64,000 bases of DNA from Cypionkella aquatica (GTDB taxonomy: Bacteria; Pseudomonadota; Alphaproteobacteria; Rhodobacterales; Rhodobacteraceae): positions 558,001-622,000 of the forward strand of contig NZ_BSPP01000004.1 of NCBI RefSeq assembly GCF_030161095.1, given 5' to 3'. Shown here piece by piece: positions 1-64,000 of this stretch. A model generated the notes under the pieces. It saw only the letters and a program-made list of their open reading frames with translations. It was not told the DNA's origin and ran no database searches. Every line of letters starts with the position of its first letter. The stretch's first letter is position 1. Position numbers and translations under genes: made by a program.

Positions 1-465
1 ATCGAGCAGAGCGCCGTGCTTTTCGCGGGCAGAGTTGTCAACGCCAAAGCGACGGCAAAGCGCGTCAAGGGTGGCCGGGGAGCCGGGAAATTTGCGGCGG
101 GCCATCGTGAGCGTGTCGGTGGCGCGGGACATCGGCAGGGTTGGGCGGTTGACCGCCGTAAGCTCGGCGTTGAGAAACTTCATATCGAAGCTGGCGTTGT
201 GGATGATCAGCTGTGCGTCACCGATGAAATCGAGAAAATCTTGCGCGATGGCTTTGAAGACCGGCTTGTCGCGCAGAAAATCGTCGCCGAGGCCGTGGAC
301 CGCGAAGGCCTCTTTCGGCATCAGGCGTTCGGGATTGATGTATTGGTGGTAGGTGTTGCCGGTGGGCAGGTGGTTGAACAGCTCTACCGCGCCGATTTCG
401 ACGATCCTATCGCCTTCTGAGGGTTCAAAGCCTGTGGTTTCGGTGTCGAGGACGATCTCACGCAT
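1..465 (-). CDS. dnaQ: DNA polymerase III epsilon subunit, 3'-5' proofreading exonuclease (partial, C-terminus beyond window)
   Basis: The reading frame opens with ATG at 465 and is still open at base 1, giving 155 residues. Seen: the DEDDh exonuclease motifs, ExoI with D7-x-E9 in DTETTG, ExoII HNASFD at 89-94, and ExoIII with H150 and D155 in the last visible residues. The family is the proofreading subunit that works with the DnaE polymerase in the replisome. The C-terminal part that contacts the polymerase lies outside the window. The start overlaps the 3' end of coaE by 8 bases, so the two are probably translated from one mRNA. Identification is firm; only the missing end is unknown. Confidence 0.95.
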   Translation of the reverse strand, partial: MREIVLDTETTGFEPSEGDRIVEIGAVELFNHLPTGNTYHQYINPERLMPKEAFAVHGLGDDFLRDKPVFKAIAQDFLDFIGDAQLIIHNASFDMKFLNAELTAVNRPTLPMSRATDTLTMARRKFPGSPATLDALCRRFGVDNSAREKHGALLD

Positions 466-1045
466 GGCGGGCTCGGATATGGGCAATCAGGACTTTGACA
501 TAGGCTTGGGTGGCGGAAAGGTCCAGTGTTTCAACGATATGGGTGGCGAGGGCGCGCTTTTCGGCATCGGGCATTTGGCGGGCAAGCATGGTTTGGAAAT
601 GCTGCTCTGTCATGCCGGGGCGTTGCAGGACGCGGGTGCGTTGCAGATCGGCGGGCGCGGTGACGAGGAGGGTCGCGTGAAATTCGTGTTGACTGGACTT
701 TTCAAACAGCAGCGGAATATCGAGGATTGCGATATCGGCTGTGGTTTGGGCGATAAACTTTGCGCGGTCGGCCGCGACCAAGGGGTGCACGATGGCTTCA
801 AGTTTTGTCAGCATGTTAGGATCCGCCGCAATCGCGACCTTCAATGTTTCACGTGAAACATTCCCATTTGTCGTGGCTGCGGGGCAAAGCGCGCTGATCT
901 GGGCAACGGCTGCGCCACCCGGTTGATAAAGGCGGTGGACGGCGCTATCGGCATCCCACACCGGCAGGCCCGCGTCTGTGAACATCGCTGCCGTGGTGGA
1001 TTTCCCCATGCCAATCGAGCCGGTGAGTCCGAGGCGGAATGTCAT
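458..1045 (-). CDS. coaE: Dephospho-CoA kinase
   Basis: 195 residues, normal family length. It phosphorylates dephospho-CoA at the ribose 3' position, the last step of coenzyme A synthesis in the cytoplasm. Seen: the N-terminal P-loop GSIGMGKS at residues 9-16, followed by the typical DAD after strand 2 and the CoA-binding mid region. ATG at 1045 overlaps the aroE stop in an ATGA arrangement, and its own 3' end overlaps the dnaQ start. The gene contains a perfect parS site (845-860), read here as Val-Ser-Arg-Glu-Thr, so part of this coding sequence is also a chromosome segregation site. Confidence 0.95.
   Translation of the reverse strand: MTFRLGLTGSIGMGKSTTAAMFTDAGLPVWDADSAVHRLYQPGGAAVAQISALCPAATTNGNVSRETLKVAIAADPNMLTKLEAIVHPLVAADRAKFIAQTTADIAILDIPLLFEKSSQHEFHATLLVTAPADLQRTRVLQRPGMTEQHFQTMLARQMPDAEKRALATHIVETLDLSATQAYVKVLIAHIRARHA
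845..860. other. parS site 1 (ParB-binding palindrome)
   Basis: A perfect 16-bp palindrome TGTTTCACGTGAAACA, identical to the widely conserved chromosomal parS consensus. It sits inside coaE about 1.8 kb left of the candidate oriC. ParB encoded at 9376-10281 is the expected binder. Confidence 0.93.
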
Positions 1046-1881
1046 GCCGAAAGAACAGATTGGCGGGTGGCATCGTCAACCTCTGGTCGCTGGCCAAACC
1101 AGCGTTCAAAGCCCGGAGCGGCCTGATGCAGCAACATCCCCAAGCCATCGACAATCGTGCAGCCTTTCGACTGTGCTTCAAGAAGGAATTGTGTTTTCAA
1201 GGGGTTATAGACGAGGTCAGTGACAAGCGCATTTCTGTCAAGACCATCAAGCGGCACGCGGAAATCAGATTTTCCGGACATACCAAGTGAGGTGGTGTTG
1301 ATAACGGTCGTCGCACCTTCCAACATATTAGGGGCCTGGATCCAATCGTAAACGCTGAGTTTGGCGCCCAAATCCGCCCGCAGCGCCTGCGCCCGAGGCT
1401 GGGTGCGGTTTGCAATACGGATTTCGGGCACGCCAACTTCGATCAGCGCGGCGACAACCGCCCGCGCCGCACCGCCAGCACCAAAAATCGCAGCAGGGCC
1501 TGCGGTTGGATCCCAATGCGGGGCATTCTGGCGCAGATTGGCGATGAAGCCCGCGCCATCAGTGTTGTCGGCATGAATCCGACCATCTTTGCGGAAAATC
1601 AACGTATTTGCCGCGCCAATCAACGCAGCGCGATCCGTCACCACATCGGCAATTTGCAAGACGGCCTCTTTGTGCGGGATCGTCACATTTACCCCGACAA
1701 AGCCAAGTTTCGGCAGCAACTCAAGCACTTGCCGCAAGTCTTGCGGGGCCACATCCATGGGTATGTAATGGCCTTGGATACCATAGCGCTTTAACCAGAA
1801 ACCATGCAGGGCGGGCGACCTGCTGTGCGCGATCGGATGGCCAATGACACCAGCAAGCGGGATGCGGGGGAGGTCGGTCAT
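1042..1881 (-). CDS. aroE: Shikimate dehydrogenase (NADP+)
   Basis: 279 residues. It reduces 3-dehydroshikimate to shikimate in aromatic amino acid synthesis. Seen: the substrate-binding motif with HSRSP near residues 19-23, the catalytic Lys in NVTIPHKE near residue 65, the NTDG motif near residue 105, and a dinucleotide-binding FGAGGAARA near residue 130. The start at 1881 overlaps the maf stop (ATGA), and the stop overlaps the coaE start, so maf-aroE-coaE-dnaQ forms a tightly coupled leftward operon. Length and motifs are ordinary for AroE rather than the YdiB or quinate dehydrogenase branch, though I cannot exclude side activities. Confidence 0.95.
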
Positions 1882-2477
1882 GTTGTGATGTAGCCTCTGG
1901 TTCCGAGATAGTCGATCAAGGGAAGAAGTGGCAGGCCCAGAATGGTGAAATAGTCGCCAGTGATAGCTGAGATCAGTTGGATGCCTTCCTCTTCTAACTT
2001 ATAACCGCCGACAGAATGACGCAGACTGTGCCAGTTTCTTGCAATATAGGCTTTCAGATAGGAGTCCGACAGACTGCGCATCGTCAAGCTGGCTTCAGAA
2101 ATATGGCGCCAGACCGGCTTTGCGTCGTCGTAAAGCACCAAAGCTGAAATCAACTGATGGCTTTGGCCGCGAAACTGGGTCAGTTGTTCAAAGGCAATCT
2201 CTGGCGTCTCGGGCTTGCCAAAGATGTGGCCCTGAAACGCCAGCACCTGATCGCAGCCCAGCACCAAATCGTGAGGGTTCTTTTCGGCCAGCTTACGCGC
2301 CTTCATCTCTGCCAACGCATCAGCAATATCGCGCGGTTTGGCCTGATCGGCCTGCAGCGACTGACGGATGCTGTCCTCATCAATCCGGGCCGGTTGTGCC
2401 GAAACCTCTAGCCCCGCATTGCGCAAAAGCTGCAAGCGGATGGTTGAAGCAGAAGCAAGAAGCAGCGGGCGTGTCAT
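1878..2477 (-). CDS. maf: Maf family nucleoside triphosphate pyrophosphatase
   Basis: 199 residues from the ATG at 2477. This start is preferred over an upstream ATG at 2528 because the family normally begins a few residues before the motif seen here at 7-21 ([15 protein letters not shown]). Maf proteins hydrolyse non-canonical or modified nucleoside triphosphates and were first linked to septum formation. The conserved GCDQVL segment with catalytic Asp is present mid-protein. It is the first gene of the leftward maf-aroE-coaE-dnaQ unit, and a perfect DnaA box lies 11 bp upstream of its start codon, at one edge of the candidate origin. Confidence 0.9.
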
Positions 2478-2487
2478 GGGCAGCCTT

Positions 2488-2496
2488 GTGGATAAG
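2488..2496 (-). promoter_or_regulatory. DnaA box, perfect consensus
   Basis: TGTGGATAA on the plus strand, i.e. TTATCCACA on the minus strand, the DnaA R-type consensus. It lies 11 bp upstream of the maf start codon. Confidence 0.7.
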
Positions 2497-2796
2497 CTGT
2501 GTTTGTTCCGGAATACGGATATGGGCATAAGTCCGTTTCAGCGCCGAAAAGGTGCCATGGAGCCGCTTTTGTCAAGCATTGAGGCAAGGACCAGCGGATT
2601 TGCCCACAGTGGGATAGTGAAAATCTGCGCATGTGAGCAGGTAAGATCTTCACAGGCTGTGGATGGATTTTGGGCAGTCAAAAATTCTGTAACATCTTGT
2701 TAGGATGAATATATTTAGAAAATCTGCAAGCGTATGGCCAAGTTGCAAACAGCCAACATCCTAGGGATAAGTTGCGGGAAAACGTCAGCTATTCTG

Positions 2797-2805
2797 TTAT
2801 CCACG
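2797..2805 (+). promoter_or_regulatory. DnaA box, one mismatch
   Basis: TTATCCACG on the plus strand, one base from the DnaA consensus, next to the second AT-rich tract in front of hemJ. It faces opposite to the box at 2488. Confidence 0.6.
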
Positions 2806-2861
2806 GCCCCTACAACATCATCTTTCTTTCTAGAATCTATTCTTTAAGAAGAAGAAAAGAA

Positions 2862-3323
2862 ATGAGGGATACTGTGGGCGATTTTCTAGCGAGCTATTAT
2901 CTTTGGATCAAAGCGTTGCATGTCATTGCAGTGATCGCTTGGATGGCCGGGCTGTTCTATCTGCCCAGGCTGTTTGTCTATCACGTTGAGCAGGTAGAAC
3001 GCGGCTCTGAGACTGACGCGATGTTTCAAACCATGGAGCGGCGTTTGCTGAAGGCAATCATCAACCCAGCCGGTGTGACGACTTGGGTGTTTGGTTTGGG
3101 GCTGGTGTTTACGCCGGGCATCGTGGACTGGACGGCACTTTGGCCTTGGACCAAGGCTGGCTCTGTGATTGCCATGACAGTGTTTCACCATTGGCTGGCA
3201 CTGCGGCGGAAGGATTTTCTCGCGGGGAGCAACAGGATCACCGGGCGGCAGTATCGGATGATGAATGAGGTTCCGACCTTGTTGATGATGATCATCGTGA
3301 TCTCGGTGATCGTGAAGTTCTGA
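2862..3323 (+). CDS. hemJ: Protoporphyrinogen IX oxidase, HemJ family
   Basis: 153 residues from ATG 2862. This start is chosen because the frame's earlier ATG at 2772 would add a polar, non-conserved leader across the putative origin, whereas MRDTVGDFL leads straight into the first membrane segment after an A/G-rich ribosome site. HemJ oxidises protoporphyrinogen IX to protoporphyrin IX in the inner membrane during haem synthesis. Seen: four hydrophobic segments and the conserved His at residue 20 followed by WMAGLFYLPRLF, and FHHWLA later. It is the first rightward gene beyond the candidate origin. Haem genes next to the origin are common in alphaproteobacteria. Confidence 0.9.
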   Translation: MRDTVGDFLASYYLWIKALHVIAVIAWMAGLFYLPRLFVYHVEQVERGSETDAMFQTMERRLLKAIINPAGVTTWVFGLGLVFTPGIVDWTALWPWTKAGSVIAMTVFHHWLALRRKDFLAGSNRITGRQYRMMNEVPTLLMMIIVISVIVKF

Positions 3324-3326
3324 ACG

Positions 3327-3353
3327 CCTTGACTCGCAAAACCTTGACTCGCA
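3327..3353 (+). repeat. 12-bp direct repeat upstream of rho carrying a -35-like hexamer
   Basis: CCTTGACTCGCA occurs at 3327-3338 and again at 3342-3353, a 15-bp period. Each copy contains TTGACT, close to a sigma-70 -35 hexamer. No convincing -10 follows at ideal spacing, so promoter function is only suggested. Confidence 0.55.
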
Positions 3354-3464
3354 TCGCTGCTGGTCTTAGGTGGGCTTTAGCGCGGCCATTCGGCCTTCCC
3401 GCTTTCCATTGACATTGCTGCTGCTGGCCCAAACCTTGGGCTGCGCGCCTGAGGTAAATTCCCG

Positions 3465-4736
3465 ATGACTGTTGAGCATTTGAATCTTGCTGATCTGAAA
3501 GCCAAGACCCCGGCCGAGTTGCTGGCGATGGCAGAAGAATGGGAGATTGAGAACGCGCCGAGCATGCGCAAGGGCGAGATGATGTTCTCGATCCTGAAAG
3601 AGCATGCCGAGGAAGGTTGGGAAATCGGCGGCGATGGCGTGTTGGAAGTTTTGCAGGATGGTTTCGGCTTTTTGCGCTCTCCTTCTGCGAATTATCTGCC
3701 GGGCCCGGATGATATCTATGTCTCCCCCGATATCTTGCGGCAGTTCAGCTTGCGCACCGGTGACACGATTGAAGGGGTTATTCAGGCCCCGCGTGAGAAT
3801 GAAAAATATTTCTGCATGACCAAGGTGACGCGGATCAACTTTGATGATCCGGAGAAGGCCCGCCACAAGGTGCATTTCGATAACCTGACGCCGCTTTATC
3901 CTGACGAACGCCTGAAGATGGAAGTGGAAGATCCGACCATCAAGGACCGCTCGGCGCGGATTATTGATCTGGTTTGCCCGATCGGCAAGGGTCAGCGGGC
4001 TTTGATCGTGGCACCGCCGCGCACGGGTAAGACTGTCTTGTTGCAGAACATTGCCAATTCTATCGCTGTGAACCACCCCGAATGTTACTTGATCGTGTTG
4101 CTGATCGACGAGCGGCCCGAGGAAGTCACGGACATGCAGCGTTCTGTGAAGGGGGAGGTTGTGTCCTCGACCTTCGATGAGCCAGCAACGCGGCATGTCG
4201 CAGTCGCCGAGATGGTGATTGAAAAGGCCAAGCGACTGGTTGAGCATAAGCGCGATGTTGTGATCTTGCTGGACAGCATCACCCGTCTGGGGCGGGCTTT
4301 CAACACTGTGGTGCCGTCTTCGGGTAAGGTGCTGACCGGCGGTGTGGATGCCAATGCATTGCAGCGTCCAAAGCGGTTCTTTGGTGCAGCGCGGAACATT
4401 GAAGAAGGCGGGTCTTTGACCATTATCGCAACCGCGCTGATTGATACCGGCAGCCGGATGGACGAAGTGATCTTTGAAGAGTTCAAAGGTACGGGTAACA
4501 GCGAGATCGTGTTGGACCGTAAGGTTGCCGACAAGCGCGTGTTCCCGGCGATTGATATTCTGAAATCGGGTACTCGGAAGGAAGATCTGCTGGTTGAGAA
4601 AACTGATTTGCAGAAAACCTATGTGCTGCGCCGGATTCTGAACCCGATGGGCACCACGGATGCGATTGAGTTCCTGATCTCGAAGCTGAAGCAGACCAAG
4701 AGCAATGGTGAATTCTTCGAGTCGATGAACGCCTAA
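3465..4736 (+). CDS. rho: Transcription termination factor Rho
   Basis: 423 residues, the standard length. Rho is a hexameric RNA-dependent ATPase that ends transcription and silences untranslated RNA. Seen: the N-terminal helical region, the cold-shock-like RNA-binding domain with DGFGFLR near 65-71, the Walker A APPRTGKT at 183-190, the Walker [14 protein letters not shown] near 262-275, and the [16 protein letters not shown] region near the C-terminus. ATG at 3465 matches the family N-terminus. A 141-bp leader separates it from hemJ, and rho genes are often autoregulated there. It is part of the rho-mnmE-mnmG-rsmG-parAB run. Confidence 0.98.
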
Positions 4737-4763
4737 GGCTCGTTTTTAATCAAAGGCTTGGCT

Positions 4764-6056
4764 ATGGACACGATTTTTGCACTCGCCTCGGCGCGGGGTA
4801 AGGCGGGTGTTGCTGTTGTCCGGCTTTCGGGACCTATGGCGCATGCGGCGGTGGAGCAGTTGTGTGTTTTACCGCCCGTGCGGCAGGCGGCGTTGCGGCG
4901 ACTGGTGTGGCAGGGTGCTGTGCTGGATGAGGCGCTCGTTTTGCTGTTCGCGCATGGGGCCAGCTTTACCGGCGAGATCAGTGCTGAATTGCATTTGCAT
5001 GGCAGCACGGCAGTCGTTGCGCGAATTTTGCAAGTTTTGGCGGCTATGGATGGGTTGCGGCTGGCTGAGGCCGGAGAGTTTACCCGTCGTGCATTGGAAA
5101 ATGGGCGGCTGGACTTGGCGCAAGTTGAGGGGCTTGCGGATCTGATTGATGCGGAGACTGAGGCGCAACGCAAGCAGGCGATGCGGGTGTTGTCGGGCGA
5201 TCTGGGGCGGCGGGTAGAGGCTTGGCGGCTTGATCTCGTCCGCGCGGCGGCGTTGATCGAGGCCACAATTGATTTTGCCGATGAAGAGGTGCCCGTTGAT
5301 GTGACGCCCGAGGTTCGGCTGTTGCTGGATGGCTTGCTGCGGCAGTTAAAGGCAGAATTGGCTGGTGCGGGCGCTGCAGAGCGGATTCGTGATGGCTTTG
5401 AGGTGGCGATTGTGGGTGCCCCAAACGCCGGAAAATCTACGCTTTTGAATGTTTTGGCGGGCAGGGAGGCTGCGATCACTTCGGAGATTGCAGGGACGAC
5501 ACGGGATGTGATCGAGGTTCGCATGGATATCGCCGGGCTGTCTGTCACTCTGCTGGATACGGCGGGCTTACGCCAGTCGGATGATGTGGTGGAGCGGATC
5601 GGCGTCGATCGGGCGTTGGCGCGGGCGCGGCTGGCAGACCTGCGGATTTTTCTGCGTGCAGAGCCGGAAGAAATTTTGATGTTGGTGCCCGAAGCGGATG
5701 ATTTGGTTCTTTTGGGTAAAGCTGATAAAAGGACTGACGCCGCTGGCCTTGGTCAAATGGTTTCGGGTAAGACCGGGGCTGGGGTAGATGCGCTGATTGC
5801 CGCGATAGCAGCAAGGTTGGAGGGCCGCGCAGCCTCTGCGGGCTTGCTGATACGTGAGCGTCAGCGTATCGCGATGGAGCGTGCAGTGGCCGGTTTGGAA
5901 TCGGCCGTTGGGCGTTTGGCCCGTGCTGTTGCGATGCCAGAACTGGTGGCAGCAGATTTGCGCGGATCTATGCGGGCATTGGAAGCTATGGTGGGAAGAA
6001 TCGATGTTGAAAATCTTCTTGATGAGATCTTCGCAAGTTTCTGCATCGGCAAGTGA
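4764..6056 (+). CDS. mnmE: tRNA uridine-5-carboxymethylaminomethyl modification GTPase MnmE
   Basis: 430 residues from ATG 4764. A TTG six bases upstream is rejected because MDTIFALAS is the usual family start. MnmE with MnmG installs the carboxymethylaminomethyl group on wobble U34 of several tRNAs. Seen: the N-terminal folate-binding domain with GEFTRRA near 103-109, the embedded G domain with P-loop GAPNAGKS at 218-225, DTAG in G3, and the C-terminal CIGK whose Cys is conserved in the family. Its stop overlaps the mnmG start (GTGA), linking synthesis of the two partners. Confidence 0.97.
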
Positions 6057-7930
6057 GGTTGTTTCACGTGAAACATTTTGATGTAATTGTCGTTGGTGGT
6101 GGTCATGCGGGTGCGGAGGCAGCGGCTGCTTCGGCACGCATGGGTGCCAATACTGTTTTGATCTCTTTGCGGCGTGATGGCATTGGGGTGATGTCGTGCA
6201 ATCCGGCTATTGGTGGCCTGGGTAAGGGCCATCTGGTGCGCGAGATTGACGCGATGGATGGCATTATGGGCTTGGCGGCGGATCGGGCGGCGATTCAGTA
6301 CCGGTTGCTTAATCGCCGTAAGGGTCCGGCTGTGCAGGGTCCGCGGGCGCAGGCCGACCGCAAGCTGTACCGCGCGGCAATTATGGATTTGTTGCAAGCG
6401 CAGCAAAACCTGACCATCATGGAAGCGGAAGTCATTGCTATAAAAGAAGAAAACGGCATTGCCACAGGCGTTACCTTGGCTGATTCCACCGAACTGCACG
6501 CCTCGGCGGTGGTTCTGACGATGGGCACCTTTCTAAACGGCATCATGCATATTGGCAATCAACGCAGCCCAGGGGGGCGCGTCGGTGATCGACCATCGGT
6601 TAAGCTTGCAGAACAACTTGCGGGTTTGGGGCTGGCGCGGGGAAGGTTGAAGACCGGAACGCCACCACGTTTGGACGGGAATACGATCAATTGGGACCTG
6701 CTGGAGACGCAGCCCGGTGATGAAGAGCCGGTTGTTTTTTCCTTTCTGAATAAAGTGCCACAAGTGCGGCAAATTTCCTGTGGAATCACGCATACCAATG
6801 AGCGGACTCACGCCATTGTGCGAGACAATTTGAGCTTATCTGCGATGTATGGCGGCCACATTGAAGGCATCGGCCCGCGCTACTGCCCGTCGATTGAGGA
6901 CAAGATCGTTCGGTTTGCTGACAAAACTTCGCATCAGATTTTCCTGGAGCCTGAAGGCTTGGAAGATAGCACCGTGTATCCGAATGGCATTTCGACGTCT
7001 TTGCCTTATGACGTGCAGGAAGCATATGTGCGATCCATCGCCGGCCTAGAGAATGTAAATATAACTCAGCCTGGCTATGCGATCGAATATGACTATTTTG
7101 ACCCGCGTGAGCTGGATTTGTCTTTGCAGTTAAAGGCGTTACCGGGGGTGTTTCTGGCTGGGCAGATAAATGGCACAACTGGCTATGAAGAGGCAGCGGC
7201 ACAGGGTTTGCTTGCTGGCTTGAATGCGGCGGCGCTTTCCAAGGGTCGCGACTCGGTCAAGTTCAGTCGGTCTGACAGCTATATTGGCGTGATGGTTGAT
7301 GATCTTACCTCGCGTGGGGTGACGGAGCCCTATCGCATGTTTACCTCGCGTGCCGAGTATCGCCTTACATTGCGGGCCGATAATGCTGACCAGCGTTTAA
7401 CGCCGTTCGGCATTGAATTGGGCTGTGTGGGGACAGGGCGTGCTGATGCCTTTGTTGCCAAGCAGCAAGGCTTGACTGCAGCGGCGGTGCAGCTACAGCA
7501 GAGAACTTTTTCGCCTACAGAGCTGAGCAAGTTTGGGTTTGAGCTGAGCCAAGATGGCGCAAAGCGCACGGCATTGGCGCTGATGGCGTTTCCCGATGTG
7601 ACGATTGAGAAAATCATCGAACTGGTGCCTGAATTTGATGCTTTTGAACGCGATATACAGCAGCAGACAGCAACTGATGCACTGTATTCGCAGTACGCTG
7701 CGCGGCAAAAGCATGAAATTGCTGCGTTGAAGCGCGAGGAAGCAGCGGAAATTCCAAGCGAATTCATCTTCGCTGGTTTGCCGGGCCTTTCGACAGAGTT
7801 AGGCCTTAAGCTTGCGCGGATTCGACCGACAAACCTCGCACAAGCAGCGCGCATTGAAGGCATGACGCCAGCAGCACTGACTCTTATCCTTGCGCATATC
7901 CGTAAGGCGCGGCGCGAGGCAACGGCATAA
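6053..7930 (+). CDS. mnmG: tRNA uridine-5-carboxymethylaminomethyl modification enzyme MnmG (GidA)
   Basis: 625 residues if started at GTG 6053, which overlaps the mnmE stop. A second GTG at 6068, inside parS site 2, would give a protein five residues shorter beginning at Lys-His-Phe-Asp. MnmG is the FAD-dependent partner of MnmE in tRNA wobble uridine modification. Seen: the FAD motif GGGHAG at 15-20, the long [15 protein letters not shown] region, and [11 protein letters not shown] near residue 380. The stop shares bases with the rsmG start (TAATG). The parS palindrome encodes the N-terminal residues Leu-Phe-His-Val-Lys-His. Confidence 0.97.
6060..6075. other. parS site 2
   Basis: A perfect TGTTTCACGTGAAACA at the very start of mnmG, 3.2-3.6 kb right of the candidate oriC. 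It covers codons 3-8 of the long mnmG form and contains the alternative GTG start. Confidence 0.93.
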
Positions 7931-8556
7931 TGTGGCGCGAGAAAGCGGAAGTTCCGTCATGGCTGAGTGTTTCACGTGAAACATTGGAAAAACTTTTCAG
8001 CTATGGCGACTTGGTTGAGAAGTGGAATCCTGCAGTTAATCTAATTTCGAAGAGCGGTGTTCCAGATCTATGGAGCCGCCATATTCTGGATTCAGCCCAG
8101 ATCATGCTTCAAGCGCCCGACGCCGCCACGACTTGGTGTGACCTTGGCAGTGGCGGTGGATTTCCGGGTATTGTCTTGGCAATCCTTGCAAACGAGTTGC
8201 AGCCAAAATTGTCGATGACGATGGTGGAATCAGACCGCCGGAAGTCAGTGTTTCTGTCAGAGGCGCTGCGCCATCTTGGCATTACTGCAATTATAAAAAC
8301 GGAGCGTATTGAAGCACTTATGCCGCAGAACGCCGATGTCCTAACCGCACGAGCCTTGGCACCACTGCCGCAACTATGCAGCTACGCGCACAGACACCTT
8401 AGCCCGACCGGCGTCGCCCTGTTTCCAAAAGGCGCGGCAACCGCGCAAGAGATCACTGCTGCGCGCGCAGATTGGCAGTTTGACAGCAGTGAGATGCAAA
8501 GCCTGACCGAACATAATGCACGAATTGTCGCCATTCGGAATCTCCGCCATGCATGA
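7930..8556 (+). CDS. rsmG: 16S rRNA (guanine-527-N7)-methyltransferase RsmG (GidB)
   Basis: 208 residues. It methylates G527 of 16S rRNA using S-adenosylmethionine; loss of this gene is known to give low-level streptomycin resistance in other bacteria. Seen: the SAM-binding motif DLGSGGGFPG at 71-80, the NPAVNLIS segment before it, and the later AxALAPL motif. Translation starts on the A of the mnmG stop (TAATG). Residues 14-18 (Val-Ser-Arg-Glu-Thr) are encoded by parS site 3. The 3' end overlaps parA by 8 bases if parA starts at 8549. Confidence 0.96.
   Translation: MWREKAEVPSWLSVSRETLEKLFSYGDLVEKWNPAVNLISKSGVPDLWSRHILDSAQIMLQAPDAATTWCDLGSGGGFPGIVLAILANELQPKLSMTMVESDRRKSVFLSEALRHLGITAIIKTERIEALMPQNADVLTARALAPLPQLCSYAHRHLSPTGVALFPKGAATAQEITAARADWQFDSSEMQSLTEHNARIVAIRNLRHA
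7968..7983. other. parS site 3
   Basis: A perfect TGTTTCACGTGAAACA in the 5' part of rsmG, about 5 kb right of the candidate oriC and 1.4 kb before parB. Read in the same frame as in coaE (Val-Ser-Arg-Glu-Thr). Confidence 0.93.
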
Positions 8557-9376
8557 TATGATGGGCACCGGCGGGCCGCACATTCTTGCCATTGCGAACC
8601 AGAAAGGGGGCGTCGGCAAAACCACGACGGCGATCAACCTTGCAGCTGCCTTGGTCGAACTTGGTGCGCGCGTTTTGCTGGTTGATCTGGACCCGCAGGG
8701 AAATGCCTCGACCGGATTGGGGTTTTCCCCGACAGATCGCAAGAAAACCACCTACGATCTGCTTCTGGACGAAGTGCCGCTGGTAGAAGCTGCCGTCACA
8801 ACCGAATTTTCCGGTTTGTTTCTGTGCCCATCAAGCGCAGATCTGTCATCTGCCGATATCCAGCTTGTTTCTAACGAAAAGCGCAGCTTCCTGCTGCATG
8901 ATGCACTGAGAGAACCCCGTGTTGAAACTTTAGACTTAGATTTTATTCTGATTGACTGCCCGCCTTCTCTCAGCTTGCTGACGGTCAATGCAATGGTTGC
9001 CAGCCACGCCGTGCTCGTTCCGCTGCAAGCAGAGTTTTTTGCATTGGAGGGGCTGTCGCAACTGATGCTGACAATCCGTGAGGTGCGCCGCGGCGCGAAC
9101 CCGGGCCTGCGGATCGAGGGCGTCGTTTTGACTATGGTGGATGGGCGAAATCGGCTGTCGCAACAAGTTGAACATGATGCACGTTCGACCTTGGGGGATC
9201 TGGTGTTCAAAACGATGATCCCCCGCAATGTACGGCTCAGCGAGGCACCGTCATACGCTCAACCGGTGCTAAGTTACGATAGCGCGTCCAAAGGTTCCGA
9301 GGCATATCGGGCTTTGGCCATAGAAGTTCTGCTGCGCCATCCCCTTCGCAGCAGATTCAGTGAGGAGACGGTTTGA
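8549..9376 (+). CDS. parA: Chromosome partitioning ATPase ParA (Soj)
   Basis: 275 residues from ATG 8549. Other in-frame starts are 8516, 8558 and 8561; the first would overlap rsmG by 41 bases, so I prefer a start that overlaps only slightly. ParA is the DNA-bound Walker ATPase that pulls the ParB-parS complex, and so the origin, apart. Seen: the deviant Walker A KGGVGKTT at 19-26, DLDPQGNAS, and DCPPSLSLLT. The stop and the parB start share TGATG, the usual translationally coupled arrangement. Confidence 0.95.
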   Translation: MHDMMGTGGPHILAIANQKGGVGKTTTAINLAAALVELGARVLLVDLDPQGNASTGLGFSPTDRKKTTYDLLLDEVPLVEAAVTTEFSGLFLCPSSADLSSADIQLVSNEKRSFLLHDALREPRVETLDLDFILIDCPPSLSLLTVNAMVASHAVLVPLQAEFFALEGLSQLMLTIREVRRGANPGLRIEGVVLTMVDGRNRLSQQVEHDARSTLGDLVFKTMIPRNVRLSEAPSYAQPVLSYDSASKGSEAYRALAIEVLLRHPLRSRFSEETV

Positions 9377-10281
9377 TGGAAAAGAAATTTGATCGACGCG
9401 GCCTTGGGCGTGGCCTTTCTGCGCTTATGGCGGATGTTAACATCGATTCCGTCTCGGCTGCGCCAGAGCTTCGGGCATCTGAGTTACTGCTTCCAGTGGA
9501 AAAGATCGTACCCAACCCGGATCAACCAAGGCGTGATTTTGAGCCGCAGGCGTTGAACGATTTGGCGGCATCGCTGCGGCAAAAGGGTGTTATTCAGCCC
9601 TTGATCGTGCGGAAAAAGCCCGGTCAGGATCTCTATGAAATTGTGGCGGGTGAACGCCGTTGGCGTGCGGCGCAGATCGCGCAACTCCATGAATTGCCTG
9701 TGATTATTCGAGAGTTTACCGACTCAGAGGTTCTCGAAATCGCAATCATTGAAAACATTCAGCGCGCAGAGCTTAACGCGATTGAAGAGGCCTTGGCCTA
9801 TCGCCAATTGATGGACCGTTTCGGGCACACTCAAGAAAAGATTGCCGAAGCGCTGTCTCGTAGTCGCAGCCACATCGCCAACCTTTTGCGGCTGCTTGCT
9901 CTGCCTGGCGACGTTCAGCAAATGGTGCAATCCGGGACCCTATCTGCAGGGCATGCCCGCGCCCTGATTACCACTGGAAACGCGACAGAATTGGCGCTTA
10001 AGGTGATCGGCCGTGGATTATCGGTGCGCGAGACCGAAGATCTTGTGCGAAAGTCTGCCGTTGATCCGGCGAAGCGTCGCGCACTGGCCCGACGGGGTGA
10101 AAAAGACGCCGACACCCGCGCCCTTGAAGCCGATCTTGCTGCAAATTTGCATATGGGCGTACAGATTGATCACGTCCAAGGTGGGGAGGGTGGCAAGGTG
10201 ACCATCAGCTATCGCACTCTTGAACAACTCGATCTGCTGTGTCGCGTTCTCTCAACGATTCCCCGCGATGCCGAATTTTAG
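9376..10281 (+). CDS. parB: Chromosome partitioning protein ParB (Spo0J)
   Basis: 301 residues from ATG 9376 (a TTG three bases earlier is ignored). ParB binds parS, spreads along DNA as a CTP-dependent clamp and loads SMC. Seen: the RGLGRGLSALM N-terminus that contacts ParA, box I around 44-75 with PNPDQPRRDF, the CTPase motif GERRWRA at 92-98, an HTH near 150-175 for parS recognition, and a C-terminal dimerisation region. Four matching parS sites lie within 9 kb of it in this window. It ends 11 bp from the convergent hemW. Confidence 0.97.
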   Translation: MEKKFDRRGLGRGLSALMADVNIDSVSAAPELRASELLLPVEKIVPNPDQPRRDFEPQALNDLAASLRQKGVIQPLIVRKKPGQDLYEIVAGERRWRAAQIAQLHELPVIIREFTDSEVLEIAIIENIQRAELNAIEEALAYRQLMDRFGHTQEKIAEALSRSRSHIANLLRLLALPGDVQQMVQSGTLSAGHARALITTGNATELALKVIGRGLSVRETEDLVRKSAVDPAKRRALARRGEKDADTRALEADLAANLHMGVQIDHVQGGEGGKVTISYRTLEQLDLLCRVLSTIPRDAEF

Positions 10282-10292
10282 CTTTTGCTGAG

Positions 10293-11453
10293 CTAGGTTG
10301 TAGCCAATTCGCGCAGCACTGCGTTCAGAACCATTCGGCCGTTCAAGGTTGTCTGTAAACGGCCGTTTTTGGCGGTTAACATGCCAATATCGGTTAAGTT
10401 TTGGAGCTTAGCGGGTGAGAGCGCCGCCCCAGCAATGTCCTGATAGCGCGCTAAATCCAGTCCTTCGCCCAAGCGCAAAGACATCAGCAAATACTCCAGC
10501 CGATGGTCATCTGAAGTCAGCAGGCTGCGGGGCAACTCAGGTGTCTTACCGGATTCAACGAGGCCCAGCCAAAGGGCAGGAGATTTAGGTGCTTCGGTTG
10601 CCCATCTTTCACCGGCCAAAGTCATGCGACCGTGCGCGCCGGGACCGATGCCCAAGTAATCACCCCCACGCCAATAAATCAGATTGTGCCTTGATTCACA
10701 GCCGGGTCTTGCATGATTTGACACCTCATAGGCAGGCAGTCCGGCCTTCTCGCAAAGCTCTTGCGTCGTCTCAAACATCTCGGCTGACAGGTCTTCGCTT
10801 GGCAAACCTTTCAGGCCACCCTTGGCGAACCGATCGCCAAATGCGGTGCCATCTTCAATTGTCAGCTGATAGAGAGATAGGTGATCAATCGCCAATTCCA
10901 GCGCGCGGCCAAGCTCTTCCCGCCATGCTTGCAGTGTCTGATCTTGTCGCGCATATATCAGATCAAAACTGACGCGGTCAAAGCAAGACCGTGCAATTTC
11001 AAAGGCTTGTCTGGCCTCGATGGCGCTATGCTTGCGGCCAAGCTTGCGCAAATCCTCGTCGTTCATTGCTTGCATGCCCATTGAAACCCGCGTCACGCCA
11101 GCTTGTTGAAACCCGCGAAACCTTCCTGCCTCGACCGAACCCGGGTTGGCTTCTAAGGTGATTTCGGGGTCATTTGACATTGGCCAAGTGGCTCGGATGC
11201 GCTCAATGATGGCAGCAACCAGATCGGGTGACATCAGCGATGGGGTGCCGCCGCCGAAGAATACTGAATTCAGGATGCGCCCTTGCGTTTCACGCCCCAG
11301 TCTGTCGATCTCAGACAAATAAGCGCGCTGCCATTGCTTTTGGTCTATGTGCTTTTCGACATGGCTGTTGAAGTCACAATAGGGGCATTTAGACTCGCAA
11401 TATGGCCAATGTAGATACAGGCCGAAGCCGCCATGTTGCCAATCTTCCATCAT
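10293..11453 (-). CDS. hemW: Radical SAM family haem chaperone HemW
   Basis: 386 residues. HemW-type proteins resemble coproporphyrinogen III dehydrogenase HemN but are thought to insert haem into respiratory enzymes rather than oxidise the substrate. Seen: the radical-SAM cysteines C19, C23 and C26 in YCESKCPYCDF, GGGTPS near residue 66, and the later YEVSNHA motif. HemN proper has an extra N-terminal region and an extra Cys after the cluster motif, absent here. Two consecutive ATGs (11453, 11450) are possible starts; the first shares its A with the stop of the upstream Rid gene, so the pair is coupled. Confidence 0.92.
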   Translation of the reverse strand: MMEDWQHGGFGLYLHWPYCESKCPYCDFNSHVEKHIDQKQWQRAYLSEIDRLGRETQGRILNSVFFGGGTPSLMSPDLVAAIIERIRATWPMSNDPEITLEANPGSVEAGRFRGFQQAGVTRVSMGMQAMNDEDLRKLGRKHSAIEARQAFEIARSCFDRVSFDLIYARQDQTLQAWREELGRALELAIDHLSLYQLTIEDGTAFGDRFAKGGLKGLPSEDLSAEMFETTQELCEKAGLPAYEVSNHARPGCESRHNLIYWRGGDYLGIGPGAHGRMTLAGERWATEAPKSPALWLGLVESGKTPELPRSLLTSDDHRLEYLLMSLRLGEGLDLARYQDIAGAALSPAKLQNLTDIGMLTAKNGRLQTTLNGRMVLNAVLRELATT

Positions 11454-11836
11454 TAGCCTTTAAATGCAGTGACTTCGATTTCGACCTTCATCTCGGGTCT
11501 GATCAGGCCCGCGATCACCATCGTCGCTGCGGGTCTGATCTTGCCCAACGCGTCACCCAACACGGGCACCAGCGCCTCGACCAAATCCGACTGTGTCACT
11601 GTGTACTGCACGCGGACGATGTCGGCCATTTCAAACCCTGCTTCGACCAGAACTGCTTCTATTGTGGCGAAGCAGTTTCGCCCCTGATCGGCGATGTCAT
11701 CCGGCATTTTCATCGTAGCATAGTCATATCCTGTGACGCCTGACACAAAACACCATCCACCTTTCACGATGGCGCGGCTATAGCCCATTGTCTTTTCGAA
11801 CGGCGATCCGGTGGATATTTGTTTCACGTGAAACAT
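11453..11836 (-). CDS. RidA/YjgF family protein, lacking the canonical active-site arginine
   Basis: 127 residues of the Rid fold. RidA proper deaminates reactive enamine and imine intermediates using an Arg just before the C-terminal VEIE motif. Here the aligned position in AGLIRPEMKVEIE appears to be Leu 111, with an Arg two residues later, so the enzyme activity is uncertain and another Rid subgroup is likely. The ATG and first six codons (Met-Phe-His-Val-Lys-Gln) lie in parS site 4. It overlaps rdgB by 13 bases upstream and hemW by one base downstream, making rph-rdgB-rid-hemW one leftward unit. Confidence 0.85.
   Translation of the reverse strand: MFHVKQISTGSPFEKTMGYSRAIVKGGWCFVSGVTGYDYATMKMPDDIADQGRNCFATIEAVLVEAGFEMADIVRVQYTVTQSDLVEALVPVLGDALGKIRPAATMVIAGLIRPEMKVEIEVTAFKG
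11820..11835. other. parS site 4
   Basis: A perfect TGTTTCACGTGAAACA about 9 kb right of the candidate oriC. On the minus strand it contains the TGA stop of rdgB and all but the first base of the ATG start of the Rid gene. Confidence 0.93.
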
Positions 11837-12432
11837 CCTTCTACAAGCTTGCGAAATGCATCGGCGCGGTGACTGATCTGGTTCTTTTGCCAGCGATCCA
11901 TTTCGCCAAAGGTCAAGTCGCTGCCCGAGGGCTGGAATATCGGATCATAGCCATGCCCCTGATCGCCGCGCATGGGCCAGACGATCTGCCCCGCCATAAC
12001 ACCTTCAAACACCTCATCATGACCATCCGGCCAAGCCAACACCAAAGTGCAGCGAAACTGCGCCAACCGTGGTTCGGTCGCCGCAATCGCCTCAAGTCGA
12101 TCCCAAGTTTGGGTCATTGCCATGACAAAATCACGCCCGGTGGGTGTTTCTGCCCAATCCGCTGTATAGACCCCCGGTGCGCCATCCAATGCATCAATGG
12201 TGATGCCAGAATCATCGGAAAGCGCTGGCAAGCCAGTGGCTTGCGCCGCCGCATGTGCTTTGATTCGGGCATTGCCAACAAAGCTGTCCTCGGTTTCCGC
12301 TGGTTCCGGCAGGTTCAGTTCACCCGCCGAAACCACAGAAATTCCAAATCCCTCCAGCAGCTTGGCAATCTCCTCCAGCTTCCCGCGATTGTGCGTCGCA
12401 ACCAACAGCCGGTCACTTGAGAATTTCCGCAT
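11824..12432 (-). CDS. rdgB: Non-canonical purine NTP pyrophosphatase (dITP/XTP)
   Basis: 202 residues from ATG 12432; a GTG one codon earlier is also possible. The family hydrolyses dITP, XTP and related nucleotides to keep deaminated purines out of DNA. Seen: the N-terminal VATHNRGK motif near residue 11 and the SDDSGI metal-binding motif near residue 74. The start overlaps the stop of rph (TGATG), the usual alphaproteobacterial pairing. The last codons and the stop lie within parS site 4. Confidence 0.95.
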   Translation of the reverse strand: MRKFSSDRLLVATHNRGKLEEIAKLLEGFGISVVSAGELNLPEPAETEDSFVGNARIKAHAAAQATGLPALSDDSGITIDALDGAPGVYTADWAETPTGRDFVMAMTQTWDRLEAIAATEPRLAQFRCTLVLAWPDGHDEVFEGVMAGQIVWPMRGDQGHGYDPIFQPSGSDLTFGEMDRWQKNQISHRADAFRKLVEGCFT

Positions 12433-13151
12433 CACGCGATCCCCAAAGCGGCCTTCTGCGCGGCAACCAGACCAGCGACGCCCGCCTCGGCCAAATCCAG
12501 CAATTCGCCCATCTCGGCACGCGAGAATGTCGCGCCTTCTGCAGACATCTGCACCTCAATCAGCCGCCCGCGTCCTGTAAGAATGAAATTGCCATCCGTC
12601 CCTGCAGCAGAATCCTCGGGATAATCCAGATCGAGCACTGGCTGCCCCGCATAAATACCACAAGACACCGCAGCCACATGGTCGATCATCGGGTCGCTGA
12701 CAATCACGCCTGATTTCAGCAGCTTGTTCATCGCCAACCGCAAAGCCACCCAGCCACCGGTAATGGATGCGCACCGGGTACCGCCGTCGGCTTGAATCAC
12801 ATCGCAATCAATCACGATCTGCCGCTCACCCAAAGCCGAGCGATCAACCCCGGCCCGCAACGCGCGACCGATAAGCCGTTGAATCTCTTGCGTGCGACCG
12901 GATTGCTTGCCCGCCGCAGCCTCCCGACGTACCCGCGAATTGGTCGCGCGTGGCAACATGCCATATTCTGCCGTCACCCAACCCAACCCGGTGTTTTTCA
13001 AAAACGGCGGCGCTTTGTCTTCAATGGTGGCCGAGCACAAAACATGCGTCTCGCCCATCTTGATCAGGCACGAGCCTTCCGCATGTTTCATCACACCGAT
13101 TTCCATAGAAACCGGGCGCATTTCGTTCAATTTCCGACCAGAGGGGCGCAT
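12432..13151 (-). CDS. rph: Ribonuclease PH
   Basis: 239 residues from ATG 13151, chosen because [14 protein letters not shown] is the standard family start and an AAGGA ribosome site precedes it; a longer frame from 13223 is not supported. RNase PH is a hexameric phosphorolytic exonuclease that trims tRNA 3' ends. Seen: the basic N-terminus, the GCxxT-like central core with [15 protein letters not shown], and the phosphate-binding [10 protein letters not shown] segment. It heads the leftward operon rph-rdgB-rid-hemW and diverges from hrcA. Confidence 0.95.
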
Positions 13152-13265
13152 CACATCATCCTTTTTCGCTTTATCCCAAATAGTCCTGCGCCCCGTCCTG
13201 ATGCAACCCTCATTGACGTTCACAGCCCAGCCTCCTTAATGAGGAACAGCAATTGGGATTTCCGA

Positions 13266-14336
13266 ATGAGCAATGGTGCCAAAATCCTGTCCGAGATGAA
13301 CGACCGCTCGCGCGAAGTGTTTCGCCGAGTCGTCGAAGGCTACCTTGCCTCGGGTGATCCGGTCGGCTCGCGCACCCTGACCCGCAGCATGTCCGAACGC
13401 CTGTCAGCGGCCACGATACGCAATGTGATGCAGGATCTCGAACTTTTGGGTCTGCTCGACAGTCCGCATATCTCGGCGGGGCGGATACCAACTCAACAGG
13501 GTCTGCGCATGTTCGTCGATGGCCTGCTCGAAGTCGGCACCGTCGCCGCCGAAGACCGCCAGTTGATCGACACTGCCTCAGCCAGCAACGAATCAGACAT
13601 CACCAGTCTGCTTGACCATATCGGCGGCACCCTTTCTGGCATCACCCGCGGTGCGACGGTGGTTCTGGCCCCCAAGGCCGAGGCGCCGATCCGCCATATC
13701 GAATTTGTGAGCCTTGCTGCCGATCGGGCATTGGTGGTGCTGGTCTTTGCCAACGGCCATGTCGAAAATCGCGTTTTCACCCCGCCGCCTGGTCAAACTC
13801 CATCTTCCATGCGCGAGGCTGCAAACTTCCTCAACGCGCTGGCCGAGGGTAAAACCCTGTCCGAACTGCGTCGCAGCATCAGCCAGGATATTGCCAATCG
13901 TCGTCAGGAAATCGATTCCCTCGCCCGCGCTCTGGTAGAAAGCGGCATTGCGCTGTGGGATGGCACGGACGAGCATGCCGAGCGTCTTATTGTGCGTGGT
14001 CGCTCTAATCTGATCGAGAATTCGGCCGAAGCCCAAGATATCGACCGTATCCGCATCCTGTTCGATGACCTTGAACGCAAGCGTGATATCGCCGATTTTC
14101 TCGAATTGGCAGAAACCGGCGAGGGCGTGCGCATTTTTATCGGCTCCGAGAACAAACTCTTTTCACTTTCGGGTTCCTCTCTGGTGGTCTCTCCCTATAT
14201 GAACGCTGATCGAAAGATCATTGGCGCGGTGGGCGTGATCGGACCGACCCGGCTGAACTATGGCCGGATTGTCCCGATCGTCGATTATACCGCGCAATTG
14301 GTCGGCAGGCTTTTGTCGGAACGCAGTTCAGGCTAA
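13266..14336 (+). CDS. hrcA: Heat-inducible transcription repressor HrcA
   Basis: 356 residues from ATG 13266; an in-frame ATG at 13239 would add nine residues. HrcA represses chaperone genes, classically groESL, by binding the CIRCE inverted repeat. Seen: the conserved N-terminus NDRSREVFRRVVEGYL, the winged-helix motif with LSAATIRNVMQDLE near residues 47-60, HISAGRIPT, and a C-terminal GAF-like region with VIGPTRLNYGRIVPIVDY. I find no CIRCE element in its own promoter region. It is followed by grpE after 36 bp, the common heat-shock arrangement. Confidence 0.95.
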   Translation: MSNGAKILSEMNDRSREVFRRVVEGYLASGDPVGSRTLTRSMSERLSAATIRNVMQDLELLGLLDSPHISAGRIPTQQGLRMFVDGLLEVGTVAAEDRQLIDTASASNESDITSLLDHIGGTLSGITRGATVVLAPKAEAPIRHIEFVSLAADRALVVLVFANGHVENRVFTPPPGQTPSSMREAANFLNALAEGKTLSELRRSISQDIANRRQEIDSLARALVESGIALWDGTDEHAERLIVRGRSNLIENSAEAQDIDRIRILFDDLERKRDIADFLELAETGEGVRIFIGSENKLFSLSGSSLVVSPYMNADRKIIGAVGVIGPTRLNYGRIVPIVDYTAQLVGRLLSERSSG

Positions 14337-14372
14337 GGCGTGCCAAAGCGGAATAGAATGTAAGGATAGACG

Positions 14373-14906
14373 ATGGCGCAGGACAATACCGCCCCAGAGA
14401 AGGACGAGATGGAAGGCCTCGACGATTTCGTTGCGGCTGAACAGCTTGATGCGCTGCGCGCCGAGCGTGACGACATGCGTGACCGCTTCATGCGCGCCTT
14501 GGCTGATGCCGAAAACGCCCGCAAACGCGGAGAGCGTGACCGCCGCGAGGCCGAGCAATTCGGCGGCTCCAAACTCGCGCGCGACATGCTGCCGGTTTAC
14601 GATAACCTGAAGCGTGCGCTTGATGCAGCCAACGAAGAGACCCGCGCGCAAGCTGGGGCCTTGATCGAAGGGCTGGAACTGACCCTGCGCGAGCTGACCA
14701 ATGTGTTGAAGAAGCACGGCGTTGCCGAGATCAATCCCGAGATCGGCGAAGTGTTTGATCCGCAGCAACATCAGGCGATGTTCGAGGCGCCGCTGCCGGG
14801 TACCAAGGCTGGCCAGATCATTCAGGTTCTGGGCGTCGGCTTTATGCTGCACGACCGCCTGTTGCGCCCGGCGCAGGTTGGCGTGTCGTCAAACACCCAA
14901 GGCTGA
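14373..14906 (+). CDS. grpE: Nucleotide exchange factor GrpE
   Basis: 177 residues with an AAGGA ribosome site before ATG 14373. GrpE releases ADP from DnaK and sets the chaperone cycle with temperature. Seen: an acidic N-terminus, a long charged helix with RAERDDMRDRFMRALADAEN suited to dimerisation, then the beta domain with GEVFDPQQHQAM and LLRPAQVGVS, the family signature near the C-terminus. It lies downstream of hrcA in the same direction and ends at a strong hairpin. No dnaK or dnaJ is present in the window. Confidence 0.96.
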   Translation: MAQDNTAPEKDEMEGLDDFVAAEQLDALRAERDDMRDRFMRALADAENARKRGERDRREAEQFGGSKLARDMLPVYDNLKRALDAANEETRAQAGALIEGLELTLRELTNVLKKHGVAEINPEIGEVFDPQQHQAMFEAPLPGTKAGQIIQVLGVGFMLHDRLLRPAQVGVSSNTQG

Positions 14907-14920
14907 TCGCTTTGCTGGCC

Positions 14921-14961
14921 CCGGAGGGTTTCACACCCTCCGGACCACCCGTGGAGTATTT
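14921..14961 (+). repeat. Dispersed hairpin repeat, copy 1, behind grpE
   Basis: A 9-bp stem with 5-base loop at 14921-14943 (CCGGAGGGT / ACCCTCCGG) followed by a conserved tail to GTATTT. The whole unit matches, with a few changes and a small indel, the reverse complement of 36074-36111. It sits between grpE and the convergent mutS, so it may serve as a terminator, but no clear T-run follows immediately. Confidence 0.75.
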
Positions 14962-14984
14962 CCAAAAGAGCAATTAAATTTTAG

Positions 14985-17624
14985 TCAAGTTTTCAGCATT
15001 TCCTTCAGCTGATAGACCAAGCGCAGCGCCTCCATCGGCGTCAAGTCATCCGGCAGCACCTCTTTCAGCGCTGTTTCTACCTTAGAATCTTTGGCGACCG
15101 GCTTCGGTGCTGGCGCGGGCATTGCCCGGAACAGCGGCAGATCGTCGATCAGCGCCTTTTGCCGCGACCCTCCCTCACGCTCGCCTGATTCCAGGGCTTC
15201 CAGCACGACCTTAGCGCGTTCGATCACCGTTGCGGGCAGACCGGCCAACCGCGCCACCTGCACGCCATAGGATCGGTCAGCCGCACCTTTCTTCACCTCA
15301 TGCAGGAAAATCACCTCGCCGTCCCACTCCTTGACGGTCACAGTTGCGTTCTCTACCCCAGCAAGTTTGCCGGAAAGCGCTGTCATTTCATGGTAATGCG
15401 TGGCGAAGAGGGCGCGACAGCGGTTGGTTTCGTGCAGATGCTCCATCGTGGCCCAGGCAATTGAAAGCCCGTCATAGGTCGCGGTGCCGCGGCCAATCTC
15501 ATCCAGAATGACCAGCGCGCGATCATCGGCTTGGTTCAGGATCGCAGCGGTTTCAACCATTTCCACCATGAAAGTCGATCTGCCGCGCGCAAGGTCATCC
15601 GAAGCCCCGACCCGGCTGAACAACTGGCTGACAAGGCCGATATGGGCAGAGGTCGCGGGCACAAAGCTGCCTGCCTGCGCCAGAAGGGCGATCAGCGCGT
15701 TCTGCCGCAAGAAAGTGGATTTACCCGCCATATTTGGGCCGGTCAGCAGCCAGATCGCGGGGATTTTTGCTTCGGTCAGGGCGCAATCGTTGGCGACAAA
15801 GGCAGCTCCGCCCTGTCTGCGCAACGCGCGCTCGACCACCGGATGGCGTCCTGCGGTGATCACAAAGGCGTGGCTGTCGTCAACGCGCGGCTCCGCCCAG
15901 TTCTCAGCCGCCGCCAGATCGGCAAATGCACCGTTCAGATCGATCTCTGCCAATCCGCGTGCGCAGGCGCCGATTGGACCGGATTGATCCAAAATTGCGG
16001 CTCTAAGCGCCTCATAGTGCCGCTTTTCGATCTCAAGCGCATGATTGGCCGCGTTCAGAATCTTGGTTTCAATCTCGTTCAGCGGCAGGGTGGTAAAGCG
16101 CACCTGATTGGCAGTGGTTTGGCGGTGGATGAAGGTTTCCGACAGCGGTGCTGCGAACATCTTCTCGGCGTGCAATGCGGTGGTTTCAATGAAATAGCCC
16201 AGCACGTTGTTGTGCTTGATCTTCAGACTTTGGACACCCGACAGCGCGATGTATTCGGCCTGCATCTGCGCGATGACGCTTCTGCCTTCGTCGCGCAGAC
16301 GGCGGGTTTCGTCCAGATCGGCGTCAAAGCCCGTGGCGATATAGCCGCCATCGCGGGCCAGCAGCGGCGGTTCGGCGACCAAAGCCTGATCCAGCAGCTC
16401 GATCAGCGTGGCATGGCCGACCAAGGCCTTGGCGGCATCGTGCAACAAGGGCGGCACGTCGATCAGTCGGGTGGCGATATTTTCGGCTTGCGTCAAACCG
16501 GTGCGGATGGCGGCAAGGTCGCGCGGGCCGCCACGCTCCAGTGCCAGCCGCGACAGGGCGCGATCAATGTCGGGCACGCGGCGCAGATCCGTGCGCAAAT
16601 CTTCGCGCAAACGGCTCTGTTCCAGCAGAAAACGCACAGATTCCAACCGTTGATGGATCACAGCCAGATCGCGGGCTGGGCTGGATATGCGGCGTTCCAG
16701 CAGGCGCGCGCCCGCAGCGGTGGCGGTGCGATCCACGGCGGCCAGCAAAGACCCTTCGCGACCACCAGAAAGCGCCTGACTGATTTCAAGGTTGCGCCGG
16801 GTAGAGGCGTCAATCTGCATCGCTCCGCTGGCACTTTCGCGCAATGGCGGGCGCAACAGCGGCAGTTTCCCGCGTTGGGTCAGATCAAGGTAATCGACCA
16901 AAGCGCCCATCGCCGAAATCTCAGAGCGCCCAAAGCTGCCAAAAGCCTCTAATGAGCCGACGCCCCACAGCTTGCACAACCGCTGTTCGGCATTTGTTGA
17001 ATCGAAACTGCCCCGTGATAGTGCACTAAGCGCCGCACCGGATTCAGTCACTATACCGCCCAAATCATGATCTCGGTGCTCTGCCACCAAGACTTCGCGC
17101 GGCGCTAGACGAGCCAGTTCTGGCGCAAGACGCACCTCCGGGCAGGGCATCACCCGCAACTCTCCGGTTGAGATATCCACCCAAGCCAGTGCGGACTCTT
17201 CGCGCACCTCGGCAAAGGCCGCGAGGTAGTTGTGCCGACGGGCTTCCAGCAGCGAATCCTCGGTGAGCGTGCCGGGGGTGACCAGCCGCACCACGTCGCG
17301 CTTGACCACCGATTTGCTGCCACGCTTTTTCGCCTCGGCCGGGTCTTCCATTTGCTCGGCGATTGCGACGCGAAAGCCCTTGCGGATCAGCGTCAAAAGA
17401 TAGCCCTCGGCGGCGTGATAGGGCACACCGCACAGGGCAATTGGCTTGCCATTGTGAAAGCCGCGCTGGGTCAGGGTGATGTCCAAAGCTTCGGCGGCTG
17501 CAACGGCATCCTCGAAAAACATCTCGTAGAAATCGCCCAAGCGATAGAACAGCAAGGCGCTGGGGTTCTGGGCCTTGATCTCTAGATATTGCGCCATCAT
17601 CGGCGTTACGGTTTCATCGCTCAC
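14985..17624 (-). CDS. mutS: DNA mismatch repair protein MutS
   Basis: 879 residues, starting at GTG 17624 (no ATG in frame until residue 9). MutS recognises mispairs and small loops and starts methyl-independent repair with MutL. Seen: the mismatch-reading Phe-x-Glu at residues 32-34 in DFYEMF, the connector and lever regions, the Walker A GPNMAGKS near residues 629-636, the Walker B VILDEIGRGT, and the FATHYHE segment. No mutL is in the window. It is convergent with grpE and preceded by a Nudix hydrolase on the same strand. Confidence 0.97.
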   Translation of the reverse strand: MSDETVTPMMAQYLEIKAQNPSALLFYRLGDFYEMFFEDAVAAAEALDITLTQRGFHNGKPIALCGVPYHAAEGYLLTLIRKGFRVAIAEQMEDPAEAKKRGSKSVVKRDVVRLVTPGTLTEDSLLEARRHNYLAAFAEVREESALAWVDISTGELRVMPCPEVRLAPELARLAPREVLVAEHRDHDLGGIVTESGAALSALSRGSFDSTNAEQRLCKLWGVGSLEAFGSFGRSEISAMGALVDYLDLTQRGKLPLLRPPLRESASGAMQIDASTRRNLEISQALSGGREGSLLAAVDRTATAAGARLLERRISSPARDLAVIHQRLESVRFLLEQSRLREDLRTDLRRVPDIDRALSRLALERGGPRDLAAIRTGLTQAENIATRLIDVPPLLHDAAKALVGHATLIELLDQALVAEPPLLARDGGYIATGFDADLDETRRLRDEGRSVIAQMQAEYIALSGVQSLKIKHNNVLGYFIETTALHAEKMFAAPLSETFIHRQTTANQVRFTTLPLNEIETKILNAANHALEIEKRHYEALRAAILDQSGPIGACARGLAEIDLNGAFADLAAAENWAEPRVDDSHAFVITAGRHPVVERALRRQGGAAFVANDCALTEAKIPAIWLLTGPNMAGKSTFLRQNALIALLAQAGSFVPATSAHIGLVSQLFSRVGASDDLARGRSTFMVEMVETAAILNQADDRALVILDEIGRGTATYDGLSIAWATMEHLHETNRCRALFATHYHEMTALSGKLAGVENATVTVKEWDGEVIFLHEVKKGAADRSYGVQVARLAGLPATVIERAKVVLEALESGEREGGSRQKALIDDLPLFRAMPAPAPKPVAKDSKVETALKEVLPDDLTPMEALRLVYQLKEMLKT

Positions 17625-17653
17625 AACATCTATCCCCTTGATCGCCGCTTACC

Positions 17654-18064
17654 CTACAAAACCGCGACTGCGGCGGCAACACGGCGTTGCAGTTCGGGGA
17701 TGGCTTGGGGATGCGCCAGATACACTTCCACTGGCATCATTTGCCAATACTGGCCCTCATCACCAAAACGAATCGCAGCGATTTCAGCCGGAGTGATATG
17801 GCCCGCGAAAAACACTGCAACCTGTGCGGGGTCAATCATGCTGGGCCAAACTTCGCGCAGGATCAAACGCGCAGGCGGCAACCGCAGCCCAAATTCCTCA
17901 TACAGCTCACGCAACAAACATTCCTCGGGCGTCTCGCCGGCCTCGCGGCCGCCGCCCGGTAGATCCCAAGTCGCGGGCCAAGGCAGTCCGGGCTTGTCGT
18001 CGCGCAGATAGGTCAGCAAAGCGTCACGGCACAGCAGCGCCGCCTTGCATCCCCTAAAATCCAT
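17654..18064 (-). CDS. Nudix hydrolase
   Basis: 136 residues. The Nudix box is complete: G38-x5-E44-x7-R52-E53-L54-x-E56-E57-x-G59-L60. Such enzymes cleave nucleoside diphosphates linked to another group; the substrate cannot be told from sequence. The N-terminus (MDFRGCKAALLCRDALLTYLRD) resembles MutT-like proteins of this order. It lies 29 bp upstream of mutS on the same strand, and the NfeD gene ends just before it, so co-transcription of nfeD, this gene and mutS is possible. Confidence 0.88.
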   Translation of the reverse strand: MDFRGCKAALLCRDALLTYLRDDKPGLPWPATWDLPGGGREAGETPEECLLRELYEEFGLRLPPARLILREVWPSMIDPAQVAVFFAGHITPAEIAAIRFGDEGQYWQMMPVEVYLAHPQAIPELQRRVAAAVAVL

Positions 18065-18073
18065 CAGCGCAGA

Positions 18074-18340
18074 TCAGTTGTCATTGATGTCTTTGTCCCA
18101 CAGCTTGACCTGTCCGCTTTGCACCCCAACCGTGGCGCGCAGCGCGATCCACGCGGCCAGCGACAGCAAAGCAAAGATCAGCAAGGTCAGCGGCAAACTC
18201 ACCGACAGACCGATGCCCAACAGCACCCCGGTCAGCACCGCGCCTGCAGCAAAGCCAAGAAAGATGAAGCCGGGCAGCAGCACTTCGGCCACGCCCAAGG
18301 CAAAGCCGCCAGCGATCCAAACCCACCAGATCGTCCACAT
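18074..18340 (-). CDS. NfeD-like membrane protein
   Basis: 88 residues with two or three strongly hydrophobic segments spanning residues 3-70 and a short polar C-terminus. NfeD-family proteins pair with SPFH (stomatin/prohibitin-like) proteins and are thought to help anchor or organise membrane microdomains. This is the short form; the usual C-terminal OB-fold is reduced to about 20 residues (VGVQSGQVKLWDKDI). Its ATG directly abuts the TAA of qmcA upstream, with no spacing, which fits a coupled pair. No protease domain is present. Confidence 0.85.
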   Translation of the reverse strand: MWTIWWVWIAGGFALGVAEVLLPGFIFLGFAAGAVLTGVLLGIGLSVSLPLTLLIFALLSLAAWIALRATVGVQSGQVKLWDKDINDN

Positions 18341-19222
18341 TTATCCGCGCCCTTTCAACATCTTGAACGCATCGCCAAACGCATCCAAAGCCTGCGCCGG
18401 CACAATGATCATTTGCTTGCCCGAGCCTTGGCCAACTGCCGTCAAAGCCTCGACCTGTTTCAGCGCCACCTGATATTGCGCGGCCTCGATACCGTTTTCC
18501 TTGATCGCTTCGGCGATGGTGCTGGTTGCGTAAGCCTCGGCATCGGCCAGCACGCGGCGCGCTTTGGATTCCTGCTCGGCTGCGTAAAGCTCTGCATCGG
18601 CGTTCAGTTCGACCGCGCGCTTTTTGCCCTCGGCCTCGGTCACTTGCGCGCGCCGCGCCCGCTCGGCGTTCAGCTGCTGCATCATCGCGTGGCGGGTGGC
18701 TTCGTCCAGCGACACGTCGAGGATTTCGGCGCGAGTCACCTCAATCCCCCAATCTTCGACCATGGCGCGGACATGCTCGCGGATATTCGCGGTCAGTTCG
18801 TTGCGGTTGGATTGCACCTGATCAAGCTCCATCTTGCCGATTTCCGAACGCACGATCCCGGCGACGGTTGTGGCAATCGCGCTGTCGACATCCTTAATGC
18901 GGTAGACGGTCTTTTCGGGCGAAATCACCCGGTAGAACACGCTTGTTTCCACCTTGACCAGCACGTTGTCGGTGGTGATCGCGTCCTGATGCGCGGTGGG
19001 CAGTTGGCGTTCCAGAATGGACACCTTGTGCGCAACCCGGTCCAGAAACGGAACCGTAAAGTTGATGCCCGGCCCAAGCACCGAGCGCAGGCGGCCTAGA
19101 CGTTCCACCACATATTTTTCGCTTTGGGGCACGATGCGGATGGCCTTGAACAAAGCGACGATGATGAAAAGCGCGATTGCGGCAAACACCGCGCCGCTGC
19201 CGAGAAATTGCTCAAAATCCAT
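18341..19222 (-). CDS. qmcA: SPFH/Band 7 domain membrane protein, QmcA-like paraslipin
   Basis: 293 residues from ATG 19222, chosen for its AGGAGATTTTC ribosome site; the frame opens further upstream without support. Seen: one N-terminal membrane segment (about 8-25), IVPQSEKYVVERLGR leading into the SPFH domain (30-200), and an Ala/Glu-rich coiled coil with repeated AEG/ADAE units to about 250. These proteins form cage-like oligomers at the inner membrane and are implicated in protease control. Its partner nfeD follows immediately. The gnd gene diverges from it. Confidence 0.92.
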   Translation of the reverse strand: MDFEQFLGSGAVFAAIALFIIVALFKAIRIVPQSEKYVVERLGRLRSVLGPGINFTVPFLDRVAHKVSILERQLPTAHQDAITTDNVLVKVETSVFYRVISPEKTVYRIKDVDSAIATTVAGIVRSEIGKMELDQVQSNRNELTANIREHVRAMVEDWGIEVTRAEILDVSLDEATRHAMMQQLNAERARRAQVTEAEGKKRAVELNADAELYAAEQESKARRVLADAEAYATSTIAEAIKENGIEAAQYQVALKQVEALTAVGQGSGKQMIIVPAQALDAFGDAFKMLKGRG

Positions 19223-19426
19223 GAAAATCTCCTGTTTCAAATCAAATAGGCAGAGGGTGCCCTGCCACAAGGTGCCTTGGAATCGAAGTTTGCGCAACGG
19301 GTGGCTGTTTTTGGTGGTGGTGACGGTATGCGGCGGGATACCTTTCGGTTTGACCTTTCCCCCTGTTATCGCTCACATTGCGGCCAGCCAAAGCGCCATC
19401 GCTTGAACCGCGTCAGAGGACACATC

Positions 19427-20836
19427 ATGACCCAATCGCAAATCGGCCTGATCGGCCTTGGAACAATGGGCGCAATGCTGGCGCTGAACATCGCAGAAAA
19501 GGGCTTTCCGATTGCGGTGTGGAACCGCACCGCATCGGTGACGCATGGCTTCAAGGCCGAGGCGGGTGTGCTGGCCGAAAAGATCACCCCATGTGAGACT
19601 TTGGCCGATCTGGTCGCGGCGATTGCCAAACCGCGCGCCATCATCCTGATGGTGCCTGCGGGCGATCCGGTGGATGAGATGATCGCCGATCTGACCCCGC
19701 TGTTGGACGCGGATGATCTGATCATCGACGCAGGCAACGCCTTGTTCCACGACACCGATCGCCGCGCGGCTGCGGCTGCGATCAAAGGCCCGCATTTCCT
19801 TGGCATTGGCGTGTCGGGTGGGGCCGAGGGCGCGCGGCATGGTCCGGCAATCATGGGGGGCGGTCTGCGTAGCGACTGGGACCGGGTTGCTCCGATCCTG
19901 AACGCGATTGCGGCGAAGTATAAGGGCGAGCCTTGCGCCGATTACATGGGGCCAGCCGGGGCAGGGCATTTCGTCAAAGCCGTGCACAACGGCATTGAAT
20001 ACGCCGATATGCAGATGATCGCCGAGGTTTACGGCGTGATGCGTGACGGCTTGGGCATGGAGGCGCAAGCGATTGCAGAGACGTTCAAGGCGTGGAACAC
20101 GGGGCCGCTGCAATCCTATCTGATTGAGATTTCAGGCGAAGTTGCCGCGGCTACCGATACCCATTCGGGCAAACCGATGCTGGATATGATTTTGGACCGC
20201 GCGGGCCAAAAAGGCACTGGCCGCTGGACGGTGATCGAAGCGCAGCAACTGGCCGCCACCATCCCCGCGATTGAGGCGGCGGTTATGGCGCGCAATCTGT
20301 CGTCGCGGCTTGAGGAACGTCTGGCGGGTGAGGCGGTCTTTGGGGCCGCCCCGCAAAAGACTGCAAACGTGACCTTGGCGCAGCTGGAACAAGCGATGAT
20401 CGCGGGCAAGATCCTGTGCTATGCGCAGGGCTTCGCGCTGATCTCGGCGGCGTCGAAAGCTTTTGATTGGCCGATGCCTTTGCCCGAAATCGCGCGGGTC
20501 TGGCGCGAGGGCTGCATCATCCGCTCGTCGATGCTGAACGATATGGCGACGGCTTTGACTGAAGATGCAGAGCGCAACCTGATGCTGGCGCCGTTCTTTG
20601 CTGACCATCTGAAAGCCACGCATGGCGCGTTGCGTCAGGTGATTGCGGCGGGTGCGCTCAGCGGGTTGCCGGTTCCGGCGCTGGCCTCGGGCCTTGCATG
20701 GTTTGATATGATGCGCACCGGGCGTTCGACCGCGAACATGATCCAAGCCCAACGCGATTTCTTCGGCGCGCATGGGTTTGAGCGGGTGGATGGCATCGCC
20801 GACAAACACGGGCCTTGGGCCGGCCATGGGCTTTAA
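19427..20836 (+). CDS. gnd: 6-phosphogluconate dehydrogenase, decarboxylating
   Basis: 469 residues from ATG 19427 with an AGAGGA ribosome site; an earlier in-frame start at 19277 would overlap the qmcA promoter. It converts 6-phosphogluconate to ribulose 5-phosphate with reduction of NADP+. Seen: the Rossmann motif GLGTMG at 10-15, the substrate motif GVSGGAEGARHGP (the family usually has Glu where Ala follows GG), the catalytic KAVHNGIEYADMQ near 184-196, and the C-terminal AQRDFFGAH with its conserved Arg and His. It ends 3 bp from the convergent pxpC. Confidence 0.95.
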   Translation: MTQSQIGLIGLGTMGAMLALNIAEKGFPIAVWNRTASVTHGFKAEAGVLAEKITPCETLADLVAAIAKPRAIILMVPAGDPVDEMIADLTPLLDADDLIIDAGNALFHDTDRRAAAAAIKGPHFLGIGVSGGAEGARHGPAIMGGGLRSDWDRVAPILNAIAAKYKGEPCADYMGPAGAGHFVKAVHNGIEYADMQMIAEVYGVMRDGLGMEAQAIAETFKAWNTGPLQSYLIEISGEVAAATDTHSGKPMLDMILDRAGQKGTGRWTVIEAQQLAATIPAIEAAVMARNLSSRLEERLAGEAVFGAAPQKTANVTLAQLEQAMIAGKILCYAQGFALISAASKAFDWPMPLPEIARVWREGCIIRSSMLNDMATALTEDAERNLMLAPFFADHLKATHGALRQVIAAGALSGLPVPALASGLAWFDMMRTGRSTANMIQAQRDFFGAHGFERVDGIADKHGPWAGHGL

Positions 20837-20839
20837 GGC

Positions 20840-21781
20840 TCAGCCCCGAAAGCGTTCCATATAGAGCGCAAACCCCGCCGCATCGTGGCGGGTGATTGCG
20901 ACGGCGTGTTCCGGGCTGATGGCTTGAAACGCCACAGCATCGCGTGGGCGGCATTGCACAAAGCTATTCAGATCGCAGGCCAATACGGTGGCAATCTTCG
21001 GATAACCGCCAGTGGTCTGGTGATCTGACAGCAGCACCGTCGCCACCCCATCGCCCGAGACCTGGACCGCGCCGCGCAAAATCGGCTCGGACGGGATCGA
21101 CAGCGCATTTTCTGGCGCGATGGCAGGGCCGCGCAGGCGCAGACCCATGCGATCAAAGGCATCGGTGGTCTCAAACCGCGCCGAGGTGAATGTAGCCAGC
21201 GTGTCCGCCGCGAAAAACCGATCCTGTGGCCCAAGCGTGCAGCGCAACAGATGCCGGGGGCGTGCCCAGATCGGGCAGGGAATCGGGCCGTGCAGATCGG
21301 CGCGGGTTTGCGCATCGGCGATGGTCAGGACTTGCCCGGTTGCCAGTTTCCCGCCGCCAAAGCCAGAGAGGCCATGCGTGGCATGACTGCCAAGCCACTC
21401 ATTTGCTTGTAGATTTCCCATGAACGCAAGGTAGCACCACGACCCCCACGGACCGGGGCGGATGTTCAACACATCTCCGGCCGTCAGGGTCAGAACCTGC
21501 CACGCCCCCAACTTTCCGGCCTTGGTTTCCGCGATAAAACCGCCGCCAACAAAGGCGACTGTGACAGCCCCACTTTCACACTGCAGGGTCAGACCGCCCA
21601 AGGAAACCTCTATACCGGGCTGCCCGGCTGCGTTGCCAAGGGCGGCATGTGCCACCGCAAAACTGCGGCGATCCATCGGGCCCGAGGCGGGGACGCCATA
21701 GCGCATCAGGCCGGGGCGGCCTTGGTCCTGAATACTGACATGCGGGCCTGCAAAGCTGACGCGAAAGCTGGCTTCGGTCAT
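20840..21781 (-). CDS. pxpC: 5-oxoprolinase subunit PxpC (biotin-dependent carboxyltransferase/KipA family)
   Basis: 313 residues. With PxpA and PxpB it forms the bacterial ATP-dependent 5-oxoprolinase that opens pyroglutamate to glutamate. Seen: the family N-terminus with GPHVSIQDQGRPGLMRYGVP, SGPMDRRSFAVAHAALGN, and the C-terminal LLSDHQTTGGYPKIATV. Related allophanate hydrolase and urea carboxylase domains share this fold, but the absence of biotin carboxylase or carrier genes and the pxpBA context favour 5-oxoprolinase. Its start overlaps the pxpB stop (ATGA). Confidence 0.9.
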   Translation of the reverse strand: MTEASFRVSFAGPHVSIQDQGRPGLMRYGVPASGPMDRRSFAVAHAALGNAAGQPGIEVSLGGLTLQCESGAVTVAFVGGGFIAETKAGKLGAWQVLTLTAGDVLNIRPGPWGSWCYLAFMGNLQANEWLGSHATHGLSGFGGGKLATGQVLTIADAQTRADLHGPIPCPIWARPRHLLRCTLGPQDRFFAADTLATFTSARFETTDAFDRMGLRLRGPAIAPENALSIPSEPILRGAVQVSGDGVATVLLSDHQTTGGYPKIATVLACDLNSFVQCRPRDAVAFQAISPEHAVAITRHDAAGFALYMERFRG

Positions 21782-22464
21782 TTTGCGGCCTCGTATTCCG
21801 CGCGGGCAATGCGGCGAAACCGCACTTTGTCGCCGACATCAAACAGGAAGGGGCGGGCGGTATCGCCTGTCAGGATGCGGGTGGGCGATCTGCCGATGAT
21901 CCACCAGCCTGTTGGCATTGTCAGCGTGGTGACAAGGCATTGCGCGCCCGCAATAATCACCGACCCTGCTGCTACACCCCCCACCGGGCTTGGCTTGCGG
22001 TCCAGCCGTATCACCTCTGGCACGCCGCCGAGATAGGCGTAGCCGGGGGCGAATCCATACAAAAACACCGCGTAATCGCCCGCCAGATGCGCGTTGATCA
22101 CCGCATCGGGCGTAAGACCGCAGGCTTGGGCGACGGCGGGCAGATCGGGCGACAGATCGGCGTCGTAGCAGACCTGAACCTCGCGCTGGGCTGGTTGCGC
22201 GCGCGGGGCGGTTTCAGCGGTCAGCAGATGGCGCAGATGGGCGGTGACGCTGGGGTGATCGGTCAGCAACGGGTCAAACACGACCAGCAAATTGATGAAA
22301 GCAGGCACTGATTCGACGAAGCCCGCGCAGGGGGTATCCGTCAGCGCCTGATCAAGCTGCAGCACCGCATTGTGGGCGCCGGGGTCCAGCGTTGTGCCAA
22401 ATTCGACCAGCACCGCACGCTCGGCGCAGGGGCGAAAGAGTGGCGCTTGTGGTGTGGGCTGCAT
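21778..22464 (-). CDS. pxpB: 5-oxoprolinase subunit PxpB (KipI family)
   Basis: 228 residues, the expected length for the allophanate hydrolase subunit 1/KipI fold. It is a partner of PxpC in 5-oxoprolinase; the Bacillus homologue KipI was first known as a kinase inhibitor. Seen: the conserved FLYGFAPGYAYLGGVPE segment, the RKPSPVGGVAAGSVIIAG region, and TGWWIIGRSP. It starts 3 bp after pxpA ends and overlaps pxpC by four bases, so the order of transcription is pxpA-pxpB-pxpC. Confidence 0.9.
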   Translation of the reverse strand: MQPTPQAPLFRPCAERAVLVEFGTTLDPGAHNAVLQLDQALTDTPCAGFVESVPAFINLLVVFDPLLTDHPSVTAHLRHLLTAETAPRAQPAQREVQVCYDADLSPDLPAVAQACGLTPDAVINAHLAGDYAVFLYGFAPGYAYLGGVPEVIRLDRKPSPVGGVAAGSVIIAGAQCLVTTLTMPTGWWIIGRSPTRILTGDTARPFLFDVGDKVRFRRIARAEYEAAK

Positions 22465-22467
22465 GGT

Positions 22468-23226
22468 TTAGGGCAAAAAAGGCGCGATAGTGACGCCCGC
22501 AGCGGTCAGTTGCGCGCGGATATGGCGGGCCATCGCAACCGCGCCGGGGCTGTCGCCATGCACGCAGATCGACTGCGCCGCAAGTGGGATCGGATCACCG
22601 CCGACCACAGGCATCAGACCGCTTTCAAGAAAGCTCAACAGGCGTGCAGCGGCGGCTTCGGGATCGTGGATCATCGCTCCCGGCTGGCTGCGCGGCACAA
22701 GACGGCCATTCGGCAGATAGCCACGGTCGGCGAAAATCTCGGAGTAAACCGCGATCGCATGGGCGCGGGCGGCATGCTCCAACGCGGTTCCCGAAATGGC
22801 AAGGATTGCCAGATCAGCTGAGATCGCCTTGACCGCCAAGGCAATCGCATCCGCAACGGCGCGATCATCAGCGGCCAGATTGGCCAAAGCGCCATGCGGT
22901 TTGACATAGGCGACGCGGGTTCCGGCCAGAGCCGCCACGCCCTGCAGGCTGCCGATCTGCGCCGCTACCATGCGACCGACCTCTGCCGGGGCCATGGGGA
23001 TCACCCGTCGGCCAAAGCCCAAAGGGTCGCTATAGCCAGGATGCGCGCCGACGGTTACGCCATTCTGCGCGGCAAGTCGAAGCGTGTGGAACATCGTTTC
23101 GGGGTCGCTGGCATGGCCGCCACAAGCGATATTGGCGCTGCTGACCAGCCCCAGCATGGCCGCATCGTCACCCATCGCCCACGGGCCATAGCCCTCGCCA
23201 AGATCAGAGTTCAGGTCGATGTGCAT
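22468..23226 (-). CDS. pxpA: 5-oxoprolinase subunit PxpA (LamB/YcsF family)
   Basis: 252 residues from ATG 23226, where the family start MHIDLNSDLGEGYGPW is found; an upstream frame extension to 23259 is not needed. PxpA is the subunit that with PxpBC hydrolyses 5-oxoproline. Seen: DLNSDLGE at 4-11, SANIACGGHASDP, GAHPGYSDPLGFGRR, and VKPHGALANLAA, all family signatures. It opens the pxpABC trio and lies 62 bp behind the alcohol dehydrogenase gene on the same strand. Confidence 0.93.
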   Translation of the reverse strand: MHIDLNSDLGEGYGPWAMGDDAAMLGLVSSANIACGGHASDPETMFHTLRLAAQNGVTVGAHPGYSDPLGFGRRVIPMAPAEVGRMVAAQIGSLQGVAALAGTRVAYVKPHGALANLAADDRAVADAIALAVKAISADLAILAISGTALEHAARAHAIAVYSEIFADRGYLPNGRLVPRSQPGAMIHDPEAAAARLLSFLESGLMPVVGGDPIPLAAQSICVHGDSPGAVAMARHIRAQLTAAGVTIAPFLP

Positions 23227-23288
23227 CGTGTGACTTTCCGGCTTTTGCAATGGCAGCATAGCCGCGAAAAACCCATAGGTCCAAGGGA

Positions 23289-24302
23289 TCAGAACGCGAT
23301 GCTATAGCGCATTTTCGCGCGCCCCTGATCCAAGGCCAGCAATGCCTCCGAAGCATCCTGCAGGCGGATCACTTCAACCGGGCTTTCCAGCGGGCTTTCC
23401 TGATGCAGGTGCATCAGTTCCGCCATCTGCGCCCGCGTGCCGACGCTGGTGCCGGTCAGGGTAATCCCGGTCCATGTGAGCCATTCGTGACTAAGCGGCA
23501 CCGGTTCGGCAACCATCGCCGCTGCGATGATCCGCCCCAAGGGTCGTGTCGCCGCCTGCATCGCGGGCCAAGTGCGGGTGGTGGGGGCGAAATTGATCGT
23601 GGCATGCGCACGCAAAACCTGCGGCCAAGTGTCGGGCAGGGTGGCAGTGGCAAGTTCGGTGGCACTGGCCCCCAAGCGCCGCGCCAGTTCCAATTTGGCG
23701 GGGTCGTTGTCAACCGCGACAACACGCGCGCCCCGCCGTGCCGCCAGTTGCACCGCGAACAGGCCCAGACCACCACAGCCAAAAATCGCGCAAGTTTCAC
23801 CATGCACCAGCTTTGCCCGCTCAATCGCACCATAAGCCGTCAGCCCCGCACACATCAGCGGCGCCAGTGCAGCGCCATCTCCTGCAGGCACTTTCACAGC
23901 GAACGCCGCCTTGGCCACCACATATTCGGCAAACGTTCCCGGCACGTTGAACCCATGCGCGCGCTGGGCCGCGCAAAAGCTTTCCTCGCCCGCCAAGCAC
24001 AGATCGCAGGTGCCACAGGTGTCATGCAGCCAAGCCGCCCCGGCGCGCTGGCCAATCACCCAGCCTTCGACGCCCGCGCCAATCGCGGCAACTTCGCCGA
24101 CACCCTCATGCCCCAGAATGAACGGATCGGGTGCGACCGAAGCCTGCGTCTCGCCCTTCCAGATATGCACATCGGAATGGCACACCCCGCTCGCCTCCAG
24201 CCGGATCAGGATTTCCCCCGCTCCCGGCGCCGGTACCGGCAGATCGACCAACCGCAAGGGTTGGCCAAAGCCATTCATCACTGCCGCGCGCATCAAGGCC
24301 AT
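23289..24302 (-). CDS. Zinc-dependent alcohol dehydrogenase (MDR superfamily, AdhP-like)
   Basis: 337 residues. Seen: catalytic zinc ligands C41, H65 and E66 (GVCHSDVH, GHEGVG), the structural zinc cysteines C96, C99, C102 and C110, and the NAD-binding GCGGLG near 174. The family oxidises primary alcohols to aldehydes with NAD+. The ATG at 24302 follows the choX stop after one base, so the two are co-translated; a second ATG at 24293 is also possible. Its substrate is unknown. The coupling to a choline-binding protein invites the idea of a role in choline use, but choline is normally oxidised by other families. Confidence 0.88.
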   Translation of the reverse strand: MALMRAAVMNGFGQPLRLVDLPVPAPGAGEILIRLEASGVCHSDVHIWKGETQASVAPDPFILGHEGVGEVAAIGAGVEGWVIGQRAGAAWLHDTCGTCDLCLAGEESFCAAQRAHGFNVPGTFAEYVVAKAAFAVKVPAGDGAALAPLMCAGLTAYGAIERAKLVHGETCAIFGCGGLGLFAVQLAARRGARVVAVDNDPAKLELARRLGASATELATATLPDTWPQVLRAHATINFAPTTRTWPAMQAATRPLGRIIAAAMVAEPVPLSHEWLTWTGITLTGTSVGTRAQMAELMHLHQESPLESPVEVIRLQDASEALLALDQGRAKMRYSIAF

Positions 24303-24303
24303 G

Positions 24304-25233
24304 TTACAGACCCAGTGCGGCCTTCACCGCAGGCAGGCCGGGCTGGCCGTCAAAGGTGGTGACATCCTTCAGCCACGCCTCCAGCATGTCGGGGTGCTTG
24401 GCCATCATCGCAGTGCCGGCGGCTGGAAACTCCATCCCCTCGCCCATGATCATCTGCATCCCGGCGTTTTCATAGTCGATGTTAAACGCCAGCTGGCTGA
24501 AGAATTTGCCGACATTCGGGCAGGTCTTGGCATAATCGCGCCGTGCAATCGTATAGACCGAAGCGCCGCCAAAGTTCGGTCCAAACTCTGCATCGCCATC
24601 GGCCAGATAGCCAATCTGCTGCACCACATTCATCGGATGCGGCTGCCAGCCCAGGAAAACCACCCATTCCTTTGCTGAAACCGCGCGCTCAACCTGCGCC
24701 AGCATCCCAGCCTCCGAGCTTTCAACAATGGTCCAGTCGCCCAAACCATGTGCATTGGCCGCGACCATATCCAGCAGCGGCTGGTTCGACCCCGGCTCGA
24801 TCGCGTAAATCTTCTTGCCGAACTGGTCGCCATGCGCCGCCAGATCGTCGAAACTTTTGATCCCGGCATCCGCCACATATTTCGGCACGGCAAGGGTATA
24901 TTTCGCGCCTTCAAGGTTCATCCCCAAACGCTCTACAATGCCATCGTCGAAGAATTTCGCGTATTGCACGTCCTGAAAGGGCCGCCAGTTGCCCTGAAAC
25001 ACGTCGATATCGCCGCGCTCCATCGACACGAAGGTGACATCAAGGCTGAGTAAGGTTTGCGTGGCGTCATAGCCCAAGGCATCCAGAATCACCTCGGCCG
25101 TGGCATTGGTCAGGCCGATATCGGTCCAGCCCAAATCCGAGATCCGCACCGCCTTACAGGCCTCTGGTTCAGCCGCTTGCGCCGCCCCCACAGCCATCGC
25201 CGTCATCAACACTCCTGCCAGAACCTTGCGCAT
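24304..25233 (-). CDS. choX: Choline-binding periplasmic protein, ChoX-like
   Basis: 309 residues from ATG 25233, chosen so that the signal peptide (cleavage after about A20) is N-terminal. It is the binding protein of an ABC importer of the ProX class. The aromatic cage known from rhizobial ChoX appears conserved: W36 with D38 (LGWTD), W83 (GNWRP), Y112 (AKYTLA) and W196 (LGWQPHPMN). This supports choline as ligand. No permease (choW) or ATPase (choV) gene lies in the window, so the transporter is split or absent. It diverges from betI over a palindromic promoter region. Confidence 0.88.
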   Translation of the reverse strand: MRKVLAGVLMTAMAVGAAQAAEPEACKAVRISDLGWTDIGLTNATAEVILDALGYDATQTLLSLDVTFVSMERGDIDVFQGNWRPFQDVQYAKFFDDGIVERLGMNLEGAKYTLAVPKYVADAGIKSFDDLAAHGDQFGKKIYAIEPGSNQPLLDMVAANAHGLGDWTIVESSEAGMLAQVERAVSAKEWVVFLGWQPHPMNVVQQIGYLADGDAEFGPNFGGASVYTIARRDYAKTCPNVGKFFSQLAFNIDYENAGMQMIMGEGMEFPAAGTAMMAKHPDMLEAWLKDVTTFDGQPGLPAVKAALGL

Positions 25234-25273
25234 GGGTTTCCCTCCGTTTGCTGGCCCAAGCCTGCGCAGGCAA

Positions 25274-25295
25274 AATTTATACGTCAATATAAATT
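25274..25295. promoter_or_regulatory. Palindrome between choX and betI, candidate BetI operator
   Basis: AATTTATA-CGTCAA-TATAAATT: perfect 8-bp arms around a 6-bp spacer, in the 103-bp gap shared by the divergent choX and betI starts. A TetR-type dimer would fit. Binding by BetI is inferred from position only. Confidence 0.6.
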
Positions 25296-25336
25296 ATTGT
25301 ATGTGCGTTCAGTTTTTTGATCTGCTATGAAAAACC

Positions 25337-25951
25337 ATGACCAAAATCGCTTTTCGCACCCGTATCGAAGACCTGCGCCGCCGCGAATTGATCGAGGCTG
25401 CGCATCGCGTGTTCATGCAGCACGGGCTTGGCGGCATGACCACCAAGCGGATTTGCGAAGAGGCGGGCATGTCGGCGGGCATCCTGTCTTACTACTTCAA
25501 AGGCAAGGAAGATGTGCTGTTCGCCATGGTCCGCCTGAACAACCGCGTGTTGATGGAGGCTGTGGCGACTGGCCTTGCGCAGGCCACAACCCGCTGGGGC
25601 AGGCTAGAGGCGATCATCGCCGGAAACTTCCCCGAAGGCCTGTTCGAGCCCAATATCGCCAACGCTTGGCTGTCGGTCTGCGCGGCATCCTCCACCAATA
25701 TCCGCTATGTGCGGTTGCAGCGGATTTTCTACGCACGGCTGCAATCCAACCTTGCCTCGGTGTTCCGCGACGTGCTGGCTGACGCACGCTTCAAGCAGAT
25801 CGCCTTGGCGCTTGGCACGATGATCGACGGGTTATGGCTGCGCCGCGCCACTGGCGAAGCGTTGATCAGCACCGATTGCACCGCCCTTGTGCTAAGCGTC
25901 GCGGTGGCCCTTCTGACCGAAGCGGAACAGGCGCAGTTGCAGGCAGCGTGA
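25337..25951 (+). CDS. betI: TetR-family transcriptional regulator, BetI-like
   Basis: 204 residues. Seen: an N-terminal HTH around residues 10-55 with the TetR pattern (GGMTTKRICEEAGMSAGILSYYFKGKEDVL) and a C-terminal half with the BetI-type MIDGLWLRRA near 157-166. BetI in other bacteria represses choline-to-betaine genes and is relieved by choline. The divergent choX supports that reading. It lacks the neighbouring betA and betB found elsewhere. A candidate operator lies 42 bp upstream. Confidence 0.85.
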   Translation: MTKIAFRTRIEDLRRRELIEAAHRVFMQHGLGGMTTKRICEEAGMSAGILSYYFKGKEDVLFAMVRLNNRVLMEAVATGLAQATTRWGRLEAIIAGNFPEGLFEPNIANAWLSVCAASSTNIRYVRLQRIFYARLQSNLASVFRDVLADARFKQIALALGTMIDGLWLRRATGEALISTDCTALVLSVAVALLTEAEQAQLQAA

Positions 25952-26035
25952 TCTCTCGGCGGAAAGGCCCGCCATCGGTTTGCCCTTTGCCGCAAATCCT
26001 TTAAGCTTGTGCAAAGCAGTTTGGTGGAGGGTTTC

Positions 26036-27259
26036 ATGCAGGTCACACGGCGCAATTTCTCATTGGGTTTTGCGGCACTTGGGCTGTCAGCCTGTGTCGG
26101 CGGCGGCAGCATGCGCAGCCCCTCGGCTCCAGCCGCGATGCCAATGGTGCCCGATGCGGGGTTTGACACCTGGGTGCAGGCGTTCCGGCCCCGCGCCGCG
26201 GCCAAAGGCATCTCGGACAGCACCTTCAGCACTGCGTTCCGCGCTTCTGGCTTTATCCCCGGCGTGATCGAGAAAGACCGCAACCAGACCGAATTCACCC
26301 GCACCACCGAAGACTACCTTGCCATTGCCGCCAGTGACGAGCGCCTCAGCATGGGCCGGCAAGTGCTGGCACAGCAGATGGGCACCCTGCGCGCGGTCGA
26401 GGCCCGCTATGGCGTCGAGCCGCATGTCGTCGCCGCCTTCTGGGGGCTGGAAAGCTTTTTCGGCACAAGGCGCGGCGATGTTCCGGTGATCTCGGCTTTG
26501 GCGACCCTTGCCTATGAGGGCCGTCGCGCCGCGTTCTTTGAACAGCAGTTGGTGGCCGCGCTGAAAATCCTGCAAAACGGCGATACCACGGTGCAGAACA
26601 TGACTGGCAGCTGGGCGGGTGCGATGGGCCACACCCAGTTCATCCCGACCAGCTACCAAGCCTTCGCGGTCGATTTCAACGGCGATGGCCGCCGCGATAT
26701 CTGGAGCGATGATCCAACCGATGCGCTCGCCTCGACCGCCGCGTATCTGTCGAAAAACGGCTGGACCCATGGTCAGCCTTGGGGACAAGAGGTGACGTTG
26801 CCCAGCGGCTTTGACACCGGCCTTGCCGGGCGCGGCAAAGGGCGGTCGGATTGGGCCTCTTTGGGCGTGCGGGCGGTGAATGGCAGCTTGGGCGGGCATG
26901 GCGCGGCATCCTTGCTGCTGCCGGGGGGGCCGCGCGGCCCAGCGTTCTTGCTCTATCAAAACTTCAACGTGATCCTGCGCTATAACAATGCCGAGAATTA
27001 CGCTTTGGGCGTCGGCTATCTGTCCGATCGCCTGAATGGCGCAGGCCCGCTGCGCGCGGCCTTCGGCCCGGATGCGCAGGGCATGACCTTGGCAGATCGG
27101 CAAAGCCTGCAACGCAAGCTAACCGCAGCGGGGTTTGACACCCAAGGCTCGGATGGCGTCGTGGGCGCGAAAACCATCGCCGCGATCAGCGATTTCCAAC
27201 GCGCGCGCGGCTTGCCGGTGACCGGGCAGCCCAGCATGGATTTGTTGCGGATGCTGTAA
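26036..27259 (+). CDS. Lytic murein transglycosylase, lipoprotein (MltB/SLT2-type with peptidoglycan-binding domain)
   Basis: 407 residues from ATG 26036, behind a GGAGGG ribosome site; an upstream start at 26009 would spoil the signal. Seen: a Tat-like or Sec signal with RR followed by lipobox LSAC (Cys 20), the SLT2 catalytic domain with WGLES and candidate catalytic Glu 139, the GAMGHTQFIPTSY and DFNGDGRRDIW motifs, and a C-terminal peptidoglycan-binding domain near 345-405. Such enzymes cleave the glycan strand to 1,6-anhydro products. Likely outer membrane anchored. Confidence 0.92.
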   Translation: MQVTRRNFSLGFAALGLSACVGGGSMRSPSAPAAMPMVPDAGFDTWVQAFRPRAAAKGISDSTFSTAFRASGFIPGVIEKDRNQTEFTRTTEDYLAIAASDERLSMGRQVLAQQMGTLRAVEARYGVEPHVVAAFWGLESFFGTRRGDVPVISALATLAYEGRRAAFFEQQLVAALKILQNGDTTVQNMTGSWAGAMGHTQFIPTSYQAFAVDFNGDGRRDIWSDDPTDALASTAAYLSKNGWTHGQPWGQEVTLPSGFDTGLAGRGKGRSDWASLGVRAVNGSLGGHGAASLLLPGGPRGPAFLLYQNFNVILRYNNAENYALGVGYLSDRLNGAGPLRAAFGPDAQGMTLADRQSLQRKLTAAGFDTQGSDGVVGAKTIAAISDFQRARGLPVTGQPSMDLLRML

Positions 27260-27298
27260 CACCGCGCGGCGCGTTAAGGCAGCCTATTCCCGTAAAAA

Positions 27299-27339
27299 GT
27301 ATGGCCGCTTTCCATACGCAATATGGCCCTTTTCCATAT
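27299..27339. promoter_or_regulatory. Two tandem palindromes with four TATGG/CCATA half-sites
   Basis: GTATGG-N7-CCATAC at 27299-27317 and ATATGG-N7-CCATAT at 27321-27339, a 22-bp centre-to-centre repeat. The half-sites alternate regularly (starts at 27300, 27312, 27322 and 27334). The array lies 40 bp behind the transglycosylase stop and about 125 bp before radC, in a 205-bp gene-free gap. It looks like a cooperative operator; the binder is unknown. Confidence 0.65.
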
Positions 27340-27464
27340 AGGCTTTTTCGCAGGATTTCAGTGCATTAATCCCTGATTCGCTGGGGTTTTGCCGAACATC
27401 CGCAAGCCGCACCCAAAAATCGCGTTAACTATTCCTTCACCACTGTCATGGCAGCCTGCCGGGC

Positions 27465-28226
27465 ATGAGCAAACCCCGCGCCTTTCACGAAGCCACCTTG
27501 CCGCTGTTCGCAGCCGAGGATGAGGCTGTCGGCAGCGCTCTGCCCGGCAGATTGCCGTCCTATATCGCCGATCACCGAAAACGCCTGCGCACCCGGTTCA
27601 TGGAAGGCGGTGCGACCGCGATGCCGGATTATGAACTGCTCGAACTGCTGCTGTTCCGCGCCATTCCCCGGCAAGATGTGAAGCCGCTTGCCCGCGAACT
27701 GCTTGATACCTTTGGTGATTTCAACCGCGTGGTCACAGCGGTGCCTGCGCGGCTGATGATGGTCAAAGGCGTCGGCGAAGCCGTGGTGCAAGAGTTGAAG
27801 ATCGTTGAAGCCGCCGCCCAGCGGATGATGCGCGCCCGCGTGATGAACCGCCCGCTGCTGTCCAGTTGGGATGCGCTGCTGGATTATTGCCATACCGCAA
27901 TGGCCCACCGCGAGACCGAGCAATTCCGCATCCTGTTCCTGGATCGTAAAAACGTGCTGATCGCTGATGAAGAACAGGCCAAGGGCACGGTGGATCACGT
28001 TCCGGTCTACCCGCGTGAAGTGGTGAAACGCGGCTTGGAACTTAATGCTTCCGCGTTGATTTTAGTGCATAATCACCCCTCCGGCGACCCCACCCCATCG
28101 CAAGCCGACATCACCATGACCCTGCAAGTGCAAGAGGCCGCGCAGGTTTTGGGCATCACCCTGCACGATCATCTGATCATCGGCAAAAGCCGCGAGCTTA
28201 GTTTTCGTTCGGCGGGGTATCTGTAG
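27465..28226 (+). CDS. radC: RadC family protein (JAMM/MPN+ metalloprotease-like fold)
   Basis: 253 residues. Seen: an N-terminal helix-hairpin-helix part with MMVKGVGEAV near 105, then the MPN+ motif HNHPSGDPTPSQAD beginning near residue 201, which supplies two His and an Asp for zinc. RadC was named for a repair phenotype later attributed elsewhere; its biochemical role is not settled. The start at 27465 has no strong ribosome site. The 3' end overlaps the convergent OmpA-fusion gene by 29 bases. The tandem palindromes upstream may regulate it. Confidence 0.93.
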   Translation: MSKPRAFHEATLPLFAAEDEAVGSALPGRLPSYIADHRKRLRTRFMEGGATAMPDYELLELLLFRAIPRQDVKPLARELLDTFGDFNRVVTAVPARLMMVKGVGEAVVQELKIVEAAAQRMMRARVMNRPLLSSWDALLDYCHTAMAHRETEQFRILFLDRKNVLIADEEQAKGTVDHVPVYPREVVKRGLELNASALILVHNHPSGDPTPSQADITMTLQVQEAAQVLGITLHDHLIIGKSRELSFRSAGYL

Positions 28227-29706
28227 GTTTGAACGAAGGCTTCAACCACACCTCAACCCGGCGGTTAAGCCTGCGCCCCGCAGCCGTTTCATCGCAAGCC
28301 ATCGGCAAAGCCTCACCAAATGCTTCGACTTGTGGCAGCGCCGCGTCTGACACGCCGTCTTGTTTTAGCGCGTCTTGAATACCCTGCGCGCGATCTTGCG
28401 ACAGATCGAGATTGGTGGCGGCAGCGCCCGATCCATCCGAAAAACCAGCCAAAATCAACCGCTTGTTGCGAAAAACACCGGCTTCAATCAACCGCGCAAG
28501 GTCTGCCAGATTGTCTTGGCTGGCGGCATCCAGCGCGGATGTGCCATCCTGAAACCGGAAGGTCAGCGACAGCCGATCCGCGCCATCCATCAGATCAACC
28601 AGCCGCTTCAGATCGGCCAAAGTCGTCTCTTCACCTGCACCCTGAATGGCATTGATGAGCCGCAACCCGTCCGCCGTCATCGGCTGACTTTCCGGGCTGC
28701 GGTCGATATAGCCGCCCTGCGCCACCGCCGCCTGCGCCACCGGAAGCGCCAGAAAATCCAGAAACTCGCGCGCCATAAGGGGCAGGCGGCGCCGTGGCGT
28801 CAGCAAAAACACCGGCAGCGTCAGCGGATAGTCTCCGGCCTTGACAGCCAAGCCACTGGGCAACAACGGAAAACCACAACTGTCTGACAGCGGCAAAGGC
28901 TTCGCATCACCAACCGAAGCCCGGCCCGTCAAGGCAATCGCCCAAGGGTCTTTCGCGACCGCAGCCGCCAGATCATGCAAGGTGTCATGGGTGATCGTCG
29001 CCACCGGATCGCGTCCCAGTCGCGCCGAAAGCGCCTTTTGCAGGTCACTGTCAGGCGCCAAACCGTGCAAAATCATGGGCATATCCGGCCCGCCCACCTC
29101 GGCCCAGTTCTTCACCTCGCCAGCCAGAACGCGGGCCAGATCAATGGTGGAAATCCCCGGCAATGGATTATCGCCCGCGACAACCGGCACCAAAGCATCC
29201 AGCGCCACCGCCTTTGACCCCAGATCAGGTTCGGTCGCCGAGGCCACCATCAACTCGGCCCGCCCTGCCTTCAACTCGGCGCGGGCCTGGTCGGGGGGCA
29301 GCGGGCGAAAGGAGATCTCGGCCAGAACCTTGTTGGTCGCAGGATCGGTCAGCACGGCCACCGCAGCGGGTGTGACCGGCGCAGTATAGATCAAACCGCG
29401 CGATTTTGCGAAGGCGGCGATCAGCGGCGGCAGCAAAGCGGCCCCAGCATCAGCCTCACCCACCAGCCGGATCACGGCTTTCGGGGCGGTCAGATCGGGG
29501 CAGGCGGGGCCATCACAGATCACGCCCGATGCATCAATCGTCAGCGGGCCATAGCTGCTTTCAATGCGGAAAAACTCGCCATCATAGCCTTGCAACGTGC
29601 CCGCAATCGCCAGCGCCCCATCGCGCGAGGTCAGCGTGACGTCCTGCGCGGCTGCCGCAAAAGGCAGAAGCGCGGCGATGATCGCCGCGCGCCAGTAACC
29701 CATCAT
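28198..29706 (-). CDS. Periplasmic solute-binding (PstS-like) domain fused to an OmpA peptidoglycan-binding domain
   Basis: 502 residues. Seen: a signal peptide (about 1-20), an N-terminal region of about 60 residues, a PBP-like type 2 domain across roughly 75-350 with phosphate-binding-protein features, then an OmpA-like domain near 375-495 with LILAGFSDGSG, LSQDRAQGI and GRRLNRRVEVW. The OmpA part should hold it to peptidoglycan. Whether the first part binds phosphate is not shown. There is no transporter gene beside it. It precedes the convergent radC and follows a membrane-anchored unknown protein by 18 bp on the same strand. Confidence 0.8.
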   Translation of the reverse strand: MMGYWRAAIIAALLPFAAAAQDVTLTSRDGALAIAGTLQGYDGEFFRIESSYGPLTIDASGVICDGPACPDLTAPKAVIRLVGEADAGAALLPPLIAAFAKSRGLIYTAPVTPAAVAVLTDPATNKVLAEISFRPLPPDQARAELKAGRAELMVASATEPDLGSKAVALDALVPVVAGDNPLPGISTIDLARVLAGEVKNWAEVGGPDMPMILHGLAPDSDLQKALSARLGRDPVATITHDTLHDLAAAVAKDPWAIALTGRASVGDAKPLPLSDSCGFPLLPSGLAVKAGDYPLTLPVFLLTPRRRLPLMAREFLDFLALPVAQAAVAQGGYIDRSPESQPMTADGLRLINAIQGAGEETTLADLKRLVDLMDGADRLSLTFRFQDGTSALDAASQDNLADLARLIEAGVFRNKRLILAGFSDGSGAAATNLDLSQDRAQGIQDALKQDGVSDAALPQVEAFGEALPMACDETAAGRRLNRRVEVWLKPSFKPTDTPPNEN

Positions 29707-29724
29707 AAAACGTCCGCCCGATCC

Positions 29725-30696
29725 TTAGTTCGCAGCGATAGTCATATCCGGGACAAGATTTTTCAACACCAGATAATCGCCCACCGCATCACATTCCGGC
29801 ATCGCCAGCGACATATCGGTGATCTTGACCGCGCCATTGGCGGTTTGCAGCGTCTGGCCCAGCAGTTCGCGGCCACAGGTCGCGTCGGTCACTGCGGCTT
29901 CGATGACGATCTCGGCGTTGGCCTTGCTGTCCTTCGGATAGGTGTAAACCTGCGCGAGCATTGGCAGATCGGTTGATACCTCGCCCAGAACGGTCAGAAA
30001 ACCACCCTTCGCAGGCACACCAGCCGCCGGTTGGTGCGGTGTTGCAGCCGAGACATCCCCCGCGCCGCCGAAATCCGAGGCATCCTCGAAGCCATGCAGT
30101 TGGAAAGCGTCATCTTGCTGCCATTGCACCGCAAAGCGCCGCAGGCTGGCCAGTTCGGGCACGGCAACACTGGCCTGAACCGAGGTGTTGTCTTTGAACA
30201 TCACTTCGACCGAGGCGTCTTGCTCTAGCGCAGGCAGATCGGTGAACAAAGCGCCGGTCAGGGTGGTTTTGGCGCTGATTGTCAGACCCGCGTGTTTCAG
30301 CACAACCCGCTCATTCGCGTGGCAGGGCGATATCAGAGTGACTGCGATCAGGGCGTTTTCGCTGTTGGCAAGCTCTAGCGTCACTGGGCAGGCATCGGCT
30401 TTGGCTACCTCAATCGGGGCGGGCTTTGCCTCTGGCGCTGGTGCGGCCTTTGCCACCGGGGCGGGAAGTTCTGCGGCCTTTGGCGTTGCGGGTTTCGCCA
30501 GCATCGCTTCGGGCTTAGCCGTCACATCGGTGGCGGCGACACGCTCCAGCTTTGTGGGCTTTTGCGACAGTTGGCCTTCTGCCACGCGGGGGGCGGGCTT
30601 TTTGTCCGACATGCCCTGCACCAGTTGCCCGGCCCCAAGGGCAATCGCGATCACCGCGCCGCCACGGATCAATCTGCGCTTCATATCAACTGCCAT
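29725..30696 (-). CDS. Unrecognised membrane-anchored periplasmic protein next to secA
   Basis: 323 residues; the start at 30696 follows an AGGAGG site seven bases away. I do not recognise a domain. Seen: a basic N-terminus (MKRRLIRGG), one hydrophobic segment about 12-28, an Ala/Pro/Lys-rich linker about 32-100, then a globular part with four cysteines (103, 125, 274, 302) that could form two disulfides in the periplasm. It lies between the OmpA-fusion gene and secA on the same strand, 18 bp upstream of the former. A role in envelope or export is only suggested by place. Confidence 0.7.
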   Translation of the reverse strand: MAVDMKRRLIRGGAVIAIALGAGQLVQGMSDKKPAPRVAEGQLSQKPTKLERVAATDVTAKPEAMLAKPATPKAAELPAPVAKAAPAPEAKPAPIEVAKADACPVTLELANSENALIAVTLISPCHANERVVLKHAGLTISAKTTLTGALFTDLPALEQDASVEVMFKDNTSVQASVAVPELASLRRFAVQWQQDDAFQLHGFEDASDFGGAGDVSAATPHQPAAGVPAKGGFLTVLGEVSTDLPMLAQVYTYPKDSKANAEIVIEAAVTDATCGRELLGQTLQTANGAVKITDMSLAMPECDAVGDYLVLKNLVPDMTIAAN

Positions 30697-30799
30697 CGGT
30701 TCCTCCTGCGAAATCCGTTTGGCGAGTTCTGGCCCTCAAACGCGGCGGCGATGCGGCGTAATCAAGGAATGTTTCCGAAATCGGGGGCAATAAATGGGC

Positions 30800-30821
30800 A
30801 AGGGCAGCCGAAGCTGCCCTT
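30800..30821 (-). terminator. Hairpin behind secA
   Basis: Nine-bp stem AAGGGCAGC / GCTGCCCTT with a CGAA loop (TTCG on the secA strand, a stable tetraloop), about 24 bp after the secA stop. The following tract is only partly T-rich. Confidence 0.65.
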
Positions 30822-30844
30822 TGTAAACGATCAGACGGATCGGA

Positions 30845-33559
<2,715 letters not shown>

Positions 33560-33756
33560 GTTTTCTCCGCCCGGCCGTATCGATCACCGGTATTGACAAT
33601 ATCGTGTGAGGCTCTGACTTGCCCGCCTCAGAAGCCTTCCGTAGAAGGGCGTCAAGACTGGGCAATCCCGCGTCACACGCGACCCGTGCGATGTAAGGGT
33701 ATGGCCCGGTATAGTCAACGTCGCGCAGGGTTGCGGACTGATCAGGAGAGTGTGAG

Positions 33757-34605
33757 ATGGCAAAAGCGATGCGGTTTATGGCAGGGATGGCGCTTTCTTT
33801 CGCCCTTGCAGCCCCGGCTCTGGCTCAGGATCCCACCGCTGACACGGTGATCGCCACGGTGAATGGCACCAATATCACGCTGGGCAACATGATCGTCGCC
33901 CGCGAAAGCCTGCCCGAGCAATATAAATCCCTGCCGCCGGACGTGCTGTTCAAGGGTATTCTGGATCAGTTGGTGCAACAGACGGTGCTGGAGCAATCCG
34001 TCGCCGATAAATTGACCAAGAAAGACACGCTGCAGCTGGAAAATGACCGTCGCAGCTATCTGTCCAACACTGCCCTAAAGCCGGTTGTAACGGCGGCTGT
34101 CAGCGACGAGGCCTTGCAAAAAGCCTATGATGAGAAATTCAAGGACTCCAAGCCCGGCACCGAATACCACGCGGCGCATATCCTTGTGGATACCGAGGAA
34201 AAGGCGAATGAGCTGAAGGCCGAACTCGCCAAGGGCGCAGTTTTCGCCGATCTGGCCAAGGCCAATTCCACCGATACCGGGTCTGGTGCGCAGGGCGGTG
34301 ATCTGGGCTGGTTCGGTCTGGGTGCCATGGTCAAACCGTTTGAAGATGCGGTCGTGGCTTCGAAAGTGGGCGAAGTTTCCGGCCCTATCAAATCCGATTT
34401 CGGCTGGCACCTGATCCTTGTCAGCGAAACCCGGGTCGCCGCCAAGCCGACTTTGGATGAGTTGCGCGACGAGTTGGCGCAGGGCATCGAGCAGAAGGTG
34501 GTGGAAGAGCATATTAAAGCGCTGACCGAAGCCGCCAAGATCGAAAAACCCGGTGAGGGCATTGATCCGAAATTCCTCGGCGATGCCGCGCTGCTTGATA
34601 AATAA
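33757..34605 (+). CDS. Periplasmic peptidyl-prolyl cis-trans isomerase, parvulin type
   Basis: 282 residues. Seen: a signal peptide with likely cleavage after AALAQ-type residues near 23 (APALAQ), a SurA-like N-terminal helical part about 30-125, and a parvulin domain about 130-230 with YHAAHILVDTEEKA, GGDLGWFGLGAMVKPFEDA and SDFGWHLI. It should assist folding of exported proteins in the periplasm. It diverges from secA across 197 bp, a sensible pairing of export and folding. A GGAGAG ribosome site precedes ATG 33757. Confidence 0.93.
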   Translation: MAKAMRFMAGMALSFALAAPALAQDPTADTVIATVNGTNITLGNMIVARESLPEQYKSLPPDVLFKGILDQLVQQTVLEQSVADKLTKKDTLQLENDRRSYLSNTALKPVVTAAVSDEALQKAYDEKFKDSKPGTEYHAAHILVDTEEKANELKAELAKGAVFADLAKANSTDTGSGAQGGDLGWFGLGAMVKPFEDAVVASKVGEVSGPIKSDFGWHLILVSETRVAAKPTLDELRDELAQGIEQKVVEEHIKALTEAAKIEKPGEGIDPKFLGDAALLDK

Positions 34606-34703
34606 TAGTTACGCAAGCGCGCTAAAACGCTAAACATCGGCGCGCAACCCATTGCGGTTTGCGCGCCGAATGGCATGAAAACGATATTGAATCGGGGGTC
34701 GCG

Positions 34704-36059
34704 ATGGCGAAGAAAGAGTTGAAGGCCAAGGTCAAGGCGCTGAAAGCCAAGCTGAAAGCCGTGGCCACTGCTGTCGAAGCCCCATTGGTCGAGGCTGCGG
34801 CCGAAATTGTCGCCAAGGTGAAAAAGGCCAAGCCGATCTCGCCGCTCGCTCCCGCCAGCTTTCCAGCGCTGCCTCTGATCGCAGGCGTCGAGTTTGCCGC
34901 CGTAGAGGCCGGCATCAAATACCAGAATCGCAAGGATGTGATGCTGGTGCGCCTTGCCCCAGGCACGGCGATGGCGGGCGTGTTCACACGGTCGACCACC
35001 CGCTCGGCATGCGTGCGCGATTGTCAGGCGAAACTGGCGCTGAAGGCCCCGGCTGATCTGGGCGCTGCGATCATCGTGAACTCTGGCAATTCCAATGCCT
35101 TTACGGGAAAAGTTGGCGATGAAGCCGTCAGCGCGGTCACCAATGGCGTCGCCGAAGCCCTCGGCATCCCCGCTACCCGAGTGTTCTCATCCTCTACGGG
35201 CGTCATTGGCGAGCCTCTGCCCTATGCCAAAATCACCAACAAAACCGCCGAACTGGTGGCAGAATTGCGCGAAGATGCCATCGAGATGGCCGCCCATGCG
35301 ATGATGACCACCGACACTTTCCCGAAAGGCGCTGCGGCGACGGTCGAAGTTGACGGCGGCACTGTGCAAATCGCCGGCATCGCCAAAGGCTCGGGCATGA
35401 TCGCCCCGGATATGGCAACGATGCTGGTTTATATCTTCACCGATGCCAAAATTAGCCCGCTGAACCTGCAAAAACTGCTGTCGCGCAACACCGACAGCAC
35501 GTTCAACGCGATCACCGTCGATAGCGACACTTCGACCTCTGACACCCTGCTGCTTGCCGCCACCGGTAAATCTGTGGCACCAGAGTTGAAAGGTGCCAGC
35601 CTGAAAGCCTTTGAGACCGCGCTGCGCGGCGTGATGATGGACCTAGCGCATCAGGTGATCCGTGACGGCGAGGGTGCCACGAAATTTGTTGAAGTCCGCA
35701 TTTCCGGTGCCGCCTCGCAGAGCGATGCGCACAAACTTGCCATGGCCATCGCCAATTCGCCTTTGGTGAAAACCGCCATCGCGGGGCAAGATCCGAACTG
35801 GGGCCGCATCGTCGCGGCGATCGGTAAGGCCGGGGCCGAAGCTGACCGTGATAAGCTCAGCATCAAATTTGGCGATATCCTCGTCGCTGAAAACGGCTGG
35901 CGCAACCCTGTCTACCGCGAAGAAGACGGTGCCGCCTACATGCTGCAATCCGATCTGGTGATCGCTGTCGATATGGGGCTTGGCAAATTCAAACGCTCGG
36001 TCTGGACCTGCGATTTGACCAACCGCTATATCGAAATCAACGCCGACTACCGCTCTTGA
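34704..36059 (+). CDS. argJ: Bifunctional glutamate N-acetyltransferase/amino-acid N-acetyltransferase ArgJ with N-terminal extension
   Basis: 451 residues from ATG 34704; ArgJ is usually a little over 400. It transfers acetyl from N-acetylornithine to glutamate and, in the bifunctional form, uses acetyl-CoA. Seen: the autocleavage site SSSTGVIGEPL with nucleophile Thr near 165, FSLAxGSGMIAPDMATML-like KGSGMIAPDMATML, and DPNWGRI. The first 45 residues are a Lys/Ala-rich coiled-coil-like extension (repeated KAK units) absent from typical ArgJ. No alternative start exists before residue 75, so the extension seems real. mutT follows 76 bp on. Confidence 0.93.
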   Translation: MAKKELKAKVKALKAKLKAVATAVEAPLVEAAAEIVAKVKKAKPISPLAPASFPALPLIAGVEFAAVEAGIKYQNRKDVMLVRLAPGTAMAGVFTRSTTRSACVRDCQAKLALKAPADLGAAIIVNSGNSNAFTGKVGDEAVSAVTNGVAEALGIPATRVFSSSTGVIGEPLPYAKITNKTAELVAELREDAIEMAAHAMMTTDTFPKGAAATVEVDGGTVQIAGIAKGSGMIAPDMATMLVYIFTDAKISPLNLQKLLSRNTDSTFNAITVDSDTSTSDTLLLAATGKSVAPELKGASLKAFETALRGVMMDLAHQVIRDGEGATKFVEVRISGAASQSDAHKLAMAIANSPLVKTAIAGQDPNWGRIVAAIGKAGAEADRDKLSIKFGDILVAENGWRNPVYREEDGAAYMLQSDLVIAVDMGLGKFKRSVWTCDLTNRYIEINADYRS

Positions 36060-36073
36060 TTTCATCTGTTCCT

Positions 36074-36111
36074 AAATACCCCACGGGGGTCCGGGGGTGT
36101 GAAACCCCCGG
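36074..36111 (-). repeat. Dispersed hairpin repeat, copy 2, between argJ and mutT
   Basis: An 8-bp stem with 5-base loop at 36091-36111 (CCGGGGGT / ACCCCCGG) preceded on this strand by the conserved AAATACCCCACGGG tail. The unit is the reverse complement of the repeat at 14921-14961 with a few substitutions and a small indel. Its orientation relative to the upstream gene is opposite to that of copy 1. Confidence 0.75.
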
Positions 36112-36135
36112 CGCTCGGCAAGGCAAAGCACCCGC

Positions 36136-36534
36136 ATGAAAACCCTCCTCGTCTCTGCCGTCGCCCTGATCGACCCCGAAGGCCGCGTCCTGTTGGCTCA
36201 ACGCCCCGAAGGCAAGTCTTTGGCGGGGCTGTGGGAATTTCCCGGCGGCAAGGTAGAGCCCGGCGAAACTCCGGAACGCGCCCTGATCCGCGAGTTGAAG
36301 GAAGAGCTTGGCATCGACACTTGGCAAAGCTGCCTCGCGCCACTCACCTTCGCGAGCCACACTTACGATGACTTCCACCTGCTGATGCCGCTGTTCGCCT
36401 GTCGGCGCTGGGACGGGATTCCCGTGCCGCAAGAAGGCCAGAAGCTTGCCTGGGTCCGCCCGCAAAATCTGCGTGATTACCCGATGCCCGCCGCTGATCT
36501 TCCGTTGATCCCTATCCTTCGCGACTGGCTTTAA
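36136..36534 (+). CDS. mutT: 8-oxo-dGTP diphosphatase MutT (Nudix)
   Basis: 132 residues, normal MutT size. The complete Nudix box is G38-x5-E44-x7-R52-E53-L54-x-E56-E57-x-G59-I60, preceded by LWEFPGGKVEPGE, which is typical of 8-oxo-dGTP and 8-oxo-GTP sanitising enzymes. The argJ-mutT order is common in this bacterial order. The 76-bp gap from argJ holds the dispersed hairpin repeat, so transcription may be independent or attenuated. Confidence 0.9.
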   Translation: MKTLLVSAVALIDPEGRVLLAQRPEGKSLAGLWEFPGGKVEPGETPERALIRELKEELGIDTWQSCLAPLTFASHTYDDFHLLMPLFACRRWDGIPVPQEGQKLAWVRPQNLRDYPMPAADLPLIPILRDWL

Positions 36535-36646
36535 AAGTGGCCTGATAATTTCGCACAAATTCGTCAGTGTTGATGAAATTGTAGTAGGAATTTTAACGAA
36601 TCGCCCCTAACCTCAAGGTTGAACAGGCTAATTGGGGGATTGGCAC

Positions 36647-36787
36647 ATGCTGCGGACTATTTCTGTTGGAAGCTGCGTTTCTATTCAAGGCTTGCTGGTT
36701 GGCCAGATGGCCGATGGCAAGATCATGGTCAAAGTTGATGAAAAGACCTTTGTGGGTTATCCAGTGATCCGCGCCAAAGCATCCTGA
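36647..36787 (+). CDS. Small ORF of unknown function
   Basis: 46 residues, ATG at 36647 behind a GGGGGA ribosome site, TGA at 36785-36787. The product begins MLRTISVGSCVSIQG and has a pattern of alternating hydrophobic and polar residues with Gly turns (VGQMADGKIMVKVDEKTF), like a small all-beta fold. It has no signal peptide or membrane segment. It is followed by a strong terminator 25 bp on, and preceded by about 110 bp of AT-rich non-coding DNA, which makes a stand-alone gene plausible. I do not recognise the family. Confidence 0.62.
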   Translation: MLRTISVGSCVSIQGLLVGQMADGKIMVKVDEKTFVGYPVIRAKAS

Positions 36788-36811
36788 GCCTATCAAAAGC
36801 GCAATAAAAAA

Positions 36812-36829
36812 GGCCGGGTTTCCCCGGCC
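36812..36829. terminator. Bidirectional intrinsic terminator between the small ORF and infB
   Basis: GGCCGGG-TTTC-CCCGGCC, a 7-bp GC stem flanked by AAAAAA on the left and TTTTT on the right, so it can act in both directions for the convergent small ORF and infB. Confidence 0.88.
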
Positions 36830-36870
36830 GTTTTTATGTGTAGCATGCCCCCGTTGCCGAGGGCCAAAGC

Positions 36871-39480
36871 TTAGGCCAGCGTCCGCTGAATTTCTTCGCG
36901 CTCAAAGATTTCAATGACATCGCCTGCACGAATGTCGTCATAGCGTTCAAACGCCATACCACATTCCTGACCGGAGGTGACTTCCTTGACCTCGTCCTTG
37001 TAGCGTTTCAGCGTTTTCAGCGTGCCTTCATGGATCACCACGTTGTCGCGCAGCAGACGCACCCCAGCCGAGCGGCGCGCAACGCCTTCGGTGACGATAC
37101 AGCCCGCAACCTGACCAATACCGGTGACTTTGAACACCTCTTTGATCGTCGCATAGCCGATGAAGGTTTCGCGAATCTCGGCCTTGAGCAAGCCCGAAGC
37201 CGCTGCCTTGATGTCATCCACCAGATCATAAATGATCGAGTAATAGCGGATTTCCACGCCCTTCTGATGCGCCGAGTTCCGCGCCGAGGCATTTGCTCGG
37301 ACGTTGAAGCCGATGATCGGGCACTTGCTGGCTTCCGCCAACATCACGTCTGTATCGGTGATAGCGCCCACGCCATAAGACAGCACGCGGACACGGACTT
37401 CTTCGTTGCCAACCTTTTCAAGCGCTTGCACGATGGCTTCGGCAGAGCCCTGCACGTCAGCCTTCACCAGCACCGGCAGTTCAGCCACCGACTGATCCGC
37501 CTTGGCCTTCGCCATCAGCTGTTCCAGCGTGGTCGCAGCACCAGCCGCCGCACGTTTGTCCTTAATGACATTCTCGCGGTAGGTCGCAATCTCACGCGCC
37601 TGCGCTTCGGTTTCCACCACGTTCAGTGTGTCACCTGCGGAAGGCGTGCCGGACAGGCCCAGCACTTCGACCGGAACCGAAGGCCCAGCTTCGTCAATCC
37701 GCTCGCCCTTGTCGTTGATCAGTGCCCGCACCTTGCCCCACTGCTCGCCGACGACAAAGATGTCGCCTTTGCGCAGGGTGCCGTTCTGCACCAGAACCGT
37801 GGCGATAGGACCGCGGCCAACGTCCAGCTTAGCCTCAATCACGGCACCCGCAGCAGCCCGGTTCGGGTTGGCGCGCAGTTCCAGAATCTCAGCCTGCAAA
37901 GCGATGGCTTCCAGCAGTTCTTCGATGCCTTGGCCGGTTTTGGCCGAAACTTCCACGTCCTGCACGTCGCCTGACATCTCCTCCACCACGATTTCGTGCT
38001 GCAACAGATCGGTGCGGACCTTGGTCGGGTCAGCGCCGTACTTGTCCACTTTGTTGATCGCCACGATCATCGGCACTTTCGCCGCTTTCGCATGGGCAAT
38101 CGCTTCAATCGTTTGCGGCATCACGGCGTCATCAGCCGCCACAACCAGCACCACAATATCCGTCACTTGGGCCCCGCGCGAGCGCATCGAGGTAAAGGCG
38201 GCGTGGCCGGGAGTGTCGAGGAAGGTCAGAACCTGACCCTTTTCGGTTCTCACCTGATAGGCGCCGATATGCTGGGTGATCCCGCCAGCTTCGCCCGAAA
38301 CCACATTCGCCTTGCGGATCGCATCCAGAAGCGAGGTTTTGCCGTGGTCAACGTGACCCATAATGGTGACAATTGGCGGCCGGGTGATGCGATTTTCGTC
38401 GGCATCCGCCACGACTTCAATCGCTTGTTCCACGTCAGCATCCGACACGCGCACGGCTTTGTGGCCGAACTCTTCGATCACCAATTCAGCGGTGTCGGCG
38501 TCGATGGCTTGGTTCATCGTCACCATCATGCCCATTTTCATCAGGCTTTTGACAACATCTGCGGCACGTTCGGTCATCCGGTTGGCAAGTTCGGAAACCG
38601 TGATGGTTTCCGGCAACTGCACGTCGCGGAACTGTTTTTCGGGCTTGCCGATTCCCAATGCCTTGGCACGGGCTTTTTCCTGCTTGCGCTTCATCGCGGC
38701 CATCGAGCGGGTGCGACCACCTTCGCCAGCCAGCGCATCATTCAGCGTCAGCTTGCCAGTGCGGCGACCGTCATCGGTTTTGGCTTTGGCGTTACGTTCG
38801 CGTTCTTCGCGGTCACGATCCACTTTGCGCACGGCCAAGGCGGGCTTGGCCCCCATCGGCGCGCGGGCAGCAGTTTCCGCAGCTGTCGGTGCCGCAGCGG
38901 GTGCATTGCGATCAGCCCGCTCGCCGCGTGCTGCCGGAGCCGCCGCTTCAGCGGGCTTTTCGGCCACGGGCTGCCGGCGCGAGGTGCCCAGCACATCAGC
39001 CTTGCGGGCAGCCGCCTTGGCCACAGCCTCAGCCGCAGCTTCGGCGCGCAGGCGCTCTTCTTCATCCGCCTTGGCCTTGGCCGCCGCGATACGCTCGCGT
39101 TCTTCGCGTTCCTTGGTTTCGGCTTCTTCGCGCTTGCGGGCGCGCTCTTCATCGCGCGCCTTGTCTTCTTCGGCACGGCGCGCCGCGTCTTCAGCCTCGC
39201 GCGCTTTGGCTACGCGCAGGGCCGCCAGACGGCGTTCCATTTCGGCATCGGAAATGCCAGCGGGGCGCTTGGACGGATCGCCCAGATGCGCCGCCGACCC
39301 CGAAGCAGCCGCAGCGCCGGGCGTGCCCGGTTTGGCCGCTGCCACTGGCACGACCACGCGCTTGCGCTTCGTTTCGACCACAACGCTTTTCGTGCGGCCA
39401 TGGGAGAAGCTTTGCTTCACCTGACCGGAACGAGGTGCGCCACCCAGGCCGAGGGGCTTTTTGCCGTCTGTATCGCTCAT
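36871..39480 (-). CDS. infB: Translation initiation factor IF-2
   Basis: 869 residues. IF-2 is the GTPase that brings initiator tRNA to the 30S subunit. Seen: a long charged, Ala/Glu/Arg-rich N-terminal region (about 80-250) typical of the family, then the IF2_N part, the G domain beginning with GHVDHGKT near 374-381, DTPGHAAF and NKVDK, and C-terminal domains with [17 protein letters not shown] residues and the RDNVVIHEG segment. It is the last gene of the rimP-nusA-rnpM-infB operon and ends at a bidirectional terminator. Confidence 0.97.
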
Positions 39481-39485
39481 GCGTC

Positions 39486-40121
39486 CTACATATCCTTCAA
39501 GGCGATCTCGTCGCCATCCTGCTGAGTGGTTTGCCCACGCAAACCCGCCAGCCTTGCCGCTTCCTCTACAACACGCGTCGTGAGTCCACCAGCGCCAAGC
39601 GCGGCGTGTATCGCACGTTCGCGCCCGAAAGCCAAACCCAATTCCTCCGCCGACAAAAAGCCGATATACGACCCCTCGCCATCCGGCGCGCGCAGTTTCG
39701 TCTTGCCGCGTTCAGACCCGTCGGCGGCTTGCAAAAGCACCCGCACCTTGTCCTTTTGCAGCCATTCCTTGACCTTCTCATAGCCCATCACGGCCCCGCT
39801 GGCCTTGCGCGCCAAACTGATCAGATCAACCACCCGCCGCAACAGCAGCGCTTCCACCAAATCGGCCAGATCATCCGGCACTTTCACCGGTTGACGTGCG
39901 GCGCGCGAAAACAGCCCCTTCTTGGCTGCCTTCTCAATCGCCGCCCGATCCGCCGAGACATAAAAGCCCCGACCCGGCAACCGCGCCAGAATATCCGGCA
40001 CGATCAGATCTTCTGGGCCCAGACAAAAGCGGATCAAACCCGCTTTCGGCTGAACTTCCCCGGTCGCAATGCACTTGCGTTCCGGGTCGTCTTGCAGATT
40101 TTCCCGGCCACCGCGCGTCAC
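39486..40121 (-). CDS. rnpM: RNA-binding protein of the YlxR/RnpM family fused to an L7Ae-like domain
   Basis: 211 residues from GTG 40121. Seen: an N-terminal YlxR domain (about 10-85) with ERKCIATGE and [16 protein letters not shown], then an L7Ae/YlxQ-like domain (about 90-180) with [22 protein letters not shown]. Gram-positives carry these as two genes between nusA and infB; here both are in one protein, common in alphaproteobacteria. YlxR homologues bind RNase P RNA and modulate it. The gene lies between nusA and infB, 5 bp before infB, supporting the assignment. Confidence 0.88.
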
Positions 40122-40142
40122 GGTATTCCCCCGAGGCCTAAA

Positions 40143-41750
40143 TCAGGCCTCGGCCTCCTCGTCTTGATCAACCGCTTCCGCAACCGCGAATTCGGTCGGA
40201 TCGACCCAGCCCAGCATCACGCGGGCGGTCATCACCAAAGTCTGCGCCTCTTCCAGAGAAACGTCAAACTTCTCAAGCACGCCTTCATCTTTCTTGCGCT
40301 GACCGTTTTCTGTGGTCCAGCCGCCAGCCAATTCCCAATCGGCGCAGGTTGCGAAATCTTCCAGCGTCTTGATGCCGTCTTTCGCCAGCGCTTCCAGCAT
40401 TTGGGGGGTAAGCCCCTCAAATTCAACCAGAGAATCCTCGACGCCCAAAGCGCGGGCCGCTTCCATCGCCTTGGTGTTGGCCGCTTCAAGATATTCACGC
40501 GCACGGGTCTGCAATTCGCCTGCGGTGCCTTCGTCGAAGCCGTCGATCGACAACAATTCGTCGGTTTCGACATAAGCGACTTCTTCAAGGTTCGAGAAGC
40601 CTTCAGAAACCAGCAGCTGCGCCATCATCTCGTCGATATCAAGGCTTTCCATGAACAGCTTGGTGCGTTCAGCGAATTCAGCCTGACGGCGTGCGGATTC
40701 GTCGGATTCCGTCACGATATCAATGTCCAAGCCGGTCAACTGGCTGGCCAGACGCACGTTCTGACCGCGACGGCCAATAGCCAGCGACAGCTGCTCATCT
40801 GGTACGACGACTTCGATTTTGCCGGCGTCATCGTCGATCACAACTTTCGACACTTCTGCCGGTTGCAATGCGTTCACCAGGAAGGTCGCCTGATCGGCAT
40901 TCCATGGGATGATGTCGATTTTCTCGCCCTGCAATTCGTTCACAACGGCCTGAACCCGGCTGCCGCGCATACCGACGCAAGCGCCAACCGGATCAATCGA
41001 GTTGTCATAAGAGATCACCGCAATCTTCGCGCGCGAACCCGGATCACGGGCAACAGCCTTGATCTCGATGATGCCGTCGTAAATCTCGGGCACTTCCATC
41101 TTGAACAGTTCCGCCATGAACTGCGGGTCGGTGCGCGACAGGAAAACCTGCGGGCCGCGAGCCTCACGGCGCACGTCTTTGATATAGCAACGAATCCGGT
41201 CGTTCGGGCGATAAGATTCGCGGCCGATTTTCTCATTGCGGCGCAAGATAGCCTCGCCCCGGCCAATATCGACGATGATATTGCCATATTCTTCGCGCTT
41301 GACCTGACCGTTGATGATCGTGCCTTTACGATCCTTGAATTCTTCAAACTGACGGTCACGCTCGGCTTCGCGGACCTTTTGCAAAATCACCTGCTTGGCC
41401 GATTGCGCGGCGATGCGGCCAAGATCAACTGGAGGCACTTCATCGACGATCTCATCGCCCACAACCGGGTCTTTCAGGTGCGATTTCGCCTGTTTGACGG
41501 TCAGCTGGGCATGATGATTCTCAACGGCATCATCTTCCACCACGGTGCGGATGCGCGCAAAAGTGGCGCGGCCGGTTTTGCGGTCGATATTCACCCGAAT
41601 ATCCATATCGGCGCCATAGCGCGACTTGGCGGCCCGGGCGAGGCTGTCTTCCATCGCCTGGATCACCAGCTCGGCGTCGATCATCTTTTCGCGCGCCACC
41701 GCTTCGGCGGTCTGCAAAAGCTCAAGCTGGTTGGCAGAGGTAATCGCCAT
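40143..41750 (-). CDS. nusA: Transcription termination/antitermination factor NusA
   Basis: 535 residues. NusA binds RNA polymerase and controls pausing, termination and antitermination. Seen: the N-terminal polymerase-binding domain (1-125), an S1 domain (about 135-200), KH1 with GMRGSRVQAVVNEL near 250-263, KH2 with AIGRRGQNVRLASQL near 315-330, and C-terminal acidic helical repeats (about 365-500) known in proteobacteria. It lies between rimP (14 bp upstream) and rnpM. It may act on its own operon leader, which carries a terminator-like hairpin. Confidence 0.97.
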   Translation of the reverse strand: MAITSANQLELLQTAEAVAREKMIDAELVIQAMEDSLARAAKSRYGADMDIRVNIDRKTGRATFARIRTVVEDDAVENHHAQLTVKQAKSHLKDPVVGDEIVDEVPPVDLGRIAAQSAKQVILQKVREAERDRQFEEFKDRKGTIINGQVKREEYGNIIVDIGRGEAILRRNEKIGRESYRPNDRIRCYIKDVRREARGPQVFLSRTDPQFMAELFKMEVPEIYDGIIEIKAVARDPGSRAKIAVISYDNSIDPVGACVGMRGSRVQAVVNELQGEKIDIIPWNADQATFLVNALQPAEVSKVVIDDDAGKIEVVVPDEQLSLAIGRRGQNVRLASQLTGLDIDIVTESDESARRQAEFAERTKLFMESLDIDEMMAQLLVSEGFSNLEEVAYVETDELLSIDGFDEGTAGELQTRAREYLEAANTKAMEAARALGVEDSLVEFEGLTPQMLEALAKDGIKTLEDFATCADWELAGGWTTENGQRKKDEGVLEKFDVSLEEAQTLVMTARVMLGWVDPTEFAVAEAVDQDEEAEA

Positions 41751-41764
41751 CGGAGTTCTCCCGC

Positions 41765-42370
41765 TTAGTGTTTGGTGGGTTCTGGAGCGTCTTCTTCGTC
41801 GCCCTCAGATGTTTCAATTTCGTCAAAGGCTGATTCGTCGATCACACCGCTGGCCTTTTTCTGCCGCAACATTTCGGTGATCAGCTCGTCTGTCAGGATC
41901 AGCTTGGCATCGGCCAGCCATTCAAATTGCAGACCGATGGTCACAACGCCCGAAGGTTCTTCAATCTCGATCAGCACTTCCTCGCCCTCAACTCCAGCCA
42001 AAGTGCCCTTGAAGCGGCGGCGGCCGTCGATCAATTCGGTGGTTTCGACGCGCGTTTCCCAGCCCTTCCACATCTCAAAATCCTTGAGACGGGTCAGGGG
42101 GCGGTCGATTCCGGGAGACGATACTTCGAGCACGAAGTTTTCTTCGATCGGGTCTTCCACATCCAAAACGGCGGACACAGCGGTTGAAATCTCACCACAA
42201 TCATCGACCTCAATCCCGCCTTCAGGACGGTCGGCCATGATCTGCAGGGTGCGGGTCGCCCCACCCATAAGACGAATCCGCACAAGTTCAAAGCCAAGGC
42301 CCTCGATGACCGGAGTCACGATATCGGCCAGACGGCGATCCATAGCGGTTTTGGCAATCAAATCAGACAT
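41765..42370 (-). CDS. rimP: Ribosome maturation factor RimP
   Basis: 201 residues from ATG 42370; the frame is open further upstream but that part crosses a terminator hairpin and is not coding. RimP is needed for 30S subunit assembly. Seen: the N-terminal domain with [14 protein letters not shown] (about 22-35), [14 protein letters not shown] (about 64-77), [17 protein letters not shown] (about 90-106), and a C-terminal SH3-like domain. It has a C-terminal acidic tail (residues 180-201). It is the first gene of the rimP-nusA-rnpM-infB operon; only GGA about ten bases upstream resembles a ribosome site. Confidence 0.95.
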
Positions 42371-42389
42371 GATGTTCCAAAAACAAAAA

Positions 42390-42407
42390 ACGGGCCGACA
42401 GGCCCGT
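42390..42407 (-). terminator. Intrinsic terminator or attenuator 19 bp before the rimP start
   Basis: ACGGGCC-(TGTC)-GGCCCGT with a 7-bp stem, followed on the minus strand by TTTTTT-G-TTTTT and then the rimP start. It is also about 90 bp behind pip, so it may simply end that gene, but its position so close to rimP means it would sit inside any rimP leader. Two further hairpins lie upstream (42425-42443 and 42455-42476). Confidence 0.8.
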
Positions 42408-42494
42408 ATGTGAGGTTCGGTAGCTTCAGGTTTGGACCCTGAAACAGCTGTTGAGGGGGATATAGGCCGATCCCCCGGCCTTTGCAAGCTGCAT

Positions 42495-43487
42495 CTAGCT
42501 GGCGTTGCGTTGCACCTGTGCGCGCAAAGCATCCATCGCGGCCACCAAAGCCTCGGATATGCCCGGTTCGGACAAGGCGTGGCCTGCCATAGGCACGATT
42601 TTCAACCGTGCTTTGTCCCAGCCATCCGCCAGTTTGCTGGCCGAGATCGGTGGGCAGATCATATCCAGACGGCCCTGCACGATATCGGCGCTGATATGGG
42701 CGATTCTGCTGCGATTTTGCAGGATCCAGCCATCGTTTTCCAGAAAGGCGGCATTGACGAAATAGTGGTTCTCAAGCCTTGCGAAGGCGCGGGCATACTC
42801 TGCCGGACCTTCACCGCCGAGGAAGCCTTCGGATGCGACCGAAGCCAGTGCGTTTTCCCAGCCCGCCCAAATTCGCGCGGCCTGGGTTTCTGCCGCCAGA
42901 TCGCCGCCAAACAGACGGCGGTGATAGGCGGCGATCAGATCGTTTCGCTCGGCATCGGGGATAAGGCCCACAAAGCGCGCCCAAAGATCGGGGTAAAACG
43001 CCCCCGCGCCACCCCCGTAGAACCAAGCCAGCTCGGCTTGGGTGGCAAGAAACACGCCGCGCAACACCAAATGACGCACCCGATCTGGATGCGAAATCGC
43101 GTAGATCAGCGCCAAAGTTGCGCCCCAGCTGCCACCAAACAGGATGAATTGCGTGATGTTCAGCGTGGTGCGGATCACCTCGATATCGCTGATTAAATGC
43201 CAGGTGGTGTTAAGATCGACTGAAGCATGCGGACGTGAGCGCCCGCAGCCGCGCTGATCAAACAGCACCACCCGATAGACGCTTGGATCAAAATAGCGCC
43301 GCATCGCCGGGCTGCAGCCACCGCCCGGCCCGCCATGCAGCACCAGAACCGGGATGCCATCAGGGTTGCCACATTGCTCGACATAGATCCGGTGGCCGTC
43401 GCCCATATCCAACACCCGCTGGTCGAACGGCTCGACCGGCGGGTAAAGATAGTCATGTGCGCGCTTTTGCCCTGATCTGTGGTCCAT
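42495..43487 (-). CDS. pip: Proline iminopeptidase (prolyl aminopeptidase)
   Basis: 330 residues from ATG 43487; the open frame extends to 44120 but overlaps divergent ubiG and lacks homologous sequence. The enzyme removes N-terminal proline from peptides. Seen: an alpha/beta-hydrolase with oxyanion motif HGGPGGG at 51-57, DQRGCGRS near 78-85, nucleophile Ser 120 in GGSWG, and the C-terminal His near 303 in AGHALS. It diverges from ubiG over 60 bp and runs into the rimP operon region. Confidence 0.93.
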
Positions 43488-43547
43488 AATCGTCCTATAT
43501 AGTCCGTCTAGATTGCGCCGACACCTTCCGGCGCGCAAGGAGTTCCG

Positions 43548-44288
43548 ATGACCCAGACCAACACGATTGATCCCGCCGAAGTTGCCAAATTTGAGGCGAT
43601 GGCGGCAGAATGGTGGGATACCGAGGGGAAGTTCAAGCCGCTGCATTTGATGAACCCGTGTCGGCTGGATTACATCACGCGCCAGATTGCCGCAGAATTT
43701 CACCGCGACCTGACCCAGCCGCTGCCGTTCAAGGGCTTGAGACTGTTGGATATTGGGTGTGGTGGCGGGCTGCTGTCTGAACCGATGGCGCGGCTTGGGG
43801 CGGATGTGGTGGGCGCGGATGCGGCGGCGCGCAACATTCCGGTGGCGCAGTTGCATGCGGTGCAATCTGGGTTGGAGATTGATTATCGCAATGTCGCCGC
43901 AGAAGATCTCGCCGCCGCGGGTGAGCAGTTTGATGTGGTTTTGAACATGGAAGTGGTCGAGCATGTGGCCGATCCACAGGGCTATCTGACCGCCTGCCAG
44001 CAATTGCTGAAACCGGGGGGATTGATGATCTGCTCGACCCTGAACCGCAATGTGAAAAGCTTTGGTATGGCGATCATCGGTGCGGAATGGGTGATGCGCT
44101 GGCTGCCAAAGGGCACGCATGATTGGACGAAATTTATCACCCCGGAAGAATTGTATGATCTGATACGAAAGGCTGGGCTTGATCCGGTGGACCGCAAGGG
44201 GATGGTTTTCAACCCGTTCAGCTGGAAATGGGCGATTTCGGCGCGGGATTTGTCGGTGAACTACGTCACCGCCAGCGTGAAGCGCTAA
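43548..44288 (+). CDS. ubiG: Ubiquinone biosynthesis O-methyltransferase UbiG
   Basis: 246 residues with an AAGGAG ribosome site before ATG 43548. UbiG carries out both O-methylations in ubiquinone synthesis. Seen: the N-terminal [18 protein letters not shown] typical of the family, the SAM motif [19 protein letters not shown] near 66-84, the later [14 protein letters not shown], and the membrane-associated loop region with GTHDWTKFI. It diverges from pip. A pair of hairpins follows its stop. Confidence 0.96.
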
Positions 44289-44367
44289 GGGTCTGAGATC
44301 GCGTTGTTAATTGGGCTGATTACCGAAAGGTTAATCACCCAGAAAGCGGCCATATTTGATACAGCAA

Positions 44368-44406
44368 GCGGCCTTATGGCCGCCCCGGCTTTGCGATCAG
44401 CCGGGG
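44368..44406. terminator. Double hairpin between ubiG and the convergent aldo/keto reductase
   Basis: GCGGCC-TTAT-GGCCGC (44368-44383) abuts CCCCGGCT-N8-AGCCGGGG (44383-44406). Neither is followed by a long T-run, but the tandem GC-rich stems between converging genes fit a transcription boundary. Confidence 0.6.
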
Positions 44407-44431
44407 CGTTAACTATACTGCGCGAATCAGC

Positions 44432-45454
44432 CTATTCAGCCGAGGATTTGGCCCAGAGGTTGATCGCCTTTTCTTCGGAAATCGCATCAATCGCGGCCAA
44501 CTCGGCGGCGGTGAAATCAAGGTTCTTGATCGCACCCACGCAGTCGATGATCTGCGACGGTTTTGATGCCCCGATCAGTGCCGAAGTGATACCGCCCTCG
44601 CGCAGCACCCATGCAATCGACATTTGCGCCAGCGTCTGACCACGGGCGGCGGCGATGTCGTTCAGCTTTTTCACCGATTCGATGGCCATTTCGACCACCG
44701 ACGGATCCAGCGATTTATCCTGCGCAGCGCGGCTGCCCGCCGGGATGCCGTTCAGATATTTGTTGGTCAGCAGACCCTGCGCCAGCGGCACAAAAGCAAT
44801 CGAGCCGATGCCAAGATCCTTCAGCGCGGTTTTCAGCCCATCGGTTTCGACCCAACGGTTGAGGATATTATAGCTGGGCTGATGGATCAGGCAGGGGGTG
44901 CCGAGTTCCTTCAAGATCGCATGTGCCTCGCGGGTGCGCTGCGTGCCATAGCTGGAAATCCCGACATAAAGCGCGCGGCCTGATCGCACGATATGATCCA
45001 GAGCCATCATGGTTTCTTCCAGCGGCGTCTCGGGGTCAAAACGGTGCGAATAGAAGATATCGACGTAATCCAGACCCATCCGCTTCAACGACTGGTCACA
45101 GGACGCGATGACATATTTGCGCGATCCCCACTCGCCATAAGGGCCGCCCCACATATCGTAGCCGGCCTTCGACGAGATGATCAGCTCGTCCCGGTAGGGT
45201 CTGAAATCGGTCTTCAGAATCTCGCCAAAGGCGGTCTCCGCCGAACCGGGGGGCGGGCCGTAGTTGTTGGCCAGATCAAAATGCGTGATGCCCAGATCAA
45301 AAGCGGTCTGACACATCGCGCGTTTGGTGGCATGCGGGGTGTCGTCACCAAAGTTGTGCCACAGGCCAAAGGAAATCGCGGGCAGTTTCAGGCCCGAGTT
45401 GCCACAGCGGCGGTAGGGCATCAGATCGTAGCGGTTTTCGGCGGCGGTATACAT
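44432..45454 (-). CDS. Aldo/keto reductase, YghZ/MgrA-like
   Basis: 340 residues. Seen: the aldo/keto reductase tetrad, Asp and Tyr in DLANNYGPPPGSAE, Lys in IISSKAG and His in YSHRFDPETP, and the NADPH-binding C-terminus with SALIGASKPSQI. The N-terminus MYTAAENRYDLMPYRRCG matches the YghZ type, whose E. coli member reduces L-glyceraldehyde 3-phosphate and methylglyoxal. The exact substrate is unproven. It converges on ubiG and diverges from tamA across 171 bp. Confidence 0.88.
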   Translation of the reverse strand: MYTAAENRYDLMPYRRCGNSGLKLPAISFGLWHNFGDDTPHATKRAMCQTAFDLGITHFDLANNYGPPPGSAETAFGEILKTDFRPYRDELIISSKAGYDMWGGPYGEWGSRKYVIASCDQSLKRMGLDYVDIFYSHRFDPETPLEETMMALDHIVRSGRALYVGISSYGTQRTREAHAILKELGTPCLIHQPSYNILNRWVETDGLKTALKDLGIGSIAFVPLAQGLLTNKYLNGIPAGSRAAQDKSLDPSVVEMAIESVKKLNDIAAARGQTLAQMSIAWVLREGGITSALIGASKPSQIIDCVGAIKNLDFTAAELAAIDAISEEKAINLWAKSSAE

Positions 45455-45625
45455 GGCGAACCCCTCGTTTGGTTTGCGCTAACAGATCCGTGCAATCGGC
45501 GCTTGCGTCAAGCGGGCTTTCGGGATGGGGCGCGGAATACTGCCACGCGAAAAATGTGATGGGGGGCAGCGTTGCCCTTTGGTGTTGATCACGGCATAGT
45601 GTGGATAAGTTTAGTTGGGGTCCCC

Positions 45626-47452
45626 ATGTATAGTGTTCAGATCAAGAAAACGTCGCGTGTTGTCGCGGGGGCATTGGTGCTGAGTCTTATGGCGGGCTCG
45701 GGCGGGCAAGCGCTTGATCGGGTTGAATTTAGCGTGCCGGGTGCGCCGAAAGCGCTGGAAAAAGAGCTTCGGGCGGCGTCGATTCTGGTCGCGGGCGAGG
45801 GCTCTAAGGACAAGCAGGCGCAGGATCTGTTTACCGATGCGCGGGCAGAATACGCCAGCCTGCTGAACGCGCTTTATGCGCGCGGCTATTATTCGGCGGT
45901 GATCCACGTCTATGTTGATGGGGTCGAGGCCGCGAATATCGCACCATTGGACGCGCCCACGACGATTGGCGCCATCAAAGTTGTGGTCGAGCCGGGGCCA
46001 GAATTCAAATTCAGTCAGGCGCGGGTGGCGCCTTTGGCCAAGCGCACCGAAATGCCTGAAGGGTTCGCGGTGGGTAAGACCGCCGAAAGCGGTGTGATCC
46101 TAGAGGCGGTGACAGCCGGGGTGAATGGTTGGCGCGATCGCAGCTATGCCAAGGCCAAGGTCGCCAGCCAGAAGCTGACCGCTGACCACGGCAACAACAC
46201 TTTGGCGGCAGATGTGCAGTTGAACCCCGGCCCGGCGCTGCGGTTTGGCAAGCTGACGGTCAAGGGCGCCGAGCGGATGCGGCTGCGCCGGATCGAGGCG
46301 ATTGCCGGGTTGAAAGAGGGTCGCGCCTATTCTCCGGCCGAGTTGGACCGCGTGGCCTCGCGGTTGCGGCGCACGGGCGTGTTCAAATCGGTGACGCTGA
46401 CCGAAGACGATTTCATCACCTCGCCGGATTTTTTGGGCATCACCGCGACTTTGGTCGAGGAAAAGAAGCGCCGCTATACGTTTGGCGCGGAACTGAGCAG
46501 CAATGACGGCGCGACAGTCACCGGCGAATGGCTGCATCGCAACCTGTTTGGCGGCGGTGAGCGGCTGAAGGTAAGCGGCGCTGTCACCAACATCGGTGCG
46601 GCGGAAAGCGGGGCGGATGTGGTGCTTGGCGTGTCGTTAGAGCGTCCGGCGACGTTCTCGCCGGATACCACGGCGGGGGTTGGGCTGACCTATGGCCGCA
46701 TGAACGAGGCCGATTATAGCGCCGATCTGTTCGGGGCCAGCTTTACTCTGTCACAGGTGGTGTCAGAGCAGCTTTCGGCCAAGGCGGGGCTTTCCTATGA
46801 TTATGCGCGGATTGACGATCCGCGCGGGCAATCGACCTATCGCGCGGTGTCGTTGCCGTTAAGCGTGATCTTGGATCGCCGCGACAGCAAGACCGATGCG
46901 ACTCGGAATTTCTATCTTGCGGGCGAGGTGAAGCCTTTCCTTGGCTTTGGCATCACCGACAGCGGTGTGCGGGCGACGGTGGATTTGCGCGGCTACAAAG
47001 GGCTGGGAGCCACCAACCGGCTGGTGTTGGCGGCGCGGTTTCAGGCGGGGGCTGTGTTCGGCTCCAGCCTGTTGGGAACGCCGCGCGATTATCTGTTCTA
47101 TTCCGGCGGCGGTGGCACGGTGCGCGGTCAGCCCTATCAATCCTTGGGTGTGAATGTGCTGCGCAGCGGTCTGGGCGATGCGTTCAAAACCGGCGGCAAG
47201 ACCTTTATCGGCGGCTCGTTCGAGGCGCGCGGCAAGGTGACGGAATCGATTGGCGTGGTGGGTTTTGTCGATGTGGGTCGCATCGACGCCGATGAGTTCT
47301 TTAGTGATTTGGGCGATTGGCACGCAGGCGCTGGGATTGGCGTGCGCTATGCCACCCCCGTCGGGCCGATCCGGCTGGATGTGGCGGGGCCAGTTGGCGG
47401 CGACACCGGCGACGGTGTGCAAGTTTACGTTGGTTTGGGGCAGTCATTCTGA
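45626..47452 (+). CDS. tamA: Outer membrane translocation and assembly protein TamA
   Basis: 608 residues from ATG 45626. TamA is a BamA-like outer membrane beta-barrel that with TamB helps assemble outer membrane proteins and move lipids. Seen: a signal sequence (about 1-30), POTRA-like modules about 35-260 with RFGKLTVKGAERMRLRRIEA, and a C-terminal barrel about 265-608 ending in the outer membrane signature Phe. An earlier in-frame start at 45572 would bury the signal. The stop and the tamB start share TGATG, the standard tamAB coupling. Confidence 0.92.
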   Translation: MYSVQIKKTSRVVAGALVLSLMAGSGGQALDRVEFSVPGAPKALEKELRAASILVAGEGSKDKQAQDLFTDARAEYASLLNALYARGYYSAVIHVYVDGVEAANIAPLDAPTTIGAIKVVVEPGPEFKFSQARVAPLAKRTEMPEGFAVGKTAESGVILEAVTAGVNGWRDRSYAKAKVASQKLTADHGNNTLAADVQLNPGPALRFGKLTVKGAERMRLRRIEAIAGLKEGRAYSPAELDRVASRLRRTGVFKSVTLTEDDFITSPDFLGITATLVEEKKRRYTFGAELSSNDGATVTGEWLHRNLFGGGERLKVSGAVTNIGAAESGADVVLGVSLERPATFSPDTTAGVGLTYGRMNEADYSADLFGASFTLSQVVSEQLSAKAGLSYDYARIDDPRGQSTYRAVSLPLSVILDRRDSKTDATRNFYLAGEVKPFLGFGITDSGVRATVDLRGYKGLGATNRLVLAARFQAGAVFGSSLLGTPRDYLFYSGGGGTVRGQPYQSLGVNVLRSGLGDAFKTGGKTFIGGSFEARGKVTESIGVVGFVDVGRIDADEFFSDLGDWHAGAGIGVRYATPVGPIRLDVAGPVGGDTGDGVQVYVGLGQSF

Positions 47453-50400
47453 TGCGGAAATATCTTCTGGCCACATGCCTTGCCGTGATGCCCCTGACGG
47501 GCCATGCGCAAACGGATGACCGCGATTATCTGACGGCGTTCCTTGAGGACAGTCTGTCAGGCGCTGGGCGCAAAGTGGTGGTGACGGGCTTTGCAGGCGC
47601 GTTGTCGTCGCAGGCCAGTCTGACTGAGCTGACCATCGCGGACGATAGCGGCATCTGGCTGACGCTGCGCGATGTCACTTTGGACTGGAGCCGATCCTCA
47701 CTGCTGTCTGGCGCGGTGGTGGTGAACGAGTTGACCGCAGGCGAGATTATCCTGGACCGCCTGCCCGTGGGTGAGGCTGCGACCCCATCGCCCGAGGCCA
47801 GCAGCTTTGCGCTGCCAGAGCTGCCGGTTTCGGTGGAAATCGGAGAGATTGCCGCCAAGCGGATCGTGCTGGGGCCAAGCGTTCTGGGCACCGGGCTTGA
47901 GGCGTCATTGCAAGCTTCGCTGTCATTGTCGGGGGGTGAGGGCAAGGGCAGCATTGATCTGGTGCGCACCGACAGCGGGCCTGCAGGCAAGGTGGTGTTG
48001 ACGGCGTCTTATGCCAATGCGACGCAGCAGTTGTCGATTGATCTGGCGGCGGAAGAGGCGGCGGGCGGGATCGCCTCGGTCAAGCTGGGTCTGCCGGGCG
48101 CGCCTTCGGTGGCGCTGACGGTCAAGGGTGCGGGGCCGGTTTCGGATTTTGCGGCGGATGTGGCGCTGACCACCGATGGCGTGGATCGGTTGGCGGGCAA
48201 GATCGCGCTGAAGGGCCAAGACGACGGTGCGACGGCCTTTTCGACCGATCTTGCGGGGGATCTGGCACCGCTGTTCCTGCCATCTTATGCCGAGTTCTTT
48301 GGTAATTCGGTGAGCCTTGTCACCGCTGGCAAACGCTGGCCGGATGGTCGGTTGGCGTTGGACAATCTTGCGGTGACGGCGAAAGCCTTGGCGCTGCAAG
48401 GCTCGCTTTCGCTGGCATCGGATGGGTTGCCGCAGAAGTTCAATCTGACGGGCAAGATCGCGGCACCTGATGGCAGCCCTGTGCTGTTGCCGTTGACCAC
48501 CGATCTGCCGATCAAGGTCAACTCTGCCGATATTGCGCTGGGCTATGACGCCACCCAAGGCGAAGGATGGAGCGCGAATATCGCGGTTTTGGGCTTTGAT
48601 CGGGCCGATTTCCGCGCCAGCGGCGTGTCGCTTTCCGGCTCGGGGCGGATTGGACGGCTGGGGGGGGTGCGGCAGGTGGGTGCCACATTCCGCTATACTG
48701 CCGAGGGGTTGGACCCGACAGATCAGGCAGTGGCGCGGGCTTTGGGTTCGGTGATCTGGGGCGACGGTTCGGCCTATTGGCGCGAGGGCGAGGGCAGCGT
48801 GACTCTGCAACGGCTGTCGCTGATGGGCGAGGATTACGCGGCTTTGGTCAGCGGCAAGATCGAAAGCCTGAACGATGCATTTGCGTTAAGCGGCAAGGCC
48901 AGCGCCAAGATGGAAGATCTGTCGCGATTGTCGGGCCTTGCGGGACGGCCTTTGGCGGGTGCGGCTGAGGTTTCCGTCAGCGGCAATGGCAGCCCGATCA
49001 CTGGCGCCTTTGATCTGACTGCCAGCGCCAGCGGCACCGATATGAAAGCAGGCATCACCGAGGTTGATAACCTGTTGCGCGGGCAGTCAAATGTCACAGC
49101 CTCGGTCGTGCGGGATACCAGCGGGACGCTGCTGCGCGATTTGACCGTGAAGGCGACCTCGCTAGAGGTGAAAGCCAAGGGCACTCTGGCGACGGCCGGC
49201 AGCGACATCACCGCCAATCTGCTGTTCCGCGATCTGAGCAGTTTGGGCGCACAATATCGCGGCGCGCTGGGCGGCGAGGCGCGCCTGACCGGCACGCTAG
49301 AGGCTGGCAAGGCGACTTTTGCCGCCAATGGTCGCGGCTTGGCGATTGGCAATCCGCAGGCGGACAAGTTGCTTGCGGGCAATTCGGTTGTCTCGCTGGC
49401 GGTGTCGATGAAAGACGGCGTGGTGCAGATTGACAAGGCCAGCCTGAGCAATCCTCAGATGGAGGCTGATGCCTCGGGCAGTGTGGCGGGCGATCGGCAA
49501 ACCATTGATCTTACGGCAAGGTTGAAAAATCTGGCGCTGATCGTGCCGGAATTTCCCGGCGCGCTGACGGTTTCTGGCACGGCGGTGCAAGATGCGTCGG
49601 GCGTGGTGCTGGATCTGGCGGGCAAGGGGCCGGGGCAGATTGATGCCACTGTGAAGGGCAAGTTGAACCCCAGCTTTGGCTCGGGTGATCTGGCAATCAA
49701 GGGCACGGCGCAAGCGGCTTTGGCCAATGCGTTCATTCAACCAAGGGCGATTTCGGGGCAGGTGGGTTTTGATCTGCGGCTGAACGGGCCGCTGGGGCTT
49801 GCCGCGCTGTCTGGTCCGGTGACGTTGACGGGCGGTCGGTTGGCCGATCCGGCTTTGGCCTTTGCGTTGCAGGATATTGCCGCGCGGGTGAATTTGGCGC
49901 AGGGGCGGGCGGTGGTAGATGTCAGCACCAATGTGTCATCCGGGGGCAGTGTGGTGGTGACGGGCAGCGCCGGGCTTAGCGGCAATTACGACGGCAATCT
50001 GGCGATTGACCTGCGGCAGGTGACTTTGCGCGACCCGGATTTGTTTGAAACCACGCTGAACGGCAATCTGACGATGCAGGGTCCGCTGATGGGTGGCGCG
50101 CGGATTGCCGGGCGCATCGGTTTGTCGGATACCGAATTGCGCGTGCCTTCGACCGGGTTTGGCGGCGCGGGCGGTTTGCCGGGGTTGGAGCATAAGCGCG
50201 AGCCACGTCCGGTGCGCGCCACCCGTGCGCGGGCGGGGCTGATTGATAATGGCAAGACTGCGGGCGCGGGCAGCAGCGGGACGGGCTATGGTTTGGATAT
50301 CACGGTTTCCGCCCCCAGCCTGTTTATCCGGGGCCGGGGTCTGGATGTGGAAATGGGCGGCGAGTTGCGTCTGTTGGGCAGCACCAACGCGGTGGTGCCG

Positions 50401-50979
50401 TCCGGCTCGTTCGATTTGATCCGGGGGCGGTTGGAGCTGTTGGGCAAGCGGCTTGATCTGACGGAAGCCACGCTGCAGATGCAGGGTGATCTTGTGCCGT
50501 ATATCCGCGTCGTCGCCACCACCGCCGAAAACGACGGCATCACCAGTGGTGTGACGATTGATGGCCCGGCAACCGACCCGGTGGTGACGTTCTTCTCGAC
50601 CCCGGAACTGCCGCAAGAGGAAGTGTTGGCGCAGCTGCTGTTCGGACAGGATTTGCAGAATCTGTCAGCGCTGCAAGCGCTGCAATTGGCCAATGCGGTC
50701 GCAACTTTGGCGGGGCGCGCCGGGGAGGGCATCGTCTCGAAGCTGCGGCAGGGCTTTGGGCTGGACAATCTTGATCTGAAAACCGATGCATCGGGGGGCA
50801 CTTCGGTCACGGCGGGTAAGTATCTGACCAAGAATATCTATTCCGAAGTCACTGTCGATCAGGATGGCCAGTCAGAGATCAACCTGAACCTTGATATCAG
50901 CAAATCGGTGACGCTGCGGGCGAATTCAGGCAGCGATGGCAACACCGGGCTGGGGATCGTGCTGGAAAAAGACTACTGA
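47452..50979 (+). CDS. tamB: Translocation and assembly module protein TamB
   Basis: 1175 residues from ATG 47452. TamB spans the periplasm from an inner membrane anchor to TamA and is a bridge-like protein of the AsmA/VPS13 group. Seen: a hydrophobic N-terminus (about 2-20), a very long region of short beta repeats rich in Gly, Ala and Asp, and the C-terminal TamB domain with TFFSTPELPQEEVLAQLLFG and LTKNIYSEVTVDQDG. It overlaps tamA by one base and the convergent YihY gene by seven. Confidence 0.93.
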   Translation: MRKYLLATCLAVMPLTGHAQTDDRDYLTAFLEDSLSGAGRKVVVTGFAGALSSQASLTELTIADDSGIWLTLRDVTLDWSRSSLLSGAVVVNELTAGEIILDRLPVGEAATPSPEASSFALPELPVSVEIGEIAAKRIVLGPSVLGTGLEASLQASLSLSGGEGKGSIDLVRTDSGPAGKVVLTASYANATQQLSIDLAAEEAAGGIASVKLGLPGAPSVALTVKGAGPVSDFAADVALTTDGVDRLAGKIALKGQDDGATAFSTDLAGDLAPLFLPSYAEFFGNSVSLVTAGKRWPDGRLALDNLAVTAKALALQGSLSLASDGLPQKFNLTGKIAAPDGSPVLLPLTTDLPIKVNSADIALGYDATQGEGWSANIAVLGFDRADFRASGVSLSGSGRIGRLGGVRQVGATFRYTAEGLDPTDQAVARALGSVIWGDGSAYWREGEGSVTLQRLSLMGEDYAALVSGKIESLNDAFALSGKASAKMEDLSRLSGLAGRPLAGAAEVSVSGNGSPITGAFDLTASASGTDMKAGITEVDNLLRGQSNVTASVVRDTSGTLLRDLTVKATSLEVKAKGTLATAGSDITANLLFRDLSSLGAQYRGALGGEARLTGTLEAGKATFAANGRGLAIGNPQADKLLAGNSVVSLAVSMKDGVVQIDKASLSNPQMEADASGSVAGDRQTIDLTARLKNLALIVPEFPGALTVSGTAVQDASGVVLDLAGKGPGQIDATVKGKLNPSFGSGDLAIKGTAQAALANAFIQPRAISGQVGFDLRLNGPLGLAALSGPVTLTGGRLADPALAFALQDIAARVNLAQGRAVVDVSTNVSSGGSVVVTGSAGLSGNYDGNLAIDLRQVTLRDPDLFETTLNGNLTMQGPLMGGARIAGRIGLSDTELRVPSTGFGGAGGLPGLEHKREPRPVRATRARAGLIDNGKTAGAGSSGTGYGLDITVSAPSLFIRGRGLDVEMGGELRLLGSTNAVVPSGSFDLIRGRLELLGKRLDLTEATLQMQGDLVPYIRVVATTAENDGITSGVTIDGPATDPVVTFFSTPELPQEEVLAQLLFGQDLQNLSALQALQLANAVATLAGRAGEGIVSKLRQGFGLDNLDLKTDASGGTSVTAGKYLTKNIYSEVTVDQDGQSEINLNLDISKSVTLRANSGSDGNTGLGIVLEKDY

Positions 50980-51815
50980 AGCGCGCGGCGGTTGCGGTTG
51001 CGTTCTGCATCCACCGCCGCGCCCAGAAGCACGGCATAGGCGCTGACGTATAGCCACATCATCAGCACAACCACCGCCCCGATCGAGCCGTAAACCCGGT
51101 TATATGACGCGAAATTCGCCAGATACAGGGTGAAGCCACGGGTGGCCAGAACCCACAGGATCACCGCAACCAGCAGCCCCCAAGACAGCAGCGGCGGGCG
51201 GGTGCCAGTGTAATTCGGCCCCAGACGATAGGCCATACCCACGGCCAGAACGGCAGCAACAACCCCCAGCAGCAGGTTTGAATCGGCGAGTATCTGGCTG
51301 GGGATCGCACTGGGCAGATAGGCCACCACCACCGGCAAAACCACTGCCATCACCAAAGCCGCCAGCACCAGCCCGACGAGCACAAAGGTCAGCACAATCG
51401 CGCGCAACTGGTGCCAATGTCCCGAGCGGTTGGGCAGATGGTGGATCGCATTCAAGCCCCGGATCAGCGCAGCCACTCCGGCGCGGGCAGACCACAGGGC
51501 CAGCGCGGTGGACAGCAGGGTTGCAAGCCCAAGATTGCCGCTGGGCACCGCCAACAAAGCCTCAACCTGGCCAAAGATCAGCGAATAGGCGTCATGCGGC
51601 AGGAAGCCGCGCAGCAGTTCGATTTCCTCGCGGATCACCGAAGGGTTTGAAATGAAACCCCAAATTGCAATAATCGCGGCGGCGGCGGGGAAGATCGCAA
51701 GAAAGGCATAAAAGGCCACACCTGCGGCGATCAGGTCAAGCTCGGCTTGTTCGGTGCGGCGGTAATAGCGCAGAATGGCGGCGTTGATGTTGGGGGGCAG
51801 CAGACGTATGCGCAT
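50973..51815 (-). CDS. YihY/BrkB family inner membrane protein
   Basis: 280 residues from ATG 51815. Seen: six hydrophobic segments and the family core LDLIAAGVAFYAFLAIFPAAAAI near 21-43 and YGSIGAVVVLMMWLYVSA near the C-terminus. The name virulence factor BrkB is historical; a transport role is suspected but unproven. Its start overlaps the stop of the marR-like gene (ATGA), so the pair is co-translated. It ends seven bases inside the convergent tamB. Confidence 0.9.
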   Translation of the reverse strand: MRIRLLPPNINAAILRYYRRTEQAELDLIAAGVAFYAFLAIFPAAAAIIAIWGFISNPSVIREEIELLRGFLPHDAYSLIFGQVEALLAVPSGNLGLATLLSTALALWSARAGVAALIRGLNAIHHLPNRSGHWHQLRAIVLTFVLVGLVLAALVMAVVLPVVVAYLPSAIPSQILADSNLLLGVVAAVLAVGMAYRLGPNYTGTRPPLLSWGLLVAVILWVLATRGFTLYLANFASYNRVYGSIGAVVVLMMWLYVSAYAVLLGAAVDAERNRNRRALQ

Positions 51816-52261
51816 CAGTCTTCGCCTTCCAAACGGACGCGCAATTCGCGCAAAACCGGCAGCACAGCGCGGACCTTCTCGGCCCCAAGAGCGCTGACCA
51901 CTTCGGCAATCATCGGCGAAACCGAGGCCACAGCAGCATCGCGGGCTGATCTGCCAGACGGGCTGATGGCGACGAATTTCTGCCGCGCATCGTCCCAATC
52001 GGGGCGGATGTGGATATGGCCCGCCCATTCCAGCTTGGCCAAAGTGTTGGTCATCGCACCGCGGGTGACGTGAAATGCGCGTGCCAACTGCGCCGGGGTG
52101 CGTTCGTCGTTCAGGCGGGCAAGGTGGTTCAGCACCGAAAAATGCGACAGCTCCATCCCCTTTGGCAGCGCCTTGGATATACGGTTGCGCGCCAACTGGT
52201 CGGCCATGAACAGCTCGCCAAACAGCGCAACGGCGATCTCTTCGGTGCGGGTGTCGGTCAT
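51815..52261 (-). CDS. MarR-family transcriptional regulator
   Basis: 148 residues from ATG 52261. Seen: the winged-helix core with FSVLNHLARLNDERTPAQLARAFHVTRGAMTNTLAKLEWAGHI split across about 45-90, followed by the wing with DARQKFVAISPSGR. MarR proteins usually repress efflux or detoxification genes and respond to small aromatic ligands. No operator can be named here. It sits 13 bp behind the nitrilase-family gene and overlaps the YihY gene start, which may be its target. Confidence 0.9.
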   Translation of the reverse strand: MTDTRTEEIAVALFGELFMADQLARNRISKALPKGMELSHFSVLNHLARLNDERTPAQLARAFHVTRGAMTNTLAKLEWAGHIHIRPDWDDARQKFVAISPSGRSARDAAVASVSPMIAEVVSALGAEKVRAVLPVLRELRVRLEGED

Positions 52262-52274
52262 CGGCAGAGCTTTG

Positions 52275-53105
52275 TCATGGGCCGCTGAACGTGCGGTCGT
52301 GGGTGAGCGAGGGCACGCGGGCGCGGGCTCTGCCAACCTCATCTAGGTCAAGATCAACCAAAGTCACGCCGGGCGCAGTGCCCGCATCGGCCAGCACGTC
52401 GCCCCAAGGCGAGATCGCCACTGAATGGCCATAGGTGTTGCGGCCTTTGCCGTGGGTTTCGGGATGAAAGCCGGTTTGCGCCGGGGCGAGGATGAAGCAG
52501 CCGTTCTCTATCGCGCGGGCGCGCAGCAGGCTGTGCCAATGCGCTTCACCGGTGATGTGATTGAAGGCGGCGGGCACAGTGATGATCTGCGCTCCTGCCT
52601 GCGCCAGACGGCGATACAGATGCGGAAAGCGCACGTCATAGCACACCGTCATGCCGATTTTGGCAAAGGGTGTCTCGGCCAGCACTGCCTTGGTGCCGGG
52701 GCGATAGCCTGCTGATTCGCGGTACACCTCGGTCTCGGATACGTTGACATCAAACATGTGGATTTTGTCGTAGCGCGCAGCGATTTCACCTGTGGGCGCG
52801 ATCAGGAACGACCGATTGGCAAAGCGGCCATCTTCATCATGGGTCAGCACGCCCAAAGACCCGATCAACAGCCATATCCCCGCCTGTGCGGCCTGTTCGC
52901 GCAACGCGGCTAGGGTTGTATCCTGGTCTTCGTGCTGCATGACGCTGCGCTGATGCGTCCGGCTGGAGGACAGCAGGTTGCTACACTCTGGCGTCAGCAC
53001 AAAGCCAGCACCAGCTGCCACAGCTTCGGCGATCCGTGCCTGCGTAACGCCCAGATTGGCGGCGGGATCGTCGCCAACCGTCAGCTGCACCAGCCCCGCG
53101 CGCAT
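52275..53105 (-). CDS. Carbon-nitrogen hydrolase (nitrilase superfamily amidase, Nit1/omega-amidase-like)
   Basis: 276 residues. The catalytic triad is visible: Glu 40 (LTPEC), Lys 114 (DKIHMFD) and Cys 155 (TVCYDVRFP). The pattern resembles the Nit1/Nit2 branch, whose members hydrolyse deaminated glutathione or omega-amides. Which substrate is used cannot be told. It starts one base inside the grxC stop (TGATG), an arrangement common in this order and consistent with a glutathione-related housekeeping role. Confidence 0.9.
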   Translation of the reverse strand: MRAGLVQLTVGDDPAANLGVTQARIAEAVAAGAGFVLTPECSNLLSSSRTHQRSVMQHEDQDTTLAALREQAAQAGIWLLIGSLGVLTHDEDGRFANRSFLIAPTGEIAARYDKIHMFDVNVSETEVYRESAGYRPGTKAVLAETPFAKIGMTVCYDVRFPHLYRRLAQAGAQIITVPAAFNHITGEAHWHSLLRARAIENGCFILAPAQTGFHPETHGKGRNTYGHSVAISPWGDVLADAGTAPGVTLVDLDLDEVGRARARVPSLTHDRTFSGP

Positions 53106-53356
53106 CAGGCGAGCATCGGATCAAGTTTGCCCGCATGATCCAGCGCATGCAGATCATCGCAACCGCCGACATGAGTGCCACCAATGAAAATCTGCGGCAC
53201 AGAGCGACGGCCCGCGCGTTCGGTCATCGCCTGACGCAGGGCCGGATCAGCGCCAACGTCAATTTCGGTGTAGGCAACGCCCTTTTTCTTCAGCAGGCCC
53301 TTGGCGGCGATGCAATAGGGGCAGGTCTGGGTGGTATAAATCTCAACATTTTTCAT
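53105..53356 (-). CDS. grxC: Glutaredoxin 3
   Basis: 83 residues. The dithiol active site C12-P-Y-C15 is complete, with the conserved RSVPQIFIGG (cis-Pro) near 51-60 and GGCDDL near 64-69. Glutaredoxins use glutathione to reduce disulfides and mixed disulfides in the cytoplasm. It precedes the nitrilase-family gene with a one-base overlap and follows comF by 36 bp on the same strand. Confidence 0.95.
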   Translation of the reverse strand: MKNVEIYTTQTCPYCIAAKGLLKKKGVAYTEIDVGADPALRQAMTERAGRRSVPQIFIGGTHVGGCDDLHALDHAGKLDPMLA

Positions 53357-53392
53357 CGGCGTATCCTTACAGTCAGGGGTGACTATAAGGAT

Positions 53393-54115
53393 TTAGGCAT
53401 CCTTCGCAACGCGGGCTAGGGCCAGAACAGAAATCCATGTTGCACCGCCTGCAATGCAGGCCTCTGCCGCCGCCGCAAATGTCGCGCCAGAGGTCATCAC
53501 ATCATCCACCAGCAGGACATGACGCCCCTCGGCCCGGTTGGCGCGGCGGGGATGCAGCACCAACGCATCTTGCATATTGGCAAAACGGCCATCGCGGCTG
53601 CGGCCTTCCTGGCTGTGTGTGTTGCGGTGCCTGACCAGTAGATCGGGGCAGTGTTCCAGCTCTGCCCGTTTGGCGAGTGCAGATGACAGCAGCGCTGCCT
53701 GATTGTAGCGCCGCTTGATCAGCCGCATCCAATGCAGCGGGATGGGGACGACCAGCATCCCCGGTTTCAGGATCGGCGCGGCGACCCGGTGCAGCCAGTT
53801 CGAAGCCGGGCGGGCCAGATCGAGCCTGTCACCATGCTTCAGCGCCAGCACCATCCGTCGCCCGTTGTCTTTATACAGCAGTGCCGCGCGACCCTGCGAC
53901 CATGGCCGCGCGGTGGTCAGGCAATCGTCGCAATGCTCTGGCTGGCCAAGATCTTCGCCCGGCAGCAACACGCCACATTTGTCGCAAACCAGCCCTACGA
54001 TAAACGGCGTTTCGCGCCAGCACGGGCCGCATAAGCCGAAATCCGTTGTCACCTGTGCATCGCAGGTCAGGCATTGCGGCGGATAGATCAGATGCAGTGC
54101 GGCTTGTAATCCCAT
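53393..54115 (-). CDS. comF: ComF family phosphoribosyltransferase-like protein
   Basis: 240 residues. Seen: an N-terminal zinc-binding part with Cys pairs (C15, C18, then GLCGPC and CDKCG, and CDDC) and a phosphoribosyltransferase fold with the PRPP motif LLVDDVMTSGAT near 205-216. In naturally competent bacteria ComF is needed for DNA uptake; in others the role is less clear. It heads a leftward comF-grxC-nit-marR-yihY run and diverges from the methyltransferase gene with only 24 bp between starts. Confidence 0.92.
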   Translation of the reverse strand: MGLQAALHLIYPPQCLTCDAQVTTDFGLCGPCWRETPFIVGLVCDKCGVLLPGEDLGQPEHCDDCLTTARPWSQGRAALLYKDNGRRMVLALKHGDRLDLARPASNWLHRVAAPILKPGMLVVPIPLHWMRLIKRRYNQAALLSSALAKRAELEHCPDLLVRHRNTHSQEGRSRDGRFANMQDALVLHPRRANRAEGRHVLLVDDVMTSGATFAAAAEACIAGGATWISVLALARVAKDA

Positions 54116-54139
54116 GCCTTGCCCCTATGTTCGCGCCCC

Positions 54140-54928
54140 ATGACGCCAGTTTTGACCGACCGCACCGCCCTTGGCCTGCACCGTGCCCGCGCAACCGCCT
54201 TTTTCCTGCAAGAGGAGGCCGTCGCAGAGGCACAGGATCGGCTGAGTGAGGTTAACAGATCGTTTACAAACCCGGTGGTGGTGACGGCTTTTCCAGATTT
54301 ATGGCGCGATTTTTCGACAATCGCCGATGATGATCGGCTTGATCTGGCGGTCGAGTCGCATGATCTGGTGATCAACGCGCTTACCCTGCATTGGGCGAAT
54401 GATCCGGTTGGGCAATTGGTGCAATGCCGCCGCGCGCTGGTGCCGGATGGGCTGTTCTTTGGCCTGATGTTCGGCGGTCAGACCCTGCACGAATTGCGCG
54501 CAAGCCTTGGGCAGGCAGAGGCCGAGGTGATGGGGGGGCTGTCGCCGCGGGTGTTGCCGATGGGCGAAATCAGGGATCTGGGTGGGCTGTTGCAGCGTGC
54601 CGGGTTTGCTTTGCCGGTGGCAGACAGCTTTACCAAAACCGTGATGTACCGCGATGCGTTTCACCTGATGGCCGATCTGCGCGCCATGGGTGAAGGCAAT
54701 GCGCTGGCCGCGCGGCTAAAACATCCGACCCGGCGCGCGGTTTTGGCGCGTGCGGCGCAGATTTATGCGCAAACCTATGGCACGCCCAACGGACTTGTTC
54801 CGGCGACGTTTGAGATCATTTGCCTGACCGGCTGGGCTCCGCATGAAGGCCAGCAAAAGCCGCTGCGAGCAGGCTCTGCCACGGCGCGGCTGGAAGATGC
54901 GCTAAAGGCCGCAGTCAAGGACGGTTGA
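54140..54928 (+). CDS. SAM-methyltransferase-like protein with degraded cofactor motif (BioC/NDUFAF5-like)
   Basis: 262 residues from ATG 54140. The overall pattern, LTDRTALGLHRARA at the N-terminus, DLVINALTLHWANDPVGQL, RRALVPDGLFFGLMFG and a late GLVPATFEIICLTGW, matches class I methyltransferases close to mitochondrial NDUFAF5. The glycine-rich motif I expected near residue 50 is replaced by VVVTAFPDLW, so cofactor binding may be altered. It lies between comF (divergent) and hemH (46 bp downstream). Confidence 0.8.
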   Translation: MTPVLTDRTALGLHRARATAFFLQEEAVAEAQDRLSEVNRSFTNPVVVTAFPDLWRDFSTIADDDRLDLAVESHDLVINALTLHWANDPVGQLVQCRRALVPDGLFFGLMFGGQTLHELRASLGQAEAEVMGGLSPRVLPMGEIRDLGGLLQRAGFALPVADSFTKTVMYRDAFHLMADLRAMGEGNALAARLKHPTRRAVLARAAQIYAQTYGTPNGLVPATFEIICLTGWAPHEGQQKPLRAGSATARLEDALKAAVKDG

Positions 54929-54974
54929 CGCCGCGCGGAACCACGTTATCTCGGGGGCAGCTTCAGGAGCCACC

Positions 54975-56033
54975 ATGACCGATATTGCCGCAGGAACCGA
55001 CCGCCTCAGCCATGCCCCCGCCGATCACCCCGTGGTCAAGCGTCCGAAGATTGGCATTTTGCTGGCCAATCTTGGCACCCCGGATGGTTATGATTACTGG
55101 TCGATCCGGCGCTATCTGTCCGAGTTTCTGTCGGATAAGCGGGTGGTCGATCTGTCAGATTGGCTGTGGCAGCCGATTTTGCAACTGGCGATCCTGAGCC
55201 GTCGGCCATTTACCTCTGGCGCGAATTACAAACTGATCTGGAATCACGAAATCAACGAAAGCCCGCTGCTGACGATCACCAAAGCGCAGACGGCGGCGAT
55301 TGCTCAGGCGGTTGCGGCCCGCTATGGCGACGGCGTGATGGTGGATTTCGCGATGCGTTACGGCAACCCTTCAACCGCGAGCAAGGTCAAGGCCATGGTC
55401 GCAGCAGGCTGTGAGAAGATCTTGTTTTTGCCGCTGTATCCGCAATATGCGGGTGCCACCACCGCAAGCGCCAATGATGCGTTCTTTGCGGCTTTGCAGC
55501 GTGAAAAGCGCCAGCCCGCGGCTCGCACCGCTGCCGCTTATTTTGACCATCCTGCCTACATAGATGCTCTCGCCCAATCGGTAGAGCGCGCCTATGCCGC
55601 GCTTGATCACAAGCCCGACGTGCTGGTGACAAGCTATCACGGCATGCCAAAACGCTATCTGATGGAGGGCGACCCCTACCATTGCCAATGCCACAAAACC
55701 ACGCGGCTGCTGCGCGAGCGGCTGGGCTGGGACAAATCTGCGATCGAGATCACGTTTCAATCAGTGTTTGGCCGCGAAGAATGGCTGAAGCCGTACACGG
55801 TTCAGCATGTTGCTGAACTGGCCAAGCAGGGCAAAAAGCGTATCGCAGTGATGGCCCCCGCGTTTTCGGCCGATTGCATCGAAACGCTGGAAGAAATCAA
55901 CGGCGAAATCCGCGAGTCTTTTGAACACGCGGGCGGCGAGGTGTTTACCTATATCCCGTGTCTTAACGACGAATCAGCACATATAAATGCGTTGATGCAG
56001 GTGATCGAAGAAAACCTTGGCGGGTGGATTTAG
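54975..56033 (+). CDS. hemH: Ferrochelatase
   Basis: 352 residues, with AGGAG before ATG 54975. It inserts Fe2+ into protoporphyrin IX to make haem. Seen: GILLANLGTPDGYDYWSIRRYL near 27-48, the metal-site His near 222 in SYHGMPKRY, the DPYHCQCHKT segment with paired cysteines, and the Glu-rich PAFSADCIETLEE. Together with hemJ and hemW this is the third haem-related gene in the window. A hairpin follows. Confidence 0.96.
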   Translation: MTDIAAGTDRLSHAPADHPVVKRPKIGILLANLGTPDGYDYWSIRRYLSEFLSDKRVVDLSDWLWQPILQLAILSRRPFTSGANYKLIWNHEINESPLLTITKAQTAAIAQAVAARYGDGVMVDFAMRYGNPSTASKVKAMVAAGCEKILFLPLYPQYAGATTASANDAFFAALQREKRQPAARTAAAYFDHPAYIDALAQSVERAYAALDHKPDVLVTSYHGMPKRYLMEGDPYHCQCHKTTRLLRERLGWDKSAIEITFQSVFGREEWLKPYTVQHVAELAKQGKKRIAVMAPAFSADCIETLEEINGEIRESFEHAGGEVFTYIPCLNDESAHINALMQVIEENLGGWI

Positions 56034-56037
56034 GGTC

Positions 56038-56061
56038 AGCCCTGCCATGTCCGGCAGGGCT
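56038..56061. terminator. Hairpin between hemH and small exported protein gene 1
   Basis: AGCCCTGCC-N6-GGCAGGGCT, a 9-bp GC-rich stem between the convergent hemH and the first small gene. No clear T-run, so assignment as a terminator is moderate. Confidence 0.6.
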
Positions 56062-56072
56062 GCACAGTTGGC

Positions 56073-56300
56073 TTAACCGCCAACGATAACTTCGCCACCG
56101 CCGCCGCCACCACCACCACTGCTGGATGCAACCGCTGCAACAACCAGCAGCAACAGCAACAGCGGGATAACCACGCCGCCCGACGAGGACGTGGTTTGCG
56201 CAGCAACGACTTCTGGTTCCATCACCGGCTCCACCACACCGCCCGCGAAGGCAGAAGTTGTGGCCAGCGAGATCGCGGTGATCAGGGCAATTTTCTTCAT
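56073..56300 (-). CDS. Small exported protein 1, unknown family (paralogue set)
   Basis: 75 residues from ATG 56300 with a GGAG site. Seen: a signal peptide MKKIALITAISLATTSAFA (about 1-19), an acidic segment with EPVMEPEVVAA, a Ser/Gly turn, a strongly hydrophobic segment near 44-58 and a Gly tail with eight consecutive glycines before EVIVGG. I recognise no domain. After signal cleavage about 56 residues would remain, possibly held in the inner membrane by the second hydrophobic part. Nearly identical in sequence to the next gene. Confidence 0.85.
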   Translation of the reverse strand: MKKIALITAISLATTSAFAGGVVEPVMEPEVVAAQTTSSSGGVVIPLLLLLLVVAAVASSSGGGGGGGGEVIVGG

Positions 56301-56421
56301 TTTCAACTCCGATTGAGTGTCATACTTTTCTAACGCACTGAAAAAACGGTTTAATTCAAGACATGCTTTAAAGGCCATAACCCCAAAATGCCTTGAATTG
56401 CCCGATATGAGACCCTTTGAC

Positions 56422-56652
56422 CTACTGCAAAGTAGGGAGGGGCGTCGATCCACCACCGCCACCGCCACCGCTGCTGGATGCAACTGCTGCCACAACCAGC
56501 AACAACAGCAACAACGGGATAACCACACCGCCCGACGAAGACGCGGTTTGCGCGGCGACGACTTCCGGTTCCATCACAGGCTCGACGACCCCACCTGCGA
56601 AGGCAGATGTTGTGGCCAGCGAAAGGGCAGTAGCAAGAGCAATCTTATTCAT
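56422..56652 (-). CDS. Small exported protein 2, unknown family (paralogue set)
   Basis: 76 residues from ATG 56652, preceded by TTGGAG. The first 60 residues differ from protein 1 at only a handful of positions; the Gly tail has seven residues and ends STPLPTLQ. Layout: signal peptide about 1-19, EPVMEPEVVAAQ, hydrophobic 44-58, Gly tail. It has its own ribosome site and a 121-bp gap from gene 1, so separate transcription is possible. Function unknown. Confidence 0.85.
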   Translation of the reverse strand: MNKIALATALSLATTSAFAGGVVEPVMEPEVVAAQTASSSGGVVIPLLLLLLVVAAVASSSGGGGGGGSTPLPTLQ

Positions 56653-57051
56653 GACAGTCTCCAATAAATTCCATTCCGCGCGGATTTGCGCGACCAGTAA
56701 TCGCCTGAAGTCACTCGCGATGAGATCACGCCGGAAGGGATGGCATGATCCCGGCACCCTTGCTGAAAATTCCAGCACGTCAGAGTGCCCGCAGAATGAA
56801 TTTACGCGTTAGTGCGCAGAGGCTAGCGGCGAAAGTCCGCTCAATCAATCATTTCTTGGTGAGCACATAATTTAAGCAAAAGCCGTTGAAACACTGCTAC
56901 GCCGAAAATCAGAGTTTTCAGTTCAATCTGAACTTGCGGAGGTTTCCATGAAGCGCGCATGCAAAGCGTCGCTGTGAGGCCATAAAACGGTGTCGTAAAA
57001 TAGAAAAAGACGGCAGATTGCTCTGCCGTCTTTCCCAATTCGATCCAAGGA
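56653..57051. other. 399-bp gene-free stretch between small exported protein genes 2 and 3
   Basis: I see no convincing gene here. The minus-strand frames that cross it have no homologue I recognise and no good ribosome site. It holds the gene 2 promoter region and the strong terminator of gene 3 (57006-57033). Confidence 0.6.
57006..57033 (-). terminator. Intrinsic terminator behind small exported protein gene 3
   Basis: A 12-bp stem AAAGACGGCAGA / TCTGCCGTCTTT with a 4-base loop, followed on the minus strand by a T-rich tract (TTCTATTTT), 18 bp after the gene 3 stop. Confidence 0.88.
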
Positions 57052-57234
57052 TTAGTTGGACGAAACTGCAGCAGCCACAACCAAGAGCAGCAGCAGCGGG
57101 ATCAGAACGCCGCCCGAGGACGAGGTGGTCGCAGCTGCGACAACTTCTGGTTCCATTACGGGTTCAGCAACGCCGCCAGCGAAAGCGGTGGTAGCAGCAA
57201 CCGACAAAGCGGCAGCGAGAGCGATTTTTTTCAT
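57052..57234 (-). CDS. Small exported protein 3, unknown family (paralogue set)
   Basis: 60 residues from ATG 57234 with a GGAG site. Same plan as genes 1 and 2 (signal peptide about 1-19, EPVMEPEVVAA, SSSGGVLIPLLLLL hydrophobic segment) but ending VSSN with no Gly tail. It is more diverged than the first two, so probably the older copy. It has its own terminator, so it is a single-gene unit. Confidence 0.85.
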   Translation of the reverse strand: MKKIALAAALSVAATTAFAGGVAEPVMEPEVVAAATTSSSGGVLIPLLLLLVVAAAVSSN

Positions 57235-57517
57235 GTCTATCTCCAGTTTTCTGCATGCCGCCAAATTCGCAGAGGCGACGGCACGCACCCAAGAATATTC
57301 CTCGTGCTTGCTCTGTAACCCGCCAATGGCCGAAATTGCAACGATCCGTCCAAGGCCAAAGTTAAAGCGTGTGGCCATGTCGTCAATTTGGCAACACCTT
57401 GGAGAGATTTGCCGAGAATCACGGCTTTGGCGAAAAAAACTTTGAATTCAGTCACAACGAAAACTGCCAGCAGGGCCGAAAGACCCACGCTGGCAGCAAT
57501 TAAATGCGGGTGTTGCG

Positions 57518-58123
57518 TTAGAGCAACAGCACCTGTGTGCCAACTTTGGCCAGCGAGAACAGCTCTAGAATGTGCTCGTTATACAGCCCGACGCAGCCGC
57601 TGGACGACCGACGGCCGATCTTGCGGGTGTCATGTGTGCCGTGGATGCGATAGGCGGGCCAGCCAAGATACAAAGCCCGCACGCCAAGCGGGTTGTCGGG
57701 CGAGCCGCCTGGAATCACCTTCGGCCAGTCAGGATGCGCGGCCAGCATGGATTGAGTCGGGATCCAGCGCGGATTCTCAACCTTTTGAATAACATCGGTG
57801 CGGCCACGGCGGGTCAACTCGTCGTTCAGGGGCACCGAAGTCGGGTAAAGTTTGTAGACGCTTTGATCTTCCGACCAGTAATGCAGCGCACGCGAGTTCA
57901 GATCGGCAAGAATCACCCCGTTCTTGGTGTTGTCGAAATGATCGCGCCAGTCCAGCATGCGGAAGGCCGAGATATTGTTGCGGATCGGGCCAGCCAAAGG
58001 CGCGTCTGCCTCGGTATCGGCAAGCTGTTGAGCGGCTGCGGGCAGCGCGGCGGCCGACATCGCGGCGGCAGCAGTGCCCAGAAACAGGCGGCGGTTCAGC
58101 GAATTGCGGGGGTCGGCGGCCAT
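57518..58123 (-). CDS. L,D-transpeptidase (YkuD domain), exported
   Basis: 201 residues, with GGAG before ATG 58123. Seen: a twin-arginine-like signal NRRLFLG followed by a hydrophobic Ala-rich stretch to about residue 32, and the YkuD domain with IHGTHDTRKIGRR, candidate catalytic His 161 and Cys 177 in SSSGC. The residue usually Arg after GC[IV] is Gly here. Such enzymes cross-link peptidoglycan or attach proteins to it. It is 283 bp from the small exported genes and diverges from the CAP-domain gene. Confidence 0.88.
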   Translation of the reverse strand: MAADPRNSLNRRLFLGTAAAAMSAAALPAAAQQLADTEADAPLAGPIRNNISAFRMLDWRDHFDNTKNGVILADLNSRALHYWSEDQSVYKLYPTSVPLNDELTRRGRTDVIQKVENPRWIPTQSMLAAHPDWPKVIPGGSPDNPLGVRALYLGWPAYRIHGTHDTRKIGRRSSSGCVGLYNEHILELFSLAKVGTQVLLL

Positions 58124-58322
58124 CGGCTCTGCTCCATTATTGAGACTGCTCTTTTGCGGCTATTACCGCTTTGTTGACACAGTCGCAAATCAAAGGCGCG
58201 TTAATAGGCGATCTCGTGCCACGTTTGTCACAAATTCGCAGCGATGGATTTGAAACCTTGCGCGGACTTCGTTAAGCACAAGCAAACAAGGGCCAGAGCA
58301 GCCCATAACAGGTGAAATTGAG

Positions 58323-58838
58323 ATGAACAGACGGACAGCCCTTGTCGCAGGCAGTGCAACTTTGTTGGTCGCGTCTTGCGGCATGGGCTCGGCGCCTCCG
58401 GTAGATGCCAGCGGCACAGCGGCCCCCCGAGTTTATCGCATCAACAAGGCAGAGGCAGACAAAATCCCGTTCCGTCTGCTTGATTCGGTCAATGCTTTGC
58501 GCTCGGCAAAAGGCGTGCAGCCGCTGGCGTTCAACGCGGCCCTCAATGCAGCCGCGCTGACCCATTCACGCGATATGGCGGTGCAGAATCGGCCCTGGCA
58601 CTTCGGCTCTGACGGCTCGTCGCCACTGCTGCGGGTGCAGCGGGTTGGCTACACCGGGCAGTTTGTCGGTGAGACGATTTCGGAAACCTATCAGACCGAG
58701 CTGGAAACCCTGTCGGCATGGATGGCCGAAGCCGATACCCGCGATGTCATCCTGACCCCCGCCGCGCGTGAGATTGGCTTTGCCTGGTTCCAAGAGCAGT
58801 CGGGCAAGATCTGGTGGACGCTGGTTCTGGGCGGCTGA
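58323..58838 (+). CDS. CAP-domain (SCP/PR1-like) lipoprotein
   Basis: 171 residues. Seen: a short signal with RR and lipobox LVASC (Cys 19), then a CAP domain about 50-170 with LLDSVNALRSAKGVQPLAFN, ALTHSRDMA, WHFGSDGSSP and VGETIS. The family includes eukaryotic PR-1 proteins and many bacterial envelope proteins of unknown activity. The HSRDM segment keeps the first His of the CAP pocket. It lies between two L,D-transpeptidase-like genes, suggesting a cell-wall role. A strong terminator follows. Confidence 0.85.
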   Translation: MNRRTALVAGSATLLVASCGMGSAPPVDASGTAAPRVYRINKAEADKIPFRLLDSVNALRSAKGVQPLAFNAALNAAALTHSRDMAVQNRPWHFGSDGSSPLLRVQRVGYTGQFVGETISETYQTELETLSAWMAEADTRDVILTPAAREIGFAWFQEQSGKIWWTLVLGG

Positions 58839-58862
58839 GCGGGTCGCAACCTGTCAGATACA

Positions 58863-58889
58863 AAAAAGGGGCCAGCGCGGCCCCTTTTT
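58863..58889. terminator. Bidirectional intrinsic terminator between the CAP gene and the second L,D-transpeptidase gene
   Basis: AAAAAGGGGCC-AGCGC-GGCCCCTTTTT: GC stem with A-run and T-run flanks, usable in both directions by the convergent neighbours. Confidence 0.9.
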
Positions 58890-58916
58890 CTATGGCTTAT
58901 CCGAGGTCTGAACCGC

Positions 58917-59429
58917 TTACGGCAGAATCTGAATCGGCGTGCCGGGTTTGACCATCGCGTATATCCGCTCAACTTCTTCATCGGTCACGGCAATGCAGCC
59001 TGCGGTCCAATCCGGGCTGGAAACCGCACGGGGCTTGCCGTTCTTCTTACGCGGTGGGCCGCCGTGGATCATGATATCGCCACCCGGCGGCTTGCCCAAA
59101 ACGTCAGCATGTGCGCGGTCGGCTTCATTCGGATAGCTGATGCCCAATGACAGATGATAGCGCGAATTCGGGTTGCGGTGGCTGATGAAATAGATCCCCT
59201 CGGGCGTCTTGAGATCGCCCTCGAATTCCTTGTGACCGACCGGATTGCCGCCCAGACCAATATCGTATTCCTTGATCACCTTGCTGTTGTGCAGCAGATA
59301 CATCTTGCGATTGGCCTTCTGCACCTGAATCGAGGTGATTTCTGGCCCGTTATAGGTCTTGAATTTTGACGAACAGGCGGTCAGCGCCAGCCCAGCCAAA
59401 ACCACCAGAAGAATCCGTAGAACCCGCAT
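58917..59429 (-). CDS. L,D-transpeptidase-fold lipoprotein (YafK-like)
   Basis: 170 residues from ATG 59429; an upstream start at 59516 would place the lipobox too deep. Seen: signal with lipobox LTAC (Cys 19), KANRKMYLLHNSKVIKEYDIGLGG, HGG near 122 and WTAGC with candidate catalytic Cys 145, followed by IAVTDEE instead of the usual Arg. This pattern resembles YafK-type proteins, some of which act as amidases rather than cross-linking enzymes. The exact reaction is uncertain. Confidence 0.85.
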   Translation of the reverse strand: MRVLRILLVVLAGLALTACSSKFKTYNGPEITSIQVQKANRKMYLLHNSKVIKEYDIGLGGNPVGHKEFEGDLKTPEGIYFISHRNPNSRYHLSLGISYPNEADRAHADVLGKPPGGDIMIHGGPPRKKNGKPRAVSSPDWTAGCIAVTDEEVERIYAMVKPGTPIQILP

Positions 59430-59545
59430 CTTTTGCCCGCTCGTTATTATATTTTTCAAAGCGCATAGCGAAAAAACCGCAGGTTGCCTAGTCTGCGTGA
59501 TGGCACAACCGATCACGCTTTTTTCAACGCAAGATCGCGTGGGGC

Positions 59546-60769
59546 TTAGGGGCGGCTGAATCTTGCGACAAGTTCGACATGCGAAGACCAGCGGAACTGA
59601 TCAACAACCTGCACCCAATCCAAGCGATAACCGCCTGCAATCAACACCTTGGCATCACGCGCAAAGCTGATCGGATTGCAGGAGACCGACGCGATCACCG
59701 GCACTTTGCTGCGAGCCAGCACGGCCATCTGTGCTTCAGCCCCAGCGCGGGGCGGGTCGATCACCACAGCCTCGACGCCCTTGAATTCATCATCTTCCAG
59801 TGGCCGTCGGAACAGATCGCGGGTTTCCACCGTAACGCGCTTTAGCCCTTCGGTGTTATGCGCGGATTTCTCCAGCGCGGCCATCATTCTGGGCTCGCCC
59901 TCCACCGCATGCACCTCGGCCCGCTCGGCCAAAGGCAAAGCAAAGGTGCCAACGCCCGCGAACAGATCAACGATCTTTTTCGCAGGCCCAATCGCGAAAG
60001 CGACCGAGCGCAGCAGCGCAGATTCGCCCTCAACCGTGGCCTGCAAGAAAGCGCCGGGGGGTGGCGACACCAACGCGCGGCCAAACCGCTGCATTGGAGC
60101 TGTGCGCAGTGCCACGGTATCGCCGTTCCACGTCAGGCGGGCAAAGCCATAGGTTTCGGTGACGCGCGCCAGTTCCAGCTGCAACTGCCCGTCCAATTCC
60201 TTGCCACCCGTCACCATCACATCCGCCCCCGAAAGCGAACGCGTGACGGTCAGCGAAACCTCTGCCGTGCGAGAGCCGCCCAGTTTGACCAAAGCTTGCA
60301 GACCCGGCAGTGCCGCCATCAGATCGGGGTGCAAAAGCTGGCAATTCGGCACTTCGACCAGTGTATCCGAGCCGCGCGCATGAAATCCCATCAGCGCCCC
60401 GGTCTTGGTGCGCCGCGCTGCAATTGTCGCGCGACGCCGCGATTTAGGGGGCGAGGTGATGATGGGCCGAAACTCGGCCTCCAACCCCTGCCCCGCCAAA
60501 GCACCCTTCACAATCCCAAGCTTCCAATCGGCCACGAAAGCATCCGAGGCGTGCTGCATCATGCAGCCACCGCAGGTTTTGGCATGGCTGCACGGCGGCT
60601 TCACGCGATTGACCGAAGGCGTCACGATCCGCGCCTGTGTCAGGGTATCGCCCTGAAGTTCACCCTCAACTTCCTCGCCCGGCAGCATCCCCGGCACAAA
60701 GATTGTGCCGGAAGGCCCTTGGGCTACGCCGTCGCCCAGATGGCCCAGCCGTTCGATGGTGACTTTCAC
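59546..60769 (-). CDS. rlmD: Class I SAM-dependent RNA (uracil-5)-methyltransferase, TrmA/RlmD family
   Basis: 407 residues starting at GTG 60769, overlapping the ABC exporter stop (GTGA). Seen: an N-terminal TRAM-like domain (about 1-55), iron-sulfur cysteines C60, C66, C69 and C143, SAM motif DLFAGVGTFALPL near 263, and the catalytic Cys in SVSCNPISFARD near 370. RlmD makes m5U in 23S rRNA; the iron-sulfur Cys set supports the RlmD/RlmC side rather than TrmA. Downstream of two ABC exporter genes. Confidence 0.9.
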   Translation of the reverse strand: MKVTIERLGHLGDGVAQGPSGTIFVPGMLPGEEVEGELQGDTLTQARIVTPSVNRVKPPCSHAKTCGGCMMQHASDAFVADWKLGIVKGALAGQGLEAEFRPIITSPPKSRRRATIAARRTKTGALMGFHARGSDTLVEVPNCQLLHPDLMAALPGLQALVKLGGSRTAEVSLTVTRSLSGADVMVTGGKELDGQLQLELARVTETYGFARLTWNGDTVALRTAPMQRFGRALVSPPPGAFLQATVEGESALLRSVAFAIGPAKKIVDLFAGVGTFALPLAERAEVHAVEGEPRMMAALEKSAHNTEGLKRVTVETRDLFRRPLEDDEFKGVEAVVIDPPRAGAEAQMAVLARSKVPVIASVSCNPISFARDAKVLIAGGYRLDWVQVVDQFRWSSHVELVARFSRP

Positions 60770-62616
60770 TCTGCCGCTTCCTTTTCGTCGGTGCCGATGA
60801 AGCCGCCGGATTGGCGATTCCAATAGCGCGCGTATAGCCCGGCCTGTGCCAGCAATTCCGCATGGCTGCCCTGTTCCACAACGCGGCCCGCGTCAAGCAC
60901 CACAATGCGGTCCATCTCGGCAATCGTCGAAAGGCGGTGCGCAATCGCCAGCACAGTTTTGCCGCGCATCACCGAGGTCAGCGCATCCTGAATGCTGGCC
61001 TCGACTTCTGAATCCAAGGCGCTGGTCGCCTCATCCAACACCAGAATCGGCGCGTCTTTCAGAAAGGCGCGGGCCAAAGCGATGCGTTGCCGCTGCCCGC
61101 CCGACAGTTTAACCCCACGCTCACCCAGATAGGCATCATAGCCCTTGCGGCCCGCAAAATCGCGCAGGTTCAGGATGAACTCATGCGCCTCGGCCTGCTT
61201 GGCGGCTGCGATCATCATATCTTCGGTCGCAGCCGGGTTGCCATACATGATGTTCTCCCGGGCCGTGCGATTGAACATCGCGGTCTCCTGCGTGACCATG
61301 CCGATCTGCCGCCGCAAGCTTTCCTGCGTCACAGTCCGCACATCGATGCCATCAATCAGAATCCGGCCCTTTTCGGCGTCATAGAGCCGCAAAAGCAGCG
61401 CCACCAGCGTCGATTTCCCGGCGCCCGAGGCTCCGACAATGCCGATCTTTTCACCCGCTTTAATCGACAGGTTCAAATCATCGACGCCGCCGCGCCCATC
61501 CTCAGTCTTGCGGCCATAGGCAAAGGTCACATGCTCCATCTGCACTTCGCCCCTCACGCGCGGCATCTCTTTCGCCCCTGTCGCATCCTGCAGCGTGTAA
61601 GGTGGCGTCAGGGTTTTCACGCCATCCTCAACCTCGCCCAGATTGCCGAAAATCGACATCAGGCTGAACGAAACCCAGCCGGTCATCTGCGCCAGACGAA
61701 ACGCAATCGCCCCAGCCGCCGCAATATCTCCCGAGGTCGCCCCACCTTGCGACCACAGCCACACCGTCGCCCCCACCAGCAAAACCGGCAGCACGCCCGC
61801 CAAAGCCATCAGGCTTAGGCGGAACCAGCTGGAAATAATGCCATATTCAATCGCCTTGTCCCGAAAGCCGTTCATCGCCTCTAAGGCCACGCCATCCTCG
61901 TGCCGCGCATGGGCGAACAGCTTGACGGTTTTCATATTGGTCACGGTATCGACGATCTGCCCCGTCACCATCGCCCGCGCCGCAGCCCGCGCGCCCGAAG
62001 CGCCACGTACCTTTTTCAGAAACCCGCGGATAAACAGGATGTAGGCCGCGATCCAACCCACCAGCAGCAGCGAAATCCAGCCGTTGATCGTGCTGAGCAG
62101 CGCAACCGACCCGATTACCGAAGCCAGCGAGAATGCCATCGTCTCGATACTGCCCGAAACCACATCCGTCGCAGCCCGGGCGACCTGCATCTGCTTTTGT
62201 GCAATGCGGCCAGCGAAGTCATTGTCGAAAAACGTCACGGCTTGGCCCAATGTCCAGCGATGCATCCGTGACAGGATTAGCGGAAACAGGTTGGGTTCGA
62301 CCACAATCGCGGCGGCATGCGTGGTCAGCCCAAAGATCAGCGGGCGGGCGATCAGGTAAAGCCCGACAAAGCTGATGAACAGCCACAGATGGTCACTAAA
62401 CACTGTCGACGGATTGGCGGTATTGGCGGCGTCAATCACATCGCCCAAAATCGTCGCCGAAATCGCTTCCATCGAGCCGGAACAGGCCGACCAAAACGTC
62501 GCCCACAAAATCCCGGGCCAAGCGCCCTGCACCGCCCAGAGAAAGAATTTCCAGGTGGTCGTGGGCGGGTTGGTCGATGCGGGGCGGAACGGCTTGATTG
62601 TGGGGAAAAATCTCAT
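60766..62616 (-). CDS. ABC exporter half-transporter 1 (permease plus ATPase)
   Basis: 616 residues. Seen: six hydrophobic segments in an exporter-type permease about 25-320, then an ATPase with Walker A GASGAGKST near 400-408, signature LSGGQRQR, Walker B LVLDEATSALD, and H-loop AHRLST. The arrangement resembles MsbA and LmrA-like exporters. Its start overlaps the stop of the next ABC gene (ATGA), so the two are made together and probably form a heterodimer. Substrate unknown. Confidence 0.92.
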   Translation of the reverse strand: MRFFPTIKPFRPASTNPPTTTWKFFLWAVQGAWPGILWATFWSACSGSMEAISATILGDVIDAANTANPSTVFSDHLWLFISFVGLYLIARPLIFGLTTHAAAIVVEPNLFPLILSRMHRWTLGQAVTFFDNDFAGRIAQKQMQVARAATDVVSGSIETMAFSLASVIGSVALLSTINGWISLLLVGWIAAYILFIRGFLKKVRGASGARAAARAMVTGQIVDTVTNMKTVKLFAHARHEDGVALEAMNGFRDKAIEYGIISSWFRLSLMALAGVLPVLLVGATVWLWSQGGATSGDIAAAGAIAFRLAQMTGWVSFSLMSIFGNLGEVEDGVKTLTPPYTLQDATGAKEMPRVRGEVQMEHVTFAYGRKTEDGRGGVDDLNLSIKAGEKIGIVGASGAGKSTLVALLLRLYDAEKGRILIDGIDVRTVTQESLRRQIGMVTQETAMFNRTARENIMYGNPAATEDMMIAAAKQAEAHEFILNLRDFAGRKGYDAYLGERGVKLSGGQRQRIALARAFLKDAPILVLDEATSALDSEVEASIQDALTSVMRGKTVLAIAHRLSTIAEMDRIVVLDAGRVVEQGSHAELLAQAGLYARYWNRQSGGFIGTDEKEAAE

Positions 62617-64000
62617 GCATCCGTCTCCAGCCCGATGAACCCGCCGGATTGACGTGCCCAGAACCGAGCATAAAGCCCGTTCGCCCGTAAAAGTTCCGCA
62701 TGCGAGCCGGATTCGGCGATCATGCCATCCTCCAGCACCACGATCCGATCCATCGCGGCGATCGTCGAAAGCCGGTGCGCAATCGCGATCACGGTTTTGC
62801 CCTGCATCACACCGAAAAGCGCATCCTGAATCGCGGCCTCGGCCTCGGAATCCAAGGCAGAAGTCGCTTCATCCAAAATCAAGATCGGCGCATCTTTCAA
62901 GATCACCCGCGCCAAAGCCACGCGTTGCCGCTGCCCGCCCGACAGTTTCACGCCCCGCTCGCCGACATGGGCATCATAACCGATCCGACCCTCGGGGTCT
63001 TGTAATGTCAGAATAAACTCATGCGCATCAGCTTGCCGCGCCGCGTCGATCATCTGTGCTTCGGACGCATCTGGCCGCCCATACAGAATATTTTCGCGCA
63101 CCGAGCGGTGCAGCAAGCTGCTGTCCTGACTGACCATGCCAATCTGTCGCCGCACCGAATCCTGCGTGACGCGCGCGATGTCCTGACCATCAATCAAGAT
63201 GCGCCCGGCCTCGGTATCGTAAAACCGCAGCATCAGCTTGACCAAGGTGGACTTCCCCGCGCCTGAGCGTCCGACAACCCCGATCTTTTCCCCGGGTGCC
63301 ACATCCAGCGAAATCGCCTGCAACCCACCCGAGCCACGCCCGTAATGATGCGAAACCCCCTCGATCTGCACATGGCCGCGCTGGAAATCCAGATCGCGCG
63401 CGCCCGGTTGATCCACCAGCGCAATCGGTTGAGTGATGGTCTGCATGCCTTCCTGCACCGTGCCAAGGTTCTGCACCAGATTGGTCGTCGCCCACATGAT
63501 CCAATACGTCATGTTGTTCAGCCGCAGCACCAAAGTCACAGCTGCCGCCACAGTGCCAACGCTGGCAAGTCCCTGATACCAAAGCCACATCGCCCAAGCT
63601 GTCACCGCCACGATCAACAAGCCGTTCAGGGCTGTCAGGATAATATCCATCTTGGTGACAACGCGCATTTCGGTGAAAAACGTCTGCCGTGCCCGCTCAA
63701 TCGCCTGTTTGCTATAGGCTTCTTCCAGATCATGATGCGCGAACAGCTTCACTGAATGGATATTGGCATAAGCATCCACCACCCGCCCGGTGACAGCCGA
63801 GCGCGCGTCCGAACTCGCCGTCGCCGCAGGCCCCGCGCGCCCGATCGTCCACCGCATCAGCGCAACGTAACCCGCGAACCACAGCACCAGCGGCAGCAAC
63901 AACCGCACATCCGCCCCCGCGAGCATGATCGCAGCCCCCACAAGCGTGGTCGAGGCAAATGCCACCGCGTCAAAGGTCTGAAACACCGCCTCGCCCGCAG
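62613..64000 (-). CDS. ABC exporter half-transporter 2 (partial, N-terminus beyond window)
   Basis: The frame is open to base 64000, giving at least 462 residues; the first membrane segments lie outside. Seen: permease segments, then Walker A GRSGAGKST, signature LSGGQRQR, LILDEATSALD and AHRLST. Both this and the neighbouring ATPase keep all catalytic motifs, so neither site looks degenerate. It overlaps the next gene by four bases and is the upstream member of the pair. Substrate cannot be told. Confidence 0.92.
   Translation of the reverse strand, partial: AGEAVFQTFDAVAFASTTLVGAAIMLAGADVRLLLPLVLWFAGYVALMRWTIGRAGPAATASSDARSAVTGRVVDAYANIHSVKLFAHHDLEEAYSKQAIERARQTFFTEMRVVTKMDIILTALNGLLIVAVTAWAMWLWYQGLASVGTVAAAVTLVLRLNNMTYWIMWATTNLVQNLGTVQEGMQTITQPIALVDQPGARDLDFQRGHVQIEGVSHHYGRGSGGLQAISLDVAPGEKIGVVGRSGAGKSTLVKLMLRFYDTEAGRILIDGQDIARVTQDSVRRQIGMVSQDSSLLHRSVRENILYGRPDASEAQMIDAARQADAHEFILTLQDPEGRIGYDAHVGERGVKLSGGQRQRVALARVILKDAPILILDEATSALDSEAEAAIQDALFGVMQGKTVIAIAHRLSTIAAMDRIVVLEDGMIAESGSHAELLRANGLYARFWARQSGGFIGLETDA

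Follow-up and report, generated by a model that had tools for sequence, protein, structure and literature searches.

Gene content and features of the maf-hemJ region

The window analyzed here is the whole 64,000-nucleotide stretch of contig C4 (C4:558001-622000), part of a Cypionkella aquatica genome that comprises 4.04 Mb in 29 contigs and is 99.91% complete. Close to its left end, an intergenic gap separates maf from hemJ, and both genes begin at the edges of the gap and read away from it (maf on the minus strand from 2477, hemJ on the plus strand from 2862). This is the divergence of gene direction on which a preliminary description of this DNA had based part of its case for a replication origin. 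The names addA, addB, hslV, hslU, secB, mnmE, gidA, hemJ, hemE, ppsR, maf, rho, aroE, coaE, parA and parB were tested with profiles. The labels dnaQ, gidB, trxA, smr, mltA, tim44, fxsA, tsaE, amgK and lapPAS are presumptive, and were assigned by reading the translations. The features relevant to the origin are as follows.

845-860: parS, exact match to TGTTTCACGTGAAACA, within coaE
1878-2477, minus strand: maf (Pfam Maf), start at 2477
2478-2861: intergenic region of 384 bases, 45% G+C, proposed chromosomal oriC
2487-2495, minus strand: exact DnaA box TTATCCACA, maf-proximal (motif scan)
2658-2666, minus strand: degenerate DnaA-box position CCATCCACA, two mismatches
2675-2749: central AT-rich tract, 26-34% G+C
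2797-2805, plus strand: DnaA box TTATCCACG, one mismatch, hemJ-proximal (motif scan and alignment)
2806-2822, plus strand: five-base spacer GCCCC followed by TAC AAC ATC ATC (four WWC triplets), candidate trio-like element for single-strand DnaA binding
2823-2861: candidate unwinding element, an AT/pyrimidine-rich tract that runs from the array as far as hemJ (alignment and G+C profile)
2862-3323, plus strand: hemJ (Pfam UPF0093, NCBIfam HemJ), start at 2862
6060-6075: parS, exact match to TGTTTCACGTGAAACA, at the start of gidA
7968-7983: parS, exact match to TGTTTCACGTGAAACA, in the gene after gidA (presumably gidB)
8516-9376, plus strand: parA (profile match)
9373-10281, plus strand: parB (profile match)
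11820-11835: parS, exact match to TGTTTCACGTGAAACA (motif scan)

Two strongly AT-rich tracts were identified by G+C profile. The lowest part of the central tract (2675-2724) has 26% G+C, and the second tract, at approximately 2825-2874, has 30% (range 30-38%). Both had been described as lying between the DnaA boxes; this is correct for 2675-2724, and the second tract is in fact on the hemJ side of the hemJ-proximal box. When 400-base intervals across 688,710 bases of contig C4 were ranked by low G+C content, the one at the gap was 27th of 13,767. By composition, the tracts are candidates for the AT-rich unwinding element expected of an oriC. From the divergent gene starts alone, the same gap would also be predicted to carry the promoters of maf and hemJ.

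The gap is flanked by parS sites, as had been reported, with one at 845 and three, at 6060, 7968 and 11820, on the other side within the window. A fifth occurs 16.7 kb left of the window (C4:541,274), and these five, which are all that the genome has, fall within 28.6 kb. No further site was found anywhere in the genome with up to two mismatches.

DnaA boxes and their conservation in relatives

The perfect box (2487-2495) and the one-mismatch box (2797-2805) lie at opposite ends of the gap, where the preliminary description had placed them. They are the only two good boxes in the window's own gap; the position at 2658-2666 is weak, and lies approximately where some relatives have a better box. 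Exact DnaA boxes are scarce, with only 13 in the 4.04 Mb genome, and the gap holds the top-scoring box pair in the 688,710-base part of contig C4 that was scanned. The whole window contains 8 matches with up to one mismatch, where 6.1 are expected. Such an unremarkable total is what we would anticipate if two boxes had simply fallen by chance into an AT-rich gap, an explanation that is refuted by conservation across 81 genomes and that we regard as having a negligible likelihood.

To assess this conservation we searched with HemJ, which gave at least 590 relatives, and kept the best 80; with the genome studied here they provide 81 gaps, and they are not independent of one another. In the relatives, the window proteins were aligned by tblastn to define the gap limits, so that a few coding bases may be included. 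In all 80 relatives, maf adjoins hemJ divergently across the gap. The 81 gaps contain 43 exact DnaA boxes, compared with a mean of 0.22 (maximum 1) in 50 dinucleotide shuffles, and 242 boxes with up to one mismatch, compared with a mean of 7.3 (maximum 15) in 50 shuffles, a 33-fold enrichment. By these counts, and by the pair ranking in contig C4, the gap has the beyond-chance cluster of DnaA boxes that is expected of an oriC. Boxes recur on the minus strand at the maf end (43 of the 242 near-exact boxes are minus-strand boxes in the first position bin), on both strands in mid-gap, and on both strands with an excess of plus towards hemJ. In an alignment of 25 of the 81 gaps, the boxes and the ends are kept and the middle barely aligns.

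Fourteen genomes were scanned over approximately 100-120 kb. Near-boxes in the gap outnumber those at every other 450-base place in 11 of them, and the gap is tied with another place in three (G003, G018 and G019). In G019, a second cluster of three DnaA-like boxes, located about 22.2 kb right of hemJ, equals the count in its origin gap.

Exact consensus sequences for CtrA or IHF were not found in the window's gap. TTAAN7TTAA and TTAACC, which we take to be the CtrA consensus, are both absent from it, and the gap thus lacks the CtrA sites of a Caulobacter-type origin. Across the 81 gaps these motifs occur 6 and 11 times, respectively, the latter against 16.9 expected. GANTC is not enriched in the gaps either (90 occurrences vs 121 expected).

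A triplet array in fixed register with the hemJ-side box

The best-kept block of the gap alignment consists of the hemJ-side box, about five G/C-rich bases, CTACAACATCATC, and a pyrimidine/AT-rich run that extends to hemJ. Triplets were counted in 80 of the 81 gaps, one gap being left out for want of a right-end box at up to two mismatches. At least three tandem WWC triplets are present in 45 of the 80 gaps vs 1.6% of shuffles, and in 41 of the 80 the longest array starts 5 bases past the box. A motif combining box and array, searched with up to two mismatches, was found in 16 of 292 genomes, including the one studied here, with exactly one copy in each; the reversed pattern, used as a control, matched one of the 292. 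In our genome, the copy is the one in the gap.

A looser pattern was also considered, namely the generic rule for a basal unwinding system (BUS) of at least three 3'-NAN-5' triplets within 16 bases of a box. The window has four such triplets, beginning 11 bases past the box. Across the 80 gaps the rule holds for 50%, compared with 55% of shuffles, and we dropped it as a signal because it performs no better than shuffled sequence. In these sequences, the real signal is the WWC array in fixed register, rather than the generic NAN rule; the array supplies the tandem triplets at a set distance from a box that characterize a BUS.

The orientation of the box relative to the trios, here and in the BUS, was compared on the arrangement that we take the BUS to have. 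As far as the available parts of the published accounts go (PMC8287927, PMC6669920), the hemJ end of the gap resembles the BUS and DnaA-trio of Bacillus subtilis and other bacteria in having a box, a short GC-rich spacer, tandem triplets and AT-rich DNA, and in its first box-proximal triplet, which on the other strand reads 3'-GAT-5'. It differs from the form in those same parts in the later triplets, which in the phase of the first read 3'-GTT-5' or 3'-GTA-5' and have a central T rather than A.

From this arrangement we infer a possible sequence of events. DnaA would load on the boxes of the gap, and a DnaA oligomer would extend from the hemJ-proximal box across the triplet array. The AT/pyrimidine-rich tract between the array and hemJ would then melt, and the helicase would be loaded there. 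ParB bound to the parS sites may move the new origins apart.

GC skew

A change in GC skew is a commonly used sign of an origin and is no requirement for origin function. As an origin locator it was tried on contig C4, first over 288,710 bases and later over 688,710. Over the longer stretch, the cumulative minimum is at C4:252,558, approximately 308 kb from the gap. No minimum and no change of skew sign mark the gap itself, and the profile is erratic within 140 kb of it. The preliminary description had named a distant skew minimum as an observation that would refute the origin and, taken formally, that is what was found. We judged the skew in this genome to be weak, erratic and uninformative; it gives the proposed oriC no support. 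At four-fold sites, plus-strand skew is positive from maf to tim44 (pooled 0.02-0.20); between hemJ and gidA it is higher and more consistent (pooled 0.14-0.27).

The remote minimum in contig C4 would suit a reading in which the gap is only a divergent promoter, with DnaA boxes that regulate maf and hemJ, and the origin is elsewhere on the chromosome. The divergent genes also fit this. We consider it highly improbable, in view of how many boxes the 81 genomes have and how these are conserved and arranged, the parS cluster, the synteny with known origins, and the lack of any better box pair in the stretch of contig C4 that was ranked.

KOPS polarity and its displaced switch

KOPS (GGGCAGGG), the motif that orients FtsK, occurs 314 times on one strand and 318 times on the other, vs 50 and 40 for the reversed pattern. 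In a comparison of the DNA on either side of the gap, it ranked first among the 8-mers present 25 or more times. At a large distance from the origin, KOPS polarity depends on the chromosome arm and not on the strand of the gene, both in our genome (51:7) and in QY30 (36:5 and 48:4), a relative with a closed chromosome. In QY30, the terminus switch falls at 1,753,532-1,754,741, and this interval includes a dif-like site at 1,754,363 (4 mismatches in 21 to the dif pattern used). No dif-like site was found in our own genome with up to 3 mismatches to that pattern. On contig C1, at approximately 50-60 kb, KOPS polarity changes from plus to minus, a terminus-like pattern.

In our genome, the best interval for the KOPS switch near the origin is C4:548,202-563,459, which contains the gap, and a split at C4:513,783-531,091 fits almost as well. 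For each of the other 17 genomes (18 in all), the best-fitting switch falls towards maf from the gap, at distances of about 3 kb to 50 kb or, in several, at the limit of the DNA examined or past it. The margin over a switch placed at the gap is a single site in G002, G003 and G018 and is larger in the remaining relatives. The QY30 switch lies 33-35 kb from hemJ, and all 23 sites there conform to it. We have withdrawn the KOPS switch as support for the exact position of the origin, given its displacement in QY30 and 16 further genomes.

Sites were also pooled by gene interval across the 18 genomes. From hemJ to parB there are 19 plus sites and no minus sites. From hslV to maf, with the gap included, the count is 29 plus and 0 minus, many of them shared by descent and so not 29 independent cases. 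Inserted DNA between secB and dnaQ has 5 plus and 0 minus, and these five sites were counted apart. From an ahcY marker to addA there are 17 plus and 34 minus; the marker is the longest open frame there, is possibly antisense to the real gene, and serves for position only. A further 157 sites, 102 of them plus and 55 minus, fell outside the gene interval that was mapped and were set aside. The addAB genes were omitted in four genomes that have them on the other side of the origin, and G016 was left out of one set of per-gene sums. Thus, right-arm polarity crosses the gap and continues to hslV, approximately 11 kb away, and is mixed only beyond. The place of the switch varies between genomes: given the 17 plus sites left of addA, it cannot be at one place in all of them.

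Two explanations for the displacement were rejected. A codon or gene-strand bias is at odds with a polarity that is independent of strand far from the origin, and with the 29:0 block, whose genes lie on both strands. Rearrangement accounts for part of the pattern in QY30, through a block inserted between secB and dnaQ, and is relevant to the Aliiroseovarius genomes, but does not account for the 29:0 block, which is syntenic.

Several structural differences were observed around this region. In the Aliiroseovarius genomes G007, G012, G015 and G016, addAB is on the other side of the origin and hslVU stayed in place. Because addAB moved and hslVU did not, the rearrangement broke at addA-hslV (C4:548.5-549.9 kb), which is the edge of the one-sided KOPS block. 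Only 1.7 kb separates secB from dnaQ in our genome, but the spacing is about 15 kb in two Defluviimonas genomes, 20 kb in AG16 and 23 kb in QY30, and this junction (C4 ~557 kb, just left of the window) is an insertion hotspot by the origin. Part of the QY30 insert matches right-arm DNA of our genome. In addition, window positions ~18000-64000 (C4 ~576-634 kb) are inverted relative to the gene order in G006, G010 and G019. The same inversion is seen relative to the matching parts of G015, G011 and QY30; the comparison did not extend to the closest relative, G002.

The KOPS data raise the question of whether the working origin is in the addA-hslU interval (C4 ~548.5-552 kb), approximately 9-12 kb left of the gap, or farther, with the maf-hemJ boxes forming a DnaA-binding regulatory locus (for titration or DnaA-controlled promoters). 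The pooled sites are one-sided through the gap (29/0, 5/0, 19/0) and mixed left of addA (17/34), as such an origin would predict, and KOPS otherwise behaves as a faithful marker, following the arm at a distance and switching at a dif-like site in the QY30 terminus. However, the addA-smr interval holds just 6 near-boxes in 78,668 bases from 14 genomes, about the chance level, and 4 of the 6 are in one 13.9-kb interval. This stretch consists almost entirely of open reading frame in QY30, and it is not the place of the Caulobacter origin in the available part of that report (PMC1914354). The 17 plus sites left of addA, which make the switch differ between genomes, also argue against a fixed origin there. 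We therefore rejected an origin at addA-hslV, where no DnaA-box cluster was found, and still place the origin at maf-hemJ; we consider the leftward alternative unlikely.

With the origin at maf-hemJ, one interpretation is that in Rhodobacteraceae the KOPS watershed, from which FtsK would be directed to pump DNA towards either arm, is uncoupled from oriC. It would be located towards maf, no nearer than addA-hslV, at least about 11 kb from the DnaA boxes. The genes from hslVU to maf, oriC and parAB would then form one right-arm block, and arm identity would be set by a feature other than replication. We hold this tentatively, as a reading that falls somewhat short of an even chance. The feature would be a boundary, of segregation or of a nucleoid domain, or else a second element for initiation; our preferred reading of the displaced switch is a segregation feature that is not tied to the start of replication. 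A single literature search, judged by titles and opening lines, showed no report of a displaced KOPS switch. If the displacement is real biology, it cautions against reading origins from strand asymmetry and provides a concrete, testable case in which the start of replication and the polarity of segregation are separate.

Position relative to known alphaproteobacterial origins

The gap occupies the origin position of a Caulobacter-type gene cluster, dnaQ-coaE-aroE-maf-(ppsR) / ori / (hemE)-hemJ-rho-mnmE-gidA-gidB-parAB, an order that was checked in 18 genomes; beyond hemE and COG1806, this is what we take the Caulobacter order to be. The preliminary description had cited a hemE/hemJ-rho-gidA-parAB neighborhood at other alphaproteobacterial origins. 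Here hemJ, rho, gidA and parAB are present as stated, and hemE is not at the locus: the best URO-D match of the genome is on contig C8. On contig C19, a URO-D family gene is in two pieces (6-359 and 63422-64132), as if a circular replicon had been cut inside the gene.

ppsR is absent from our genome. Among 196 genomes of the order it was identified in two (L248 and L249), in both next to maf-aroE, and was not found in the other 194, from which we conclude that ppsR has been widely lost in the order. In L249 the order is hemE, a gap of lower G+C content with two one-mismatch DnaA boxes, ppsR, maf and aroE. In L248, one exact and one one-mismatch DnaA box lie upstream of ppsR. The maf-hemJ gap is thus at the site of the classical origin, from which both flanking genes have been lost. 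The occurrence of hemE / ori / ppsR-maf and hemJ / ori / maf in one order shows how a conserved origin stayed as its flanks disappeared.

We conclude that the maf-hemJ gap is very probably the single chromosomal oriC, as originally proposed from the sequence. The proposal is borne out by the enrichment of DnaA boxes in 81 gaps, by the Caulobacter-type positional orthology seen through L249, and by a published statement on the family (PMC4793288). The origin of an unfinished genome in 29 contigs is thereby fixed to one gap, which is needed for analyses of copy number, marker frequency and arm symmetry.

In the available part of the primary report, the origin of Caulobacter and Rickettsia is the gap between hemE and COG1806 (ppsR) (PMC1914354). 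A marker-frequency profile of Hyphomonas neptunium has hemE marked, and parAB is about 7 kb from hemE, in the portion of that study available (PMC6650430). An oriC adjoining maf is described, per DoriC, as conserved in Rhodobacteraceae in the accessible text on Ketogulonicigenium vulgare Hbe602 (PMC4793288, 2016). Curated oriC predictions are given for 101 Rhodobacteraceae genomes, with eight more undecided, in the part available of a further paper (PMC6699656).

Set beside the available description of the Caulobacter crescentus origin, the gap has the same neighborhood, an orthologous position and DnaA boxes, and differs in that hemE and ppsR are gone from its flanks and an exact CtrA or IHF consensus is absent from the gap. 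Compared with the predicted Rhodobacteraceae oriC, it is in the same family and at the same intergenic place adjoining maf, with no essential difference from what the available text of that report describes (PMC4793288); that text names neither the gene on the other flank nor a triplet array. In this respect the finding is ordinary, as an oriC by maf was already published for the family. What goes further than is known is the WWC array at a fixed distance from its box and the displacement of the KOPS switch from the gap.
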